This document shows, piece after piece, positions 1 through 64,000 of a stretch of 64,000 nt of DNA. The notes beneath the pieces were generated by a model. That model was not told the DNA's origin and made no database searches. It worked only from the letters and a program-made list of their open reading frames with translations. The stretch lies in assembly GCF_002087085.1 (NCBI RefSeq), contig NZ_MWQY01000004.1, forward strand, positions 1-64,000, in the 5' to 3' direction. The stretch's first letter is position 1. Each line of letters opens with the position of its first letter. This stretch comes from Marispirochaeta aestuarii. Lineage in GTDB: Bacteria; Spirochaetota; Spirochaetia; JC444; Marispirochaetaceae. Both the position numbers and the translations under genes were made by a program.

Positions 1-167
1 ATAACATCCAATTGAGCTGTGTGGCGTTAAGCTGGCATGTGTTTGTGCTGCAACTCTTATACATTCTACTACGATTTCTACCCGGAATCACATGAAATAT
101 TCAGTCACCTGGTTTACCTACTGCACAAACCATGACAGTAGCCACATCTGCTCCAATTGCTGGTTAT
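1..167 (-). repeat. attC recombination site 1 (integron)
   Basis: This 167 bp element starts with ATAAC and ends with GTTAT, which are reverse complements. Inside them lie imperfectly paired boxes (CAATTGAGC on the left, GCTCCAATTG on the right, leaving one unpaired C), then further pairing of GTGTGGC with GCCACAT and of GCATGTGTTTGTGC with GCACAAACCATG. A long imperfect hairpin with extra-helical bases is the hallmark of integron attC sites, which recombine as folded single strands. It differs from the copy at 1176-1342 at only three positions. It closes the cassette lying at 168-1175 and begins at the window edge, so more array is expected to the left. Confidence 0.85.
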
Positions 168-182
168 GTTCTACATCACATC

Positions 183-812
183 CTATAATTTTTTCCATTC
201 AGCAAACTTTTCCCGTGGATCATTGCTTAGCGCATAAACTTTTACACCTTTAAACTGTTTTAATTGGTGATGATCTAATGGGATATCTGAAAAATAGTTT
301 AAATAAAGATCCAGCATGTTATTTTCTTTAAGTATACCTACTGCACTTATGTAAGTTCCATGGTTTTCTGTGAGTCGTCTATCAGAACCAAATCGTTTTA
401 TTATGTTCCCAGTTTTATCAAGAGTTCGGTGTTCGATACCATACATTCCTGTTTTTATTTCATATTCGCTTAGAATACTAACTTGAGAGGAACGATTATC
501 GTGGATGATGATAATTGATGGATATTTATTTGCACAATATTTCCTTAACTGAACGCTGCCTTCCTTTATCTTTTGACGAATTCTATTCCCAGGTTTTGAA
601 TTCCCCCAGACTGCAAAGTCATTTTCAGATAATTCATTTATTGCACTTTTCTCATCTGGATTTGTCTCTAGATCTTTTATCTCAATGTATATCAAATTAT
701 CATTCAAATATATTAAAAAGTCAGGAGACTTATCTTTTCCTTCAACTATTCTTTCATATCGAATATTTAAAATCGAGCATAAGTTAATGAATTCATACTC
801 TCCATTAGTCAT
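183..812 (-). CDS. PD-(D/E)XK nuclease-like cassette protein
   Basis: This 209-residue cassette-borne protein has no assigned function. The segment SPDFLIYLND followed by IYIEIKD gives Asp31 and Glu44-x-Lys46, the spacing of the catalytic core of the PD-(D/E)XK nuclease superfamily (D...ExK), so a metal-dependent nuclease or a restriction-endonuclease-like fold is inferred. The rest is a mix of strands and charged helices without signal peptide or membrane segment. Its ATG overlaps the stop of the upstream 105-residue gene by 4 bp, so the two are translationally coupled and probably act together. The DNA is clearly more AT-rich than the chromosomal backbone to the right. It could belong to an anti-phage or addiction system; the function is unproven. 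Confidence 0.7.
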   Translation of the reverse strand: MTNGEYEFINLCSILNIRYERIVEGKDKSPDFLIYLNDNLIYIEIKDLETNPDEKSAINELSENDFAVWGNSKPGNRIRQKIKEGSVQLRKYCANKYPSIIIIHDNRSSQVSILSEYEIKTGMYGIEHRTLDKTGNIIKRFGSDRRLTENHGTYISAVGILKENNMLDLYLNYFSDIPLDHHQLKQFKGVKVYALSNDPREKFAEWKKL

Positions 813-1126
813 TTTCTTTTTAATTTCTCTAATCTTTCAATTAATTGATTTGGTTTTTTACCTGGTGAATGTCTTTGCTTTGAAAATCTTTCTAGAATCT
901 CAATTTCTTTGTCGATCATTTTTTGCTTCTTAAATACCGTTGCTAATTTTTCATAATACCAAGGTGCCACACCAAATTTCTCTATTTTATCTTCAGATTC
1001 AGTTGCTTCAACTAAATTCCATAGTAGCTTCTCCGCATCGTCAAGTCTATTTTCAGCGATCATTTGTTTTACATCATCTGCATATTCAGTGTAATGTTTC
1101 CCTTTAAAAATACCCGGCTTTTTCAT
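809..1126 (-). CDS. small TPR-like helical protein, partner of the nuclease-like gene
   Basis: This 105-residue protein is strongly helical and charged. The stretch around residues 54-81 (APWYYEKLATVFKKQKM, then EIEILERF) resembles a tetratricopeptide helix pair, and the C-terminus is Lys/Arg-rich. It is the first gene of the cassette, with an AGGATGG ribosome-binding site just upstream of its ATG. Its stop overlaps the start of the nuclease-like gene by 4 bp. Small TPR-like proteins beside nuclease-like proteins can be regulators, antitoxins or scaffolds; which of these applies here is unknown. No catalytic motif was seen. Confidence 0.65.
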   Translation of the reverse strand: MKKPGIFKGKHYTEYADDVKQMIAENRLDDAEKLLWNLVEATESEDKIEKFGVAPWYYEKLATVFKKQKMIDKEIEILERFSKQRHSPGKKPNQLIERLEKLKRK

Positions 1127-1175
1127 TTAACCATCCTATAATTCATAATTTTAATCAAATTTATTTTGTATGAAC

Positions 1176-1342
1176 ATAACATCCAATTGAGCTGTGTGGC
1201 GTTAAGCTGGCATGTGTTTGTGCTGCAACTCTTATACATTCTACTACGATTTCTACCCGGAATAACCTGAAATATTCAGTCACCTGGTTTACCTACTGCT
1301 CAAACCATGACAGTAGCCACATCTGCTCCAATTGCTGGTTAT
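1176..1342 (-). repeat. attC recombination site 2 (integron)
   Basis: This is the second 167 bp attC, nearly identical to the copy at 1-167 (three substitutions, all in the right half). It has ATAAC/GTTAT end boxes, CAATTGAGC against GCTCCAATTG inner boxes with an unpaired C, and long imperfect internal pairing. In the cassette reading direction (- strand) it lies just downstream of the antitoxin stop and closes the toxin-antitoxin cassette. Near-identity of attC sites within one array is typical of large sedentary chromosomal integrons. Confidence 0.87.
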
Positions 1343-1650
1343 ATTGCCCTCTCTTCCTTCAGCAGCCTGAACGACTTAATGATCTCATCCTTCTCAAATA
1401 GCTGATTTGTAATGTATTTATGAAGCACCGTTGTAATAAGCGTTTGGTACGGTAACCCTTCCTGTTCTGCCTTCTCTTTTAGTTTTTCTAAATCATAATT
1501 TGAAATTCTTAGGCTTATCGCCTTATTTTTCTTGGCTCCAGCTATTATGGATTCGACCTTCTTTCTCTTTTCACCTGTGACGGATCGATAGGTGTCAATT
1601 TCATTTTCTATTTTCTTCTCTTCAGCAGTAAGGTTATATCTTCGTTTCAT
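1339..1650 (-). CDS. ribbon-helix-helix (CopG/BrnA-like) antitoxin
   Basis: This 103-residue protein starts one base after the toxin stop. The segment at about 45-81 (AISLRISNYDLEKLKEKA, then LPYQTLITTVLHKYI) is the classic beta-strand/helix/helix of CopG-type DNA-binding antitoxins, with alternating residues in the strand for DNA contact. The N-terminal 40 residues are charged and helical. In this family the protein neutralises the cognate toxin and represses the shared promoter. Its C-terminal codons run to the edge of attC site 2. Placing the antitoxin second in the operon is usual for BrnT/BrnA-type modules. Such modules often occur in large chromosomal integrons, where they are thought to stabilise the array. 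Confidence 0.8.
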   Translation of the reverse strand: MKRRYNLTAEEKKIENEIDTYRSVTGEKRKKVESIIAGAKKNKAISLRISNYDLEKLKEKAEQEGLPYQTLITTVLHKYITNQLFEKDEIIKSFRLLKEERAI

Positions 1651-1651
1651 A

Positions 1652-1918
1652 TCATTTCCTTCGATATTTCTTGTGGTATTTTCGACTCTGATAGGCAGTC
1701 TTCAATACGATATTATCATCCTCATCTATTATGAATGGGACAATCCACGTATAGTCTTGTATTTCCATCACAAAATACATCTGCCCCTCACGTACTGGAT
1801 TCTCAATAATATCCATGTACATTCCATCCATAATCATCTGACTTATTTCATCAAAAGAGATATTTCTCTCTAAAATGAGTTTTTCATTTTTTTCTTTATC
1901 CCAGATGATGGAATTCAT
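1652..1918 (-). CDS. BrnT-like toxin of a type II toxin-antitoxin pair
   Basis: This 88-residue protein begins with IIWDKEKNEKL, then ISFDEISQMI, and ends with a basic tail (YQSRKYHKKYRRK). This matches the general plan of BrnT/RelE-like RNase toxins, in which a WD-x-x-KN opening and a C-terminal strand plus basic tail form the active surface. The adjoining RHH protein supports the assignment. The ATG lies at the expected transcription start of a consensus promoter, so the message may be leaderless. The exact toxin family is less certain than the toxin-antitoxin pairing itself. Confidence 0.72.
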   Translation of the reverse strand: MNSIIWDKEKNEKLILERNISFDEISQMIMDGMYMDIIENPVREGQMYFVMEIQDYTWIVPFIIDEDDNIVLKTAYQSRKYHKKYRRK

Positions 1919-1923
1919 ATCTA

Positions 1924-1952
1924 ATAATACTTTATCGTATATACATTGTCAA
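1924..1952 (-). promoter_or_regulatory. sigma70-type promoter of the toxin-antitoxin cassette
   Basis: On the - strand TTGACA (1952-1947) is followed by a 17 bp spacer and TATTAT (1929-1924). This is an almost perfect consensus promoter, and the expected start point (about 1917-1918) falls on the toxin ATG. The cassette therefore does not depend on an upstream integron promoter. Confidence 0.75.
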
Positions 1953-2065
1953 CCTTATTCAAACACACATGCAACGTCTTTATACATCGAAAACAGCTAT
2001 GCAGGTGCTTTTTAATACTCAGAATCATACAGCGTCTTTACACCATTTTTACCTGGTTGAAGGTG

Positions 2066-2197
2066 TTAAATTCTTATTCTTCTTTTCAATATGCATTTTT
2101 TTAAGATGTATCGTTTCAAGTTATCACATCTGTGATTCATCAACACCGTTAACCGGCCTTCTTCAATTCTTCTTTTTATTTCTCTAAGTGTAAGCAT
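2066..2197 (-). CDS. possible 43-residue basic peptide
   Basis: A short reading frame in the toxin-antitoxin cassette begins ATG at 2197 and would encode a very basic peptide starting MLTLREIKRRIEEG. It sits between attC site 3 and the toxin promoter, in the cassette reading direction. No clear ribosome-binding site precedes the ATG, although the frame stays open for about 16 further codons upstream, back to a stop just inside attC site 3. It may be a degenerate cassette gene or chance. No function is proposed. Confidence 0.25.
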   Translation of the reverse strand: MLTLREIKRRIEEGRLTVLMNHRCDNLKRYILKKCILKRRIRI

Positions 2198-2247
2198 TGT
2201 TCCTGTGCATTTGTCTTTGATGTCCCTAACTTCTTCCCTGGGTCAAT

Positions 2248-2414
2248 ATAACACCCAGTTGAGCTGCAAACCGTTAAGCTGGCGCAGTTTGTGCCTCAAT
2301 CGTAAACAGTATAACTCCACTTATAATCAAGAACAATCGAAAACTATTGTTCCCCATTTTCACGAGCCTGCACAAACTGTGACAGTAGGTTTGTCTGCTC
2401 CAACTGCAGGTTAT
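2248..2414 (-). repeat. attC recombination site 3 (closest to the integrase)
   Basis: This is a third attC of exactly the same length (167 bp) as the other two but clearly diverged. Its ends are ATAAC and GTTAT, with inner boxes CAGTTGAGC against GCTCCAACTG, so substitutions are compensated across the stem (AATTG has become AGTTG on one side and CAACT on the other). The apical part carries a 22 bp palindrome (GAACAAT, 8 bp, ATTGTTC at 2331-2352) that the other two lack. Compensatory change supports selection on the folded structure. Confidence 0.82.
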
Positions 2415-2825
2415 ACTGCGCTGATCCCCCAGGCAGAAGAACCATTTTTCGAACCATGAGGAGAATTTCCATCGAACACCGAAAAATAGTCTCAAAGGAA
2501 AAGTGCGTTTGGCCGTAGCGTGGCCATTAATTGCGTTGGGTTGCGTGCAGGCCTTTGCGTGGCTGCGTGGCCAGGCGTTGGCCAGCGATAGGCCTTAGTG
2601 TAATCTCGATAAACTTTCGTTATCGAATTCCCTCTTCCTTTCCTTCTTCGAAGTCCCCAAAAAAGTGTCTGTATAACATATTCTACCCACTACTTTTGTC
2701 CTATTTTAACCTCTTATCATCTGAATGCGCAATTATTTTACAAAAACGGCGTTCAAAGTAAAAGCATTCAACATTAGCTATGGTTTTAAACAATAGAAAC
2801 TATTGTTCTCCGGAGGTCAATATCA
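2415..2825. other. integrase-proximal region with candidate attI and a GC-rich segment
   Basis: No convincing gene is present in these roughly 410 bases. On the - strand GTTATAC occurs at 2677-2671, matching the GTTAT(A/G)T end boxes of the three attC sites, so this is the best candidate for the attI insertion point. If so, the segment from there to 2248 would be a small cassette without an obvious gene. A GC-rich stretch at about 2503-2605 repeats GCGTGGC and TGGCC motifs and is compositionally unlike its AT-rich surroundings. The promoter of the integrase must lie near 2740-2790 but no consensus pair was certain. Confidence 0.45.
2789..2807. promoter_or_regulatory. palindromic candidate operator before the integrase gene
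   Basis: AACAATAG, AAA, CTATTGTT is a perfect 8 bp inverted repeat with a 3 bp spacer. It ends five bases before the GGAGG ribosome-binding site (2812-2816) of the integrase gene. Position and symmetry fit a repressor site or a translational hairpin. Related sequences (GAACAAT, 8 bp, ATTGTTC) occur at 2331-2352 and 4188-4209. It does not match the well-known LexA boxes that control many other integron integrases. Confidence 0.5.
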
Positions 2826-4070
2826 ATGGACCAGGAAGTGTACGGTCGATACATTAATTATCTCCAGAAATATCATAAGATAAAAGAGAATCACCTTTCC
2901 TGGTACCTCCATTGGGTAAAGAAATATATCAACTATTGGAATAACGATAAGAACTACCTCAAGGACGACTCAATCCGGAGATATTTTCAATTCCTTGCAG
3001 ACCGGTATGAACCATGGCAGGTAGAGCAGGCTGCCGCGGCGATTCGTCTTTTTGTTCATTACATGAACAAAATGGAAAATAGCGCAAAACTACAGAAACC
3101 GGGGAATTGGCCGGAGGTTCTGGATAAGATGAAGTCTGAGCTCAGGGTGCAGAGCAAGTCGTATAGAACAGAGAAAACCTACCTCTACTGGGTCCGCGAT
3201 TTTTCCCGATGGCGCAACCCTAAAAACCCGGATCAACTTGGATCTGACGATGTCCGCGCTTACCTCACCCATCTTTCAATCAACCGTAACATATCCTTTG
3301 CAACTCAGAAACAGGCTTTTATCGCTTTACTGTTTTTATTCCGTCATGTTTTAAATATAGAGATAAATGGCCTCGAATCAGTGGTCCGAGCCAGAGTAAA
3401 TAGAAAACTCCCTGTCGTTCTTTCTCCATCCGAGATATCAGGGATCTTACAATATGTGCCTGAAGAATACCGTCTGATGTGCCGCATTATCTATGGGGGC
3501 GGACTTCGACTTTCAGAATGTCTGGAATTAAGAGTAAAAGATGTCGATATCGACGGCGGATCAATCATTATCCGTTCTGGTAAAGGTAATAAAGATCGCC
3601 TGACCTTACTCTCACGGTCGGTGATTCCGGATTTACAGAAGCACATTGTAAAAGTCAGACAGTTATACGAGTCTGATCGCCTTGAAAAATTGCCAGGTGT
3701 ACCTCTGCCTTTTGCATTGCAAAAGAAGTACCCTCAGGCATCTACGGAATGGAACTGGTTCTGGATCTTCCCTTCCCCCCGGTTTTCGGTGTGTCCGCGG
3801 ACCAATCAGCCAGGCAGGTTCCATGTGTTTCCATCAACTCTGCAGCACGCCTTTCATGAAGCGCTGAGAAAATCCGGAATCCCAAAGAAAGCAGGCATCC
3901 ATACCCTGCGACATAGTTTTGCGACACACCTGATAGAGGCAGGTTATGATATAAGAACAGTACAGGAACTGCTCGGCCATTCGAACCTAAGTACAACAAT
4001 GATCTATACCCACGTAGCCACAAAGAATAAGCTCAGTGTAATCAGTCCCATGGACAAAATGGACATCTGA
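2826..4070 (+). CDS. intI: integron integrase (IntI-family tyrosine recombinase)
   Basis: This 414-residue enzyme inserts and excises gene cassettes by attC x attI recombination. The tyrosine-recombinase residues are Arg228 (GGLRLSECL), Lys253 (SGKGNKDR), His359 and Arg362 (HTLRHSFATHL), His385 (ELLGH) and nucleophile Tyr394 (TMIYTH). Decisive for IntI rather than XerC/D is the extra segment at about 292-345, with FALQKKYPQASTEW, NWFWIFPS and a tail resembling the IntI-specific helix that grips folded attC. The ending SPMDKM also resembles IntI1. Known IntI proteins are about 320-350 residues; here some 90 residues precede the usual start and look like a second core-binding-type helical domain. 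The gene has a strong GGAGG site 9 bp before ATG and is divergent from the cassettes, the canonical layout. Confidence 0.93.
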   Translation: MDQEVYGRYINYLQKYHKIKENHLSWYLHWVKKYINYWNNDKNYLKDDSIRRYFQFLADRYEPWQVEQAAAAIRLFVHYMNKMENSAKLQKPGNWPEVLDKMKSELRVQSKSYRTEKTYLYWVRDFSRWRNPKNPDQLGSDDVRAYLTHLSINRNISFATQKQAFIALLFLFRHVLNIEINGLESVVRARVNRKLPVVLSPSEISGILQYVPEEYRLMCRIIYGGGLRLSECLELRVKDVDIDGGSIIIRSGKGNKDRLTLLSRSVIPDLQKHIVKVRQLYESDRLEKLPGVPLPFALQKKYPQASTEWNWFWIFPSPRFSVCPRTNQPGRFHVFPSTLQHAFHEALRKSGIPKKAGIHTLRHSFATHLIEAGYDIRTVQELLGHSNLSTTMIYTHVATKNKLSVISPMDKMDI

Positions 4071-4159
4071 CCTTTGAATAGAAGAATCACCCTTGACCTA
4101 TTGGAGCCTCAGGGAAAAGCTCGCCAGAACTTTAATCTTTCAGCTATCCTGCTCAATAT

Positions 4160-4196
4160 AAAAGCATTGTTCCCCATTTATTGACCAGAACAATGC
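4160..4196 (-). terminator. terminator of the sensor kinase operon
   Basis: On the - strand the perfect 9 bp arms GCATTGTTC and GAACAATGC (4196-4188 and 4172-4164) are separated by 15 bases and followed by TTTT. This lies just past the kinase stop and before the convergent integrase end. The right arm overlaps a second palindrome (4188-4209) of the integron-associated GAACAAT family. Confidence 0.5.
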
Positions 4197-4220
4197 GGGG
4201 CTATTGTTCTGCCATTCCGT

Positions 4221-5942
4221 TTACACGTACTCGGCCAGCGGCAGGGAAACAAAGAAAACTGTTTCTCCCGGTTTTGACTCTACCCAGATTTTCCCCTGGG
4301 ATGATTCTATGATCCTCCTGCAGATATCGAGGCCAAGGCCCATTCCCTGCATAGTGTTTTTGGTAGTAAAGAAGGGTTCAAATATCCGATCCTGGATTTC
4401 AGGAGGTATTCCGGGGCCGTTGTCTTTAACCGAGATAATCCCCCGGCCGTCCTGCTCCTGTGTCGTGATTACGATTTCGCCGGAACCATTCAACACCTGA
4501 ACAGCATTTCGTATCAGGTTCATCCAGACATTGGATAAGGTATCCGCCCTGGCTTGAACAAGCAGTCCGGAGAACTCTGTTTTGACGCTGATTCCGTGTT
4601 TCAGCAGGTTATGCATAAGGGTCAGCACCTTTTTTATATCCGTTTCCACATCGATTATCTTTGTTGTATCGAAAACAGTTGTTGTAAGGTATGACCGGAG
4701 CGCTTCGATAACATTCGACGCTTTTGCAGAAGATTCTGTAATAACCTCGATCATCCGTCTGATTATTACCGTATCCGAAACCTCCGCCAGGATTTCCCGA
4801 TTCCTGTTTATTGCAAGGTACGGTAAAAGATCATCGAGTTTGTTCAACAGCCCCATATCAGCAAGGCATGCGGTAACTTCAGGACTGTTTGGAATGTTCT
4901 GCTGTTCCAGCAGAGCCTCGATTTCTTTCGTCTCCCGCCGGGAGGGAAGATAAATATCCAGCGTTTTATTGCTTTCTAAACCCAGAACAACAGTTTTCGT
5001 GTATAAGTTCTGTTCCTGATCGGACAGGGAAGAGAAAAAGGCCGGCTGTTCAGGGAGCTTTTTGTCAAATGAATTGACCATCGATGAGACGGCGGATTGT
5101 ATCGCTCCCAGCGGTGTGTTCAGTTCATGGGCTATACCGGCGGAAAGCTGTCCCAGAGCGGAAAGTTTCCCGGATTCAATGAGCCGTTCCTGCATGCGCC
5201 GTAATTCAACGAGAGAGTCTTCCAGTTCCGCCGTCCGCTCGGCAACCCGTTGTTCAAGGGATACATTTATCTCCACCAGTTCGGCATTTTTTCCCTGGAT
5301 TCTTCTGGTCATTTCATTCAGCAGGTTTATTATTGCATCTATATCTTCGTAATCCGTCTCGGGGATCGTATACGCATAGTTTCCGGCTCCGATTTCGCTG
5401 ATTCCCTCGGATAATGCTGAAAAGACCCTTTGTGTCCGCTTTTGAATAAGCACCCGTGTGGCGATTAAATACACTGTCAAAATCGCGATTACCGCAACAA
5501 CCATGGCAAACAGAAAACGCTTGATTGTTAACAGCAGCTCGTTATCACTGAACTGCAGTTCTATTGTTCCGAGAAAAAAATCGTTATAGTTGACTTCTCT
5601 GATCCGCGGCTTGATCCATCGGGACTGGACTGGGGCCGGCTTGTTTACAACAATTCCTGTTGCAGAGGTATCAATAACGATACCGGAGATCCGACCGGAA
5701 GAAAGCAGTGCATCGGCAATCCTGCTAATCTGGCTGTCGTCCACATTATACAGGGGTTCGGTCAGGATATAGACTGTTTCGTCCGCTGCATTTTCTGCTT
5801 TGTTATTCAAATCGAGGATAATAAAGACGGATATGGCAAAAATAGAAACAATCTGAACAATAAATATGGTACCTATTGATATGACAAGAGAAAGAACCTG
5901 GGTTCCTTCTATAAGCCTTTTCGCCGGGTTTTTACCAGCCAT
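4221..5942 (-). CDS. membrane sensor histidine kinase
   Basis: This 573-residue kinase has a membrane segment at about 17-42, a periplasmic loop of about 100 residues and a second membrane segment at about 143-162. A HAMP-like linker and a coiled coil (about 205-258) follow. The phospho-acceptor His272 is in AGIAHELNTP. The ATPase domain shows the N box (NLIRNAVQV), DNGPGIP and GMGLGLDICRRI. About 110 residues are inserted between the H box and the rest of the dimerisation domain. It starts three bases after the solute-binding protein stop, with the response regulator upstream, so the three probably form one signalling pathway: periplasmic ligand, kinase, receiver. Confidence 0.9.
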   Translation of the reverse strand: MAGKNPAKRLIEGTQVLSLVISIGTIFIVQIVSIFAISVFIILDLNNKAENAADETVYILTEPLYNVDDSQISRIADALLSSGRISGIVIDTSATGIVVNKPAPVQSRWIKPRIREVNYNDFFLGTIELQFSDNELLLTIKRFLFAMVVAVIAILTVYLIATRVLIQKRTQRVFSALSEGISEIGAGNYAYTIPETDYEDIDAIINLLNEMTRRIQGKNAELVEINVSLEQRVAERTAELEDSLVELRRMQERLIESGKLSALGQLSAGIAHELNTPLGAIQSAVSSMVNSFDKKLPEQPAFFSSLSDQEQNLYTKTVVLGLESNKTLDIYLPSRRETKEIEALLEQQNIPNSPEVTACLADMGLLNKLDDLLPYLAINRNREILAEVSDTVIIRRMIEVITESSAKASNVIEALRSYLTTTVFDTTKIIDVETDIKKVLTLMHNLLKHGISVKTEFSGLLVQARADTLSNVWMNLIRNAVQVLNGSGEIVITTQEQDGRGIISVKDNGPGIPPEIQDRIFEPFFTTKNTMQGMGLGLDICRRIIESSQGKIWVESKPGETVFFVSLPLAEYV

Positions 5943-5945
5943 TTT

Positions 5946-6725
5946 CTATTGATTCCCTTCAGCGACAAAAGACCTGACCATTTTTTCAAAAATCCCCTGT
6001 TCCAGGCCTTTCGCATTCACATTGTCGTAGCGGTTACGAAGATCCCTTCCTTTTTCGGTGTTCCGGAATACTGTATACACATGTACCGCTTCCGTCGGCA
6101 AAGGTATTACCTTTACCCGCTCCCTGTATCCCTTCTGATTCAGATAATAGATCATGGATATATAGTTAATATCGAGAACACCGTCCAGTCTCCCCGCCCA
6201 GAGTTTATTCAGATTGATCTGCCGGTAATCCTGATGCTGAACCAGTTCCAGCTTTATCCTTTCGTCAATGAACATGGGAGGTATATACGCAGCGTCCAGG
6301 AACCCTATTGTCATACCGAAAAGATCCGCCGGCTTGGTTATCGAAGAAACAGGACTGTCCGGTCGGACTATCAGACAACTGTCTATCTTTGCAAGTATCG
6401 TTTCCGGAAACAGAAATTTTTCTTCCCGTTCAGGAATCTTTGTCATATTTGGGATAATGTCGATCTCTCCCGATTCAAGAAGCGCAAGAGCCCTGACAAT
6501 CGGGAATACCCCCAAAACATCAAGCTCAACCCCCATACGCGGGGCGATATATTGTCGCCAGTATTCCACCGCGATTCCGGTAACGCCTCCTGAATCGTCG
6601 TACATCATGAAAGGTTCAAGTCGAAAAACAGCCATTTTTACCGTTTCCGCATAAAGATCATCGGAAAAAACAGCGAAGCAGAGAAAAATAGCGGCCATTA
6701 TAAGAGATATCTTTTGTATAACCAT
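5946..6725 (-). CDS. periplasmic solute-binding protein, family 3 type (sensor-associated)
   Basis: This protein of about 259 residues is exported, with a signal peptide MVIQKISLIMAAIFLCF ending near DLYAE. An open frame runs further upstream to a TTG at 6791, but the ATG at 6725 gives a clean signal peptide and was chosen. The body (VKMAVFRLEPFMMYDD, GVTGIAVEYW, EIDIIPNMTKIPEREEKFLF) is the bilobal amino-acid-binding fold of bacterial family 3 proteins. There is no permease nearby. The kinase gene follows after three bases, so a sensing role, presenting ligand to the kinase, is more likely than transport. Confidence 0.82.
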   Translation of the reverse strand: MVIQKISLIMAAIFLCFAVFSDDLYAETVKMAVFRLEPFMMYDDSGGVTGIAVEYWRQYIAPRMGVELDVLGVFPIVRALALLESGEIDIIPNMTKIPEREEKFLFPETILAKIDSCLIVRPDSPVSSITKPADLFGMTIGFLDAAYIPPMFIDERIKLELVQHQDYRQINLNKLWAGRLDGVLDINYISMIYYLNQKGYRERVKVIPLPTEAVHVYTVFRNTEKGRDLRNRYDNVNAKGLEQGIFEKMVRSFVAEGNQ

Positions 6726-6837
6726 CACCGCCCGCCCTGACAGGCTTGATGCTGCAGAAACAGCCTGAGTCACAGGTATAAGTCTAGTCAAATTATCCTG
6801 AAAATCAAGAATCGCAACAGATGTTTTATTGGCCGGG

Positions 6838-7257
6838 TCAGAGACACGTGGAACAAGTGGAACGGACGGTATGTATCAGTTCTTCAGCCCGCCACGGCTT
6901 CTTGAGTACTGCGGCTACCGATGAGATGCTGCTGACCCGTTCAATTGCCGCTTTATCCGCCTGTCCGGTTATCATTATTACCTTTATTTCCGGATACGTC
7001 TGTTTGACAATCTCGATGAACTCGTCTCCCTTCATTCCTGGCATAAGCCAGTCGGAGATTATCAGAATGACATGGATCCCGTCTTTACTCAGTTCATCGA
7101 GAATACGCAGGGCATCTTCGGCGCTCTTTGCCCGTTCATAGATAAACTGGTTCCCCAGGTTTCTTTTCAGCTCCTGCTGCAGCGCAAGCAGGATAATCGC
7201 TTCATCATCGACGCATAAGATCGCTTTATCAGAAATGGATTGAGCGGACTCGGACAT
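6838..7257 (-). CDS. single-domain response regulator (CheY-like)
   Basis: This protein of about 139 residues is a stand-alone receiver. The acidic pocket is CVDDE near residue 17, the phospho-acceptor is Asp69 in IISDWLMPGMKG, the switch Thr97 is in MITG, and Lys119 is in LKKPW. The start at 7257 was chosen because it is preceded by AAGGGGAA and removes a non-homologous leader that would reach 7302. No output domain follows, so it signals by protein contact or phosphotransfer. It leads the operon that continues with the solute-binding protein and the kinase. The C-terminus is Cys-rich (CSTCL). Confidence 0.88.
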   Translation of the reverse strand: MSESAQSISDKAILCVDDEAIILLALQQELKRNLGNQFIYERAKSAEDALRILDELSKDGIHVILIISDWLMPGMKGDEFIEIVKQTYPEIKVIMITGQADKAAIERVSSISSVAAVLKKPWRAEELIHTVRSTCSTCL

Positions 7258-7462
7258 GCATTTCCCCTTGGTTATCCTTACTGATAATCTTATGGTCTTC
7301 AAGAGAGATTATCAATATAAAATGATAAGGGCATATCCGGGAAAAAACAAGACTGACAACAGATCCCCTGCATCCGCTTTTTCACGAATCCGCATGCCAT
7401 CGATTCCGTTAAAGCAGGAAAATACCCTTGCTATCGACGCCCCTGTATCTATACTTGGTAGT

Positions 7463-8224
7463 ATGAGAGGACGGTTTTTTCGTCTCGAAGTAATCCTCTG
7501 TCTGCTTATACTGATCCCCGGTACGGCAATGTCTCAGGCAGTACACTATGTGTTTCAGGAATATAAACCCGCCAACTACCTGGATGAGTCGGGACAGCCC
7601 GCCGGTTTTTTCGTTGATATTATCCGTGAAGCAGTAGAAAATCGCCTTGGTCTGGATCTGCGAATAAGCGTCTTTCCCTGGGTGCGCTGCCAGGCTTTAG
7701 TCAGACAGGGCGAAGCGGACCTTATGACTACCATCCCGACTCCGGGCCGTTTGGAATACGCCGACCTCGTGAACGTACCGATCTGGATCAAGCAATATCG
7801 ATTATATACCTACCGGGATCACCCTCGCATTCCCGAGATGCATGGTATCCGCAGCCTTGAGGAAATACGCAAGGTCCGGTTTACAGTGATCTCCTACATC
7901 GGCAACAACTGGGCAAAGACAAACCTGGAGGATATTGGCGTCCCGGTTCTGAATGCCACCTCTGTTGAAGGTATGTATCGAATGCTGATTGCCCGCCGTG
8001 GAGACATCATCGTTGACGATCCGATTCTGGTTAGAGACAATCTGAATTCTGCCGGATTGGAAAACAGGATAGTCCTTACCGAGGGCCTCGTGGAAAGTTC
8101 CGCATTCTATCCCATGATCAGCAAACAGTCCGATCTTTCCGCCAGGACCGATGAGTTTGCCGCTGCTGTGCAGGCGATGTGGGATGATGGCAGTATTGCA
8201 TCTATTATGGAGCGTTATCAGTGA
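7463..8224 (+). CDS. periplasmic solute-binding protein, family 3 type
   Basis: This protein of about 253 residues begins with a signal peptide (MRGRFFRLEVILCLLILI, then PGTAMSQA). It continues with the family 3 fold: HYVFQEYKPANYLDE, GQPAGFFVDIIREAVENRLG and GEADLMTTIPTPGRLEYADL. The frame is open back to 7256, but the 69 extra residues are not exported-protein-like and overlap the response regulator start, so 7463 was preferred. It is divergent from the kinase operon, which encodes another protein of the same fold. It may bind a related ligand or feed the same kinase. Confidence 0.8.
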   Translation: MRGRFFRLEVILCLLILIPGTAMSQAVHYVFQEYKPANYLDESGQPAGFFVDIIREAVENRLGLDLRISVFPWVRCQALVRQGEADLMTTIPTPGRLEYADLVNVPIWIKQYRLYTYRDHPRIPEMHGIRSLEEIRKVRFTVISYIGNNWAKTNLEDIGVPVLNATSVEGMYRMLIARRGDIIVDDPILVRDNLNSAGLENRIVLTEGLVESSAFYPMISKQSDLSARTDEFAAAVQAMWDDGSIASIMERYQ

Positions 8225-8268
8225 TGCAATGTTCTATTACAGCTGCCTGTACTCCTTATGCGTAAGGA

Positions 8269-8838
8269 CTATGCCTTTAATTCCCGGTACCTGAAGCAAT
8301 CGGTGGTATGGGAGTTTATCAGGCCGATGGCCTGAATATAGGCATAAATTATTGTCGGTCCCACAAAACTCATTCCCCGCTTTTTGAGGTCTCTTGAGAT
8401 CCTCTCTGACAATTCGTCTTTGGTCGGAATCTCATCTAAGACGGCGAAGTGTCTGTCTATCGGATTTCCATCCACAAATTTCCAGATAAAGGTATCGAAG
8501 CTGCCGTACTGGTGCTGGATTTCACGAAAAACCCGGGCATTCTTTACGGCGGATTGAATCTTCAATCTGTTCCGAACTATCCCATTATCCTGAAGCAGTT
8601 CCCGGATTTTCTCTTCAGAAAAAGCTGCGACTTTGACGGGATCGAACTTTTCAAAAGCCTCGCGGTAGTTCCTGCGCTTTTTCAGTATGGTGTCCCAGGA
8701 CAGTCCGGCCTGCGCCCCCTCAAGGATCAACATTTCGAACAGTCTGATATCATCGTGAACCGGCACCCCCCATTCAGTGTCATGATACTCCCTCATCAGG
8801 CTGTTCTCCGGGTTAACCCATGCACAGTGCTTTTTCAT
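8269..8838 (-). CDS. tag: DNA-3-methyladenine glycosylase I
   Basis: This 189-residue protein has the usual length of Tag. It excises 3-methyladenine from alkylated DNA as the first step of base-excision repair. Signature features are CAWVNPE and EYHDTEWGVP at the N-terminus, AGLSWDTILKKR in the middle, and HTTDCFRY at the end. The zinc ligands Cys5, His19, His and Cys near the C-terminus are all present. It stands alone, facing away from the potassium-uptake operon. Confidence 0.93.
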   Translation of the reverse strand: MKKHCAWVNPENSLMREYHDTEWGVPVHDDIRLFEMLILEGAQAGLSWDTILKKRRNYREAFEKFDPVKVAAFSEEKIRELLQDNGIVRNRLKIQSAVKNARVFREIQHQYGSFDTFIWKFVDGNPIDRHFAVLDEIPTKDELSERISRDLKKRGMSFVGPTIIYAYIQAIGLINSHTTDCFRYRELKA

Positions 8839-9103
8839 TTCCGGTTCCCCTTTTTACAGGCAGGTTGATTATGCTTCAATATAAAACTATTGTTCCATGA
8901 TTATTATCCATGAACAACCGTTTTGCATTGTTTTGCCCCCTTTTCACCACTTTTATGCGTACAGTTATCCGGTTCCGGAGCTTTTCCCAACTCCCCGGGG
9001 TATCCGGCAGGAGGGGACTGCAAAAATTACTCATCCCTCTGGAGAAATCCGTCAAATCAGTGTTTAAAAACCCTTTCTCTGCGGTTATACTTTTTCTTAC
9101 AAT
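8839..9103. other. divergent intergenic region between tag and ktrB
   Basis: This stretch must carry the promoters of both flanking units. It contains CAAT, 8 bp, ATTGTTC at 8877-8895, a partial copy of the palindrome family seen around the integron. An open frame of 65 codons (8910-9107, +) ends in a TGA that overlaps the ktrB ATG by 4 bp, but it lacks a ribosome-binding site and is not convincing. Confidence 0.35.
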
Positions 9104-10819
9104 ATGAAAAAGAACCTGATTTTGCTTCCTGTCCTGTTGAGTATTGTAGCCCTGTTTCTCGAACAGCAGGTCACCATGACGGTCTTCTGGCTTGTCATAA
9201 TAAACGCCCTGGATATTACGGTCCTGATTATCCTTGTAACAGAGGTTGTAACTGCCTTTAAGGCTGCGCCGTACAAATATATCTATATACGGCAGAATAT
9301 ATTCGCCCTGATCTTTACTGCCACCTTCGTGCTTCTCTTTGCCTACTCAAAGGTGCAGACCTTCCAGGTTCATTTTTCCCCCGAGAAGGTGGATCCCTCC
9401 CTTACTGCCGCGGTTCTGAAGAATACCTTCCTGGTGCTCAAAGTCCTGACCAGGTTTCGAAAGCTCAATACCCTCCTTGAATCCATCAGTCTCAAGCCTG
9501 CCCAGACTATGGTGCTCAGTTTTCTGCTGGTAATCCTGGTCGGCGCCCTCGTCCTGATGGTTCCCTTTACCTCGTCATCGCACAAGGGACTGCCGTTTCT
9601 GGATGCTCTGTTCACCTCCACCTCGGCGGTGTGCGTTACCGGGCTTATCGTCGTCGATACCGCCACCGCCTACTCCATCTGGGGACACATAAGCATCATG
9701 CTTCTCATCCAGATTGGAGGCCTCGGTATCATGCTTCTCTCCTATTTTTCTATCTTCGTCCTGCGCCGGGGGATAAGCCGGCAGGACAAGCTCATTGCCG
9801 CCTACATGCTGAGCCAGGACGATCTGCGCTCAATAAAGAAAACTGTAGTCGCCATCATCGGCGCAACCTTCCTTTTTGAAGCCCTGGGTACGCTGTTGTT
9901 GTATCTCTCGACCCCCTCCTTTACCGGCCCCTGGGGCGGACGTCTTTTTGCCTCCCTCTTTCACGCGGTATCCGCCTTCTGTAACGCCGGATTCGCCCTT
10001 TTCACCGACAGCCTGGAGGGCTTTAACGGAAACCTGCTGTTGAACGCCACCATAGCGCTGCTTATTATTACCGGAGGATTGAGTTTCGGCGTCCACATGA
10101 ATCTGCTGGACCTTTTCAAGCGTGACGGACGCTCCGCTTCACGGGTTCGACGGCTCTCGGTTAATTCCAGGGTGGTCCTGATCATTTCGTCGGTCCTGAT
10201 AGTTACCGGAACCCTGATCTTCTACGCCCTGGAGCATGGCGGGGTACTCAGGGAGCTCGGGACGGGGAAACAGTACCTGGCCGCCTTTTTCCAGTCCGTA
10301 ACCCTGCGCACCGCCGGATTCAACACGGTTCCCCTGGGTGCACTCGGCAGTGCCACCTATCTTTTCATGTGCCTCTTCATGTTCATCGGTGGTGCGGCAG
10401 GCAGTACCGCCGGGGGAATCAAGGTTAACAATCTCGCTGCCATGGGGGCCTACTTCCGTTCTCTGCTGAGGGAAACAAAGGAGGTCACCCTTTTTCGCTC
10501 CTCCCTGGGCAGCGATATCATTCTCAAGTCCTTTACCATCGCCACCTTCGGTCTTGTTACCGTATTTCTGGGAACTTTTATCCTGATGCTGACAGAGGAT
10601 GCCCCGGCGATAAAAATACTCTTCGAGGCAGTCTCCGCTTTCGGCACTGTCGGGCTCTCTGCGGGGATTACCGGGGATCTTTCCCCGATGGGAAAAAGTG
10701 TTATTATCATCATGATGTTTCTGGGCAGAATAGGGCCCCTGACCTTCATTGCCGCCGCCGGTTCACGTCAGGGACAAAGGGAGATACACTATCCCGGGGC
10801 GAATCTTTCGATTGGATAA
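9104..10819 (+). CDS. ktrB: KtrB/TrkH-type potassium translocating subunit
   Basis: This 571-residue membrane protein forms the K+ (or Na+/K+) pore of a Ktr/Trk uptake system. The four pore-loop repeats with their selectivity-filter glycines are visible: SAVCVTG, SAFCNAGFAL, RTAGFNT and SAFGTVGLSAG. Glycine in all four favours K+. About 130 residues with extra membrane helices precede the first repeat, longer than a minimal KtrB. The regulatory subunit follows 13 bp downstream and four more genes follow with overlaps, so this is the first gene of a large operon. Confidence 0.92.
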   Translation: MKKNLILLPVLLSIVALFLEQQVTMTVFWLVIINALDITVLIILVTEVVTAFKAAPYKYIYIRQNIFALIFTATFVLLFAYSKVQTFQVHFSPEKVDPSLTAAVLKNTFLVLKVLTRFRKLNTLLESISLKPAQTMVLSFLLVILVGALVLMVPFTSSSHKGLPFLDALFTSTSAVCVTGLIVVDTATAYSIWGHISIMLLIQIGGLGIMLLSYFSIFVLRRGISRQDKLIAAYMLSQDDLRSIKKTVVAIIGATFLFEALGTLLLYLSTPSFTGPWGGRLFASLFHAVSAFCNAGFALFTDSLEGFNGNLLLNATIALLIITGGLSFGVHMNLLDLFKRDGRSASRVRRLSVNSRVVLIISSVLIVTGTLIFYALEHGGVLRELGTGKQYLAAFFQSVTLRTAGFNTVPLGALGSATYLFMCLFMFIGGAAGSTAGGIKVNNLAAMGAYFRSLLRETKEVTLFRSSLGSDIILKSFTIATFGLVTVFLGTFILMLTEDAPAIKILFEAVSAFGTVGLSAGITGDLSPMGKSVIIIMMFLGRIGPLTFIAAAGSRQGQREIHYPGANLSIG

Positions 10820-10832
10820 ACTGGAGCAGGAA

Positions 10833-11537
10833 ATGGCAAAAGATACAGGAAAAAACTATCTGGTTGTGGGACTCGGAAGCTTCGGCAGCCGCCTCTGCGA
10901 AGTTCTCGAAGAGAAGGGCGGTACGGTTATTGCAGTAGACGCCGACGAACTCCTGATAGAACGGATAAAAAACAGCGTGACCCAGGCAGTCCACCTCGAT
11001 TCCACCGACGAAAGCCGCATGAGCGAACTGGACCTGGAGGACGTGGATGTCGGAATCGTCGCCATCGGAAACAGCTTTGAAGCGAGTATCCTGACTACGG
11101 CCATCATGAAACGCCTCGGTGTTCCCTACATCATTGCCCGCTCTCTGACGGAACTGCATCACCAGGTGCTTCTCCAGGTCGGAGCAGACGAAATAGTCAA
11201 TGTTGAAATCGACGAGGGAACACGACTGGCCAACCGCCTTATCGCTCCGGATATCCTGGACAGGATTCCCCTCTCCGGGGAGATCAGCGTGGCGGAGGTC
11301 AGAGTACCGAAGGGCTTCGTGGAGAAACAGCTGATAGAACTCGATCTTAGAAAACGCCTCCAGATCAATGTCATCGCCATCCGGCGATACAGCTACGGCG
11401 TGGACGAAATTGGCAATCCCACCAGAAGCGAAAGCCTCATTTTTCCCGGAGGGGAGGAGGTCCTTCAGGAGGAGGATATCCTGCTTATCGTGGGACGAAA
11501 CGAAAACATCTCCTCCTTCAATGAGCTGCAGGAATAA
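10833..11537 (+). CDS. ktrA: KtrA/TrkA-type RCK regulatory subunit of potassium uptake
   Basis: This protein of about 234 residues has an RCK-N Rossmann domain (YLVVGLGSFGSRLCEVL, with Asp at the end of strand 2 in AVDADE) that binds adenine nucleotides, followed by an RCK-C domain (about 140-225, ending EEDILLIVGRNENI). It gates KtrB from the cytoplasm. The ATG at 10833 was chosen because GGAGCAGG precedes it; the 28 upstream codons overlap ktrB. The next gene starts after two bases. Confidence 0.92.
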   Translation: MAKDTGKNYLVVGLGSFGSRLCEVLEEKGGTVIAVDADELLIERIKNSVTQAVHLDSTDESRMSELDLEDVDVGIVAIGNSFEASILTTAIMKRLGVPYIIARSLTELHHQVLLQVGADEIVNVEIDEGTRLANRLIAPDILDRIPLSGEISVAEVRVPKGFVEKQLIELDLRKRLQINVIAIRRYSYGVDEIGNPTRSESLIFPGGEEVLQEEDILLIVGRNENISSFNELQE

Positions 11538-11539
11538 GC

Positions 11540-12328
11540 ATGGATATCAAGAGTAACCGCTGGATTGTTCTGCTGCTGATTCTCGGCGCCCTGGGTATCC
11601 TTGCGGTGGGAGTATCGGCATATCTGTTGTTGACCGGCGCCTCGCCCGGGGCTTCCGGGGATCCGGTTTTTATAGCCCAGCGTATACTGTTTATCTCGAT
11701 TGTGGTCTTTCTTGTCTTCCTTACGGCCTGGAGCATCACCGTTTTTCGCGGCATTTCCATCGAAAAACGCCTGGACCGTCTGATCAACAAGAGCAGATAC
11801 CGCCGCCTGGACAGAAAGGCTGATTTCGCAGGATTCGGTTCTCTTGGCCCGCGATTACAGGATCTCTACAGGAGTCTTACCGACGCTAACGGAAAACTCA
11901 GCCGCAAGATAGCAGCCCAGGGGACCCTCCTGGATATTATAATCTCCAACTCGCCGTCCCTGATGCTGGTAACGGACAGCACCGGCAACGTCGTTTTCGT
12001 AAGCCGGGCCCTGCTGGAAACCCTTGAGAGGGATAAGCAGGATGTAATTAAAAAACCGGTGTCCTCAGTCTGGGAGGAGCTCAGTTTCAGCGATCTGCGA
12101 ATCTCCATGGAGGAGACCTTCTCTCATGTCAACCTTAAAGTGGAGAAATACCCCCTTACGGCATATCCGGTAGTCGGCAGCGACGGCTTGATATCCTACG
12201 TGGTATTCAACGCCGAAAAGCGGCCCTTCATGTATAGTCAGAAGGTCCAGGAAACCAGGCAGAAGGAGGTATCCCTGCAGTCCCGCCTGATGGGACTCCT
12301 CCGTCGTGGTAAAGGAGGAGCAAAATGA
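11540..12328 (+). CDS. membrane protein with cytoplasmic PAS domain
   Basis: This 262-residue protein has two membrane helices (about 9-31 and 45-67), a basic linker (KSRYRRLDRK), a short coiled segment, and a PAS fold at about 125-230 (ISNSPSLMLVTDSTGNVVFV is its opening). There is no kinase, cyclase or methyl-accepting domain after it. It overlaps corA by 4 bp and follows ktrA by 2 bp. An isolated membrane PAS protein inside an ion-transport operon suggests a sensor of redox, ligand or membrane state acting on a neighbour, but this is inference. Confidence 0.75.
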   Translation: MDIKSNRWIVLLLILGALGILAVGVSAYLLLTGASPGASGDPVFIAQRILFISIVVFLVFLTAWSITVFRGISIEKRLDRLINKSRYRRLDRKADFAGFGSLGPRLQDLYRSLTDANGKLSRKIAAQGTLLDIIISNSPSLMLVTDSTGNVVFVSRALLETLERDKQDVIKKPVSSVWEELSFSDLRISMEETFSHVNLKVEKYPLTAYPVVGSDGLISYVVFNAEKRPFMYSQKVQETRQKEVSLQSRLMGLLRRGKGGAK

Positions 12329-13389
12329 AGCGTTTCATCAATCTGTTTTCCCGCAGAATAGGCACCGTCCCGGGGACAATCATCGATGTACCCTCCAATG
12401 GCAGCCGGCCGGTGGAAATGGGGCTATTCCGTTACAATGCCGATTCCGTTGAGCAGCGACAGCTGGCTGCCGATGACTCCCTCGAGAACCTTGCACAGGA
12501 AAACCAGATACTCTGGCTGGACATACCGGGGGTTCACGACTCGGTCCTGCTGAAGAAGGTCGCCCGCCGTTTCGATATTCACCCCATTGCCGCGGAGAAC
12601 ATCCAGCATACCGGACAGCGTCCCAAGGCTGATGAATACGAGGATCAGCTCTTCCTGCTCCTTCACATGCTCACCTGGAACGGGGAAGAAAAAACCGTTG
12701 AAACCGAGCAGGTCAGCATCATAGCCGGCAAGGGCTATGTCATCTCCTTTCAGGAACATCCCGGGGACGTCTTTGATCCGGTCCGGCGACGCATCTCGGA
12801 AGGTCTGGGTCGGGTACGCCGAATGGGAGCAGACTACCTGAGCTACTCCCTGGCGGACGCGGTTGTGGACAACTACTTCCTGGTTATGGAGGACCTGCAG
12901 GAGGAGTTTGAAGAGCTTGAAGAACAGGTCCTTTTCGAAGACGGACCGGACCCTTCAGCCAAGGTACACTCCCTCACCAGGGAGCTGCTCTCCCTGCGCA
13001 GGGCAGTCTGGCCCATGAGGGAGGCAGCCTCGGCCCTGATGCGGGGACAGATCCCCGCGATATCCGAGGAGGTCCAGATCTTCTTTCGGGATCTTTACGA
13101 TCATATTGTCCAGATTATCGACTGGATCGAGCTGATGCGGGACAGCCTGAAGGGTCTTATGGACTCCTACCAGAGCAGGGTCGGAAACTCCACGAATGCC
13201 ATCATGAGGGTCCTGACCATTGTGGCGACCATTTTCATCCCCCTGACCTTCATTGTCGGTATCTACGGGATGAACTTCCAGAGGATGCCGGAACTCTCCT
13301 GGCCCCTGGGCTATCCCATGGTCATGGCCCTTATGGCCCTGGTTGCCCTGGGAATGCTTTTCTACTTCAAGAAAAAGAAATGGCTCTGA
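12325..13389 (+). CDS. corA: CorA-family magnesium/cobalt channel
   Basis: This 354-residue protein has the standard CorA length. It has an N-terminal alpha/beta cytoplasmic domain, a long helical stalk (about 170-285), a first membrane helix with the signature YGMNFQ (GMN filter loop), and a second helix ending in a basic tail (YFKKKKWL). It forms a pentameric Mg2+ channel. It overlaps the PAS gene by 4 bp and the MFS gene by 10 bp, tying Mg2+ and K+ homeostasis into one transcript. Confidence 0.94.
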   Translation: MKRFINLFSRRIGTVPGTIIDVPSNGSRPVEMGLFRYNADSVEQRQLAADDSLENLAQENQILWLDIPGVHDSVLLKKVARRFDIHPIAAENIQHTGQRPKADEYEDQLFLLLHMLTWNGEEKTVETEQVSIIAGKGYVISFQEHPGDVFDPVRRRISEGLGRVRRMGADYLSYSLADAVVDNYFLVMEDLQEEFEELEEQVLFEDGPDPSAKVHSLTRELLSLRRAVWPMREAASALMRGQIPAISEEVQIFFRDLYDHIVQIIDWIELMRDSLKGLMDSYQSRVGNSTNAIMRVLTIVATIFIPLTFIVGIYGMNFQRMPELSWPLGYPMVMALMALVALGMLFYFKKKKWL

Positions 13390-14570
13390 CGGAACATCCC
13401 GGCGGCTATACCCTCAAGGGCCTTGTCATGCCCATTTACGCTCCCGCCTTTCTCTCCTACCTCGCCCAGGGACTGACGACCTCCTTCGTCGTGCTTTATG
13501 CCCTTCAGCTCGGAGCCGGTCCCGGGGCCGCCGGGGTAATCGCGGCCCTCCAGCACCTGGGAACTCTCTTTTTTGATATACCCGCCGGTCGATTTACCGA
13601 ACGCTTCAACCTGAAACGGGTGTACATGTTCAGTACACTGTTCCTGGGGATTTTTCTTTTCCTGATCTGGTTCCTCGACTCCCTTCCCTTTCTGATTATG
13701 CTGCTCATCGGTTTCGGTGCGGCACGGACTTCCTGGTCCATAAGCCAGGTCACCGTGGTTCGCCGGCTCGTGGACCCCGGTCTGCGGGGACGGGCACTGG
13801 CAAATATGGGAGGACTGGTACGGGCAGGATCCTTTCTCGGACCGGTCATGGGGGGGTATATTGCGGATATTCTCAGCCTGGGAGCCCTCTTTCTGAGCGC
13901 CGCTCTATGTACCTTCATCTCCACAGCACTCATACTGCTTAGAACCCCGGAAACGGAAGAAGAAAACGGAGCCCCCCCCGTCTTCCGCAGAATCCCGGAA
14001 ACTTTCCGCAGATACAGCAGAATACTCCTGAGCGCCGGTACCGGGGTTGTCATACTGGGAGTTCTCAGATCCGCCCGCCCGGTCCTGCTGCCCCTCTACG
14101 GCGAAAGTCTGGGACTCAGCCTGGGGCAGATAGGCCTGGTCATGGGATTGAGCGGTCTGGCGGATTCCCTGCTGTTCTACCCCGCCGGTATTATCTACGA
14201 TCGCTGCGGCATCAAGCGCGGAGGGGTTCTCTGTCTGGGACTCTTTTCTCTGGGCCTGATTCTGCTGCCCCTTTCCGGCGGTTTTTTCAGTTTTGCCCTG
14301 GTTTCGGTTTTCATCGGTATCGGTAACGGATTCGGCTCAGGTATCAACATGGCCATGAGCGCCATACTCGCCCCCGACGGGGAAGTCGGCGAGTTCATGG
14401 GTATCTGGCGCCTCTTTACCGATGCTGGTGTGTTCTCCGGCCCCCTGGCCGTGGGGCTCATAACGGCAGCTCTCAGTCTTGCCGCCGCCCCCTTGGCCCT
14501 GGGGGCTCTGGGACTGGCCGGAGCCCTCTATTTTCAGTACTCTGTACACGAAAGCAATGAAAAGCCTTGA
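13380..14570 (+). CDS. major facilitator superfamily transporter
   Basis: This 396-residue protein has about 12 membrane helices. Landmarks are the cytoplasmic loop after helix 2 (GRFTERFNLKRVYM, a variant of the MFS GxLaDRxGrr motif), a second such loop (GIIYDRCGIKRGG) in the C-terminal half, and glycine-rich helix packing. The substrate cannot be told. It overlaps corA upstream and the cyclase-like gene downstream, which suggests co-expression. Confidence 0.85.
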   Translation: MALTEHPGGYTLKGLVMPIYAPAFLSYLAQGLTTSFVVLYALQLGAGPGAAGVIAALQHLGTLFFDIPAGRFTERFNLKRVYMFSTLFLGIFLFLIWFLDSLPFLIMLLIGFGAARTSWSISQVTVVRRLVDPGLRGRALANMGGLVRAGSFLGPVMGGYIADILSLGALFLSAALCTFISTALILLRTPETEEENGAPPVFRRIPETFRRYSRILLSAGTGVVILGVLRSARPVLLPLYGESLGLSLGQIGLVMGLSGLADSLLFYPAGIIYDRCGIKRGGVLCLGLFSLGLILLPLSGGFFSFALVSVFIGIGNGFGSGINMAMSAILAPDGEVGEFMGIWRLFTDAGVFSGPLAVGLITAALSLAAAPLALGALGLAGALYFQYSVHESNEKP

Positions 14571-16029
14571 AGATTATGGTCCCGACACATCACCCTACGA
14601 GCTCTTCGAGCACCTCTATAACAGGGTAATCAGCCGTTCCATCAGGAGCTTCTCAAAACTCATGGAATATGTCAGCGCCCTGCCCAGGACCGAGCCGAAC
14701 CTGCGGGTGTTCCGAAAAATTTTTCACCTCATCAAGGAACTGAACTGGGGCGTTTTTGCCCCTCTGGACGAAAAGGAGTTCCCCGGACTCTGGAAGGAAC
14801 TGGTTTTACCCTTTTCCGGAATTTCCGGCACCGGGGACCTTAAGCGGAACACCTCGATATCCACGGTCTACGCTGCAATTCTCGATATTCACGGCTACTC
14901 CGCCTTTTGCCTGAAGAACCGCCGGAACCTCTCCATGCTGATGCTGCTGGACGAGTGTATCCAGGAAGACATCCGCAGGATTTCCAAAAACTTCGGCACC
15001 TTAAGCTGGCGCAGCGAAGGGGATGCGATAATCCTGATTTCCGACGATCCCAGGGGAATCAGCTCCGCGGCGGTCAATATCGCCGACTACTTTTCCAGGC
15101 GCAGGATTGTAAAGAGCAAGAAACTGCAGGAAAGCCGTATCGTCCATAAAATCATCCTGCCGGATATGGCGGTTTCCGCCGGAATCGCCGGAGGCAGAGC
15201 CTATACCCCCCTGGTGATCACCCGGGACGGCGACATCTCCGGCGACATCATCAATACCGCTGCCAGGCTCCAGGGCTTTGCCAACACCCTTGCCCCGACG
15301 GAGACCAAGATTCTCGCCACCAACCATGTGGTTCACCAGCTGCAGAAGGAGCGCCCGGGAGCTGAATCCGATCTGCTGGACGAGGTAGGATACTTCAACC
15401 TTGGCAGGTTCCAGTTCAAGGGGATGGAAATAACGGTCTTCGAGATTCTGTTCAGGAACTCCCAGAAGGAAAAGCTGATCTACCAGGGTCATCTGCTCAA
15501 GCTCTATTCAGCCATCGAAAAGGAACGCTGGCGGGACCTGATTTTTACCTCCCTGGTAAATGTCTTTGCCAGGGTCATAAGCTCCGCCAGGCAGATAAAA
15601 ATCGGGGAGGTCTCCAGAAGCGAGCTTTTGAATAAATGTTCCCGGGCATTGAAGCTGTACAAGTCCGGCACCGATTACCACCGCCCCATCGCCATTCTGC
15701 GGGAACTGCGGGAATCCCTTGCCCATCTTCGCAATGCAGACCCCATTCTCGGAATATACACCGATCAGATTCTCGAAAAATACAGCATGATAGAACACCA
15801 GTTCCATGACTATCTGGAAGAGCATCTGCCGGAAATGATCAACAAATTCCTGGACCTTCAGCAGCGGGACCTTTTTCTGAAAGCCTCAAAAAGCAGAGAG
15901 ATTTACGATCAGCTGAAGCAGAAGGGACTCGATGAAATGATGAAGGAAAACCAGAAATATACCTGGTACCGAATCATTGACGAGGAACGGGAGACCCTGA
16001 GCAGCCGCATCCACATAGGCAAAAAATAG
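14557..16029 (+). CDS. class III adenylate/guanylate cyclase-like protein
   Basis: In this protein of about 490 residues, residues 104-310 carry a class III nucleotidyl cyclase domain. Metal-binding Asp110 is in AAILDIHGYSAF, Asp156 is in WRSEGDAIIL, and the transition-state Asn233/Arg237 pair is in GDIINTAARLQG. The flanking N-terminal 100 and C-terminal 180 residues are helical and unrecognised; there is no membrane segment. An expected base-specifying Lys was not identified with certainty, so cAMP versus cGMP is open. The ATG at 14557 overlaps the MFS gene by 14 bp. Its place in the K+/Mg2+ operon hints at cyclic-nucleotide control of ion homeostasis. Confidence 0.82.
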   Translation: MKSLEDYGPDTSPYELFEHLYNRVISRSIRSFSKLMEYVSALPRTEPNLRVFRKIFHLIKELNWGVFAPLDEKEFPGLWKELVLPFSGISGTGDLKRNTSISTVYAAILDIHGYSAFCLKNRRNLSMLMLLDECIQEDIRRISKNFGTLSWRSEGDAIILISDDPRGISSAAVNIADYFSRRRIVKSKKLQESRIVHKIILPDMAVSAGIAGGRAYTPLVITRDGDISGDIINTAARLQGFANTLAPTETKILATNHVVHQLQKERPGAESDLLDEVGYFNLGRFQFKGMEITVFEILFRNSQKEKLIYQGHLLKLYSAIEKERWRDLIFTSLVNVFARVISSARQIKIGEVSRSELLNKCSRALKLYKSGTDYHRPIAILRELRESLAHLRNADPILGIYTDQILEKYSMIEHQFHDYLEEHLPEMINKFLDLQQRDLFLKASKSREIYDQLKQKGLDEMMKENQKYTWYRIIDEERETLSSRIHIGKK

Positions 16030-16075
16030 AAAAGCTGCCCCTTTCCTCCGCATTCCCCGGGGTGTATACTTAATC

Positions 16076-16915
16076 ATGGAGGGTACAGGGATGGCGACAA
16101 AGCACTATACCGTTGACCTGCAGAACATCGACAGCGTCTCCGAAACCCTGAAGGCGATTCAGAACCTTCTGGATCGTGCGGGGAGCGGCAACGGCCGTAC
16201 TGGGACCGAAGAAGAGCATCTCAGCCTGGTATTCGGCAGCCAGGAAAACGGGAATTTCACCGAATTCGCCCCTCCCTCCTGGCATCTTGAAACACAGAGC
16301 GGACGCCCTATACCCCTGACCAGCGAGCACACCTTTTTTCATGCCGCCGGCGGCTTCGATATTCCCGGGCAGATTGAAGAGACCCTTGAACGCATGGGGG
16401 AATCAATGCTCATGGAGTCCGACACGGCCCCCCTGGGGTCCTATGCTTTTGTCGGCCTGATAATGGCCGGTCCGGAGTGGATACGCCCCTATGCGGAGTA
16501 TCTGCAGATTCTGAAGCGCTTTGATATGTTCAGCGATACCGAAGAGACCGACGGGATTTCCGCCGCGATCCAGACCTACGGATGGACCGAGGACACCCTG
16601 GAACTTCTGGCAATCAGAATGTTCTCCTGCCAGGGACACAGCGGAGGCGAGGCCTTCCAGGTGTTCAGGGATGAATTCGGTCTGAACGACGCCCTCGAGG
16701 ATGATGAGCTCCTTGGAGCCTTTGAAGGGGCCTTACGGCGGGAGATAGAGGAACTCGAAGACGCAGACCTGGAATCATACTTCTGGTCCTGCGGCTACGA
16801 CCCCCGGGGGGGAGCCCCGGCCCAGGGCGAGGCAGGTACCCCCTGTGACGAAGTTATCTGGAACCTCATCAGGGAGTACCTGGTCCTGGACGACGAGGAT
16901 TACGAGTACTACTGA
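16076..16915 (+). CDS. acidic hypothetical protein
   Basis: This 279-residue soluble protein is not recognised. It is strongly acidic, most of all at the C-terminus (EELEDADLESY, LDDEDYEYY), with no signal peptide, no membrane segment and no catalytic motif that I can name. An internal ATG at 16091 is an alternative start. It lies 46 bp after the cyclase-like gene on the same strand and meets the DUF4340 gene tail to tail, overlapping by 7 bp. Confidence 0.6.
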   Translation: MEGTGMATKHYTVDLQNIDSVSETLKAIQNLLDRAGSGNGRTGTEEEHLSLVFGSQENGNFTEFAPPSWHLETQSGRPIPLTSEHTFFHAAGGFDIPGQIEETLERMGESMLMESDTAPLGSYAFVGLIMAGPEWIRPYAEYLQILKRFDMFSDTEETDGISAAIQTYGWTEDTLELLAIRMFSCQGHSGGEAFQVFRDEFGLNDALEDDELLGAFEGALRREIEELEDADLESYFWSCGYDPRGGAPAQGEAGTPCDEVIWNLIREYLVLDDEDYEYY

Positions 16916-17805
16916 TCCCCGCGTAAAAAGTCAGCCGGTGATTTAATCAGCTGATTCGCCTTGAAGGCTGCCAGACTGAAGATATAGGGGGTTTCAGAGG
17001 ATCGGGCCAGATACGGGCCCTCTTCGGTCTCCGTAAGAATCTCCACGCTTATATCCCCTCCGTCGGTTTCAAGGATTATCTGCATAATCAGTTCCCCCGT
17101 ATCCACCGCATCCTCAGGAAAATCCGCGGCGCTGAAGGCCGAGAAGTTCCGGACATACTGATCCAGCAGATCGGCATCGGCAGCTTCCCCGCTGTCGCTG
17201 GTCCAGCCCCCGTCGCTGCGGATAAATCCGCCGGGCTCCTCTCCCGTTTTGGCAAGAACAATCCGGCGAATACTCGCGGGGTCCAGGGTAAAAAGCTGTT
17301 TCTCCCGCAGGTCCCCGGCGGAAAGCTCAAAATCCCGGCGCAGGTTATCCGCAACAAGGATAACCTCCTTCTCTCCCGGAAAGCGTATATAACTCTGCCG
17401 GCCGGTGGTTCCGGCCTTGCCGATCAATACCGAACGAAGCTCTTCAGACCCCGAATAGACGGTCACCCGGATGGCCTCTTCCTCCTCGAGGCGGTAGGGG
17501 CGGAAATACCCTGAACTGCTCACCTGCTCCAGGGGCTGCAGATTGAGAATTTTTTCCGCCAGGTTTTCGATTTTATCGGCATCCCCCGGATAATTCTCAG
17601 AGCCTATCAGCCATTCTCCTCCGTTCTTCCTGAGTTCAATGTTCCTTTCGCCGTCGGCAATCGTCATGGCGCTTACGTCCGCCTCGATTGGCGCTACCTT
17701 CGGCTGTACAGATCTTCCCAGAAACTGCTGCAGCACGAGAACGGCAAGGAGCAGCGCGATCAATATCAGATAGACAGTTTTCCGTCTGCTCAAACCCTGA
17801 ATCAT
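16909..17805 (-). CDS. DUF4340 membrane-anchored protein
   Basis: This 298-residue protein has a single N-terminal membrane helix (about 11-28, YLILIALLLAVLVLQQF) and a periplasmic beta-rich body with WLIGSENYPGDADKIENLAE and LFTLDPASIRRIVL. This is the pattern of DUF4340 proteins that accompany GldG-like proteins. It is the last gene of the ABC operon and overlaps the GldG-like gene by 4 bp. Its role is unknown; the context suggests a cell-envelope or surface-export complex. Confidence 0.82.
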   Translation of the reverse strand: MIQGLSRRKTVYLILIALLLAVLVLQQFLGRSVQPKVAPIEADVSAMTIADGERNIELRKNGGEWLIGSENYPGDADKIENLAEKILNLQPLEQVSSSGYFRPYRLEEEEAIRVTVYSGSEELRSVLIGKAGTTGRQSYIRFPGEKEVILVADNLRRDFELSAGDLREKQLFTLDPASIRRIVLAKTGEEPGGFIRSDGGWTSDSGEAADADLLDQYVRNFSAFSAADFPEDAVDTGELIMQIILETDGGDISVEILTETEEGPYLARSSETPYIFSLAAFKANQLIKSPADFLRGDQ

Positions 17806-19838
17806 TTTTCCACCTCCCTGTTTCCTTCCCCGGTAAAGGTCCGGCGGATGTTCCTGCGCCTGGCTTCACGCAGCCGCCAGACCAGAAGACCGGCGACGAT
17901 TACCAGGAGCGGCATCCCGACCATGGCAAAACCCTTTACAAAACTCCGGTACCGGGGCGATGTATCCCCCAGGGGCATAAGGTTCAAGCCTTTGCTGCGG
18001 GTCAGGGGCAGCTCCTCGTTTCCGTTCATATAGTCAAGCATGTTCTGAATGAGAATGGCATTGGGACTTGTTCCCTGAGGGTCGACGAGCTGGGCCCCGG
18101 TAAGTTCGGAGCTTCCCGCCACAAGCAGCTTGCCCCTCCGGATTCCCCGCTCAATATGGCGGGAACCACTGATCCCCTCATCCAGGACCTCCGTTTCCAG
18201 GGGACCTTCAAAATAGCTCGGGAAGTAGCCCTCGGCAAGGATCATCAGGGGGTAGCTCTGCAGTTCCGAGTCCGCCGGGGGACTCATACCCATGGGATTC
18301 AGATCGATAGTATCCTCCATGGTCCAGGCTTCATCGGAGGAGCGGGCCAGTACCCGGAGGTCCACCTCCGCAGGCGGATTTTCCGCACCCTTCAGGCTGG
18401 AAGCTGCAAAGAACGCCACCTGTCCAAGATTCTTTGTGATGGGATGCTCCTGGTCCAGGCTCTTTTTCTCGAGAAGAGGTACGTAATAGAGGGGCATTTC
18501 GCCGAACTGCTGGCGTACAGTATAAGCATTTTTATCCAGAAGAATATTCTGCTCAAGCTCCACACCATAGCGGGAAAGCATTTTGGTAAGACCGTGGTTT
18601 ATGGGCAGGTACGATGGAGGAGCGTTCTGGGTCTGGACAATCTCGTAGGGATCCGCCAATACCATCAGGCTTCCTCCCTGCATCAGAAACTGGTCAAGGG
18701 CGTAGAGCTCCTTTTCGGGAATCGGAGATTTTGGCCCGTTGATTATCAGGGTATTGATTCCCGCGGGGATTTCATCCTGCTTCAGGTTGATTTCCCTGAA
18801 TTCATACAGATCGCTGCTCAAATTCCGAAAGACCCCGGCACCTCTCTGGCTGTCGTCCAGAGCTTTCTCGCCGTGCCCCGTCAGGTAGCCCACGGCGGGG
18901 TTATTGCTCAAGAGCCCTTCCAGGGCCCCCTCTATCCGTTCCTGTATATTCGAGAGCCCCGCCAGGGCATATCCGCCGAAGAGCTGCTGGGAAAGATCCA
19001 GAGGCAGGGTCTCAAAGCGGTCTCCCAGACGGAGAACCATGCCCACCGTGGCCTGGCGGTTCCGTCCGGGATTGTCCTGGTCCGGGTAGGATATCCGCTG
19101 AAAACCGTACTGTTCCCCCAGGGATGCCACCGCGGCATCCTGATCCACGGTTTCCACTCTCAGGTCCAGAATCCCGTTCTTTTCCGCGTTGACCGCCTGT
19201 ACAGCTTCCGTCACAAGGTCTTCCAGCTCATCGAAACCGGCAATGCGGTAGGAAGCCAGGGCGGGGCTGTAATACAGAACGGTCTCCACCTTTTCATCCA
19301 GGGCCGCTGCGGCCTCAACGGTACCCACCAGGCGGGAGATGGTGGTTGTAATCCGGTATTCCAGTCCCTCGGTGCCGGTGATCTCCTGCAGCTGGGCCAC
19401 CTCGTCGGCGTAGCTTACGGCAATACCCATGTAGGCGTTCCGGGACTGGAACTCGTCGCTCCTGACCTCCTGAACCTGAACGCTGCGGATACCGTAGGAG
19501 TCGGCGGTCTCCCGGCCCCCGTCGCTCTCCATATCCACCAGCTGATACCGGAAGTTGGGATTCCCCAGGGAATCGTATTCCGCAAGCAGGTCCCGGACAT
19601 AACGGGCCACGGTATTATAGGGTGCCGGAAGGTCCCGGGAAAAGAAGACCGAGACCGTCAGAGGCTCCCGGAGGGTGGCGATGGTCTCACGGCTGACGGA
19701 GGAGAGGGAGTAGGTATTCCCCTCTGTCAGGTCGATCCGGAAAAACCAGTCCAGGCAGACGAGATTGACCAGTACGATGACAACAAGCAGAAGCAGCCGG
19801 TTGCTGCGCTCGGAAGCAAGATATTCTTTAATTTTCAT
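17802..19838 (-). CDS. GldG-like ABC-associated protein
   Basis: This 678-residue protein has an N-terminal membrane helix (about 15-33), a very long extracytoplasmic region and a C-terminal membrane helix near 645-665 followed by a basic tail. The opening IDLTEGNTYSLS is diagnostic of the GldG/ABC_transp_aux family, and the central part has the family's GATase-like domain (GGSLMVLADPYE). In gliding Bacteroidetes GldAFG is an ABC complex; in non-gliding bacteria, spirochaetes included, the role is undefined. It starts three bases after the permease gene ends. Confidence 0.88.
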   Translation of the reverse strand: MKIKEYLASERSNRLLLLVVIVLVNLVCLDWFFRIDLTEGNTYSLSSVSRETIATLREPLTVSVFFSRDLPAPYNTVARYVRDLLAEYDSLGNPNFRYQLVDMESDGGRETADSYGIRSVQVQEVRSDEFQSRNAYMGIAVSYADEVAQLQEITGTEGLEYRITTTISRLVGTVEAAAALDEKVETVLYYSPALASYRIAGFDELEDLVTEAVQAVNAEKNGILDLRVETVDQDAAVASLGEQYGFQRISYPDQDNPGRNRQATVGMVLRLGDRFETLPLDLSQQLFGGYALAGLSNIQERIEGALEGLLSNNPAVGYLTGHGEKALDDSQRGAGVFRNLSSDLYEFREINLKQDEIPAGINTLIINGPKSPIPEKELYALDQFLMQGGSLMVLADPYEIVQTQNAPPSYLPINHGLTKMLSRYGVELEQNILLDKNAYTVRQQFGEMPLYYVPLLEKKSLDQEHPITKNLGQVAFFAASSLKGAENPPAEVDLRVLARSSDEAWTMEDTIDLNPMGMSPPADSELQSYPLMILAEGYFPSYFEGPLETEVLDEGISGSRHIERGIRRGKLLVAGSSELTGAQLVDPQGTSPNAILIQNMLDYMNGNEELPLTRSKGLNLMPLGDTSPRYRSFVKGFAMVGMPLLVIVAGLLVWRLREARRRNIRRTFTGEGNREVEK

Positions 19839-19841
19839 GCT

Positions 19842-20546
19842 CTACCTCCGTGCCTCTACGCCCCGGACAGCGCCGATCAGAAATACCAGACTCAAGGATA
19901 TAAAATAGACGAAGGCGCGGGAATCCAGGATCCCCCGGGAGATGGTCTCGAAGTGGTAGCCGGCGCTGAAGTATTCCAGAAAGCCCACCAGGAGCGGAGG
20001 AAGGAATACCATGAAACTGTCCATGAAGGTCAGCACCAGGCAGATGGAAAGGGCGGTAACGAAGGCCACGATCTGGTTGCCCGTTCTTGAGGAGGCATAA
20101 AGCCCCACCGCGGTGTAGGCCGCACCGAGAAAGAAGGCGCCGAGATACCCCCCGGCAACCGGACCGGGATCGATATCCCCGGCAGGGGCGATCAGCAGCA
20201 GATAGAGCAGCGTGGGCCCCAGTAAACCGCAGAGTATCCCCAGGGCTGCAAGGTATTTTCCCACAATGATCTTTTCCGCTCCCGCCGGAAGGGTTATCAG
20301 CGTCTCGATGGTGCCGCTCTTGAACTCCTCGGAGAGCATCCGCATGCTTACCGCGGGAAGAAAGAAGGAGAAAAACAGGGGAAGCAGCCGAAAGAAGCCC
20401 CGCAGTTCCGCCCGGTCGAAGATGAAAAAGGTGGGAAAAAAGAATACGGCGTTTATCAGCAGAAACAGAGCAATGACAATGTAGGCCATGGGGCTCTGAA
20501 AAAAGGAAGCAGCCTCGCGTCGGGCAATGATCAGTACCGTCTTCAT
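19842..20546 (-). CDS. ABC transporter permease (GldF-like, ABC-2 type)
   Basis: This 234-residue integral membrane protein has six predicted helices, typical of ABC-2 permeases. The family opening is recognisable (IARREAASFFQSPMAYIV), followed by LLSEEFKSGTIETLI, a loop conserved in GldF/NosY-like permeases. It overlaps the ATPase gene by 4 bp and is followed after three bases by the GldG-like gene, so it forms the membrane core of that complex. Confidence 0.9.
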   Translation of the reverse strand: MKTVLIIARREAASFFQSPMAYIVIALFLLINAVFFFPTFFIFDRAELRGFFRLLPLFFSFFLPAVSMRMLSEEFKSGTIETLITLPAGAEKIIVGKYLAALGILCGLLGPTLLYLLLIAPAGDIDPGPVAGGYLGAFFLGAAYTAVGLYASSRTGNQIVAFVTALSICLVLTFMDSFMVFLPPLLVGFLEYFSAGYHFETISRGILDSRAFVYFISLSLVFLIGAVRGVEARR

Positions 20547-21493
20547 GCGGCACCCCCTTCTTCAGTTCCTTCAAGGGTTAGCCCCCGGAAGACATCCTCC
20601 AGAGAGTTCTTCTGCTGGCTCAGTTCATAGAGCTGCCAGCCCCTTTCCGCCACGCTGCGGGCAATAACAGGCCGCAGGTCCTCCTTCCCCTCCAGACTCA
20701 GCAACACCCCGGAAAGCCCGGCCTCGGCATCTCCGGCGGGATACGCATCCTTTACACCTTCAAGACTCCGCAGGCTCTGTTCAAGCTCCGCGGCGGAACA
20801 GCCGGAAACCTGAACCCGAATTGTAACGCTGCTGCCGAAACGGGCGGTCAGCTCCGTTGTGGGTGAGTCCGCCACCAGCCGTCCGTGGCTTACAATCATT
20901 ACCCTGTTGCAGAGGGTCTCAACCTCCGGAAGAATGTGGGTGGAGATTACAACCGTCTTGGTCCTGCCGATCTCCTTTATAAGCCTGCGGACTTCAATTA
21001 TCTGGTTCGGATCCAGGCCGGAGGTCGGTTCATCCAGAATAAGCACGTCCGGATCATGTATAAGGGCAAAGGCAAGGCCTACGCGCTGCTTGTAGCCCCG
21101 GGAGAGGTTTTCAACATTCTTGTGCATTACGTCTTCAAGGGCGCACATTCCGGCTACCGTTCTGATTCTCTCAATGCTGTCGATTCCATGCATGGCCGCA
21201 GCATAGCGAAGAAAATCGTAAACCATCATATCGCCGTAAAAGGGAGCCATCTCCGGAAGATACCCGATCATGTTCTTTACCTTTTCGGGTTCCGTCTGAA
21301 CATTGATATCCCCTATCCGGACCGCCCCCCTGCTTGGTTCAAGGTATCCTGTTATCATTCGCATGGTCGTGGTTTTTCCGGCGCCGTTGGGTCCCAGGAG
21401 CCCGACAATTTCTCCCTTGGGAATGGAGAAGGACAGGTCGTCCACGGCGCAGAAGTCACCGAAGTAGCGGGTCACATTGGCAACATCGATCAT
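20543..21493 (-). CDS. ABC transporter ATP-binding protein (GldA-like)
   Basis: This 316-residue ATPase has Walker A GPNGAGKTTTMRM, Q-loop region MIGYLPEMAPFY, signature NLSRGYKQRVGLA, Walker B VLILDEPTSGLD and switch His in ISTHILPE. The C-terminal 90 residues form an extra domain, as in GldA/NatA/CcmA-type exporters. It heads the four-gene operon and a GGAGG lies close upstream of its ATG. Together with the GldF- and GldG-like proteins it probably drives an envelope process rather than solute import. Confidence 0.93.
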   Translation of the reverse strand: MIDVANVTRYFGDFCAVDDLSFSIPKGEIVGLLGPNGAGKTTTMRMITGYLEPSRGAVRIGDINVQTEPEKVKNMIGYLPEMAPFYGDMMVYDFLRYAAAMHGIDSIERIRTVAGMCALEDVMHKNVENLSRGYKQRVGLAFALIHDPDVLILDEPTSGLDPNQIIEVRRLIKEIGRTKTVVISTHILPEVETLCNRVMIVSHGRLVADSPTTELTARFGSSVTIRVQVSGCSAAELEQSLRSLEGVKDAYPAGDAEAGLSGVLLSLEGKEDLRPVIARSVAERGWQLYELSQQKNSLEDVFRGLTLEGTEEGGAA

Positions 21494-21584
21494 TAATCGT
21501 GCCTCCTGCTATGAGAAAAATACGTTCTTCCTTCGTTTAACTGATAAAATACCGCAAAGACCCGTTTTTCTGCAAGATGTATTT

Positions 21585-22244
21585 CTATTTTGAGCCGGCA
21601 ATCTCGATCCCAAAGGGAGTTTCTTTTATGGAACAGGTTCCAAAGCGTGTCCCGCTGAAAACAGCAGTGATTTCATGTGCCGTATAAGCCGCACGAACGG
21701 AAGTTTCAAGTCCCCTTTTAACGGCCTTCCCTTTTACCATGAGCTTCATAAAAAGAAGAATCAGCACATTCATGCTACGTTTCAGATCACTGATAAAGAA
21801 TTTCCCTCCGGGTTTCAGAACACGGTAGATCTCGTCAATAACTCTGCCCGGATTCTCCCACTCATGGAGGGAGCCGTTGGAGAAAACCGCATCCACGCTC
21901 TCATTTTCCAGGGGAATATCCATAACGGTGGCGTGCAGGTATTCTGCACGTTCCTGCAGTCTGTACTCCTTCCTGTTCCTTTCGGCTACAGCGATCATGG
22001 CCGGACTGATATCCACCCCGACAAGGGAAGTATTCTCTGTCTCCTGCAGCCATTCAAGACCCAGGTATCCCGGCCCGGGACCCAGTTCAAGGACACGTCC
22101 AGACGAGATTCCTGCCTTCAGAATGCTCTTCGTCTCCATAAGCCCGCGGTCCCTGAGACCTCTCTGCATGATATCATACTGCTCCACCGTGGCTTCTTCC
22201 CGGATTCCTTCTGTTGTTTCGATCACTCTTTTCTTCTTCATCAT
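21585..22244 (-). CDS. class I SAM-dependent methyltransferase
   Basis: This 219-residue protein has the Rossmann-type SAM site VLELGPGPGYLG, the acidic ribose contact VGVDISPAMI, and the post-motifs ATVMDIPLENESVD, NGSLHEW and VLKPGGKFFISDL. This is the small-molecule methyltransferase pattern (UbiE/COQ5-like); the substrate is unknown. Strong AAGGAG precedes its ATG. Upstream is a promoter containing a palindrome that nearly matches one before the PadR gene, so this gene is probably the regulator's target. Confidence 0.88.
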   Translation of the reverse strand: MMKKKRVIETTEGIREEATVEQYDIMQRGLRDRGLMETKSILKAGISSGRVLELGPGPGYLGLEWLQETENTSLVGVDISPAMIAVAERNRKEYRLQERAEYLHATVMDIPLENESVDAVFSNGSLHEWENPGRVIDEIYRVLKPGGKFFISDLKRSMNVLILLFMKLMVKGKAVKRGLETSVRAAYTAHEITAVFSGTRFGTCSIKETPFGIEIAGSK

Positions 22245-22262
22245 TTTCTCCTTATATCATAT

Positions 22263-22291
22263 TGTATATACAACCTTGTATATTGTGACAA
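22263..22291 (-). promoter_or_regulatory. PadR-type operator inside the methyltransferase promoter
   Basis: On the - strand TTGTCA (22291-22286), 17 bp and TATACA (22268-22263) form a promoter. Its spacer holds the palindrome TATACAA-GG-TTGTATA (22282-22267). The same 7 bp arms with a 2 bp centre occur at 22845-22860 before the PadR gene. Binding there would block RNA polymerase. Confidence 0.72.
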
Positions 22292-22295
22292 AAAA

Positions 22296-22832
22296 TTACA
22301 GCCGATCAAGCTCAATCCCCGCTAAAACCTCCTCAAGCCAGGCAAGTTCGGCCCTTACATGATGCCGGGTATGGGAAAAGATAGCCCCCGCAACAGGTGG
22401 AACCCTGGGATCGGAACGCATCTCCTTTTCATGCCCGCCAAGATAGTCGAGGGTCCGTCGTGTATCTTCAAGGCGTTTCCGGATAAACTTCAGCTGCTCT
22501 TCCCTGGACAACTCCTTCAGAAAGAACAGGGCAATGTCAAAGGGATAATAAACTCGGTCCTCCCTTGTCCAGGCGTCCCGCAGAAGAGAACGGAACTCAT
22601 CCTTACCATCATCGGTCAGCTCATATACCCGTCGGGAGGGTCTGCCCTTCTCCTGTTCGACAGCCAGCTCCCGGACAAGCCCCTCCTCGGTAAGCTTTCG
22701 CAGAGCAAAGTAGATTGAACCGAAGGCGATACTCGTCCAGTCGCCCATGAACTGCTCAATTATGCTCTTGAGTTCATATCCGTAAAGGGGCCTCTCCTTG
22801 AGGAGTCCGAGTATTGCCAGTCGCGTTGACAT
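22296..22832 (-). CDS. PadR-family transcriptional regulator
   Basis: This protein of about 178 residues has the PadR winged-helix opening STRLAILGLLKERPLYGYEL and wing FGSIYFALRKLTEEGLV with a basic turn (EQEKGRPSRRVYELT), followed by a C-terminal helical dimerisation domain. The ATG at 22832 is preferred to an upstream GTG (22844) because GAGGGAAGAA lies immediately before it and the protein then begins like other PadR members. It probably represses itself and the downstream methyltransferase through the paired palindromes. The inducer is unknown. Confidence 0.9.
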   Translation of the reverse strand: MSTRLAILGLLKERPLYGYELKSIIEQFMGDWTSIAFGSIYFALRKLTEEGLVRELAVEQEKGRPSRRVYELTDDGKDEFRSLLRDAWTREDRVYYPFDIALFFLKELSREEQLKFIRKRLEDTRRTLDYLGGHEKEMRSDPRVPPVAGAIFSHTRHHVRAELAWLEEVLAGIELDRL

Positions 22833-22844
22833 TTCTTCCCTCAC

Positions 22845-22888
22845 TATACAAGCTTGTATATTATCGATTGAAATCTGCGCAGTGTCAA
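22845..22888 (-). promoter_or_regulatory. padR promoter with overlapping PadR-type operator
   Basis: On the - strand TTGACA (22888-22883), a 17 bp spacer and GATAAT (22865-22860) form a near-consensus promoter. The perfect 16 bp palindrome TATACAAGCTTGTATA (22860-22845) starts at the last base of the -10 box and covers the expected start point. Autorepression is the simple reading. Confidence 0.78.
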
Positions 22889-22916
22889 GCCTATCCTTCG
22901 ATGGAGAGGCCCTGAA

Positions 22917-24710
22917 TCAGACCTTGAAGCGACGGACTTCCCGGATAAGAGACTCGATACTCTCCCTGTTCTCCCGGCTTATATCGTTGACCTTGTTTAC
23001 GCTGATACTGATCTCCTCGGCTCCGGCGGCCATTTCGCTGATGCTTCCGTTTACCTCTTCGGTTATCCTGCTCAGCATTTCCGTCTCTTTCATGACCTCT
23101 CTGGTTCCGTTGAGCATTTCTTCGGCTCCCGACTGCACTTCCGTTGTTACACCGTTCAACTCTCCGATGGCACTCAGGATTTCCCGGCTGCCGGCACTCT
23201 GTTCTTCCATGGCGTTGCGGATTACCTGTTCCCGTTCAGATACGGTCTTTATTTTTCCGTCTATGTCCTCAAACTTCACCAGAACGGAAGCCGCGGCTTT
23301 ATCGATTCCATCCATGGCGTCACGGATTTTCTTCAGGGCGGCGGAGACTGTTTTGGACTGGTTTCCGGAAGATTCCGCGAGCTTTCTTATCTCGTCCGCC
23401 ACAACGGCAAAACCCTTTCCTGACTCACCGGCATGGGCCGCCTCGATAGCGGCGTTCATGGACAGAAGGTTGGTCTGACTGGCGATGTCCTCGATGACGG
23501 TGCTGATCTCCAGCAACTCCTCCGACTCCCGGGCAATTCTGCGGATGCTGGCGGAAACCTCCTTCAGATCCTCACGCCCTTCAGCAGAGGCGTCACTCAG
23601 GCGAATTACGTCTTCCGAATTGTCCGCCAGGATTTTACTTACCGAGGAAATATTCGACAGCATCTCCTCTATTGCCGAGGAGGACTGGGTAACACTGGCG
23701 GCCTGCCGTTCGATAAGGGAGTTTAAATCCCGGATATTCCCGGTGATCTGTTCAATAACGGCACTTGTTTCCGTTGCCCCGGCCGCCTGGCTTTCCGTCT
23801 GATTTCTGATGCTCTGGATATTGGCACTGATCTGGTTAATCGAAGCGGCTGTCTCCGTCATGTTGGAAGCCAGTTCAATACCAACCCTGGACAGAACCTC
23901 CGTTTGTTGCGTAATCAGGCGTATTAAATCCGAGACTTTTATGAAGGTCTTGTTCAGTACACGGGCCATGGTACCTATTTCATCAAAACTCCTGAAATCA
24001 AGCCTTCGGGTAAGGTCTGTGAGCTCCCCCTTTCTGATCTCATTGAGCATTCCCACCACCTGCCGCACGGGAGCGATGACCTGTCCGGCCAGGATCCTGA
24101 TATTGAGGGCGGCGATTACGAGAGAAACAAGCAGCACAACAGCGTTTTTCCGTATCAGCGAGGAAAGGACCAGCCCTTCCCTAAAGGAGTTGAGCACTGC
24201 GATATTGAAGATAAAAAGAAAAAACGTCGCTCCAAAAAAGGTATAGATGGTGCTGATGCCGAGCTTCCAGCGGAAGCTGACCACCGTCTCCTTGCTGTCG
24301 CTATCCTTTTCGGCAATGAACTTCTCCAGCATCCTCGTGCTTATCATGATATGGGGAACGCTGAACAGGAAGATCAGGGGTATTGAAAGAAGGTTCGACA
24401 GGATAATTTGCTGAAGGGAGATTCCATCTATCCCGAACAGTCCCGTATTCGGCCCTATGAAGCAGAACACAAAAATCGACAGAAGGTAGAAATTCGGAAT
24501 GCCGCGCCGTTTCTCCCGGCGCAGGAGCTTCCCCCGGAGAATGAAAAAAATACCTGCAATAAAAACGAGAGCATACACTCCCTGCAGCGGGTTTGTAACA
24601 ACCGTCTGAAAAGTGTCCCCGGTCAGAATACCGCTGTAATTGACAAACAGGTTCCAGACCAGAGGGGGAACAAGATATCCGGTCAGATAGATAATGAGTA
24701 GTCTCTTCAT
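22917..24710 (-). CDS. methyl-accepting chemotaxis protein with multi-helix membrane domain
   Basis: In this protein of about 597 residues, the N-terminal 230 residues hold about six membrane helices with no large periplasmic ligand domain. A HAMP segment (about 235-290) and a full signalling domain follow, with hairpin tip [20 protein letters not shown] and [14 protein letters not shown]. The ATG at 24710 gives a normal membrane start ([16 protein letters not shown]); the frame is open further upstream but that extension is not membrane-like. It would sense membrane, redox or internal cues and signal to CheA/CheW encoded elsewhere. Confidence 0.9.
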
Positions 24711-24863
24711 AACAGGGATACTATACTTGACATTTTGGAAGCTGAGAAGGGTGGATGGAATTATCCGGAGCATGCAGGAGATTGACCTGAGGGAGAAACT
24801 CCTGCGCTATCCCGTACCGGAAGGGCTTACACCGGACGCCACAAGCCGGTATACGAAGGGTGT

Positions 24864-24922
24864 AAAAATCCGCCCTGAAGAACGACACTGGAGCATTTTC
24901 CGGGACCTGTGTTCTTCAGGGC
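24864..24922 (-). terminator. terminator of the sufC operon
   Basis: On the - strand the perfect 12 bp arms GCCCTGAAGAAC and GTTCTTCAGGGC (24922-24911, 24883-24872) are separated by 27 bases and followed by GGATTTTT. It begins 8 bases past the SufB/D-like stop. The loop is long but the stem and T-run fit intrinsic termination. Confidence 0.6.
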
Positions 24923-24929
24923 ATTCGGA

Positions 24930-25859
24930 TCAGCTCAGCAGGCCCTGGATAATCAGGTCCGTCGCGTCTTCCTCGTCCAGTCCCCTGGCCATAAGGGTCT
25001 GGAGCTGTTTTGAATCCACCGAACCGATGGCCGCTTCATGGGTCACGTGGGCCAGGGGATGGTTTACCGAAACGATGGGAATCGCCCTGGCCTTACCCCG
25101 GTCCTGAACAATCTCCTTGCAGTCCACATGCCCCCTGCAGCCCGGGGCATTGGCGGAAAGATCGCTGTAAATCTCCGCGGAGGCATCCCCCCGTACCGCC
25201 AGGTGGCTGACCAGGACCCCGGTGGCCCCTTCTCCGTTGAGTTCCGCAGCCTCCCTGATCTTTACCCTGTCATCTTCCCGGGCGTAGATCCTGGCAAGCA
25301 TGTCCAGCTGGCTGCGGGCTTCAGCTGTTGCAGAATAGTCCATGTCCAGAATGCCCACCCGCCCCTTTAACAGCTCGAACTCGGTTTTAAACCGGGCACC
25401 TTCCGCCAGGCGTATCACCGATTTGGGTACCACGTTAATCCCTCCGTTCTCGGCGTGTACATGGCGTTCAAAATAGGAGTACCTGGCGTTGGGGCCGACG
25501 TTCAGGCGGGCGTCCATCAGATGCTGTACATCCACGGCATTGGGAAAGCTGCAGTGGGCCAGAAAGGAGACCGCAGCGCCCTCTTCAACGTCCACGGCCA
25601 TGTCGATCTTCTGAATCCCTTCCTCAGGGAGCATGCCGAAGCAGAGGTGTACCGGCTTTTCGAAGCGGTAACCCGCCTCGACCCGAACCCGTACTATGAT
25701 GCCGTCCCCGGAAGTATCCGTCTCCAGGTAAAAACCGGGGACGGAGCCGGAACCGAGTATACGGTTTCCGTCTATCTCCAGATGGGCGGTCCCGTCAAGA
25801 TTGTGCTTGTGCATGTTGATTGAGGAGAGAAGTTTCTCCAGGGCGGGATCAGCGCTCAC
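24930..25859 (-). CDS. SufB/SufD-family Fe-S assembly scaffold (SmsB-like)
   Basis: This protein of about 309 residues has the SufBD core: parallel beta-helix repeats (GAAVSFLAHCSFPNAVD, YSYFERHVHAENGG) and the C-terminal region CKEIVQDRGKARAIP, VNHPLAHVTHEAAIGSVD, where SufB/SufD ligands lie. It is shorter than SufB or SufD of the full SUF operon. A GTG at 25859 overlaps the sufC stop as GTGA and is the chosen start; a longer frame would overlap sufC by more than 70 bp. With sufC it forms a two-gene unit without SufS, SufU or a second SufB/D, as in the minimal Sms-type systems described for anaerobes. Confidence 0.85.
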   Translation of the reverse strand: MSADPALEKLLSSINMHKHNLDGTAHLEIDGNRILGSGSVPGFYLETDTSGDGIIVRVRVEAGYRFEKPVHLCFGMLPEEGIQKIDMAVDVEEGAAVSFLAHCSFPNAVDVQHLMDARLNVGPNARYSYFERHVHAENGGINVVPKSVIRLAEGARFKTEFELLKGRVGILDMDYSATAEARSQLDMLARIYAREDDRVKIREAAELNGEGATGVLVSHLAVRGDASAEIYSDLSANAPGCRGHVDCKEIVQDRGKARAIPIVSVNHPLAHVTHEAAIGSVDSKQLQTLMARGLDEEDATDLIIQGLLS

Positions 25860-26611
25860 TGAATGCCTCCTTTTCCGTCGAAAAGCTCCGTCAGTTCCGG
25901 GGCATTCTTGTGGGTGCAGGGGATGCACTTGCCGCCGAAATAGGCCAGCATTCTGGCGGTGGGACCCTTGTCCATCAGGTTTCCGTGACAGAGCAGAAAA
26001 GCATGGTCCGATCGGCGTAAGACCTCGGCACTGTGGGTTATCAAAATTATGGTGGTTCCTTTCTCCCTGAGCTGATCTATGACGCTGAAGATATAGTTGA
26101 CCGCCTCGATATCCACCCCTGAATCGGGTTCATCCATCAGCACGACCTCCGGGTCCATGACGATTATGGATGCAAGCTCTATGCGTTTCCGTTCGCCTCC
26201 GCTCAGGGTCTTGTCCACCCGTCGGCTGCGATAGCGCCCGGGAGAGAGCCCCACCAGCTCCAGGGCTGCGTCGATCTCCTGAACTGAGGCGCCGGGCTTT
26301 CCGGCTCCTATGAAGGCGCCCACCCCCAACCCCTCGAATCTGGCAGGTTCCTGCCAGGCCAGGGTAATCCCCAGCCGGGCCCTCTGGTTCACCGTCAGTC
26401 CCTTTATGGATTTACCCTTGAAGCGAATATCTCCTTCGTGGTGTTCATAGCCCGCCAGTCCCATGATCGTCATGGCCAGGGTCGATTTACCCGCACCGTT
26501 GGGCCCCACCACGGCGTGTACATGGCCTTCCCAGAAGTCGAGATCAAGGTTGTTCAATATGCGATGGCCGTCCAGTTCAAGACTGACCTTGTCAAATTCG
26601 AGAATTCCCAT
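25856..26611 (-). CDS. sufC: SufC ABC-type ATPase of Fe-S cluster assembly
   Basis: This 251-residue protein has Walker A GPNGAGKSTLAM, Q-loop ITLAWQEPARFEG, signature TLSGGERKRIELASI, Walker B VVLMDEPDSGVDIEAV and switch His in ITHSAEVL. The DSGVD after Walker B is a SufC hallmark (DSGLD in SufC). It is a soluble ATPase that remodels the SufB/D scaffold. It is the first gene of the pair and divergent from ftsH. Confidence 0.92.
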   Translation of the reverse strand: MGILEFDKVSLELDGHRILNNLDLDFWEGHVHAVVGPNGAGKSTLAMTIMGLAGYEHHEGDIRFKGKSIKGLTVNQRARLGITLAWQEPARFEGLGVGAFIGAGKPGASVQEIDAALELVGLSPGRYRSRRVDKTLSGGERKRIELASIIVMDPEVVLMDEPDSGVDIEAVNYIFSVIDQLREKGTTIILITHSAEVLRRSDHAFLLCHGNLMDKGPTARMLAYFGGKCIPCTHKNAPELTELFDGKGGIQ

Positions 26612-26784
26612 TTTAAATCCTTGTATGATAGTCCTTCCCCCATACTACTCCTATTTCCGGGGCTTTCACAAGATTGAACGGTCCCGACGGAAGGTAATTT
26701 GCCAAATAGTTCCAGTTGTTCCAAATCATGAGGGCACTGATACTGTTGACTTCGACGGTGCCAATCGCTACTTTTAATACCAAC

Positions 26785-28650
26785 ATGCAAACACCAGATA
26801 ATGAACACAAGGGGGACTCCCCCAAAAACAACGGGAATTTTCCCTTTCCCTTCGGCAACGGTAAATTCAGATTCAATCCGTTTCTGCTCGGAATTCTGCT
26901 GCTCTTTCTTGTTCCGGGTATCGTAAACTTCATGATGCGGGACACAACGTCCAACCGGATCAGCTACAGCCGTTTCCGGGCAATGGTCCAGGAAGGAGCT
27001 GTCTCCCAGGTTACCGTAACAGACCGTACCATCGAAGGTATGAGCGATATCGGGCCCTTTGTCACCTATTATCCCTCCTTCGGGGATGAGGCCCTTATGA
27101 ACCTGCTGGAATCCAATAACGTTGTGGTGGAGACTAAACCACCCCAGGATTTTTCGATGCTCTCGATAATCCTGAACCTTCTGCCTTTGCTGCTCCTGGT
27201 ATGGATCGGCCTGCGGATGTTCCGGGGAATGAACAACCAGGGAAAAAATATCTTCAGCGTGGGTCAGAATAAAGCCAAGCTCTTCGAAAAGACCAAGGAA
27301 TCCGTCCTTTTTAAAGACGTTGCCGGCCTCGACAGCGCCAAGGAAGAGATCCAGGAGGTGGTGGATTACCTGAAATCCCCGGACCGTTACGCCTCCATGG
27401 GGGCCAAGATTCCCCGGGGAATCCTGCTTGTCGGTCCTCCCGGTACGGGCAAAACCCTGATCGCCAGAGCCATTGCCGGTGAAGCGGACGTTCCCTTTTA
27501 CCACATCAGCGGTTCCGATTTCATGGAGATGTTCGTGGGCGTCGGCGCCTCCAGGGTGCGGAACCTCTTCGCCGATGCCAAGAAGAACTCACCGTCCATC
27601 ATCTTCATCGATGAGCTCGACTCCGTGGGACGCCACAGGGGCGCAGGACTCGGCGGCGGTCACGACGAAAGGGAGCAGACCCTGAATCAGATGCTCTCGG
27701 AACTGGACGGCTTTGAAAAAAACGACTCCACCATTGTGCTGGCGGCCACCAACCGTCCGGACATCCTTGATCCTGCACTGCTGCGTCCGGGCCGTTTTGA
27801 CCGACGGATCACCATCGGGCTGCCGTCAATGAAGGACCGGATCAAGATCCTGGAGATCCACGCCAACCATAAACCCCTGGCGGATGACATAAATATGGAG
27901 AAAATCGCCCAGGGAACCCCCGGATTTTCCGGAGCGGAGCTGGAGAACCTTCTGAACGAATCGGCCATCCTGGCCACCCGCCGCAGGGTCGAAAAGATCA
28001 CCATGGAACTTATCGAAGAGGCCCGGGACAAGGTAATGATGGGACTGGAACGGAAAAACCTGACGGTTACCGAAGAAGAGAAAAGGATAATCGCCTACCA
28101 CGAGGCAGGCCATGCCGTGGCTGCCGCCGCGCTGCCGAATACCGATCCCCTCATCAAGGTTACGGTAATTCCCCGGGACTACGCCATGGGCGTGACGGTC
28201 CAGATGCCCAAGGAGGAGCAGTATATCTACAACAAGCATTATCTGACCGACCGGTTGAAGGTCCTGCTGGGCGGCCGTTCGGCGGAGATGCTGGTCTTCG
28301 GCAACGAGACCTCCGGGGCCGCCAACGACCTTAAGGAGGCATCGAAACTCGCCAGAAAAATGGTAACAGAGTGGGGCATGGGAGAGACCCTGCAGCTTTT
28401 AACTGCCAACCAGGACCACACGAACGTTTTTCTTGGGGAGCAGATCGCCCAGGGCAGAGAGTTCAGCGAAGCTACAATGCAGGAGATCGACAAGGAGATC
28501 AGAACACTGCTATCCAAGGCCTACGAGGCCACCAACGAGCTCCTGACCCGTTTCCGCGCGGCCCTCGACCAGGTTGCAGATCGTCTTTTAAAGGAAGAAC
28601 AGATCTCCGGAGACGAGGTCAACCGGATAGTCGCAGAAATCGCCGGATAG
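26785..28650 (+). CDS. ftsH: ATP-dependent membrane zinc protease FtsH
   Basis: This protein of about 621 residues has a first membrane helix at about 31-50, a short extracytoplasmic domain, a second helix at about 127-146, an AAA+ module (Walker A GPPGTGKT at 217-224, Walker B IIFIDELD, second region of homology with [20 protein letters not shown]) and zinc site HEAGH at 439-443. It degrades damaged membrane and regulatory proteins. The ATG at 26785 was chosen because the 23 upstream codons are not FtsH-like. No strong ribosome-binding site is seen; a TTGACT/TACTTT pair 17 bp apart (26746-26774) would give a very short leader. Confidence 0.95.
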
Positions 28651-28659
28651 AATAATGGG

Positions 28660-28682
28660 GGGTGTCTAAAAAACAGACACCC
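28660..28682. terminator. bidirectional hairpin between convergent genes
   Basis: GGGTGTCT, a 7-base loop (AAAAAAC) and AGACACCC form a perfect 8 bp stem between the ends of ftsH (+) and the cyclic-nucleotide-binding gene (-). The A/T-run lies in the loop rather than after the stem, so it could act weakly in both directions. Confidence 0.5.
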
Positions 28683-28688
28683 ACTCAT

Positions 28689-29210
28689 TCAGTTCCCCGC
28701 AAGCTGGGCCACCAGGGCGTCCACGTCGTCCTGGTGGATATCCGCCCGGCGTTCAAAAGCGAGCTCCTGGTTTGCAGCCCGGAGTTTTCGCAGCAGGCTG
28801 TAGATAATCAGCATAAGGATCTTGTTTCCCGCCCTGGGATAATCCCTGATGAACTCCATCATTTCCGGCCGCTGTATTCGCAGCAGCACTGTATCCTCCG
28901 CGGCAATCACATCGGCGGTGCGTTTGAGCTTCATGAACATGGCCGCTTCACCGAATACATCCCCCGGGCCTATGGCGCTGATAAAGACATCGCTCCCTTT
29001 CTGCTGGACGGTGACGTTGACAGTCCCCCTGATCACAATAAAAAATGACGGGTCCACGTCCCCCTCGAGGACAATCTTTTCGTTTTCGGTATAGGAGATA
29101 ATCTCCGATCGCTCGGCAAATTTGGCAATTTCATCATTATTTAATGGGCGGAACAGCAGCAGAGAACGAAGCTCGCCGCTGTATTTCTGTTTATCTGATA
29201 ATCTCTGCAT
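28689..29210 (-). CDS. cyclic nucleotide-binding domain protein
   Basis: This 173-residue protein is essentially one CNB fold: EKIVLEGDVDPSFFIVIRG, then the phosphate-binding-cassette region ISAIGPGDVFGEAAMFMKLKR, then C-helix segments. There is no DNA-binding helix-turn-helix at the end, only a helical tail, so it is not a full Crp/Fnr regulator. The phosphate cassette has GEAAMF followed by KRTADV rather than RSA, so binding of cAMP or cGMP is plausible but not assured. A cyclase-like protein is encoded at 14557-16029. Confidence 0.85.
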   Translation of the reverse strand: MQRLSDKQKYSGELRSLLLFRPLNNDEIAKFAERSEIISYTENEKIVLEGDVDPSFFIVIRGTVNVTVQQKGSDVFISAIGPGDVFGEAAMFMKLKRTADVIAAEDTVLLRIQRPEMMEFIRDYPRAGNKILMLIIYSLLRKLRAANQELAFERRADIHQDDVDALVAQLAGN

Positions 29211-29303
29211 CCGGTGTCTCCTGTTAATCAGTATAATAATAATCGCCGAATGCGCAAGGAACGGAATGATTTTTTCGATTCCAGGACATATACTGTCATC
29301 ATC

Positions 29304-30176
29304 ATGGATTCAGACAGGGAATATACGCTAAATCTTCAGGATTACCGCCGCATTGAAGCGGCCATCTCCCTTATGAAGGAGGAATACCCCAGGGGAATCG
29401 ACAGCCGGACTGTCGCCGGGCATACAGGGCTTTCGGAATTCCATTTTCGAAGGCTTTTTCGCCGCTGGGCAGGTATTCCCCCGGAGCGCTTTATCCGCTA
29501 CCTGGCGAAGGAGCATGCCCTGACGCTGATTCGCGAATCAGCTTCCTACCTGGAATCAGCCCTGGAGGCGGGGTTCTCGGGACCCGGCCGTTTTGCAGAG
29601 GCCTGCCTGAGCTTTGAAGCCATGACGCCAAGGGAACTTCGTTCCCGGGGAGCAGGCATGACCCTCCGCTGGGGTACCGGGGATACCCCCTTCGGCAGGG
29701 CGATACTGGTTACAAGCGAAAGGGGTATTACAGACCTGGCATTTCTGGAGGGAGAACTGCTGGAACATCCCCTGGGAGCCGTCCGCGGCGGTCTTGAGCG
29801 GGCGGATTACAGGGAAGACCGGGAAATGGCGTCGAGGCTTTTTCAGCGCATATTCAGTGAATCCGGCGGGGGGGATCAGGTGCTCCATCTGCGGGGTACA
29901 AATTTTCAGATAAAGGTCTGGGAAGCACTCCTGCGGCTTCCCTTCGGGGGGGCCACAGACTACGGGAGCATCGCTTCTGCCCTGGGAACTCCCGGCGCCG
30001 CCCGGGCCGTGGGCAGCGCAGTGGGGGCAAACCATGTGGCCTGGCTGATACCCTGTCACAGGGTCATTCGGCGAATGGGAGAGAGCGGAGACTACCGCTG
30101 GGGGGCCTTCCGCAAACAGTGCATGCTTGCCTGGGAGGCCTCCCGGGTAGAACAGATGCAGCGCAGGGATGACTAA
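29304..30176 (+). CDS. Ada-like AraC/O6-alkylguanine-DNA methyltransferase fusion
   Basis: In this protein of about 290 residues, residues 10-105 are an AraC-type double helix-turn-helix (SRTVAGHTGLSEFHFRRLF), and the rest is an O6-methylguanine-DNA methyltransferase. The alkyl-acceptor Cys is in IPCHRVI and the Asn-hinge region is SAVGANHVAWL. The N-terminal zinc/Cys phosphotriester-repair domain of E. coli Ada is absent, so it would repair bases and perhaps regulate, but not sense phosphotriesters. The ATG at 29304 is preferred; 30 upstream in-frame codons are not Ada-like. It ends 4 bp inside the neighbouring gene on the other strand. Confidence 0.9.
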   Translation: MDSDREYTLNLQDYRRIEAAISLMKEEYPRGIDSRTVAGHTGLSEFHFRRLFRRWAGIPPERFIRYLAKEHALTLIRESASYLESALEAGFSGPGRFAEACLSFEAMTPRELRSRGAGMTLRWGTGDTPFGRAILVTSERGITDLAFLEGELLEHPLGAVRGGLERADYREDREMASRLFQRIFSESGGGDQVLHLRGTNFQIKVWEALLRLPFGGATDYGSIASALGTPGAARAVGSAVGANHVAWLIPCHRVIRRMGESGDYRWGAFRKQCMLAWEASRVEQMQRRDD

Positions 30177-30625
30177 AGGGCGACCTTAACTACTATCTTG
30201 AGTACATCCGAGGGAGCGCCGGCAGAAAGTTTGGGAGCGTGGGCATCGTCGGGCAGAAAAACGGCGAAATCCCCCGCTTCAAGAAGCAGCCGGGAGGCTT
30301 CTTTCATCTCGAAAAAAGCGACATCCCTGTCTTCACTGTAGGGGGTCTTTACCGTCATTCCCTCTGCATAGCAATAATCGATCCGCTCCCGTCCTTTCAG
30401 AATCACCTGGATGTCCGCGTAACGCTTGTGGGTCTCCAGAGCACCCTCCGACGGGTCCTTGGTGGTGTATTTCTGCACCAGGGCATATACGGCATCCCCG
30501 TTTACGGTAATTTTACCTTCTTCGAGTTCCTCGGCCTTAACCGAGGCCAGAAATTTGAAGGCGTCGGCAAAATTTTTGCCCAGAAAGGTGTATTTTTCTC
30601 CATTGGTCAAACGGTCCTGAACCAT
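30173..30625 (-). CDS. YhcH/YjgK/YiaL-family protein (DUF386)
   Basis: This 150-residue cupin-like protein has family motifs ETHKRYADIQVILKGRERI, AFFEMKEASRLLLEAGDFAVF and LPDDAHAPKL (the HxP...H metal-binding pattern). YhcH-type proteins accompany sugar-acid or sialic-acid metabolism and are thought to act as epimerases or anomerases. AGGAGG precedes the ATG. The 2-hydroxyacid dehydrogenase gene lies upstream on the same strand, separated by a hairpin. Confidence 0.88.
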   Translation of the reverse strand: MVQDRLTNGEKYTFLGKNFADAFKFLASVKAEELEEGKITVNGDAVYALVQKYTTKDPSEGALETHKRYADIQVILKGRERIDYCYAEGMTVKTPYSEDRDVAFFEMKEASRLLLEAGDFAVFLPDDAHAPKLSAGAPSDVLKIVVKVAL

Positions 30626-30666
30626 ATGAACCTCCTGTTGTTTTCTTCAGTATATACGAAACAGGC

Positions 30667-30686
30667 GGGGGCAGGACACTGCCCCC
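30667..30686 (-). terminator. hairpin after the hydroxyacid dehydrogenase gene
   Basis: GGGGGCAG, 4 bases and CTGCCCCC form a perfect 8 bp GC-rich stem 14 bases past the stop at 30700. On the - strand it is followed by GCCTGTTTC, a short T-run, so it is a weak terminator or an attenuating hairpin before the YhcH gene. Confidence 0.5.
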
Positions 30687-30699
30687 GGCATGAAAAAGT

Positions 30700-31668
30700 T
30701 CAGATTCCGTTAACCGAGTTCCGGGTCTTTCCGTCCAGGAAAGCCCTGACGTTCTCCACCGCCGTATTCATGAGCCGACTTCTGGCATCCAGGGTCGCCC
30801 AGGCGATGTGGGGGGTAATGCTGAGGTTCGGGACCCCGTACAGAACATTATCCTTTTCCGGGGGTTCGGTGGTCAGCACATCGAGTCCGGCTCCGGCAAT
30901 ATCACCGTTCTTCAGGGCAGCGGCCAGGTCTTCGGCGACGATCAGCGGTCCCCGGGAGACATTCACCAGGTAAGCGCTTTTCTTCATGGTTTTCAGGCTT
31001 GCACTGTTTATGAACCCCGTATTCTCCTGAGTAAGGGGGCAGTTCAGGCTGACAAAGTCGGACTCCTTCAAAAGCTCCTCTATTGAGGTAAAACGGAAGC
31101 CCTCCCAGTCAGGCGGATTCCCCTGGTAGACATCATGAGCCAGGACCTTCATACCGAAGGCGTCGGCCATTTTACCCAGGGCCCGGCCAATCCGGCCGAA
31201 ACCGATAATACCCATTGTTTTTCCCGCAAGTTCGATCAGGGGGAAATTCCAGTAGCAGAAGTCCTCTCCACCGGCCCAGTCTCCGGCCATGACTGTATCG
31301 GAGTGCTCCTTTACATGGTGGCAAAAATGCAGAATATGCGCCATGGCCATCTGGGCCACCGAAAAGGTGCCGTAGGTGGGGATATTGGTAACCGGAATAC
31401 CCTTCGAGGCGGCGGCTTCGGTATCTACCACATTATAGCCGGTAGCCAGGACACCAATGTACCTGAGACCGTCAAGGGACTCTATCGTTGCTTTGGACAG
31501 GGGGGTTTTATTGGTCAGAACAATCTCTGCGCCTTTCGCCCGTTCCAGGATAGTTTTTTCATCAAAGGGGGTACGGTCGTATACCTTTACCTCGCCCATA
31601 GCTTCAAGATTTTTCCAGCTCAGGTCACCGGGATTCAAGGTATACCCGTCAAGCACAACAATCTTCAT
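30700..31668 (-). CDS. D-2-hydroxyacid dehydrogenase (glycerate/hydroxypyruvate type)
   Basis: This protein of about 322 residues has the NAD site GKTMGIIGFGRIGRALGK with Asp in LAHDVY, catalytic Arg in VNVSRGPL, Glu in LTTEPPEKDN and His in ITPHIAWAT. It reduces a 2-keto acid, or oxidises a D-2-hydroxyacid, with NAD(H); the closest pattern is glycerate dehydrogenase. The ATG at 31668 with GAGGAG upstream was chosen; the longer frame back to 31755 adds a non-homologous leader. Confidence 0.9.
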   Translation of the reverse strand: MKIVVLDGYTLNPGDLSWKNLEAMGEVKVYDRTPFDEKTILERAKGAEIVLTNKTPLSKATIESLDGLRYIGVLATGYNVVDTEAAASKGIPVTNIPTYGTFSVAQMAMAHILHFCHHVKEHSDTVMAGDWAGGEDFCYWNFPLIELAGKTMGIIGFGRIGRALGKMADAFGMKVLAHDVYQGNPPDWEGFRFTSIEELLKESDFVSLNCPLTQENTGFINSASLKTMKKSAYLVNVSRGPLIVAEDLAAALKNGDIAGAGLDVLTTEPPEKDNVLYGVPNLSITPHIAWATLDARSRLMNTAVENVRAFLDGKTRNSVNGI

Positions 31669-31783
31669 TACAGACTCCTCCGTTGCAGTATATGTATTCT
31701 GGATAAGCAGGGTTACTGCCGCTACAGGATTCCACAGTGAAGAAGAGCGGGTCAAGAGGTACCGGCAGTCGGGAATCGCCGAT

Positions 31784-32479
31784 TCAGATACCCCTCTTCC
31801 GGTCCGCGATCTCCGCCCGGCGCAGGCGTTCCCGCACCATGCGGACCGCGATAAACAGTAGCGGAAATACAGTCAGGGCAGACAGGGCTCCCCAGAAGGG
31901 AACCATGAACAGCAGGAAATTGTAGGTCCCATGGATAAATACCGCCAGAAAGAGGCCGCCGCTTATAAGCCGTTGTTCTTCATCGGCGGTCGGGGCAAAA
32001 CGGGCCATTCCCAGGGCGTATCCCAGGAGTGCCGAACAGACGGCATGCAGAGGAACCGCTGTAAAAGCCCTGGTCAGGGCAACGGTTATACCCCCGGATG
32101 CAACATAGATGATGTTCTCAAGGCAGGCAAACCCGAGCCCCGCGGCTACGGTATAGAGAATACCGTCCATAACCTCGTTAAAGTGGGCACGCCGGTAGAG
32201 GAAATAGCGTACAACCATCAGTTTTATGCCTTCCTCACACAAGGCGGCCACAACAAATGCCTCCAGGACCGCCAGATACAGGGGGTTGGTAAACCAGGGA
32301 CTGAAAAAGGCGTCCACCAGGATTTCAAGAACGAGTACAGGAATTGTGGAAAAGACCCCCAGAACAAAGGCCCGCAGAATCTCCCCCCGGGGTTCCGGCC
32401 GTCTGCGGTCAAAGCGCATAAACAGGAGGACCAGCACGAGAGAGGGAATAATTGCCATGATTATCGGTACAGCTGACAT
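31784..32479 (-). CDS. prsW: PrsW-family intramembrane metalloprotease
   Basis: This 231-residue membrane protein has about seven helices. The PrsW/CPBP-type motifs are all present: CEEGIKL (EExxK), LGFACLENIIY (second Glu), AVPLHAVCSALLGYALG (first His) and FIHGTYNF (second His). PrsW in Bacillus performs site-1 cleavage of an anti-sigma factor; the target here is unknown. It has no close operon partner: the hydroxyacid dehydrogenase is downstream after about 115 bp. Confidence 0.9.
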   Translation of the reverse strand: MSAVPIIMAIIPSLVLVLLFMRFDRRRPEPRGEILRAFVLGVFSTIPVLVLEILVDAFFSPWFTNPLYLAVLEAFVVAALCEEGIKLMVVRYFLYRRAHFNEVMDGILYTVAAGLGFACLENIIYVASGGITVALTRAFTAVPLHAVCSALLGYALGMARFAPTADEEQRLISGGLFLAVFIHGTYNFLLFMVPFWGALSALTVFPLLFIAVRMVRERLRRAEIADRKRGI

Positions 32480-32493
32480 TGCAGGGGTCTCCT

Positions 32494-33267
32494 TTATACC
32501 ATGCTCTTCTTTTTCCGGGCAAGCTCATACAACAGGATCCCTGCGGCAACCCCGACATTCAGGGAATCAACCTGCCGGGAGATCGGGATCATGACAAAAG
32601 CATCGCAGGCCCTGCGCCAGGTTTCGCTGATACCGTGTCCTTCGTTTCCCAATACCAGAACGGTCTCTGCATCCATGAAAAGCTCCCCGGCAGAGACGGC
32701 GCCGGGACAGAGGTCCGCTCCTATAATCCGGTAAGCACTGCTCCGCAGAAGCCGGACCGTCTCTTCACAGTCGTCTTCCGCAGCCATGGAGAGGGAAAAG
32801 CACGCCGCCATGGAAGCCCGTATTCCCCGCCTGGAATACGGGTCACCGCAGTTCTTCCCCAGGAGAATCCTGCCTGTACTGAAAGCAGCTGCGCTGCGCA
32901 GTATTCCCCCCAGGTTCACCGGATCGGTAATCCCGTCCAGGACAAGGACCGGTCCGGAGCCTTCCTCGAGCAGTGCCCGAAGCGAAAGATAATCCGGCCT
33001 GCGGAAGGCCCCCAGCACCCCCCGATGAAAGGGATAGCCGGCAATCCTGCCGATCTCCGGCTGCGAGAGAACCTGCACAGGCAGGGAGCCGGGGCAGGCC
33101 TTCCGGAGTCCCTCCAGCATTCCGGGAACGGCAGCAATAACCAGGGGTTCAAGTCCTTCCGAGAGCATCCGTTCCACGACAAAACGGCCTTCGCCGACGC
33201 ATATTCCTTCTTCCGCCAGTCTGCGGTCCTTGAGATCCGCCAGCAGGGAAATATCCAGCAAACTCAT
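32494..33267 (-). CDS. SpoU/TrmH-family RNA 2'-O-methyltransferase
   Basis: This protein of about 257 residues has an N-terminal substrate-binding domain (ICVGEGRFVVERMLSE) and the knotted SPOUT domain with its three motifs: LDGITDPVNLGGILRSAAAF, LVLGNEGHGIS and IPISRQVDSLNVGVAAGILL. This is closest in style to TrmH/RlmB enzymes that methylate the 2'-hydroxyl of tRNA or rRNA; the exact nucleotide is unknown. The ATG at 33267 has an ACAGGAG site; the frame is open to 33348 but the leader is not homologous. Confidence 0.9.
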   Translation of the reverse strand: MSLLDISLLADLKDRRLAEEGICVGEGRFVVERMLSEGLEPLVIAAVPGMLEGLRKACPGSLPVQVLSQPEIGRIAGYPFHRGVLGAFRRPDYLSLRALLEEGSGPVLVLDGITDPVNLGGILRSAAAFSTGRILLGKNCGDPYSRRGIRASMAACFSLSMAAEDDCEETVRLLRSSAYRIIGADLCPGAVSAGELFMDAETVLVLGNEGHGISETWRRACDAFVMIPISRQVDSLNVGVAAGILLYELARKKKSMV

Positions 33268-33330
33268 CTCCTGTTGTGCCTTTACTGTGATAAAAGTACC
33301 ACGTTTTTGGGAGCTGGGGTAAAAAAGAAA

Positions 33331-33359
33331 TTGACAGTTTACCATCAATACTCTACTCT
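33331..33359 (+). promoter_or_regulatory. promoter of the RRM protein gene
   Basis: TTGACA (33331-33336), a 17 bp spacer and TACTCT (33354-33359) form a good promoter. The transcript would start near 33366 and have an untranslated leader of about 70 bases containing two perfect small hairpins: CGTCT/AGACG at 33372-33384 and CTATCC/GGATAG at 33386-33400. Confidence 0.65.
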
Positions 33360-33435
33360 TTTTTCGGCGTACGTCTGCAAGACGACTATCCCTTGGATAG
33401 ATGCCTATTTTTCATCATTACATGAGGGCCATTGG

Positions 33436-33702
33436 ATGTCCAACAAACTTTACGTCGGAAACTTAAGCTACCAGTCCGACGAAGACAGTCTCCGTGAACT
33501 TTTCAGCCAGTACGGTACCGTAACCTCCGTACGCATCATCACCGACCGCGAAACCCGCCGATCAAAGGGTTTTGCCTTCGTCGAGATGGAATCCCCCGAA
33601 GAGGCTTCGGCCGTTCTGTCGGCACTGGACGGCGCCGATCTCGACGGCAGACAACTGAAGGTTCGGGAAGCAATAGAAAAGGAGCGCCCCTCCAGGTTCT
33701 AA
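33436..33702 (+). CDS. RRM-type RNA-binding protein
   Basis: This 88-residue protein is a single RNA-recognition motif. RNP2 is LYVGNLSY at the N-terminus and RNP1 is KGFAFVEM near residue 46, with ITDRETRRSKG before it and a short basic tail (KERPSRF). Such small RRM proteins are common in cyanobacteria and spirochaetes and are often cold-induced RNA chaperones. The ATG at 33436 is the only start compatible with the RRM fold. It has its own promoter, a structured leader and a terminator, so it is monocistronic. Confidence 0.93.
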   Translation: MSNKLYVGNLSYQSDEDSLRELFSQYGTVTSVRIITDRETRRSKGFAFVEMESPEEASAVLSALDGADLDGRQLKVREAIEKERPSRF

Positions 33703-33711
33703 AACCTTGAT

Positions 33712-33745
33712 CCCGGAGGGCGGTATGTCGCGGCTCCGGGGTTTT
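33712..33745 (+). terminator. intrinsic terminator of the RRM gene
   Basis: CCCGGAG (33712-33718), 15 bases, CTCCGGG (33734-33740) and GTTTTT form a stem and T-run 10 bases after the RRM stop codon. Confidence 0.75.
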
Positions 33746-33765
33746 TCAGCCCGGCACCTTCTACA

Positions 33766-34509
33766 ATGATCAAGAACGATGAACTCTTAACAATGCTGGC
33801 ACGGCATGTAACCGCGGCAAGGTTCAGGCGTATCGTGGAAGTCTCTTCCCTGCGCACACGGTATCTGGCTATGGTTGCAGAGGACCTCTACTACAGTCAG
33901 AACGCCAGTGCTCTCCTTCGCAGCTGCGACTGTTTCGGGATCCAGGATGTTCATATAATCGAGAACCGGAACCGTCTGCCCACCATCAATCGTCATGTTG
34001 CCCTGGGAACCTCCCGGTGGCTCACCATACGTCGCTACCGGGACAGAGCCGACAATACCCGTACTGCCCTGTCAGCCCTGAAACGGCGGGGGTATCGTAT
34101 TGTGGCGACGGTTCCAGACACCGATGCCTGCTCCATCCACGACTTCTCCCTGGATGCGGGCCCCGCTGCCCTCGTGTTCGGCAACGAACGGGACGGAATA
34201 AGCCCGGAGGTACGGGAGATGGCTGACGAGTTTCTGACCATTCCCATGTGCGGTTTTGCCGAGAGCCTGAACATTTCCGTCTCCGCGGCAATAATCCTCT
34301 CCACCCTGGGGGACCGGCTGCGAAGAGGTCAGATCTCCTGGCAGCTTCCGGAAGAGGATCTCGCCGAGTTGCGCCTCAAGTGGGTCCGCCGCTCCGCAAA
34401 GCGGGGCACGGAGATAGAAGAAGAGTATTTCCGACGCTTTCACCGGTCCATTGATCTTGTCGAAAGCGATGTTACCGAGAAGGACATCCCCGTGGGGGAC
34501 CAGGAATAA
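33766..34509 (+). CDS. trmH: tRNA 2'-O-methyltransferase TrmH
   Basis: This 247-residue SPOUT enzyme matches TrmH, which methylates Gm18 of tRNA: QNASALLRSCDCFGIQDVHI (motif 1), ALVFGNERDGISPEV (motif 2) and IPMCGFAESLNISVSAAIIL (motif 3). The N-terminal RFRRIVEVSSLRTRYLAM and the long charged C-terminal helices are as in bacterial TrmH. It lies between the RRM gene terminator and the GNAT-kinase fusion. A second SpoU enzyme is encoded nearby (32494-33267, other strand). Confidence 0.88.
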   Translation: MIKNDELLTMLARHVTAARFRRIVEVSSLRTRYLAMVAEDLYYSQNASALLRSCDCFGIQDVHIIENRNRLPTINRHVALGTSRWLTIRRYRDRADNTRTALSALKRRGYRIVATVPDTDACSIHDFSLDAGPAALVFGNERDGISPEVREMADEFLTIPMCGFAESLNISVSAAIILSTLGDRLRRGQISWQLPEEDLAELRLKWVRRSAKRGTEIEEEYFRRFHRSIDLVESDVTEKDIPVGDQE

Positions 34510-34573
34510 GACGGATCCCGGCGGAAGCATTCCGTAATTGTCTTTTCCTGCCATGGGGTGTAGGCTGAACTGC

Positions 34574-36544
34574 ATGCAGGACCGGGGAAACTACGAAGCC
34601 ATACAGAACATGAACCCGAAGATCGAGGAGCGGGTCATCCGCAATCCCCTTCTGAATATCGATACCTTCGTCATACCTTCACCCTTTATCCACAACCCGG
34701 CGGTCCAGAAGGATTACTCCCACAGCTACGTCTGGGTCGAGGAGGGTGAAATCCTCGGGTATATGCTTGTTTACTCCGATCAGGCGGGAGAGGAGTTTCT
34801 CATCTACAAGATCGTCACCAGCCCCTTCGGCCGGGGGCGGGGAATCGGCACAAGTTTTATCGAACATCTGGCCCGTAATATTCCCCGGGAAGCCTCGGTG
34901 TACATATACATCTGGGAACGCCAGGCTGATACGGTGGAGTTTTTCCGCAACAAGGGCTTTGAACCCGACAGTTCGATAGCCTACCGCAAACTGGTCTACC
35001 ACAGACTGGTCTCCTGCTGCGGGGCGATCCTCACAAAATCCGCGGAGGGGCTCAACCGCAGCCTGGCTCCGGAAGAGATCAGCAAGACCCGCCACGACGC
35101 CCGCAAGGTAGCGCGGCTGATAAACTCCATGGTCGAGGCCCTGGGTACCGAGAACAGCGATACCATCGTGGAGAGCATCAACCGCGAATCCACAACCCTG
35201 ATCAATATCCTTAACTCCTTCCGGGACAGCATGAAGATTATCCACGAGGTTGATCTTCTGGAACTGATCTTCGAACGTATCGTCCCCTATGTGCAGGGGT
35301 CCACTGTGCGCTGCGAACTGCGCCTCGACCTGGATACCGGCGCCCCCACAATACAGGGCTACCATGTAAATATCGGGAGGGCCATGGTAAATCTGGTCTC
35401 CAACGCCCTGGATACCATCGAAGAGTCGGGACGCAAAGGAATCATCGACATCGTCATGCGGGAAAAAGGAGACTTCCTGATCCTTACCATAGCGGACAAC
35501 GGAACCGGAATGCCGGAGGAGCTGCTGGTAAAGGACTCCCGGGGATATCCCCGCTTCGTGGGCCGAACCACCAAGGGCAGGAAAACCGGCGAGGGTATCG
35601 GTACCCAGCAGATCTACGCCGCCTTCGGACCCGAAAACATCGAGGTAAACAGCATAATGGGCCAGGGGACCTCCTGGACAATCCGCTTTGCCAAGCATAC
35701 CGAGACAGTCTCTACCTGGTTTGTCCGTATGAACCGTCGCTACAACGAGTTCAAGGACCTCTGGGAGGTTGCCATGGTCGGCCCCAGGACTCCCCGTCGG
35801 GAGGTTGTGGCATACATATGGCAGGTTCGCAAGATAGAAATATTCCTCTTCGACCTGATCCTCCGCTTCAGCCGCTACCATAATATCCGGGACATCTACC
35901 GTTCAATTCTGGCCTATCTGCAGGGGGTCACCAGAGAGGCTGACCTGGAACGGGAGATTGCCGGATACAAAAGCGATACGGAAAAGTACAATTTCTGGCT
36001 CCTCGATATCAGCAGGGAGATACGGCGGCGCATGAACATTCTGAAGGATTCCGTGGATATGGACAGCTACTGGGCTTCCCTCTTCCGCAGTTACGGCCAG
36101 GCCTACAGGAACGTGATAATCTTTACCGCGGACCCCGAAACGGGAAACTTTCTGGCCACGGACCGAAAACTCGCGGAGCACCTCGATTTCGTGCCCTATC
36201 TGGGAAAACCCCGGGACAGCCTTCTGCGGGGGGAGTTTCTTGGAGACCTGAATGTGGAAGAAAAACCCATACAGTTCGGAGTCTGGTCGATATCATCACG
36301 AAGCGACGCCCTGAACAAGCTCAGGCTGATCCGGCAGGGAGCCCGGACCTTCCTGCGCAAGGGCATCCATCCGGAAAAACGCCTCTCCTTCTACCATACC
36401 ACCTACATAAGCGGCGGCTTCGACATAGATATCAACAAATCCAGTACCTTCGGAGATTTTGCCCGCCTGGAGGACGCTGAGCTGGAGACATTCATTATCG
36501 GCAGGGAAGAAGAGATGAGCGGTTACCTGATGGGGAGGGAATAA
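34574..36544 (+). CDS. GNAT acetyltransferase fused to a GHKL (histidine-kinase-like) ATPase
   Basis: In this protein of about 656 residues, residues 1-130 are a GNAT domain: GEILGYMLVYSD, then the acetyl-CoA loop SPFGRGRGIGTSFIEHL, then FFRNKGFEPD. Residues 150-230 form a helical dimerisation-like segment with RHDARKVARLINSM, resembling an H box. Residues 250-375 are a GHKL ATPase: N box NLVSNALDTIEESG, G1 IADNGTGMPEE, G2 GRKTGEGIGTQQI. The final 270 residues are unrecognised. There is no membrane segment. The start could also be 34553. Coupling acetyl transfer to a kinase-type ATPase in one chain is unusual. Confidence 0.78.
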   Translation: MQDRGNYEAIQNMNPKIEERVIRNPLLNIDTFVIPSPFIHNPAVQKDYSHSYVWVEEGEILGYMLVYSDQAGEEFLIYKIVTSPFGRGRGIGTSFIEHLARNIPREASVYIYIWERQADTVEFFRNKGFEPDSSIAYRKLVYHRLVSCCGAILTKSAEGLNRSLAPEEISKTRHDARKVARLINSMVEALGTENSDTIVESINRESTTLINILNSFRDSMKIIHEVDLLELIFERIVPYVQGSTVRCELRLDLDTGAPTIQGYHVNIGRAMVNLVSNALDTIEESGRKGIIDIVMREKGDFLILTIADNGTGMPEELLVKDSRGYPRFVGRTTKGRKTGEGIGTQQIYAAFGPENIEVNSIMGQGTSWTIRFAKHTETVSTWFVRMNRRYNEFKDLWEVAMVGPRTPRREVVAYIWQVRKIEIFLFDLILRFSRYHNIRDIYRSILAYLQGVTREADLEREIAGYKSDTEKYNFWLLDISREIRRRMNILKDSVDMDSYWASLFRSYGQAYRNVIIFTADPETGNFLATDRKLAEHLDFVPYLGKPRDSLLRGEFLGDLNVEEKPIQFGVWSISSRSDALNKLRLIRQGARTFLRKGIHPEKRLSFYHTTYISGGFDIDINKSSTFGDFARLEDAELETFIIGREEEMSGYLMGRE

Positions 36545-36614
36545 GAAAGCGGAACACCGGACATCGAATCATGCCAGCATTCCGCTTACATACGTTTTTC
36601 CTGTGATGTCCGTC

Positions 36615-36836
36615 TCAGCCGTCGTTGCCGATAGCTTCCACCGGACAGCTGTCCATGGCGGATTTCGCCTCAGGATCATCCGCAGGTACCTGGTGAAAAA
36701 CATAGGCCTTGTCTTCGTCGTTGGTCTTGAAGACCTCCGGAGCCTCGCTGATGCAGAGGCCGCAGCTTATGCAGTTGTTGTCGACATACCAGACACCATC
36801 GATGTTCTCGGCTACCTTATCATTTTTATCAGCCAT
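36615..36836 (-). CDS. single 4Fe-4S ferredoxin
   Basis: This 73-residue protein is a monocluster ferredoxin: CISCGLC supplies three Cys ligands and CPVEAI the fourth. The rest is acidic, as expected of a low-potential electron carrier of anaerobes (Thermotoga/Desulfovibrio type). Strong AAGGAGG precedes the ATG. It converges with the GNAT-kinase gene; a possible hairpin (AAGCGGAA/TTCCGCTT, 36547-36587) lies between the two stops. Confidence 0.93.
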   Translation of the reverse strand: MADKNDKVAENIDGVWYVDNNCISCGLCISEAPEVFKTNDEDKAYVFHQVPADDPEAKSAMDSCPVEAIGNDG

Positions 36837-36911
36837 TGAGTCCTCCTTGCTACAAGATAGTAATCCTCCGGCGTAAAATCAACGCACAGGCAGCGAATCA
36901 CCCTCAGGAAT

Positions 36912-38006
36912 CTAGCGGATTACCCGGGCACTTCCGCCGCCGACGATCCGTTCCACCTCTTTCAGGGTCGCCATGGAGGTATCTCCCGGGGTGGTCATGG
37001 CCAGTGCACCGTGGGCGGCACCATACTCGACAGCCTGGGCTGCATCGTTGAAGGCCAGGAAACCGTAGATCAGTCCGGATGCGAAACTGTCGCCTCCGCC
37101 TACCCGGTCGTAGATCTCCAGCTTTTCCCGGTGCTCCGCCTCGTGAATCTCACCATCATGCCAGCAGAGGGCACCCCAGTCGTTGACGCTGGCGGAGTGT
37201 ACCGTCCGCAGGGTCGTGGCGACAACCTTGAAGTTGGGATAGGTCTTGATGGCTGTTTCAATCATCTTCTTGTAGCCTTCAATGGGAAGCACCGTAAGGT
37301 TTTCGTCCGCCCCCTCTACCTCAAATCCAAGGCTGGCGGTGAAGTCCTCTTCGTTTCCTATCATTACGTCCACGTATTTCGCGATTTCCCGGTTTACTTC
37401 CTGGGCCTTTTCTTTCCCCCCGATTCCTTTCCACAGGGAGGGCCGATAGTTCAGGTCGTAGGAGATGATGGTTCCATGCTTCTTGGCAGCTTTCATGGCT
37501 TCGATAACCACATCGGGAGTCGTTTCGGAGAGGGCTGCAAAGATACCCCCGGTGTGGAACCAGCGGGAACCCGCCTTGCCGAAAATCTCTTCCCAGTCGA
37601 TATCCCCGGCCTTCAGCTGACTGGAGGCGGTATTGCCCCGGTCGGAATTACCCAGGGCGGCCCGCAGGCCGTAGCCCTTCTCGGTAAAGTTGAGACCGTT
37701 GCGGACATTGCGGCCGATCCCGTCATAGGGGACCCATTTGATGAAGCCCGTATCCACACCGCCCTGCATGATAAAATCTTCAATAAGATGTCCAACCTCG
37801 TTGTCGGCAAAGGCGGTAACCACCGCCGTGGGAAGATTGAAGCACTTGCGCAGGCCCCTGGTTACATTGTATTCCCCGCCGCCTTCCCAGGCCTGGAAAG
37901 AACGGGCAGTCCGGACTCTGCCGTCACCGGGATCAAGGCGCAGCATGATTTCTCCAAGGGAAACACAGGCATAACGACACTCATCCTGGGGTCGAATTTT
38001 TAACAT
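36912..38006 (-). CDS. PfkB-family sugar kinase (2-keto-3-deoxygluconate kinase-like)
   Basis: This 364-residue kinase has the PfkB opening CVSLGEIMLRLDPGDG, substrate region GGGEYNVTRGL and catalytic anion-hole motif DRVGGGDSFASGLIYG with the base Asp. KDG kinases of sugar-acid catabolism share the GEIMLRL and YDLNYRPSLW features, so phosphorylation of 2-keto-3-deoxygluconate is the best guess; fructokinase-like activity is the alternative. ACAGGAGG precedes the ATG. Confidence 0.87.
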   Translation of the reverse strand: MLKIRPQDECRYACVSLGEIMLRLDPGDGRVRTARSFQAWEGGGEYNVTRGLRKCFNLPTAVVTAFADNEVGHLIEDFIMQGGVDTGFIKWVPYDGIGRNVRNGLNFTEKGYGLRAALGNSDRGNTASSQLKAGDIDWEEIFGKAGSRWFHTGGIFAALSETTPDVVIEAMKAAKKHGTIISYDLNYRPSLWKGIGGKEKAQEVNREIAKYVDVMIGNEEDFTASLGFEVEGADENLTVLPIEGYKKMIETAIKTYPNFKVVATTLRTVHSASVNDWGALCWHDGEIHEAEHREKLEIYDRVGGGDSFASGLIYGFLAFNDAAQAVEYGAAHGALAMTTPGDTSMATLKEVERIVGGGSARVIR

Positions 38007-38106
38007 ACAAACCTCCTGTTCAGTTTTAATCAGTATATCACTGATACCCTATTTTGGAACTCTTGCCAAGTGTTCCCTATAAGGCATGCTGTTCCATATA
38101 GGGGAT

Positions 38107-38640
38107 TCACCAGGTCTCATAATGAACGAAGGACTCCTTATACCGCGTCCTGGGAGACCTTTCTTCCCCAGGATAACCGACTGCAACAGCAGCCAGGGCT
38201 TCTACCCCCTTCGGAAGCTTCAACACATCAGCGATATGTTTCTGCCGCTCCTCTCTGGGATATATCCCGAGCCAGCAGGTTCCAAGACCGAGCTGATGGG
38301 CTGCGATGAGCATGTTTTCCAGGGCCGCCGTACAATCCTGAACCATGTAGCCTTCCAGTCCTCCGTGGGCGGCGTTCCGGTCGCCGCATACAACAATCCC
38401 CAGAGCCGCATCGGAAAGAAACCTTCCGTTGGGAAGCCCCCGGCTGAGATTGCGGAGGTTTTCCCTGTCCCGGACCAGTACAAAACGCCAGGGGTCTTTT
38501 GCTACCGCGGAGGGTGCGGCCATGGCGGCTTTGAGAAGGATTTCAATTTTTTCATCTTCCACCGGCTGCCCGGTATATTTTCGGATACTGCGCCTGCCGA
38601 ATATGCAGTCCAGGGCGGGATTATCTTCGGGTTTACTCAT
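38107..38640 (-). CDS. nitroreductase-family flavoprotein
   Basis: This 177-residue protein has the FMN-binding opening IFGRRSIRKYTGQPVEDEKI, KAAMAAPSAVAKDPW, and the late segment LGLGTCWLGIYPRE. This is the small nitroreductase fold that uses FMN and NAD(P)H; the physiological substrate is unknown. Immediately upstream of its GGAGGAG site is an inverted repeat (CCGTCGTT/AACGACGG, 38648-38682), a possible operator or leader hairpin. Confidence 0.9.
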   Translation of the reverse strand: MSKPEDNPALDCIFGRRSIRKYTGQPVEDEKIEILLKAAMAAPSAVAKDPWRFVLVRDRENLRNLSRGLPNGRFLSDAALGIVVCGDRNAAHGGLEGYMVQDCTAALENMLIAAHQLGLGTCWLGIYPREERQKHIADVLKLPKGVEALAAVAVGYPGEERSPRTRYKESFVHYETW

Positions 38641-38743
38641 ATCTCCTCCGTCGTTGTGCGTTTACTTCAATGCTAACGACGGAAGAGGATAGAGGTCAAG
38701 GAGATTTTAGAGATGGGGAAAATACCACGTTTTTCAAGCTGCT

Positions 38744-39349
38744 CTATTTAATCGAGCGCCACTCAAGGCCGAGTTTCCGCAGCTTCGGCTGGATAACATA
38801 GGAGCAGTATCCGGCAAAGGGGTTATTGTCGTAGTAATCCTGATGGTATTCTTCGGCCAGGTAGAAGGTCTTGAGGGGAACGATCTGGGTGACCACGGGT
38901 CTGTCGAAGTTCTTTCCCGCCGCGGCCTTCGCCTCTTCCGCAATCCGGCGCTGCTCTTCATCCGTATAGAGAATTATGGAACGGTACTGGGGCCCCACAT
39001 CCGCGCCCTGACGGTTCACCGTCGTGGGATCATGGGCGGTAAAGAAGAGATCGAGGATCTCGCGGTAGCTGATCACATTCGGATCGTAGGTCAGCTTGAC
39101 CACTTCGGCATGGCCGGTCCTTCCGGCGCTAACCTGTTCATAGCTCGGGTTCTCCACCGTTCCCCCGGCATAGCCGGAAACAGCAGATGTAATGCCGTCT
39201 ATCCGTTCGTAGACAGCCTCGACACACCAGAAACATCCGCCTCCGATAACAGCTTCGGCCTGAGGTTTATTCTCCATATCGACTCCCTGAACAACAATAC
39301 CGGCTCCCGCCACAAGCAGGAGCACCGGTATCAAGATAAATCTCCTCAT
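38744..39349 (-). CDS. msrA: peptide methionine-(S)-sulfoxide reductase, exported form
   Basis: This protein of about 201 residues begins with a signal peptide (MRRFILIPVLLLVAGAG), so it probably acts in the periplasm. The MsrA active site is GGGCFWCVEAVYERIDGI, with YEQVSAGRTGHAEVV and QYRSIILYTDEEQ further on. The ATG at 39349 is preceded by AGGAGTTTAAG and gives a clean signal peptide. It repairs oxidised methionines, a sign of exposure to oxidants. Confidence 0.93.
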   Translation of the reverse strand: MRRFILIPVLLLVAGAGIVVQGVDMENKPQAEAVIGGGCFWCVEAVYERIDGITSAVSGYAGGTVENPSYEQVSAGRTGHAEVVKLTYDPNVISYREILDLFFTAHDPTTVNRQGADVGPQYRSIILYTDEEQRRIAEEAKAAAGKNFDRPVVTQIVPLKTFYLAEEYHQDYYDNNPFAGYCSYVIQPKLRKLGLEWRSIK

Positions 39350-39406
39350 CTTAAACTCCTTGTGCGGGCTATTTATTATTAATATACTCAAGAATAAGGC
39401 TTCAGG

Positions 39407-41260
39407 CTATGAACTCTGGAAATCGTATTCAAAAAAAACCTTGTTTCCCGAAAGCAGGGAAACCTTGTCCCCTTTACGGCTGAAACTGATGGAATCACCC
39501 TTGTCCAGGTTCTCCGGATCGGTTCCGGCATGTACAAAAAGTACGAGGAACTGGGTCTCCCGGGAACGCAGAACCGTTTCCACCCTGGGGAGCAGGAAGG
39601 AGGAGGAAAGGGTATGCCCCTCCTTGCGTCCCTCGTAGCCCTGGGAGATGGCTGCAAAGCTGTACCCCCCCAGAATCCTGACAATGGAAAACCCCCGGGG
39701 GCCTTCCACCATGGCCAGCTGCCCGCTGGCAACCGTCTCCACTGAATCATCCGCTTCCAGACCGAGGGCATAGCCGCCTTCCCGCAGGTTGACCGCCCCG
39801 CCGCCGAAACCGGCCCTGCGGATCCGGTGGATCCGGACCTGGGCTCCGGACCGGAGGGGAACAAGCAGGGTATCCACCTTCAGGGTGCCCGAAGCACCGC
39901 CATCAGAGGCTACAGGCAGATGCATGCTGGTCAGCAGAACCCGGTCGGCAACCAGCTTGAAGGAATCGATCCTGTCCCTGTGGCTCCAGCTCTTTTTATC
40001 GCCGCTGGCAGAAAGGGTATTATCGCAGCAGAAAACCCGTTCCTTCGGCCCTGCACCAGCTACAAAACCCATAATACCGGAATAGCTGAACTTGCCGTAT
40101 CGACTTATCGTATCGCCGCCCCGCTGCCGCTTGTTCCGCCGGGACCCTCCGTTAATGAGCTGGACGTGATCGCCGGATTTTGCTCCGTGGACAAGCCAGC
40201 CCGGGGAGGGAATAAAATGGACAAAGTCTCCCCTCTCTATGGGCAGTGCTTCCTCCTGTATACTCCAGAAGCTGTCCTTCTCCGGAATCATCAGGAGAAA
40301 ACCCAGGGTCTGCATGGCGCGGTAATCGGCTATAGCAGAAAAATCAGCGCTTTTTTCCCCTGCTTCCAGTCCGGACTGCAGTGCCAGCCGAACCAGTCGT
40401 TTGAGCACTCCGCTTTTCCCCGGCCAGACCCCGGCAAGATACCCCGCCACAGGGCCTGCGATTCCCGCCAGAAGCCCCGGCGATTCCTTTCCGTAGCCGG
40501 GACCCCTCCCGCTGGAATCGTAGAGATAGGGTAAATCCCGCAGGTCCTTGCGCAGTCGCGGTCCCCAGAGCTGATAGCGGGGAGACTTTTTGCCCCCCTC
40601 GACATGAAGCACGGCAGCAAGCAGGCTGAAGTATCGCCAGCTGATGGAATCATCGAAATTGTCTGCCCCTCTGCCGCCGTCGGCAAACCAGCCCTGGTCC
40701 AGATAACAGCGTTCCAGGCTTTCGAAGGCCGCATCTATCACCTTGGGATCATGTCTCAGACCCATGCCCCTGCGGGCCACATGATTCAGTGCCACCGCAA
40801 GGCTCCGGTAGCTCTTTTTCTTTACCGATACGCGTCCTTCTGTTTCGAGCCACTGCTCGAAGAGCTGAATGGAACGGTTGGAAAGCCGCCGGAACAGCAG
40901 AGAACGGCAGGACCAGGCGGCGAAAGCCACCAGGGCGGCAAACTCGGGGGACCGTTTCGTACTCCGCGGTCCAGCTCCCCAGTATCCCGGGTTTTCGGGA
41001 TTGCAGCCGTTTTCAATCGCGTTGATCATATAGCTGGAAAGAGAGAGCATCTCACCCTGGTAATCCACAACGTCGCTTCGTTCATCCCCGGACAGGTAAC
41101 CGCCCAGTGCCACCAGGGTCAGCAGGACGGGTTCCGGAGAATCGTGATTCTTCAGGTAACTCATATCCGGAGTCAGGGATCGTTTACAGAAGCTCATATA
41201 TCGGAAAAAAACACTGGTCACATGATGGAAGGTCAGTTCGTGCTTGATGGGCTGGTCCAT
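39407..41260 (-). CDS. DUF2264-family protein (possible glycoside hydrolase)
   Basis: This protein of about 617 residues is soluble with no signal peptide. The N-terminal two thirds form an alpha/alpha-barrel-like helical region with GYWGAGPRSTKRSPEFA, DQGWFADGGRGADNFDDSISW and GPGYGKESPGLLAG, the DUF2264 pattern. The last 250 residues are beta-rich, as in barrel-sandwich polysaccharide-active enzymes. Some DUF2264 proteins have been described as glucuronidase-type hydrolases; cytoplasmic action on an unsaturated or uronic oligosaccharide is a reasonable guess here. The ATG at 41260 was preferred over an earlier in-frame start at 41305. Confidence 0.75.
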   Translation of the reverse strand: MDQPIKHELTFHHVTSVFFRYMSFCKRSLTPDMSYLKNHDSPEPVLLTLVALGGYLSGDERSDVVDYQGEMLSLSSYMINAIENGCNPENPGYWGAGPRSTKRSPEFAALVAFAAWSCRSLLFRRLSNRSIQLFEQWLETEGRVSVKKKSYRSLAVALNHVARRGMGLRHDPKVIDAAFESLERCYLDQGWFADGGRGADNFDDSISWRYFSLLAAVLHVEGGKKSPRYQLWGPRLRKDLRDLPYLYDSSGRGPGYGKESPGLLAGIAGPVAGYLAGVWPGKSGVLKRLVRLALQSGLEAGEKSADFSAIADYRAMQTLGFLLMIPEKDSFWSIQEEALPIERGDFVHFIPSPGWLVHGAKSGDHVQLINGGSRRNKRQRGGDTISRYGKFSYSGIMGFVAGAGPKERVFCCDNTLSASGDKKSWSHRDRIDSFKLVADRVLLTSMHLPVASDGGASGTLKVDTLLVPLRSGAQVRIHRIRRAGFGGGAVNLREGGYALGLEADDSVETVASGQLAMVEGPRGFSIVRILGGYSFAAISQGYEGRKEGHTLSSSFLLPRVETVLRSRETQFLVLFVHAGTDPENLDKGDSISFSRKGDKVSLLSGNKVFFEYDFQSS

Positions 41261-41314
41261 GTGCCTGAGTATATACCCAGCACTGTGTCTGTCAAGGCGC
41301 CGCAAAATCCGTAA

Positions 41315-41917
41315 TCACGCCATTCCACGAACAAAAGGAACGAAGACGACCGGACACAGCCTCTCCCGTGTACAGGTTCCCCGGGAATCCTTAAGAATCC
41401 GGATCAGATACTGCATACTCCGTCCCCCCTGGGGAAACAGCATGATTCCCCCCGGTTTCAGCTGCCCGATAAGCTCCTGAGGTTCCGACCTGACAGCGGC
41501 GGTAATCATTATACGGTCAAAAGGGGCCTCCTCCGGCCAGCCCGAGAACCCGTCGCCATGACGTACCATGATATTCGAGTAGCCCAGAGTCTCGAGTCTC
41601 TCCCCGGCGCTGAGAGCAAGCTCAGCGATCCGCTCCATGCTGTAGACCCTCTTCGCCAGTACCGAGAGTACTGCCGCCTGGTACCCCGAGCCGGTACCGA
41701 TTTCCAGTATCCGGTTCTGCGGATCGATTTTCAGGGCCTCGGTCATATACGCCACGATATAGGGTTGACTGATGGTCTGTCCCTTCCCGATAGGCAGGGG
41801 CCGGTCCTCTTCCGCCTCATCGACAAGGGGGGGAGGAACAAAGCGCTCCCGCGGAACGATACGAATCGCTTCGAGGACCCGGGGATCGCGAATATCCCAG
41901 TACGAAAGAGGGAGCAT
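41315..41917 (-). CDS. pcm: protein-L-isoaspartate O-methyltransferase
   Basis: This 200-residue repair enzyme methylates isoaspartyl residues in aged proteins using SAM. The family signature is clear: VPRERFVPP, PLPIGKGQTISQPYIVAYM, ILEIGTGSGYQAAVL and ERIAELA. The C-terminal LKPGGIMLFPQG is standard. It lies between the DUF2264 gene (same strand) and the divergent SNF2 helicase gene. Confidence 0.94.
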   Translation of the reverse strand: MLPLSYWDIRDPRVLEAIRIVPRERFVPPPLVDEAEEDRPLPIGKGQTISQPYIVAYMTEALKIDPQNRILEIGTGSGYQAAVLSVLAKRVYSMERIAELALSAGERLETLGYSNIMVRHGDGFSGWPEEAPFDRIMITAAVRSEPQELIGQLKPGGIMLFPQGGRSMQYLIRILKDSRGTCTRERLCPVVFVPFVRGMA

Positions 41918-41986
41918 ACACTAAGAATACTCCCGGAAAGGGCGCTTTTCCAGTCCCTGTTCAGCATGATACTATGGTCAGCCTTG

Positions 41987-44746
41987 ATGAGTGACCTATT
42001 TGATGCCTTTAAACAGAGTTCAACCCTTCCCTTGCCGGCACGTCCGCCCCGGGACCTGCGCTGCGTGTTCGTTCCCCCTCCGGGAGAACCGCGGCTCAGT
42101 TTCTACTCGGGGGATGAGGAGATTGACCCTCCCGCCGCCCGGTCCTACGCCGGTCCCTGGCGGGACCTCCTTGCAGTCTGCGAGGATATTCGTCGAAGGG
42201 AAGAACTCAGCCTGGAATGGGACAATGATCGAAAAAGGGGATTCTCCCTGAGCCGGCATCCGGGGCTTATCCCCCTGGCCGCCGCAACCGGCAGCCTGAA
42301 CCTTCCGGGGGGAACTCCCCTGGAGATCCGGGAGGAACAGATCGCGGTCCGTATATCCGGTCCGGGCCCCTATTCCGCCCGCCTTGTGGACGCCGCGGAT
42401 CGGCCCCTGGGATTCCCCCAGGGGATTGCCGAAAGCTGTATCCTGGACGGAAACATACTCTACCAGATGCCCCCCATGGGACCGGGATTCCGCAGTATCC
42501 GGCATCTGGGGACCATAATCCGCGAAGAGGACCTTCACCGCTACCTGTCGCTGACGCGGACCCATTTCCCCGGACTTCCCCTGCGGTTCAGGGAGTACAG
42601 TATCCGCAGCGCCGGGGCCGTGGAGCTTTCCGAGGGGATTATCTTTTCCAAAATGGACCGGGACGGGGTTCTGCATCTGCAGTTCACCCTGACCTGGCCG
42701 GGATACCCTCCCGATTTCTTCACCGCCTACGACACTGCCCAGGTTGTCGAAATAGACCGGCAGAAGGAGTGCATAACCTTCCATCCCGCTCTTATTCCGG
42801 ACATCCGCAAGGGCATCGCCTCCCTGAGGCGGCGGATACAGCGACTTCAGAAACGTCACCAGGACTCGGACGGCTTTTTTGTAGACGATACAAAAATCAG
42901 TCTGGGCCCGAAGCTCGCCGAAGCCTTCATCGAGGAGGAGCTTCCCGGACTTTTTACCCGCTACCTCTTTTTCGGGACGGAGAACCTCTCTCATTTCCGG
43001 GTTACCCGCTCCCGGCCGAAGCTGCACCTGCGCCTGAGCGGAGGGGCCGACCTTCTGCGGGGAGAGTGCGACATCTCTGTGGAAGGCGAGTGGTTCACTC
43101 CCGGGGAACTGATGGACCTGCACCGGGAGAATGGCTTCATTCCCCTGAACAGCGGCGGCCGGGCCCTTATCGATCAGAAATTCCTGGAGCGCCTGCGCCG
43201 GGTGCTGAAAGAGATCAACCACGGCGAGGTAACCCTCTCCTTTTTCGACCTGCCCCTGGTGCAGGAGATCATAGATGAGAACCTCGAAGGTCCCGGCGCG
43301 GTGGAACCGGAACGAATCTACCGGGGCTTCAGCGAGCTTGAATCCAGACCGGTTCCCGTTCCCCGTATTCAGGGGACCCTTCGGGAGTACCAGGAACACG
43401 GTTACCGCTGGCTCTATTACCTGTACCGGACGGGTCTGAACGGCTGCCTCGCCGACGATATGGGGCTGGGAAAAACGGTACAGACCATCTCCCTTCTCTC
43501 CCTTGTACACGCGGATCCGGGATTTCCCTCCCTGGTGGTACTGCCGAAATCCCTGATCTTCAACTGGCAGGGGGAGTTCGCCCGCTTTGCCCCGCAGCTG
43601 CAGATCAGCACCTGTTACGGGCCCGGCAGGGACTGGGAATCCGCGGAGGAGTCGGACATAATCCTGACAACCTACACGGTGGTGCGGAACGATATTCAGG
43701 AACTTCGCAAACGGAAATTCCGCTACATCATCCTCGACGAGGCACAGAACATCAAGAATTTGAGCTCCCGGATAAGCAGGGCCATGCTGCTCCTCGAATC
43801 GGAACACCGGCTGGCCATCAGCGGAACCCCCATGGAAAACAACCTGATGGAACTGTATTCCCTCTTCCGCTTTCTGAACCCCGGTATGTTCGGCTCTCCC
43901 AAGGAGTTTCAGCGGGATTACGCCAATCCCATCCAGAAGGAGTCCTGCCAGGTAACCGCGGAGGACCTCCGCAAAAAGATCAGCCCCTTCCTGCTCCGGC
44001 GGCTCAAAACCGATGTTGCCCGGGACCTGCCGGAAAAGGTGGAACAGATCCTCTACGTCGAGATGGAGGAAACCCAGCGGGGACTCTACGAATCCCGGAG
44101 GGACTACTTTTACCGGAGCATCAGGGAACGCCTGGAACGGAACGGTATCGAAGAATCCCAGCTCTATATTCTGCAGGCGATCTCCGAACTGAGGCAGATA
44201 GCCACCGTTCCCGAGAGCCGCAGCTCCGGGGTAATAACCAGCCCGAAACGGGAAGTCATGAGAGAGAGCCTGGAGGACGTTTTTGCTATCCACCATAAGG
44301 CGATCGTCTTCTCCAATTTTCTCGACTCCCTGGAGACCCTCGGCTCGGACCTGGAAGAGATGGGAATCTCCTATCTTCTGCTTACCGGTGCGACCCGGGA
44401 CCGCAGGGGGGTTGTGGAACGGTTCCAGAGTGACGACACATCACAGGCCCTGCTCATGACCCTGAAAACGGGAGGAGTGGGTCTCAACCTTACGGTGGCG
44501 GATTACGTGTACCTCCTCGATCCCTGGTGGAACATCGCGGCGGAAAACCAGGCCATCGACCGCAGCCACCGCATCGGCCAGCGTAATACCGTCTTTGCCT
44601 ATCGGCTCATAACGAAAGAGACCATCGAGGAACGGATACTGGAGCTGCAGCAGCGCAAACGGGAGCTGTTCAATTCCGTCATAACCGCTGATTCCGGGAT
44701 ACCCAAAAGCCTGACCCGGGACGATGTGGAATTTATTCTGAGTTAG
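41987..44746 (+). CDS. SNF2-family helicase/ATPase
   Basis: In this protein of about 919 residues, the N-terminal 430 residues are a bacterial SNF2-associated region without clear catalytic motifs. The helicase core follows: motif I ADDMGLGKTVQTI, II LDEAQNIKN, III AISGTPMENNLMEL, then C-terminal motifs LKTGGVGLNLTVADYV and AIDRSHRIGQ. It would translocate on double-stranded DNA and remodel DNA-protein complexes (RapA/HepA-like). An ATG at 41966 is an alternative start and neither has a strong ribosome-binding site. The next gene starts 8 bp downstream. Confidence 0.92.
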   Translation: MSDLFDAFKQSSTLPLPARPPRDLRCVFVPPPGEPRLSFYSGDEEIDPPAARSYAGPWRDLLAVCEDIRRREELSLEWDNDRKRGFSLSRHPGLIPLAAATGSLNLPGGTPLEIREEQIAVRISGPGPYSARLVDAADRPLGFPQGIAESCILDGNILYQMPPMGPGFRSIRHLGTIIREEDLHRYLSLTRTHFPGLPLRFREYSIRSAGAVELSEGIIFSKMDRDGVLHLQFTLTWPGYPPDFFTAYDTAQVVEIDRQKECITFHPALIPDIRKGIASLRRRIQRLQKRHQDSDGFFVDDTKISLGPKLAEAFIEEELPGLFTRYLFFGTENLSHFRVTRSRPKLHLRLSGGADLLRGECDISVEGEWFTPGELMDLHRENGFIPLNSGGRALIDQKFLERLRRVLKEINHGEVTLSFFDLPLVQEIIDENLEGPGAVEPERIYRGFSELESRPVPVPRIQGTLREYQEHGYRWLYYLYRTGLNGCLADDMGLGKTVQTISLLSLVHADPGFPSLVVLPKSLIFNWQGEFARFAPQLQISTCYGPGRDWESAEESDIILTTYTVVRNDIQELRKRKFRYIILDEAQNIKNLSSRISRAMLLLESEHRLAISGTPMENNLMELYSLFRFLNPGMFGSPKEFQRDYANPIQKESCQVTAEDLRKKISPFLLRRLKTDVARDLPEKVEQILYVEMEETQRGLYESRRDYFYRSIRERLERNGIEESQLYILQAISELRQIATVPESRSSGVITSPKREVMRESLEDVFAIHHKAIVFSNFLDSLETLGSDLEEMGISYLLLTGATRDRRGVVERFQSDDTSQALLMTLKTGGVGLNLTVADYVYLLDPWWNIAAENQAIDRSHRIGQRNTVFAYRLITKETIEERILELQQRKRELFNSVITADSGIPKSLTRDDVEFILS

Positions 44747-44754
44747 GAGAAGCA

Positions 44755-45939
44755 ATGTCCCAGGTTTTCAGTACAGAGGAGGAACTCCCCCACTGCGTGG
44801 CCAGCCGCTCCGCAGGGGAGATACCACAGATCTCCATGCCCCCCGGGTTTCCCGACGACCCTCAGTGGCGATCGTGGCCGGGACAGCTCTTTGCGGCACT
44901 TCTTGAGCCCGGCTGTCCGGTGGATCCCCTTCAGACGGCCCGGATAACGGCTGAAGCGATATCAGGGCAGACCGACAGCCTTGGCAGGGAACTGCTGCTT
45001 CCTCATCTGAAGCATCGTCCCCACACAAGGCGGGGAAGAGAGGGAAAGAGGAAAGCTCCGATCCTGCATCTGCTCTTTTCCATGCTGCAGCAGGAAGGCG
45101 GTTCATCCTGGAGGTCTGCCCGGGAGTATATCTCCAGGGCGACGAAAGCAGAGGAGCTTATACACTATCTGGACCCCGATTATGCAGCGGACTATGTCTA
45201 CTTCGAAACCCGGGGATACTACCGGAACTTTCTGGGGGATTCGGGTATTCACGAGGAACAGCGCTATCTGGAAACTACGGAGCTCTACAGGGAGGCATGC
45301 CTGCTTCCCCTGGTACAGAACTACCTTGGCGCTGCGTCTCTCCTCGGTATGCTGGAGGTCCGCTACGGCACATCCGAAAGCCCCTATACCCCCTGGGCCG
45401 GAATCACGAAGTTCAGACTGACCGACTGGGGTCGCTATGTTACAGGGATACAGGAGAAGGTTCCCGTATGGAAGCCTCGACGGGTGCTGGAATTCTCGGC
45501 CAGCGGAGAAATCGTCAGTCTCCGGGAATCCTCCCCTGGGGCAGAAAAGTTTCTTCGTGAGATTGCAGGCGAGATCGCCCCGGGGATTTTCCGGCTGGGC
45601 CGAAGTCAGATACTGGCGGCTGCCGCCACAGAGGCGGAGCTTGGCGATATTATTGACAGGCTTTTGACCATGGCGATTGAACCTGTTCCTGTATTCTGGA
45701 CGGAAATGTTTGAATCCCTGGATAACAGTATTGTCCGTCTGGAAGAGGCATCAGGATATCTGGTCTTTCAGGTCCCGGATCATTCCAGCATCCTCTCCCT
45801 GCTTCGGGAGGAGCCCTCCCTTGCCCGGCTGGCAAGTCCCGCCGCGGGCAGGAAAATCCTTATTCACCGGGAGGACCTGCCCGGACTTCGAAGGGAACTG
45901 AAAAAGCGGGGATTATTACTGGAGATAGGCCGAGTCTAA
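44755..45939 (+). CDS. hypothetical protein, companion of the SNF2 helicase
   Basis: This 394-residue soluble protein starts 8 bp after the helicase stop. The C-terminal part (about 250-390: PGIFRLGRSQILAAAATEAE, YLVFQVPDHSSILSLL, IHREDLPGLRRELKKRG) loosely resembles the helicase-associated C-terminal domain (Helicase_C_3 type) found in XPB/Ssl2-like proteins. The middle is helical (YLDPDYAADYVYFETRG). There are no nuclease or ATPase motifs. The pairing suggests a cofactor of the SNF2 motor in DNA repair or defence, but this is inference. Confidence 0.55.
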   Translation: MSQVFSTEEELPHCVASRSAGEIPQISMPPGFPDDPQWRSWPGQLFAALLEPGCPVDPLQTARITAEAISGQTDSLGRELLLPHLKHRPHTRRGREGKRKAPILHLLFSMLQQEGGSSWRSAREYISRATKAEELIHYLDPDYAADYVYFETRGYYRNFLGDSGIHEEQRYLETTELYREACLLPLVQNYLGAASLLGMLEVRYGTSESPYTPWAGITKFRLTDWGRYVTGIQEKVPVWKPRRVLEFSASGEIVSLRESSPGAEKFLREIAGEIAPGIFRLGRSQILAAAATEAELGDIIDRLLTMAIEPVPVFWTEMFESLDNSIVRLEEASGYLVFQVPDHSSILSLLREEPSLARLASPAAGRKILIHREDLPGLRRELKKRGLLLEIGRV

Positions 45940-45986
45940 GTTTGTTGGACAATACCTGAAAAACAGAATACAATGCGCTGACACCA

Positions 45987-47198
45987 ATGAACGAATACAC
46001 AAAGACCGAAGGCAGGATAATACGACTTACCATTGCAGGTCATGGCTTTACCCACTTTTTTGAAGGTGCCATCCCTCCCCTGATACCCCTTCTCATGCTG
46101 AGTTTCGGGGTGGATTACTTCCGCATAGGTATCGTGGTAACAGTATTTTCCTATGCTTATGGCCTGGGCTCCCTTCCCGCGGGGTTTATAACCGACAAAA
46201 TCGGCTCCAAGGGGCTGATTTCCCTCTTTTTCTTCGGCACCAGCATACTTTCACTGACGGTGGTGCTTGTGAATGGATACTACGCCTTTCTGATCGTCAT
46301 GGGTGCCATCGGTCTGACAGGCAGCGTCTACCATCCAACCGCCAATACCCTGATAAGCCACAGAGTACGGAACAGGGGCAGGGCCTACGGGATCCACGGG
46401 ATCTCCGGGAGTCTGAGCCTGGCCCTGACCCCGGCGATTGCGGCCCTCATGGGGGCCCGATTCGGGTGGAAATCCGCCTATCTCGCGGCGGGCCTTGTGG
46501 GAATCTTTCTGGCCTTTTACTCCCTGACCCTGCCTGAAGACCGCATTAAAAGAGAGCCCGACGGTAAACCCGATATCCGGGAGGCGGCGGAAGAAGAACT
46601 GCCCTCAAAGATGTTTCTGGTTGCATTCTTTATTTCCGCGGCATCCCTCGGCATGGCCTACAGAGGAATTATGACCTTTTTGCCGGCCTACATGGCGGAA
46701 AATTTCTCCCTGGGCAACTCAGACATCGACAAGGTCAGCGTGGGAGGGATCATTGCAACCTTAAGCCTCCTGTCCGGAACCGCAGGGCAATACATCACCG
46801 GTCGTATAATCGACCGAAGAAGCCCGGAAAAAATATATACCCTGATTTCGTTTGCCGGAGGAAGCTTTGTTCTGTTGATGTCCTTTACCAGGTCTCTGCC
46901 GCTTCTTCTATCTGCAATCTGTTTCGCCTTTTTTTACTTTTCAGCCCAGCCGGTGCAGAACTATATACTTGCCAAGCACATGCCCCCGCGGGTACGGGGC
47001 CTTGGATTCGGGGCTCATTTTTTCATGGTATTCGCCGTCGGATCTACTGCCGCCGCCATATCCGGCTTTCTTGCCGACCGCTATGGATTGAGCACCGTCT
47101 ACCTGTCCATGTCGGGATTTTTCTTCCTATCCTGGATAATGACCCTCTACCTGGTAAGGTACACCCAAAAGACCACGCTGCACAAACTGGAGACTTAA
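45987..47198 (+). CDS. MFS transporter (Fsr-like)
   Basis: This 403-residue protein has 12 predicted helices. The opening GHGFTHFFEGAIPPLIPLL resembles fosmidomycin-resistance-type exporters, with loop motif GFITDKIGSKGLI and VYHPTANTLISHRVRNRGR between helices. The substrate is unknown; drug or metabolite efflux is likely. A strong terminator follows its stop. Confidence 0.85.
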   Translation: MNEYTKTEGRIIRLTIAGHGFTHFFEGAIPPLIPLLMLSFGVDYFRIGIVVTVFSYAYGLGSLPAGFITDKIGSKGLISLFFFGTSILSLTVVLVNGYYAFLIVMGAIGLTGSVYHPTANTLISHRVRNRGRAYGIHGISGSLSLALTPAIAALMGARFGWKSAYLAAGLVGIFLAFYSLTLPEDRIKREPDGKPDIREAAEEELPSKMFLVAFFISAASLGMAYRGIMTFLPAYMAENFSLGNSDIDKVSVGGIIATLSLLSGTAGQYITGRIIDRRSPEKIYTLISFAGGSFVLLMSFTRSLPLLLSAICFAFFYFSAQPVQNYILAKHMPPRVRGLGFGAHFFMVFAVGSTAAAISGFLADRYGLSTVYLSMSGFFFLSWIMTLYLVRYTQKTTLHKLET

Positions 47199-47202
47199 AA
47201 AG

Positions 47203-47230
47203 AAGACTCCCCTCAACGAGGGGAGTCTTT
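47203..47230 (+). terminator. intrinsic terminator after the MFS gene
   Basis: AAGACTCCCCTC, a 3-base loop and GAGGGGAGTCTT form a perfect 12 bp stem followed by a T, starting five bases after the MFS stop. On the - strand the hairpin is followed by an A/T-rich sequence and could also end transcripts from the right. Confidence 0.88.
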
Positions 47231-47576
47231 CAACAAGAAACAGCATTTCACCTTTTTACCTGGGAACCTCTTTGTAATAAACCTTTTTAAAATTATTTAC
47301 CTTTTATGAATCAGCACTTAAAGTCTACAGAACATTCTGTATTATACTATCATGAACTTTATTCACTCCAGGATACTACATGTAAATATACTTTTACTCT
47401 TTAATCTGAAAAGAAATTATCATGTTTCTATGTATCAACATATACGACCAAAGTATGAAATTTGCACTTTTTTTATACAACTTTCTTCTTAGAAACTGGT
47501 CTATTGCCAGGATATCGACACATAATACAAATTTATTGGAAATATTGAACACATAAAAATCATCCCAAATCCGCCT
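47231..47576. other. AT-rich intergenic region without a recognisable gene
   Basis: About 345 bases between two convergent genes are strikingly AT-rich compared with the flanking coding DNA. The only open frame of note is a 32-codon stretch from ATG at 47306, without a ribosome-binding site. A short near-palindrome ACAGAACATTCTGT lies at 47327-47340. No tRNA, attachment site or repeat was found. Confidence 0.5.
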
Positions 47577-48287
47577 CTAATGCAGACAGTTGTGCCGCAC
47601 GGCCCATAAAACAGCCTCCGACCTGCGGCGTACTCCGATCTTCTTGTAGATGTTGTAGATATGAGTCTTTACGGTTGCTTCTCCGATACCCAGTTCTTCT
47701 GCAATATTTTTATTCCGCAGCCCTCTACCCAGGTTATGGAGAATCTGTTTCTCCCGCCTGGTAAGCAGAATATTGGGAGGTTGAAGAGAGAGTTTATCAT
47801 ACAAATCCTCCGCATCCCCCTCCTCATCCTCCAGGGGCTCAAAGAGTGCTCCCCTGGGTATCCAGAGCCCCTCGGTAAACAGCGTAAAAACTCCTTCCCC
47901 CAGGATTTCGAGACTGTCGGTTCGGTAGAAAAAGCCCTTAACCCCCAGATTGATTGCCTCACGCTCACGGCCCCAGTGGGGAAGCAGATTAAAGAAGGCC
48001 ACAAGCTGAAAATGGGGCACAATATAATCCGTCAGCTCCCGTCCGGCCAGATAGTTGTCCATATCCCGTTCAAGACAGTCGATAAGCACCAGACGGCGGC
48101 CTCCGTTCAGATTTGACGAGACCGGAAAGGCCTTTATATCCGGGCTCAGGCCGGGATACAGCTGCAGCTCGTACTGAAAAAGATCGCGCATAAGTTGATT
48201 CTGGATTGTAATTCCACCGAGAATATAAACCTGGTGATGCCTGATCAGTCGTTTCTGATCAATGCTCAAAATATGGGCTGTAGCCAT
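47577..48287 (-). CDS. LuxR-type transcriptional regulator with receiver-like N-terminus
   Basis: In this 236-residue protein, residues 170-232 are a GerE/LuxR helix-turn-helix (LLTRREKQILHNLGRGL, NIAEELGIGEATVKTHI). The N-terminal 150 residues alternate strands and helices like a receiver domain, but the conserved acidic pocket and Lys are not evident, so it is probably not phosphorylated in the usual way (CsgD-like). It is divergent from a chemoreceptor gene only 81 bp away and could regulate it. Confidence 0.85.
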   Translation of the reverse strand: MATAHILSIDQKRLIRHHQVYILGGITIQNQLMRDLFQYELQLYPGLSPDIKAFPVSSNLNGGRRLVLIDCLERDMDNYLAGRELTDYIVPHFQLVAFFNLLPHWGREREAINLGVKGFFYRTDSLEILGEGVFTLFTEGLWIPRGALFEPLEDEEGDAEDLYDKLSLQPPNILLTRREKQILHNLGRGLRNKNIAEELGIGEATVKTHIYNIYKKIGVRRRSEAVLWAVRHNCLH

Positions 48288-48368
48288 GGTTCATGGTAAA
48301 TCGCCGGGAAGGAACTGTCAATTAATATCCCCACTATTCAAATTTTCAATATATAGGTATTATCAACT

Positions 48369-50534
48369 ATGGCAGCAAAACGGGACACAACATCCATTAC
48401 AACCTATGTGGTAATCCTTATAAGCGCAATCTGTGCCACGGGAGTACTCATCCTGGTACTGCAGTTTCTCAATCTGCGGGAACTGGACAAACGTTTCAAC
48501 AGCCTCAACAAGCAGCTGGAACTGCGCACGAAGCTGTTTGTCCGTATACAGCAAAGCCTGGGATACGACGGAATTATTCATAACCTGAAAGACTTCGTTA
48601 TCCGCAGGGATTCCCGCTATCTGGAGGCGGCGCAGGAAAAGGTGGACTACGCCCTGGAACTGCTGGAGGAGTACCGCGGTTTGGAGGGAGTTTCCGAGGA
48701 TGAAGTATCCCGGATCGACTTTGTGGGGAACATGGTTGGAAAATACGACCAGATAACCAGATACTTTGCTTCAACGGACACATCTTCCATGAATACCCGT
48801 GAACTGGACGCCCTGACCCAGGTGGATCATACAATGGCGGTAAACTCTCTGGAGAACCTGACCCGGGACTATGAACTTTTTGCATCCCGGGGGCGGGAAG
48901 AGGTAATGCAGGTAATCCGTTTAAGCATTGTCGGCCTGCTGGCTCCCGCCCTTGTCGCAGCCCTTGCTCTTCTATTCCTTTTTCTCCTGATCGGAAGAAG
49001 ATTGCGAAACAGGATTCTCCGCATACAGAAGGCAACCCTGCGTATCGGACCCGGAGACCTGAGAGACTCAATCGCCCTGGAGAGCCGGGACTTTCTCGGG
49101 TCAATAGCCGCAAACTTCGATACCGCCATAGAGCATTTCCAGGACGCGGCTCTCAGTATACGAGCAACCCTTACGGAGAGCAGAGCAAGCGCCGGAGATC
49201 TTACACGGCAGATAGAAAGTATTCTGACAGCTACAAACAGGATCAACAGCGAAATACGAAAACTCCAGCTGGCCACCCACCGGCTCAGTTCGAATGCGGC
49301 GGAATCCAGCACCGCAACCGAAGAGATTACCGCAACCATTCGCAACCTCGCCCGGGGAATCGACAACCAGGTGAGCGCAGTTACCCAGACATCGGCTTCC
49401 ATCGAGGAGATGGCAGCATCGATACGGAGCGTAGCCTCCGTTACCGAAGCACGTATGGAATCATCCCGGGACCTGGCACGTCTGACCGAACGGGGAGAAG
49501 CGGAACTGGCGTCCACGGACGGATATATCAGCGAAATCAGCGCCTCCGTCGACGATATGCTGGAGATGATCGACGTTATTGAGCATGTGGCTGACCAGAC
49601 AGACATGCTGTCCATGAATGCCGCCATCGAGGCGGCCCACGCAGGGGAAACCGGAAAGGGCTTTGCCGTGGTAGCGGAGGAGATTCGAAAACTGGCGGAA
49701 TCCACCAGGGAAAACTCCGGCCAGATCTCCGGTCGCCTGAAAAATACCATTACAAGCATCCACAGCGCCCTGGAATCCAGCCGTTCTTCCCGGGAGGCCT
49801 TTGTCGCCCTTCAGAACAGTATATCCGGCATGCTGGACTCCTTTGCCGAAATAAGCGACAGCACCCAGGAGCTCTCCGCAGGAAGCCGTCAGATACTGTC
49901 TGCGGTTGCTTCCCTCATGAGCGTATCGGGAGAAATAAAACTCGGATCAGAAGAGATCCTGAGCGGTTCGGAGGAGATCAGCGCTTCCCTCATTTCCATG
50001 CAGAAGACGGCGGATACGGTGGGGAAGGACGTATCGGAGGTATTGCAGAGCGCAGGAGCGATCTCCGATGCGGCTGCACATATCTCTGAAGCGGGTATAC
50101 ACAACAGCGAAGGATTACAGAGGCTCGCCTCCCGGGTCAGTTTTTTCAAACTGATGGACGACGAGTCTGCCTCAGAGGAAATCGATTTTTCCACCTATAT
50201 TCTGCAGCACCACCGCTGGGTATCCAGGGTCGGGAGCGCCCTGGCGGGCAACGAGACAATCAGTCTGTCCGAGATGACCGATCATCACGGCTGCGATGTG
50301 GGCAGGTGGATTGACAGCGAGGGGGAGAACCTTTTCCGCGACAAACCCGTATTCGCGGAGCTGAAACAGAGCCATGAACAGGTACATCAACTCCTGCGGC
50401 AGATAGTACGGAACCTTCATGACGGAAAAACCGAAGAAGCCAACGATGGATTCTCGGATCTTATTGAAACATCGAACCGGCTGGTGGCACTCTTTTCACG
50501 ATTGAAGGATACTCCTGATACCAGGGAGGCCTGA
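48369..50534 (+). CDS. methyl-accepting chemotaxis protein with C-terminal CZB zinc-binding domain
   Basis: This 721-residue receptor has a membrane helix at about 13-35, a periplasmic helical bundle of about 150 residues, a second membrane helix near 180-205, a HAMP region and the signalling hairpin tip [19 protein letters not shown]. The last 120 residues form a CZB domain: the zinc ligands are His in HHRWVSRVG, Cys in CDVGRWID and His in [11 protein letters not shown] domains sense zinc, hypochlorite or related oxidants in other bacteria. The signal tip has the usual [14 protein letters not shown]. Confidence 0.92.
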
Positions 50535-50630
50535 TACGGGCAGCTCCCGGGGGGCAGACCAAAAAATTCCCCCACTTTTTTTACTCTTTTTCCCGCAATG
50601 CCGCCGTCTATTGAGTATACTGACAGGAAG

Positions 50631-52751
50631 ATGAATAAACAGAATACACCCGAACATACCACCGAGCCGGGTCATCCCCTTCACTTCGGCTCATCCCTGA
50701 CCGGCCGGGGAGTCCAGTTCAACCTTTTTTCCCGAAACGCGACGGCCGTCAGCCTGCTTCTCTTCGATGAAGCGGAAGATACCGGACCGGCAGAGGTGAT
50801 TCGTCTGGATCCGGAGCAGAACCGTACCGGTGATGTCTGGCATATTCATGTATTGGGACTACGGACAGGCCAGCTCTATCTGTATCAGGTGGACGGTCCC
50901 TTCGATCCCGACAGGGGACACCGCTTTTTGCCCGACAAGTGGCTTATCGACCCCTACGCCAAGGCTCTGACCCACGACCGCCCCTGGAAGAAGTGGAAGC
51001 GCGATCTGATGCCCAGATGCGTGGTCGTGAATGATTATTTCGACTGGCAGGGGGATGTTCCCCTCAACTATCCCCTCCGGGACTGCGTAATCTACGAAAC
51101 ACACCTGGCTGGTCTCTCTGAGCACCCCTCCGCTGAGTCCGCAGCCCCGGGCACCTACCGGGGAGTTATCGAGAAAATCCCCTATTTCCGGGACCTGGGC
51201 ATAACCAGTCTCGAGTTCCTTCCCATTCAGGAGTACAATCCCCACGAGCTGCTTCAGAAGAACCCCCTGAACGGCAGGACCCTGACCAATTACTGGGGCT
51301 ACAGCACCATCAACTTCTTCTCCCCCGCCGCCCGCTACTCCTCAACCGGGAGCCGGGGACAGCAGGTAACGGAATTCAAGGAAATGGTACGGGAACTCCA
51401 TGCGGCGGGAATAGAGGTAATCCTGGACATAGTCTTCAACCACACCGCCGAAGGAAACGAGGAGGGCCCCACCATCTCCTTCCGGGGGCTGGACAACAGC
51501 ATTTACTATATACTTGATGATACCAGGAGGGGATACAAAAACTATTCAGGCTGCGGCAACACCATGAACTGCAACCACCCGATCCTGCGAAACTTTATTA
51601 TTGACTGCCTTCAGTACTGGGTCATGGAGATGCATGTCGACGGATTCCGTTTTGACCTGGGTTCCATCCTGGGAAGAGATCAGAAGGGAAGACTTTTGGA
51701 GAATCCCCCGATTATCGAGCGCATAGCGGAAGACCCTATACTGCGGGGAACCAAGCTTATTGCCGAGGCCTGGGATGCCGCCGGAGCCTACCAGGTGGGG
51801 AGTTTTCCGGGAGGCCGCTGGGCGGAATGGAACGACCGCTTCCGGGATGATATGCGGCAGTTCTGGAGAAACGATCCCCGGAAAATCTCGGCCATGGCAA
51901 TGCGGTTTTCAGGCAGCTCGGATTTGTATCTTTCGGACGGACGAAAACCCTTTCACAGCATCAATTTTATCACCTCCCATGACGGATTTACCCTGAACGA
52001 TCTTGTCAGTTACCAGGAGAAGCATAACGAAGAGAACGGCGAAGCCAACCGGGACGGCCACAATGCAAATTACTCCGCCAATTACGGGGTCGAAGGTTCA
52101 ACGGAAGACGCAGGCATCGAACAGATCCGTTCCCGGCAGATAAAGAACTTCCTTGCCAGCCTTCTTCTTTCTACCGGGACGCCGATGATTCTCGGCGGCG
52201 ACGAGTTCCGCCGTACCCAGAAGGGAAACAACAACACCTATTGCCAGGACGGCCCGATATCCTGGTATGACTGGACTTTGATTGAACGCTACCCCGTGAT
52301 CCACCGTTTTTGCAGGGAGCTGATCAAGTTTCGCCGGCGCCACCCGGCGTTTATGCGGCCCAACTTCTTCTCCGGACAGGACCTGAGTCTGAACGGACTT
52401 CCCGATATTACCTGGCTGGACGAAAAATGCGCCCCCGTGGACTGGAACCGGGAAAAAAACATCCTGGCGGCGCTCATAGACGGAAGCAAGGCGGATATCC
52501 AGGCGGACAGGGATGATAACGACTTCTTTCTTATGTTCAACGCCACCGGCGAAGAGGTACGTTTTCAGATCCCCGACCCGCCGTCCGGCAAGGTGTGGCA
52601 GCGCAAAATCGACACCTCCATGAACCCGGATATTCTGGATATAAATGTGGTGGAGGACCTGAACCGTCAGGAATATTACAGGGTTGAATCCAGGTCCTTT
52701 GTACTTCTGATTTCCGAACATTACGGGTCTGAAGCCATTCGCCTCGGATAG
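50631..52751 (+). CDS. glgX: glycogen debranching enzyme (GH13 isoamylase/GlgX type)
   Basis: This protein of about 706 residues has an N-terminal CBM48-like domain (VQFNLFSRNATAVSLLLFD) and a GH13 barrel with the four conserved regions: DIVFNHTAEG, GFRFDLGS (nucleophile Asp), LIAEAWDAAG (acid/base Glu) and FITSHDGFT. It hydrolyses alpha-1,6 branches of glycogen. The ATG at 50631 with ACAGGAAG upstream was chosen over one 33 bp earlier. It has no glycogen-metabolism neighbours in this window. Confidence 0.93.
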   Translation: MNKQNTPEHTTEPGHPLHFGSSLTGRGVQFNLFSRNATAVSLLLFDEAEDTGPAEVIRLDPEQNRTGDVWHIHVLGLRTGQLYLYQVDGPFDPDRGHRFLPDKWLIDPYAKALTHDRPWKKWKRDLMPRCVVVNDYFDWQGDVPLNYPLRDCVIYETHLAGLSEHPSAESAAPGTYRGVIEKIPYFRDLGITSLEFLPIQEYNPHELLQKNPLNGRTLTNYWGYSTINFFSPAARYSSTGSRGQQVTEFKEMVRELHAAGIEVILDIVFNHTAEGNEEGPTISFRGLDNSIYYILDDTRRGYKNYSGCGNTMNCNHPILRNFIIDCLQYWVMEMHVDGFRFDLGSILGRDQKGRLLENPPIIERIAEDPILRGTKLIAEAWDAAGAYQVGSFPGGRWAEWNDRFRDDMRQFWRNDPRKISAMAMRFSGSSDLYLSDGRKPFHSINFITSHDGFTLNDLVSYQEKHNEENGEANRDGHNANYSANYGVEGSTEDAGIEQIRSRQIKNFLASLLLSTGTPMILGGDEFRRTQKGNNNTYCQDGPISWYDWTLIERYPVIHRFCRELIKFRRRHPAFMRPNFFSGQDLSLNGLPDITWLDEKCAPVDWNREKNILAALIDGSKADIQADRDDNDFFLMFNATGEEVRFQIPDPPSGKVWQRKIDTSMNPDILDINVVEDLNRQEYYRVESRSFVLLISEHYGSEAIRLG

Positions 52752-52777
52752 CATCCATTATATCCATTATGTTTTCT

Positions 52778-52793
52778 TGGATAAATTTATCCA
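52778..52793. promoter_or_regulatory. perfect 16 bp palindrome upstream of the candidate small RNA
   Basis: TGGATAAATTTATCCA is an uninterrupted palindrome ending 6 bases before the TTGACA of the next promoter. Its position suits an operator for a dimeric regulator. No second copy was noticed in the window. Confidence 0.45.
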
Positions 52794-52799
52794 TTTAGC

Positions 52800-52828
52800 T
52801 TGACAAAGATCCATGAATATACTATTAT
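52800..52828 (+). promoter_or_regulatory. consensus promoter without a downstream gene
   Basis: TTGACA (52800-52805), exactly 17 bp, then TATTAT (52823-52828). Only about 70 bp separate the expected start from an intrinsic terminator, and no coding frame lies between, so it probably drives a small RNA. Confidence 0.7.
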
Positions 52829-52834
52829 GAATAT

Positions 52835-52904
52835 ATAAAGAGGCTTTCGCCAGGAAACAGCAGAAAAGGAACCGCTCCCCTCACCAGGGTTGAGCGGTTT
52901 TTTT
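52835..52904 (+). ncRNA. candidate small RNA of about 70 nt
   Basis: The interval is framed by a consensus promoter and a strong terminator hairpin (AACCGCTC/GAGCGGTT followed by seven T). The first ATG-like frame stops after three codons. The 5' part is purine-rich (AGAGG, AGGAAACAGCAGAAAAGGAA), which could pair with other RNAs. It is not 4.5S, tmRNA, 6S or RNase P by appearance. It is antisense to no gene except at its last two bases. Confidence 0.5.
52870..52904 (+). terminator. intrinsic terminator
   Basis: AACCGCTC (52870-52877), a 14-base loop, GAGCGGTT (52892-52899) and a T-run to 52904. It ends the candidate small RNA and any read-through from glgX. Confidence 0.85.
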
Positions 52905-53469
52905 AAACCTTCCCGGAAACAAAAAGACTTCTGACCTGCCGGTCGTGGGCTTCCACGGGCAGTCCGAAGAGCAGCTGTTCCCTGAACAGACAGCTGACGG
53001 TATCGACGGATTCGGGCAGAGACGACAACAGGCGATCATAGAAACCGCCGCCGTAACCGATCCGGTATCCCCGACTGTCAAAGGCGAGGCCCGGCACTAT
53101 AATCAGCAGCCCTTCCGCGGCCGCCTGCTCTGCCCTTACCACAGGAGAATCGGCTTCGGGTTCCCGCATTCCGTAGGAATGGACAATCCAGGGGCCGTCA
53201 AGGTTCGGAACCTCATGAAACTGCAGGTGCTTCCTCTCGACCCTGGGAAGAGCAAGACGTTTACCCGAGGCGAGGGCTGCCCCCAGAACAGGCTCCAGGT
53301 TAAACTCATGCCCCATGGGAAGATACGCAAAAACCCAGCAACAGGTCTCCCAGGGGGGAGACTTCAGAAGGGAAGCTGTTACCTCTTTCTCCTGTCGGTG
53401 CCTCTCTTCTTCCGGCAGACCCGACAGCAGGGCCCTGATCTTTTTTCGAATTCGCACCTTTTCTTCCAT
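52903..53469 (-). CDS. 5-formyltetrahydrofolate cyclo-ligase
   Basis: This protein of about 188 residues has the N-terminal basic helix EKVRIRKKIRALLSGLP, GKRLALPRVE, and the nucleotide loop GYRIGYGGGFYDRLL that defines the family. It converts 5-formyl-THF to 5,10-methenyl-THF with ATP, recycling folate. The ATG at 53469 was chosen because the 9 earlier codons are not conserved. It is the last gene of the - strand run from the right edge, but about 90 bp separate it from the cyclophilin-like gene. Confidence 0.92.
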   Translation of the reverse strand: MEEKVRIRKKIRALLSGLPEEERHRQEKEVTASLLKSPPWETCCWVFAYLPMGHEFNLEPVLGAALASGKRLALPRVERKHLQFHEVPNLDGPWIVHSYGMREPEADSPVVRAEQAAAEGLLIIVPGLAFDSRGYRIGYGGGFYDRLLSSLPESVDTVSCLFREQLLFGLPVEAHDRQVRSLFVSGKV

Positions 53470-53558
53470 AGGTCCCCCGAAAAGAAAACGGCCCACCGCA
53501 CACCGAAGGTATTCCTTCTGATCACGGCAGGCCGGAATTGAGCTGAAAATGTCAGGCC

Positions 53559-53921
53559 TTATTTCGCCCTGACTTCAACCTTACCGCCCCGGCATCCTTT
53601 CAGAACCGTGGCATCACCGATGATCCGCCCGAAAACTTCGCCTTCACTGGCAATTCGGGGTTTGGAACCGGTACTGGCCGGAGTAGGACCATAGAAGATG
53701 CAGAAGGCGTTTCCCGGGGGCCAGTAGGCAAGATCTCCGACCTCCATATCGATCTGGGGCTTTTCCACCTCCGGAGATATGGGCATGGAGAAATAGAGCT
53801 CATCTCCCCAGGGGGATGCATGCCCGCTCAGGGGCAGAATGCCGGCAACCTCCCTTCCAAGGGCGGTATCGAAAAGTTCGCCTTCAAGTTCTTGTCCTGC
53901 AACAGAAATAATGATCTTCAT
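53559..53921 (-). CDS. cyclophilin-like fold protein (TM1367/DUF369 type)
   Basis: This 120-residue beta-barrel protein has the family segments GELFDTALGREVAGILPL, WGDELYFSMPI, VGDLAYWPPGNAFCIFYGPT and VFGRIIGDA. This family shares the cyclophilin fold but has no proven prolyl-isomerase activity. GAAGGAG precedes the ATG, and it starts 11 bp after the LarA-like gene, so the two are probably co-transcribed. Confidence 0.85.
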   Translation of the reverse strand: MKIIISVAGQELEGELFDTALGREVAGILPLSGHASPWGDELYFSMPISPEVEKPQIDMEVGDLAYWPPGNAFCIFYGPTPASTGSKPRIASEGEVFGRIIGDATVLKGCRGGKVEVRAK

Positions 53922-53932
53922 GTTTTCTCCTT

Positions 53933-55300
53933 CTATAGAGGGATTCCATAGGGGCCGTCTTTCAGATAGGCGATCCGCGGTTCGCCGGACCCCGTGTAAA
54001 GCTCTTTCAGTTTATCGATTCCGGCGGCCACCAGCTTCGGCACCAGGACCTCCGGATCTGCAGATTCAGGTATACCCGCCATTTCAGATAACCTGGAACC
54101 TGCGGTCAGCTCATACTCGGCATCGCCGAACTGGGGGCTGTAATAGTAAAAGTGATCGATGGGAATCTTTTTGAAGAGGCGGGTCCACATCTGCACCTGC
54201 CACTGCTCCGGAATAAAGGTCCAGTCCGGAGAGAGAAGAATCTTTTCCACCGCCTCGGGACCGCTGAGAGTAAGGATCTGAAGCACCGTCTTGTAGGCAA
54301 GACTCCCTATTGGATCGGTATCGGTATTGTCGGCGAGCATTATTACGTGCCCCCCGGGCTTGATGATCCTGGCAGCCACGGTTCCCGCCTTGGCAACCTG
54401 GTAATGGTTGATCCCCACAAAACCGCCGTGGCTCAGCACGATGTCGTACTGCCCCTCGTAGGGCACGGCGGTATAACTCTTAAGATGCTCCACCGCCGCC
54501 TCATGGGCAGCCTTCAGCTCTCCTGCGAATACCCCGGTTACCTTGAACTGATGGTCCAGGGTAACGTTGACGATATAGTCGGTACCGGCGGTGCTGGCGA
54601 CCTCGAAGGACTCTTCGTGGCAGGGGTTACCCTCCAGAAGCAGGTCCGTGGTGTTCGGATGCGCCATCATGGGGGCTCCGTGGAACACGAAGGTGCTCTC
54701 TTCGCCGATGAGACCGGGACAGATCGATTTTCGTCCCCCTGACGCACCGGCCATGAAGTGGCTCTCCACAAGGCCGGTGAGGATCCGTATATCGCTCTCC
54801 ATATAGAACCTGTTGATGTAGATTTCACTGCCCCGGGCAGTCGTACCCAGGTAGCTCAGGCCCTTGTCATTCTTGCAGTTGTGGTTTTTCACCTGAACCC
54901 CGGCGTCCAGTACCCGGGGATCGATCATCTTCGAGATTTCCGCCTCGGTCAGCCCCCGGTGCATACCGGTGGCCACAAGAACGGTTATTTTTCCAGCCCT
55001 GACCCCCTGTTTCAACAGGCGATCCACGAGGGGCCAGAGGATTCCCTGATCCCCGGTGTATGGAACAGGACGCGTATTATCGGAGATTACGATCACCGCC
55101 GTTGGATCATCGATCTTCTCCTTCTTTTTTCGGATTATCTCGTCGATTCCCGGGCCGCCGATGGACGAGTCCAGGGCCTCCTGAATTTTCTGAGCCGGAT
55201 TGTCCAGGGCGACAGGACTGCCCATACTCAGGATGTCTACCTCGTCTGGAAGTTCCAGAGCGATATGTCTGCTGCCGAAGGGCAGATCAGTTTTCTGCAT
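53933..55300 (-). CDS. larA: LarA-type nickel-dependent lactate racemase/epimerase homologue
   Basis: This protein of about 455 residues retains the catalytic set known from lactobacillar LarA: His114 (VATGMHRG), His181 (VESHFMAGASGG), Lys191 (GGRKSICPGL; the lysine that tethers the nickel-pincer nucleotide) and His208 (FVFHGAP), with DNTRPVP before them. LarA homologues racemise or epimerise many 2-hydroxyacids, so lactate is only one option. The ATG at 55300 with GGAGAACGAC upstream was chosen. The cofactor genes larBCE are not in the window. It follows the aldo/keto reductase in the catabolic cluster. Confidence 0.87.
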   Translation of the reverse strand: MQKTDLPFGSRHIALELPDEVDILSMGSPVALDNPAQKIQEALDSSIGGPGIDEIIRKKKEKIDDPTAVIVISDNTRPVPYTGDQGILWPLVDRLLKQGVRAGKITVLVATGMHRGLTEAEISKMIDPRVLDAGVQVKNHNCKNDKGLSYLGTTARGSEIYINRFYMESDIRILTGLVESHFMAGASGGRKSICPGLIGEESTFVFHGAPMMAHPNTTDLLLEGNPCHEESFEVASTAGTDYIVNVTLDHQFKVTGVFAGELKAAHEAAVEHLKSYTAVPYEGQYDIVLSHGGFVGINHYQVAKAGTVAARIIKPGGHVIMLADNTDTDPIGSLAYKTVLQILTLSGPEAVEKILLSPDWTFIPEQWQVQMWTRLFKKIPIDHFYYYSPQFGDAEYELTAGSRLSEMAGIPESADPEVLVPKLVAAGIDKLKELYTGSGEPRIAYLKDGPYGIPL

Positions 55301-55416
55301 GTCGTTCTCCACACTCTTACAGGATAAGGCCGGGTCAAACAATTGACCTGACAACCAGAGTATACTAGTTTCAGGCAGCTGGGAAAACCCTGTCCTTCTG
55401 AACCGGTGCCCCCGGA

Positions 55417-56403
55417 TCAGCGTATCCTGCTGTCTCCCTGCCATAAATCAGCATTCGGTCCCATGGCGTTTTTCAGCTCCTGCGACTCCCGGGTAAGCCT
55501 GTCGACAACATCCGCAGGCAGGTCTTCTTCCACGTAACGCAGATTATCCGCCAGCTGCTTTTCGTTCCCCGACCCGATTATCACGCTGGATATTCCAGGC
55601 TGTGCCAGAACCCAGCCAATGCCGCAATGGGGCAGGGAGAGTCCCGCCTCGTCGGCTATTTTTTTAAGAGCAGCAATAGTCCTGAATACCAGCTCTTCAT
55701 GCCCCGCTTCGCCGTGCCGTGCGTTGGGGTTCTCAGTGGAAAAGTGCCGCGTTCGTTTGCGTCCAACCGGGAACTCCTCCGGAGAGCTGTACCTGCCGGA
55801 AAGCAGTCCCTGCATGAGGGCGCTGTAGGTCAGCACACCGAGCTTCTTTTCCCGCAGAAAGGGGAGCATTTCAAACTCGATGGCCCTGAAGAGCAGACTG
55901 TAGCCTATCTGATCGCTGATTACAGGGAGACTGCTCTCCGCCAGATTTGCAGGGCCGAAATTGCAGACCCCGAAATGGCGGATTTTACCTTCCTCCAGGA
56001 GACGGGAGATCACCCCTTCCGCCTCCGCCTGGGTAAAGGATGCATCAGTAAAAGGCCAGTGCTGCTGGTACAGATCGATGTAATCCGTTCGAAGGCGCTT
56101 GAGACTCTCTTCGAGAACAGTCCGTATATCCTCGGGGCGGGAAATTCGTTGAGGCATAAACTTGGAAGCCAGGAGGACCTTATCCCGACGTCTTTCCAGG
56201 GCTTCGCCCAGAACCGACTCACTTACCCCATCGCCGTAACCTTCGGCGGTATCGATCAGATTGATGCCCTTATCCATGGCGGCATGCACCATTCTGACGG
56301 ATTCCTTCTTTTCCCGGTCGCCCCAGATGCCGCCTCCGGCAAAAGACCAGGTGCCGAGGGTAAAGCAGGAGACTTCAAGGGGACCCAATGTATTGTAATG
56401 CAT
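55417..56403 (-). CDS. aldo/keto reductase
   Basis: This 328-residue NADPH-dependent TIM-barrel reductase has the catalytic Asp-Tyr-Lys-His set: NLIDTAEGYGDGVSE (Asp, Tyr), VLLASKF (Lys) and DLYQQHWPF (His). The C-terminal cofactor site includes SSVIIGSGNEKQLADN. It matches the YghZ/GlcDH-like branch that reduces small aldehydes or ketones. Good GAGGAAGGA precedes the ATG. It follows the LacI gene by 53 bp, where the palindrome TTTCCATGGAAA (56440-56451) lies. Confidence 0.9.
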   Translation of the reverse strand: MHYNTLGPLEVSCFTLGTWSFAGGGIWGDREKKESVRMVHAAMDKGINLIDTAEGYGDGVSESVLGEALERRRDKVLLASKFMPQRISRPEDIRTVLEESLKRLRTDYIDLYQQHWPFTDASFTQAEAEGVISRLLEEGKIRHFGVCNFGPANLAESSLPVISDQIGYSLLFRAIEFEMLPFLREKKLGVLTYSALMQGLLSGRYSSPEEFPVGRKRTRHFSTENPNARHGEAGHEELVFRTIAALKKIADEAGLSLPHCGIGWVLAQPGISSVIIGSGNEKQLADNLRYVEEDLPADVVDRLTRESQELKNAMGPNADLWQGDSRIR

Positions 56404-56456
56404 ATTTTCCTTCCTCTGATTATTCTGATTCTTTGTCCATTTCCATGGAAACTTTA

Positions 56457-57458
56457 TTACTCTCGAACCGTTTTTCTGATAACAAGTTCCGGGGGCAGGA
56501 TGACGTGCTGGGCATGGTTTTCTTGAACAGGATTTATTTTCTGCACAAGGATCTCCACCGCCGTCCGGCCAAGAATATACTTCGGCTGGGCCATGGTTGA
56601 TAACTCAATCTCCGGAAAGGAGGCAATCGGAATATCATCAAAGCCGATTACTCCGATTCCGGATCCCAGCCTGTCGGGGAGAGCCTTGAGGGCCCGCAGC
56701 AGATCGAGGGCGATCACATCATTGGCTGCGAAGAACGCGTCGGGGCCTTCCCCCCCCTGCAGCTTCGCCACAGCCTTCTTCAGCGCGGCACTGTTTGAGA
56801 CGGCAGGCCCGCTGAAAATCAGCTCAGCGTCATAGAGAATCCCGAAATCCTTTAAGGCTTTGTTATACCCCACCAGGCGGTCTTCATAGGTCTCGGAGGT
56901 TATTTTCCCGCCGACAATGGCGACACGTCTGAATCCCAGCTCGAGCAGATGCCTGGTGGCCAGGTAACCGCCCAGTTCGTGATCGATTGTGACAAAACTT
57001 GTGCTATCCACCGCATTCTTGGTATTGAGAATTACCGACGGGATTCCCGTATCCAGTACCTCAGTTTTCGCATTGGAAGAAACCGGCATTATGAGCAATC
57101 CGTCGACCCGGTTGGAACCAAGCCGCCTGATATACTGGCTTTCCAGTTCAGGAGAGTAGTTCGTGTCCCCAAGAATAAGAGTATAGCCGAACTCCTGGGC
57201 AGCGTTTTCCACGCCCCTGGCTACCTCGGCGGAAAAGGGGTTTGTAATGTCCGGCACCAGCAGACCGATCGTATCGGTCCGCTGCATGACAAGACCCCGG
57301 GCCAGGATATTTGGCTGGTATCCCATGCGTTTGGCCTCTTCCACTACACGTTCCCGCGTAATCGGCTTTACACCGGCTCTGTTTGTTAAAGCCCGCGAGA
57401 CTGTCGTATAGGAGACTCCCAGTTCTTTTGCAATATCCTTGATCGTTACCCTGGCCAC
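56457..57458 (-). CDS. LacI-family transcriptional regulator
   Basis: In this 333-residue protein, residues 1-60 are the LacI helix-turn-helix and hinge (VTIKDIAKELGVSYTTVSRAL, ending YQPNILARGL); the rest is a periplasmic-binding-protein-like effector domain (TIGLLVPDITNPFSAEVARG, then GVIGFDDIPIASF). It sits within the catabolic cluster between dctM and the aldo/keto reductase gene. Two perfect GCAAACGTTTGC palindromes before the first gene of the cluster are the obvious candidate operators. The effector is unknown, presumably the transported substrate or a product. Confidence 0.92.
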   Translation of the reverse strand: MARVTIKDIAKELGVSYTTVSRALTNRAGVKPITRERVVEEAKRMGYQPNILARGLVMQRTDTIGLLVPDITNPFSAEVARGVENAAQEFGYTLILGDTNYSPELESQYIRRLGSNRVDGLLIMPVSSNAKTEVLDTGIPSVILNTKNAVDSTSFVTIDHELGGYLATRHLLELGFRRVAIVGGKITSETYEDRLVGYNKALKDFGILYDAELIFSGPAVSNSAALKKAVAKLQGGEGPDAFFAANDVIALDLLRALKALPDRLGSGIGVIGFDDIPIASFPEIELSTMAQPKYILGRTAVEILVQKINPVQENHAQHVILPPELVIRKTVRE

Positions 57459-57534
57459 GATACCTTCCTCAACAGTGATTTATGGACATCTCTGTGGCCT
57501 TTTCTTTACCATCACGTTGTTCAGCTGCCCCTAT

Positions 57535-58824
57535 CTATTCAAACAATAAATTCGGTACAAATTCTACAACAGGCGGGAAAAAAGCGATCAGCACCAGAAC
57601 CAGTGAGATCGCGATGATGAAGGGTATCAGATCCCGCAGAAACTGCTCTACCCGCAATCCGCTTATCGCCGCTCCCACATACAGACAGGACCCCACCGGC
57701 GGTGTAATCAGACCGATGACAAAACCGAACACCATGGTTATCGTAAAGTGGACCTTGCCCATGCCGATCTGGGTGGCAATCGGCAGAAATATGGGGGTAA
57801 AGATCAGGATGGCCGGCAGGGGATCCAGGAAGGTACCGATAATAAGAAAGGTCGCGAGCATTCCCAGGGTAATAAGGATCGGATTCGTCGTTACCGAGGT
57901 TATCCAGTTACCGACGGCCATTGGAATCTGCGCGATTGCGAAGATCCAGCCCAGAACCATGGCCGCCCCCACGGCAAGCATTACCGCCCCGAGGCGCTGC
58001 ACCACCGTTAGCAGGGTTTTGTACAGAAGTGACCATGAGGGAAAACTCCGCAGCAGAAAAATGCCCACAATTACAGCGTAAAATACCGTCATGGCAGCGG
58101 CTTCGGTGGGGGTAAAAACCCCGCCCAGGATTCCGCCGAAGATAATGACGGGAATACCGATGGCCGGAATCCCGGCCCAGAATACCTGTACACGATCCTT
58201 CCAGCTCATTCGGTGAGCGGCGGGGAAGCCCTTGCGTTTAGCATAGATCAGGCTGACCACCAGCTGCCCCAGGCCGGAGAGTATCCCCGGAACAATTCCC
58301 GCCATAAAGAGGACGGCTACTGAAGAGCTGGTTGCCAGGGCCGCGACAATCATCAGATTGCTGGGGGGAATGATCACCCCTATGGTGGAGGAGCTCACGG
58401 TTACGGCCGTGGCATAACTGCGGGTATACCCGTCTTTTTCCATGGCCGGGATAAGTAGTCCGCCGACAGCAGAAGTATCCGCGGTGGCCGCGCCGGTAAT
58501 CCCGGCAAAAAACATGCTTACAACGATATTCACATGGGAGAGCCCGCCTCTTACATGACCCAGAAAAGCCCGGAAAAGCTTGATCAGCTTTTCAAACAGC
58601 GGTGTTATGGCCATCATCTCCCCGGCCAGCATAAAGAAGGGTATGCACAGCAGAATAAAGTTGTTTACCCCCGCAAAGATCCTCTGTGGTACGATGGAAA
58701 GGGGAATAGCCTCATGAAAGGTTTTAAGGGTTAATATTGCCGTAACCAGCATTGAATACCCGATGGGCATGCCCAGAATCATCAGGCCCAGAAATCCGAC
58801 CAGAATAAAAAGTGCTGTTGTCAT
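57535..58824 (-). CDS. dctM: TRAP transporter large permease
   Basis: This 429-residue protein has the DctM layout of about 12 helices: GFLGLMILGMPIGYSML at the start, GVNNFILLCIPFFMLAG, FAGITGAATADTSAVGGLLI and LITPPVGSCLYVGAAISG near the end. It is the Na+/H+-coupled transport subunit. It overlaps dctQ by 4 bp. With DctP and DctQ it imports a carboxylate-, sulfonate- or similar solute. Confidence 0.94.
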   Translation of the reverse strand: MTTALFILVGFLGLMILGMPIGYSMLVTAILTLKTFHEAIPLSIVPQRIFAGVNNFILLCIPFFMLAGEMMAITPLFEKLIKLFRAFLGHVRGGLSHVNIVVSMFFAGITGAATADTSAVGGLLIPAMEKDGYTRSYATAVTVSSSTIGVIIPPSNLMIVAALATSSSVAVLFMAGIVPGILSGLGQLVVSLIYAKRKGFPAAHRMSWKDRVQVFWAGIPAIGIPVIIFGGILGGVFTPTEAAAMTVFYAVIVGIFLLRSFPSWSLLYKTLLTVVQRLGAVMLAVGAAMVLGWIFAIAQIPMAVGNWITSVTTNPILITLGMLATFLIIGTFLDPLPAILIFTPIFLPIATQIGMGKVHFTITMVFGFVIGLITPPVGSCLYVGAAISGLRVEQFLRDLIPFIIAISLVLVLIAFFPPVVEFVPNLLFE

Positions 58825-59357
58825 TTACCGTCTCCTCCTGCTCTCTTCTCCGCTGCTTCGCTCATAATGTCTCCGATTAGGGTTCGTATCTGCTTCTGGG
58901 CAGTATCGAGCCTGTTCAGAAAGGTTAGAACCATGGAAACAGGCAGGGCAATGTAAATATAATTGAGGGGCATCTCGAGGATTGTGGACAACCCGCTTTT
59001 GCCCTGGTCGTAATAAATGAGGCCCTCCTGGAACAGCACGAACAGGGCATAGAAAATCAGAAGGTTCAGGAGAACTTCAATAACAAGCCTTATCTTTGCG
59101 GGAACCATCTCGATAAAGACTTCGATCCTGAAATGGTCGCCGCTCTTTTCCGCGACAGAAAAGCCGAGGAAGACCATCCAGATAAACATGTATCTCGCCA
59201 CCTCTTCGGACCAGGCGAGGGGACTTTTAAACACGTAGCGCAGCAGTACTGAATAAAACACCACCAGGCTCACGAGTACGAGAATAACAACGGATGTCAC
59301 CTCGATTATCTTGTTCAATACGCTGAATGTTCTTCTCAGCGGATTCTCCTTCAACAT
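58821..59357 (-). CDS. dctQ: TRAP transporter small permease
   Basis: This 178-residue protein has four predicted helices and the DctQ signature SPLAWSEEVARYMFIWMVFL. It partners DctM in the membrane. It overlaps dctM by 4 bp and follows the dctP gene after an 83 bp gap holding a strong hairpin. Confidence 0.93.
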   Translation of the reverse strand: MLKENPLRRTFSVLNKIIEVTSVVILVLVSLVVFYSVLLRYVFKSPLAWSEEVARYMFIWMVFLGFSVAEKSGDHFRIEVFIEMVPAKIRLVIEVLLNLLIFYALFVLFQEGLIYYDQGKSGLSTILEMPLNYIYIALPVSMVLTFLNRLDTAQKQIRTLIGDIMSEAAEKRAGGDGK

Positions 59358-59392
59358 ACATGGGCCTCTTAATTCACTAGATTAGAGCTGCC

Positions 59393-59412
59393 TCCGGCGA
59401 GCAGTCGCCGGA
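59393..59412 (-). other. intercistronic hairpin between dctP and dctQ
   Basis: TCCGGCGA, 4 bases and TCGCCGGA form a perfect 8 bp stem with no T-run after it on the - strand. This is the usual design that partly terminates or stabilises the upstream message, so that the binding protein is made in excess over the permeases. Confidence 0.6.
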
Positions 59413-59440
59413 AGACAGCATTATTCACATTTTTTTAAAC

Positions 59441-60463
59441 TTACCTGGCGTCTTTAACCATCTGCACCAGGTTCTTGCCGATCTCCTTCTCGTACTTGTC
59501 GACGATGGGGGCGACGCTCGCCCGGAACTTGTCAAGTTCCGATTCACTCAACTCGACAACCGTAATCCCTTTATCGCGGATTTTCTGCATCGAGTCTTCC
59601 CAGGCGCCCTGGATGTATTCGAACTGATAGCGAATCGCGCGCTCCGACGCCCTTAATATGGCGTCCTGCAACTCCGGATCAAAGGAATCGAACTTCGCCT
59701 TGTTCATTACCAGCACATTGGAGCTCAAGGTGTGCTTGTCCAGCATGTAGTACTTGATGACGTCGATCCATCCCCAGCTGACTACGCTGGCAGGATCATT
59801 TTCACCGGCATCCACCACGCCTGTCTGGAGGGCGGTATAGAGTTCCGATGAGGGCATGGGCGTGGGCAGCATTCCAAGACGCTTGAACATCTCGATGTAT
59901 ACCGGACTCTCCATACTGCGGATCTTGAGACCTTGGAGATCGCTATAGGAGCGGACCTCCTTCTTGGCGGTGAATATACTCCGGAAGCCAGGGATTATCT
60001 GTCCCAGCAGTATGACCCCGTCGTCGGCGCACTCGGCCTCCAGAACATCCCCTACCTCGCCGAAAACTACCCGGTCAAAATGATCCACACTGTCAAAGAG
60101 GTAGGGCAGATCGAAAATCTTGAACGAGGGGGCCCAGCCCAGAACATAGGTGGTGGCACCCATGGAAAAATCCACGCTTCCCGCCTGAGCCATCTCGAGG
60201 AGTTCCCGTTCGTTGGAACTCAGAGCCCCGGAATGATGCACGGTAAGTTCGATCCGTCCGTTGGATTCCTCTTTGAGATACTCCTTAAACTTGAATGCCA
60301 TATCTCCCATATAACCGCCCTCCGGGGGCTGGCTGGAAGCCATGGTCATCTTGATAACTTCGCTGCCTTTCCCCGCATCCGAAGCGCTCTCTCCCTGTCC
60401 TCCGGCAAAGGCGGAACCTGCCGCCAGACATACCAGAAGAAGCAACACTGCAATCCGTTTCAT
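59441..60463 (-). CDS. dctP: TRAP transporter substrate-binding protein
   Basis: This protein of about 340 residues has a signal peptide (MKRIAVLLLLVCLAAGSAFA). The DctP signature includes GQIIPGFRSIFT and LQGLKIRSMESPVYIEMFKRLG, where the Arg of LKIRS normally binds the substrate carboxylate or other anion, followed by PMPSSELYTALQTGVVDAGE. The presence of that Arg suggests an anionic substrate. The ATG at 60463 was chosen over one 54 bp upstream to give the signal peptide a normal start. It follows the glycyl-radical enzyme gene. Confidence 0.93.
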   Translation of the reverse strand: MKRIAVLLLLVCLAAGSAFAGGQGESASDAGKGSEVIKMTMASSQPPEGGYMGDMAFKFKEYLKEESNGRIELTVHHSGALSSNERELLEMAQAGSVDFSMGATTYVLGWAPSFKIFDLPYLFDSVDHFDRVVFGEVGDVLEAECADDGVILLGQIIPGFRSIFTAKKEVRSYSDLQGLKIRSMESPVYIEMFKRLGMLPTPMPSSELYTALQTGVVDAGENDPASVVSWGWIDVIKYYMLDKHTLSSNVLVMNKAKFDSFDPELQDAILRASERAIRYQFEYIQGAWEDSMQKIRDKGITVVELSESELDKFRASVAPIVDKYEKEIGKNLVQMVKDAR

Positions 60464-60530
60464 ACAAACCTCCAAAAATATTTTCCTGCCTCCGCAACGC
60501 GCAGGCATTATACCCAAGCCTGTGTACTCG

Positions 60531-62894
60531 TTAACCGAAGGAAGACTGTTCCGTGCGCTGGATAATATCCTCCTGCAGGATCCGGTCTATGGAGACAAAA
60601 TAGACGCTGAATCCGGCGACCCGCACCACCAGATCGCCATACTCCTCCGGAGACTTCTGCGCCGCCCGCAGTACGTCCGCACTGACCACATTGAACTGAA
60701 CATGCTGACCCTTCATGGTGAAATAGCTTTCGATAAGCGTTATGAGATGCTGAATACCTTCGGCTGTCTCCAAAAGTGAAGGATTGAGCTTTATGTTCAA
60801 AAGGGTTCCGTTGGGGACTTTGAAGTGATCGATCTTCGCCACGGAACAGGCTATCGCCGTGGGGCCCAGCCTGTCCCTGCCCTGGGCTGGTGAGCAGCCG
60901 CCGTCGGCCAGAAGGGTCTCCATCTTTCTGCCGTCGGGGGTAGCACCCAGGGAGTTCACAAACAGGGCGTGGGCGGAGATGCTCTGGAGTCCCACAAAGA
61001 AGCAGCCCCCCCGGACATTTTTCCGTCTACGAAAGCGCTTATCAAGGAATAGTGTTATATCCCGAGCGAAGGAATCCACTTCGTCATTGTCGTTTCCGTA
61101 TTTCGGATAGTTTTTCAGAAAACGCTGACGCAGGACTTCGTTTCCATCATAATTATCCCGAAGAATTGTACGCAGGCTGCCGTAGGATACTTTTTTCTCT
61201 TTAAAGACCGCCTCTTTCAGTACCATAAGCGCGTCGGCAACGTTCGCCAGGGCTACTACATTGGGAGAGGAAAAGTTATACCGGGCACCGCCTCTGCGAA
61301 CATCCGTACCGGATTCCAGGCAATCATCTACAAAACAGGAACAGAAGGGCGTGGGAACATACCTGCCCTGCACGGAATCTATGCAGTTTATGGCATCCGC
61401 CATGAGATCGCAAAAATATCCCAGCTGGGTCAAGTAAGCTTCGTGGAAATCCGCGAAGTTGTCGAAATCCTTCCCGGTCTGAACCCCTATGCGGTTTCCG
61501 GTCAAGGGATTCGTACCATTGTTAAGGGTCAATTCCAGAACCTTGCTCAGGTTCATGAACCCCGAGGGATAATACCCCTCTGTGGTTCCCGCGGTCTGGG
61601 GCTCGACACAGCCCACCTCGGCATAATTCCGCGCTTCATCGAAGCTGTATCCCATATCGAGCATCATGGGTATGATTACTTCGTCGTTAAAGAAGGCGGG
61701 CATCCCGAAACCGCCCTTTACCACCGATGCCGCCTCCGTCATAAAACGACGGGGTGTCCCGGCATGCCAGCGAACGGAAAAGGAGGGCTGGGGAAGCTTC
61801 AAATCCCGGGTAACCTCCATGCACAGGTAGGAGAGCTCGTTGGAGGCATCCCTGCCGTATTCGTCTACCCCGCCAACGATGAGGTTCTGAAAGAGGGGGT
61901 AACCGCCGAAGGCCTTTGAGCCCGTCAGATCCCGCAGCTTGATAAGCTCGTTCATCTTTATCCAGAGGTTCTCCAGCAGCTCCCGCGCACGATCCCGGGT
62001 AAGAAGACCGGCGTCAAGGTCCCTCCGATACCAGGGATACATATACTGGTCAAACCTTCCGGGAGAAATACTGTGTCCGTTCGATTCGATCTGCAGAACG
62101 AGATGAACAAACCAGAAGGACTGCAGGGCTTCATGAAAGGTTCTGGCGGGCTCATCCGGAATCCTGGAACAAATCTCAGCTATTCCCGAGAGCTCCTTCC
62201 GGCGCTCAGGATCCGTCTCTTCTGCCGCAAGCTTCTGTGCATAGCTGCTGCATCGCCGGGCAAAGCGGATAAGGGCCTCACAGACGATCCGTAGCGCCCG
62301 GTAGAAATTCCTCTTTTCGATTGCTTCCTGTGAGTCCGTGATCAGGGCAGCTTCGAGGCGGGAAGAATCATCGATGATCCTGCGCAGACCGTAACGGATG
62401 CAGCGTTCGTAATCGACGGCGATATGTCCGACGCCGCTGGACAGGGAGGTCAGAATAAAGACCAGCTCCCGGTTGGCGGATTCGATTTCCTGCGGCAGCA
62501 ACTGCAACACCCTGTCCTGAACACACCTGCCCTCCCACCAGGGAAGAATATTCCGCAGACTCCCTTTGACGCTTTCATCGATGGTGAAAATATCCGAATC
62601 CCGCTTTTCAAAATCATCAAGCTCTTTCAGGATCCAGCGGGTTGAGAATTCCGGAAAAACCTCGGCACAGCGGGGCCGGGGCGCCTGGTTCCCGGCCAGG
62701 AGATCGTTTTCAAGAATATAGAGGGTTTTATTGTCAAGGATATCCTCCAGAGCCCTGGCACGCAGAATCAGGGGGTCCTCATGTCCATATTTCTTATAGG
62801 AACGGGTTACAATCTCCGCCCGTTCGGCGGAGATGGAAGGTGTGCAGCTGACTACCTGATCCTTCAGAGACTGACCACGCTTACTGATTCCCAT
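60531..62894 (-). CDS. glycyl-radical enzyme (dehydratase/lyase type)
   Basis: This 787-residue enzyme carries catalytic Cys429 and base Glu431 in VGCVEPQTAG, and Gly761 in RVAGFSVYF as the radical site. The CxE motif marks the dehydratase/C-X lyase branch (glycerol, propanediol, hydroxyproline, choline, isethionate, dihydroxypropanesulfonate) and not pyruvate formate-lyase, which has Cys-Cys. As I recall, glycerol dehydratase has an Asp 14 residues after the Cys; here that position is Pro443. The TRAP neighbour favours an anionic or small polar substrate, for example isethionate or dihydroxypropanesulfonate, but this is not decided. The activase gene precedes it by 10 bp; AGGAGGAG lies before the ATG. 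Confidence 0.9.
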   Translation of the reverse strand: MGISKRGQSLKDQVVSCTPSISAERAEIVTRSYKKYGHEDPLILRARALEDILDNKTLYILENDLLAGNQAPRPRCAEVFPEFSTRWILKELDDFEKRDSDIFTIDESVKGSLRNILPWWEGRCVQDRVLQLLPQEIESANRELVFILTSLSSGVGHIAVDYERCIRYGLRRIIDDSSRLEAALITDSQEAIEKRNFYRALRIVCEALIRFARRCSSYAQKLAAEETDPERRKELSGIAEICSRIPDEPARTFHEALQSFWFVHLVLQIESNGHSISPGRFDQYMYPWYRRDLDAGLLTRDRARELLENLWIKMNELIKLRDLTGSKAFGGYPLFQNLIVGGVDEYGRDASNELSYLCMEVTRDLKLPQPSFSVRWHAGTPRRFMTEAASVVKGGFGMPAFFNDEVIIPMMLDMGYSFDEARNYAEVGCVEPQTAGTTEGYYPSGFMNLSKVLELTLNNGTNPLTGNRIGVQTGKDFDNFADFHEAYLTQLGYFCDLMADAINCIDSVQGRYVPTPFCSCFVDDCLESGTDVRRGGARYNFSSPNVVALANVADALMVLKEAVFKEKKVSYGSLRTILRDNYDGNEVLRQRFLKNYPKYGNDNDEVDSFARDITLFLDKRFRRRKNVRGGCFFVGLQSISAHALFVNSLGATPDGRKMETLLADGGCSPAQGRDRLGPTAIACSVAKIDHFKVPNGTLLNIKLNPSLLETAEGIQHLITLIESYFTMKGQHVQFNVVSADVLRAAQKSPEEYGDLVVRVAGFSVYFVSIDRILQEDIIQRTEQSSFG

Positions 62895-62904
62895 ACGGCT
62901 CCTC

Positions 62905-63819
62905 CTAACCTCTCAGGATTACCCTGACTCCCTTTTCTTCCACGATTCTCCTGGCCTCTTCTATCTCTCCGTCAGTGAGCCGGGGAACATCCTCGATCGC
63001 ATACGGCATGGAAAGCCGGTCATACTTGGACCTCCCAAGACGGTGATAGGGAAGCAGATGAATATCGGAAATGTGATTTTGGCGGGCAAAATCAGAGATC
63101 CCCTCCAGGGTATGCCTGTCGTTGTTGAATCCCGGAATAAGGGGGACCCGTATGATAATCTTTGAGTGCCTGTCGCTGAGGTGCGCGAAGTTCTCCAGAA
63201 TCAGGCCTGTATCCACTCCGGTAAACCGTGCATGCTTTTCGCCGTCCAGATGCTTGATATCGAAGAGAAACAGATCGCTTACCTCGGCCAGCCTGTCCAG
63301 GTCTTCACCACGGCCGTATCCGCAGGTTTCCACGGCCGTTGAATACCCCAGTTTTTTGCACTCCCTCAGGATCGCGCTGCTGAACTCCGGTTGCGACAGG
63401 GGCTCTCCTCCGGAAAGCGTAACGCCGCCGCCGGATTTTCTGTAGAAGAGTTCGTCCCTTCTCACCCGGTCGACAACTTCCACAACCCGCATCTTCCTGC
63501 CGAAGCGTTCGATGGCACCGGTGGGGCATGCATCGGCGCAGGGCTGATCCGGACATTCGGCACATACTTTTACCGCGAAGCGTCGTTGCCCCTGTTCATC
63601 AACAGAAACAGCATCAAAGGGGCAGGCCTCCATGCAGATGTTACAGGAAATGCACTTCTGCCGGTCATAGCCGATCTGCGGATAGACTGCCTGGGATTCA
63701 GGATTACAGCACCACAGGCAGGAAAGAGGACAGCCCTTCAGGAAAACCAGGGTCCGTATTCCGGGACCATCATGTAGAGAAAATCGCTGTATGTCGAAAA
63801 CCATCCCCGCAGGTTCCAT
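62905..63819 (-). CDS. glycyl-radical enzyme activating protein (radical SAM)
   Basis: This 304-residue activase has the radical-SAM cluster CPLSCLWC, the substrate start FSLHDGPGIRTLVFLKG and two extra ferredoxin-type clusters (CISCNICMEACP and CADACPTGAIE), as in activases of glycerol, choline and hydroxyproline GREs; SAM contacts include SGGEPL. It installs the glycyl radical on the adjacent enzyme and is oxygen-sensitive. It is the first gene of the cluster and lies 48 bp from the promoter/operator region. Confidence 0.93.
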   Translation of the reverse strand: MEPAGMVFDIQRFSLHDGPGIRTLVFLKGCPLSCLWCCNPESQAVYPQIGYDRQKCISCNICMEACPFDAVSVDEQGQRRFAVKVCAECPDQPCADACPTGAIERFGRKMRVVEVVDRVRRDELFYRKSGGGVTLSGGEPLSQPEFSSAILRECKKLGYSTAVETCGYGRGEDLDRLAEVSDLFLFDIKHLDGEKHARFTGVDTGLILENFAHLSDRHSKIIIRVPLIPGFNNDRHTLEGISDFARQNHISDIHLLPYHRLGRSKYDRLSMPYAIEDVPRLTDGEIEEARRIVEEKGVRVILRG

Positions 63820-63850
63820 AATCCATCCGGTATTAGTCTGTTATCGTATT

Positions 63851-63906
63851 GCAAACGTTTGCCATACTCCTTCTCCCAGCTTAGCAAACGTTTGCAGAGC
63901 TGTCAA
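63851..63906 (-). promoter_or_regulatory. promoter with two LacI-type operators before the glycyl-radical cluster
   Basis: On the - strand TTGACA (63906-63901), 17 bp and TAAGCT (63883-63878) form a promoter. GCAAACGTTTGC occupies the last 12 bases of the spacer (63895-63884), and an identical 12-mer lies just past the start (63862-63851); the centres are 33 bp apart, about three helical turns. This is a typical LacI-family arrangement for strong repression; the LacI protein of the same cluster is the likely ligand. Confidence 0.82.
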
Positions 63907-64000
63907 ATTTTACCTTCTAATTTTTCTGCAAATCATCCCAGGGGGGATGACAGGCTGGTCGAAAGCGGTGTTCACTGTATTCATGGCGCTGGATAAACGT

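Follow-up and report, generated by a model that had tools for sequence, protein, structure and literature searches.

Marispirochaeta aestuarii carries, in the cassette array of its chromosomal integron, a genuine, conserved and unnamed two-gene cassette that couples a probable PD-(D/E)XK-type nuclease (P0001) to a predicted tetratricopeptide repeat (TPR) protein (P0002). On balance, we slightly favor the view that this cassette is a compact, horizontally moved anti-invader module made of a nuclease and a TPR adaptor. Small nuclease-based integron defense cassettes are already a known kind, and the recurring TPR adaptor family is a broader and more interesting lead than the cassette itself.

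The window (the whole stretch of 64,000 nucleotides that was analyzed) begins at base 1 of contig C4, and the cassette array occupies its positions 1-2422. The features of the array and of the adjoining integrase are as follows:

About 1-170, minus strand: attC at the 3' end of the cassette, clipped by the contig start; 98% identity to the second copy, folding z -2.79.
183-812, minus strand: P0001, 209 amino acids, ATG start; probable PD-(D/E)XK-type nuclease with a full-length homologue at L061 5395-6048.
809-1126, minus strand: P0002, 105 amino acids, ATG start; adaptor-like protein predicted to adopt a TPR fold; signature G-V-A-P-W-Y-Y.
1127-1179, minus strand: cassette leader with a ribosome-binding-like AGGATGG, read directly.
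1174-1347, minus strand: attC of the preceding BrnA/BrnT-like cassette, from the repeat copy and its folding.
1339-1918, minus strand: neighboring BrnT/BrnA-like toxin-antitoxin two-gene cassette (BrnT_toxin, E 5e-6; CopG_antitoxin, E 2.5e-7).
2826-4070, plus strand: integron integrase, divergent from the cassettes (TIGR02249, E 6e-121, 404 bits against a cut-off of 265).

Delimited by its core sites (G^TTATGT, read directly), the whole cassette lies on the minus strand at 5-1179. A first-pass annotation had placed a cassette at 168-1175; the cassette is there, but its core sites set slightly wider bounds. It is bounded by two attC copies of ~170 bp each (1-170 and 1176-1345), which are 98% identical and spaced 1175 bp apart. 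As single strands, both copies fold more stably than almost every shuffled sequence (z -2.8 and -2.0), and 18 attC-like matches are distributed across five contigs of the genome. The integrase is the sole TIGR02249 match above cut-off genome-wide. Flanked by attC sites and close to an integron integrase, the element is an integron gene cassette. Its GC content is 31%, compared with 53% for the window, which suggests a foreign origin. We also observe ~95 additional N-terminal residues ahead of the TIGR02249 match in the integrase. In the Treponema integron, the integrase arrangement differs from the divergent one seen here (PMC3607928).

Both genes are minus-strand ORFs lying between the attC copies. 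P0002 is the first gene, is preceded by the Shine-Dalgarno-like AGGATGG, and shares 4 bp (ATGA) with P0001, in keeping with the earlier description of two coupled genes in one cassette. In both genes, substitutions relative to their homologues fall mostly at third codon positions. Because of this excess, and because full-length homologues keep this gene order in another genome, P0001 and P0002 are, on sequence comparison, real genes rather than chance ORFs.

That other genome, G447, is from the same class but another family. Across residues 1-208, its P0001 homologue (L061 5395-6048) has 39% identity (E 8e-47), and a P0002 orthologue (51% identity) lies directly upstream with an 8-bp overlap. 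G447 has a genuine integron integrase, and its pair lies behind an attC-like element with strong folding (z -4.6); a weaker attC-like palindrome after the pair is not significant (z -0.6). Between the two genomes, attC sites are unlike in both length and sequence. This suggests that the cassette pair was recruited separately in each.

Homologues of P0001 (E < 1e-10) occur in 2 of 395 genomes of the class, and the TPR profile is matched in 6 of 395. Both P0001-type genes (2/2) have a TPR gene directly upstream, so the co-occurrence on which the first-pass annotation had staked its proposal is conserved, as judged from two instances of the exact pair in all and one full-length P0001 relative. 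Two genomes of the same genus lack P0001. Thus, the module is accessory. No P0001 relatives were found in plasmids and phages by tblastn, with either P0001 or its G447 homologue as query, or in genome and viral contigs by exact-peptide scans. A scan with the two-sequence alignment returned no further relative, and neither did an alignment built on a degenerate pattern with three synthetic motif-keeping variants, included to loosen that pattern. Weak matches in G396, G128, G532 and G294 were read as chance, being short and, in two cases, interrupted by stops.

P0001 carries the signature D31...E44-x-K46 (E44-I-K46). The residue numbers given earlier for Glu44 and Lys46 are correct, and D31 precedes them. 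All three residues, and Q88 further along, are shared with the G447 homologue, in a comparison of two sequences only, and their order is that expected of PD-(D/E)XK enzymes. The D-X(n)-(D/E)-X-K signature is thus present and conserved across the two proteins, together with flanking residues. An AlphaFold2 (AF2) single-sequence model is unreliable (pLDDT 38); its order of elements (helix 3-14, strands 18-22, 31-36 and 39-44, helix 86-96, strand 100-105) is compatible with an alpha-beta-beta-beta-alpha-beta core.

In its signature and, as far as this model goes, in the order of its elements, P0001 resembles the PD-(D/E)XK superfamily. It differs in that neither profiles nor fold comparison tie it to a member family, and its C-terminal half (about 110-209) is without a known counterpart. 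We found no convincing match to any known nuclease in Pfam, NCBIfam, PADLOC or the PDB, and hhalign comparisons with the nucleases in hand gave probabilities of ≤1%, the same as controls. In PADLOC-DB 2.0.0, the best hits were partial for both P0001 (E 0.0016, 15 bits) and P0002 (E 0.018), and their homologues matched none of the models. Matches of GapS1 (E 0.08) and DUF6483 (E 0.005) were rejected as falling under curated cut-offs; a match of HEC-02B (E 0.004) was rejected as partial and of 15 bits. We therefore read P0001 as probably a PD-(D/E)XK-type nuclease on the strength of its motif, given the missing profile match and the pLDDT of 38. The nuclease proposed in the first-pass annotation accordingly has the support of the conserved D/ExK residues, and that of neither a profile nor a fold model. 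The description of the pair as an undescribed system agrees with our searches, which gave no named match within Pfam, NCBIfam, PHROGs or PADLOC.

P0002 can be confidently modeled as a TPR-fold protein. Its AF2 model, built from a six-sequence alignment, has a pLDDT of 88.1 and comprises five helices that form two hairpins and a cap. Nearly all of its top Foldseek neighbors in the PDB are TPR proteins (probability ~0.99, TM 0.55-0.63, E >0.1). The model and these neighbors bear out the small, helical, TPR-like first protein of the original description. P0002 thus shares with TPR proteins a predicted pair of helical hairpins and a capping helix. It differs from them in that its TPR profile scores are only weak and its GVAPWYY signature is missed by Pfam.

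Relatives of P0002 are found on haloarchaeal, actinobacterial and gammaproteobacterial plasmids, in viral-collection contigs and, within the class, in a few genomes. Fusions of the family domain join it to Mrr_cat (two haloarchaea), to a DnaQ-like exonuclease (L048 and L051, both viral-collection contigs), to HIRAN (L004) and to TerD (L046). The haloarchaeal plasmid Mrr-type enzymes resemble the cassette in joining a nuclease to the same TPR family, there as a C-terminal P0002-like domain, and differ in being one fused protein with another nuclease family. In G007, a P0002-family gene overlaps a Hjc-like nuclease gene by 4 bp. In Neptuniibacter, such a gene lies 31 bp behind one for an orphan ELK-motif protein, a putative nuclease judged by its motif. 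Some members are solitary. Since members may be solitary or fused to TerD or HIRAN, the link of the family to nucleases is a tendency and no rule.

Several further arrangements of the family were noted. In L009, a P0002-family protein is joined to a DUF2510 protein containing a stretch that reads as Vsr-like, though no Pfam model bears this out. In L052 (2998-3201) and L062 (2781-3300), a stop-decayed P0002-family gene is flanked, by eye, by a SIR2-like gene and by one whose product has an STYxDLxxER motif in its N-terminal part. In L050 (1325-3282), the genes ahead of a P0002-family gene resemble, by eye, DprA and a phosphoribosyltransferase.

A wider and more tentative reading, which we hold to be possible though rather doubtful as a whole, is that P0002 represents an undescribed, portable "GVAPWYY" TPR adaptor family. 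Archaea and bacteria would attach it, in cis or as a neighboring gene, to nucleases of many unrelated kinds (Mrr, DnaQ, Hjc-like and P0001-type), each of which would then respond to a common partner or infection signal. The cassette would then be its minimal mobile form, and P0001 a new nuclease family.

The genomic company of the cassette bears on its function. Three other cassettes of the same genome are as follows:

L032 132-1672 (contig C30): two-gene cassette in which a gene for a GmrSD_N protein (NsnA/PD-T4-2_A, E 3e-69 and 4e-58) overlaps a HEPN gene.
L031 176-2496 (contig C17): HNH endonuclease and type II D12 methylase in one cassette.
L029 7153-8160 (contig C8): another candidate nuclease gene in a cassette, its product having a D/ExK-like motif and resembling Cas4/PDC-M15A weakly (E 4e-4 to 1e-3).

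Further cassettes encode SoFic, FitA/PIN-like (FitAB-like) genes and a Gp49/HTH pair. Two genes in one cassette had been taken as exceptional; they are not so in this genome, where at least five other cassettes hold functionally linked genes. The multi-gene cassettes are mainly conflict systems (toxin-antitoxin, restriction-modification, and PD-T4-2-like), and this association supports a defense reading of the pair. The PD-T4-2/NsnA-type cassette on C30 is alike in format, with two genes that overlap within a single cassette of this integron; its GmrSD_N and HEPN components are unrelated to P0001 and P0002. Integrons are established stores of defense genes, and ~10% of Vibrio cholerae integron cassettes gave anti-phage activity (review PMC12409362). 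The integron arrays of this genome also contain a cassette-like element without a convincing gene, in at least four copies that are 85-99% identical (window 2401-2678; L029 6277-6554 and 6702-6979; L030 49-310).

An addiction function was the other half of the original proposal. As a type II toxin-antitoxin module, the cassette would stabilize the array, with P0001 as a toxic nuclease and P0002, made first, as its antitoxin. The gene order, small size and 4-bp overlap are typical of such modules, the adjoining cassette is BrnT/BrnA-like, and other cassettes are also toxin-antitoxin modules. The pair thus shares with BrnT/BrnA-type modules a small first gene, an overlapping second gene and an integron cassette. 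It differs from them in both proteins: P0002 is TPR throughout, profile searches, the AF2 model and Foldseek having revealed no DNA-binding domain in it, and P0001 has no match to a toxin family. Furthermore, relatives of P0002 form one polypeptide with Mrr or DnaQ enzymes, unlike a neutralizing partner. A TPR family that is joined in this way to several nucleases of unrelated kinds is better explained as an adaptor or accessory domain than as an antitoxin. These fusions weaken the addiction half of the proposal, and we regard a toxin-antitoxin function as unlikely.

A restriction-like enzyme appears less likely still. Here, P0001 and a TPR specificity or regulatory subunit would cut according to modification status, in the manner of type IV systems, or in concert with a methylase encoded elsewhere. 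Mrr, a modification-dependent type of nuclease, is indeed fused to the same TPR domain, and the cassette preceding the pair in G447 encodes a D12 DNA methylase, with the attC-like element lying between. Against this, the cassette itself contains no cognate methyltransferase, and searches of P0001 gave no known type IV domain. The G447 methylase is 67% identical to the home-genome methylase of L031, which is already paired with its own HNH partner in another cassette. It was rejected as a restriction-modification partner for this reason, and also because the ORFs before it read as a transposase remnant.

It is improbable that the pair is a housekeeping or repair system, an accessory DNA-processing nuclease on a TPR scaffold as in FAN1 (a TPR plus VRR nuclease): HIRAN and DnaQ domains, to which some relatives of P0002 are joined, are found in proteins of DNA replication and repair, and FAN1 stands at rank 36 among the structural neighbors of P0002, but many other TPR proteins outscore it, and P0001 is rare, sporadic (2/395), absent from the two same-genus genomes, low in GC and cassette-borne.

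We return to the anti-invader module as the preferred reading. Under this model, P0001 would be a PD-(D/E)XK-type DNase in which D31, E44 and K46 coordinate metal. P0002, as a TPR adaptor of two hairpins that is translated before P0001 and coupled to it, would bind the nuclease and recruit, position or gate it on a target or an infection signal. We infer the nuclease fold and activity, the interaction of P0001 with P0002, and the anti-phage or anti-plasmid role. A metal-dependent nuclease with P0002 as its binding partner is likely, and defense against phage or plasmid DNA is plausible.

If this reading is right, the cassette would be a nuclease system of two genes, as yet unnamed and compact enough to move as a single integron cassette. 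Its TPR domain would recur across Bacteria and Archaea beside unrelated nucleases, raising the idea that one adaptor family licenses many nucleases in defense. It would also suggest that the integron of an uncharacterized lineage may serve as a defense store outside Vibrio.
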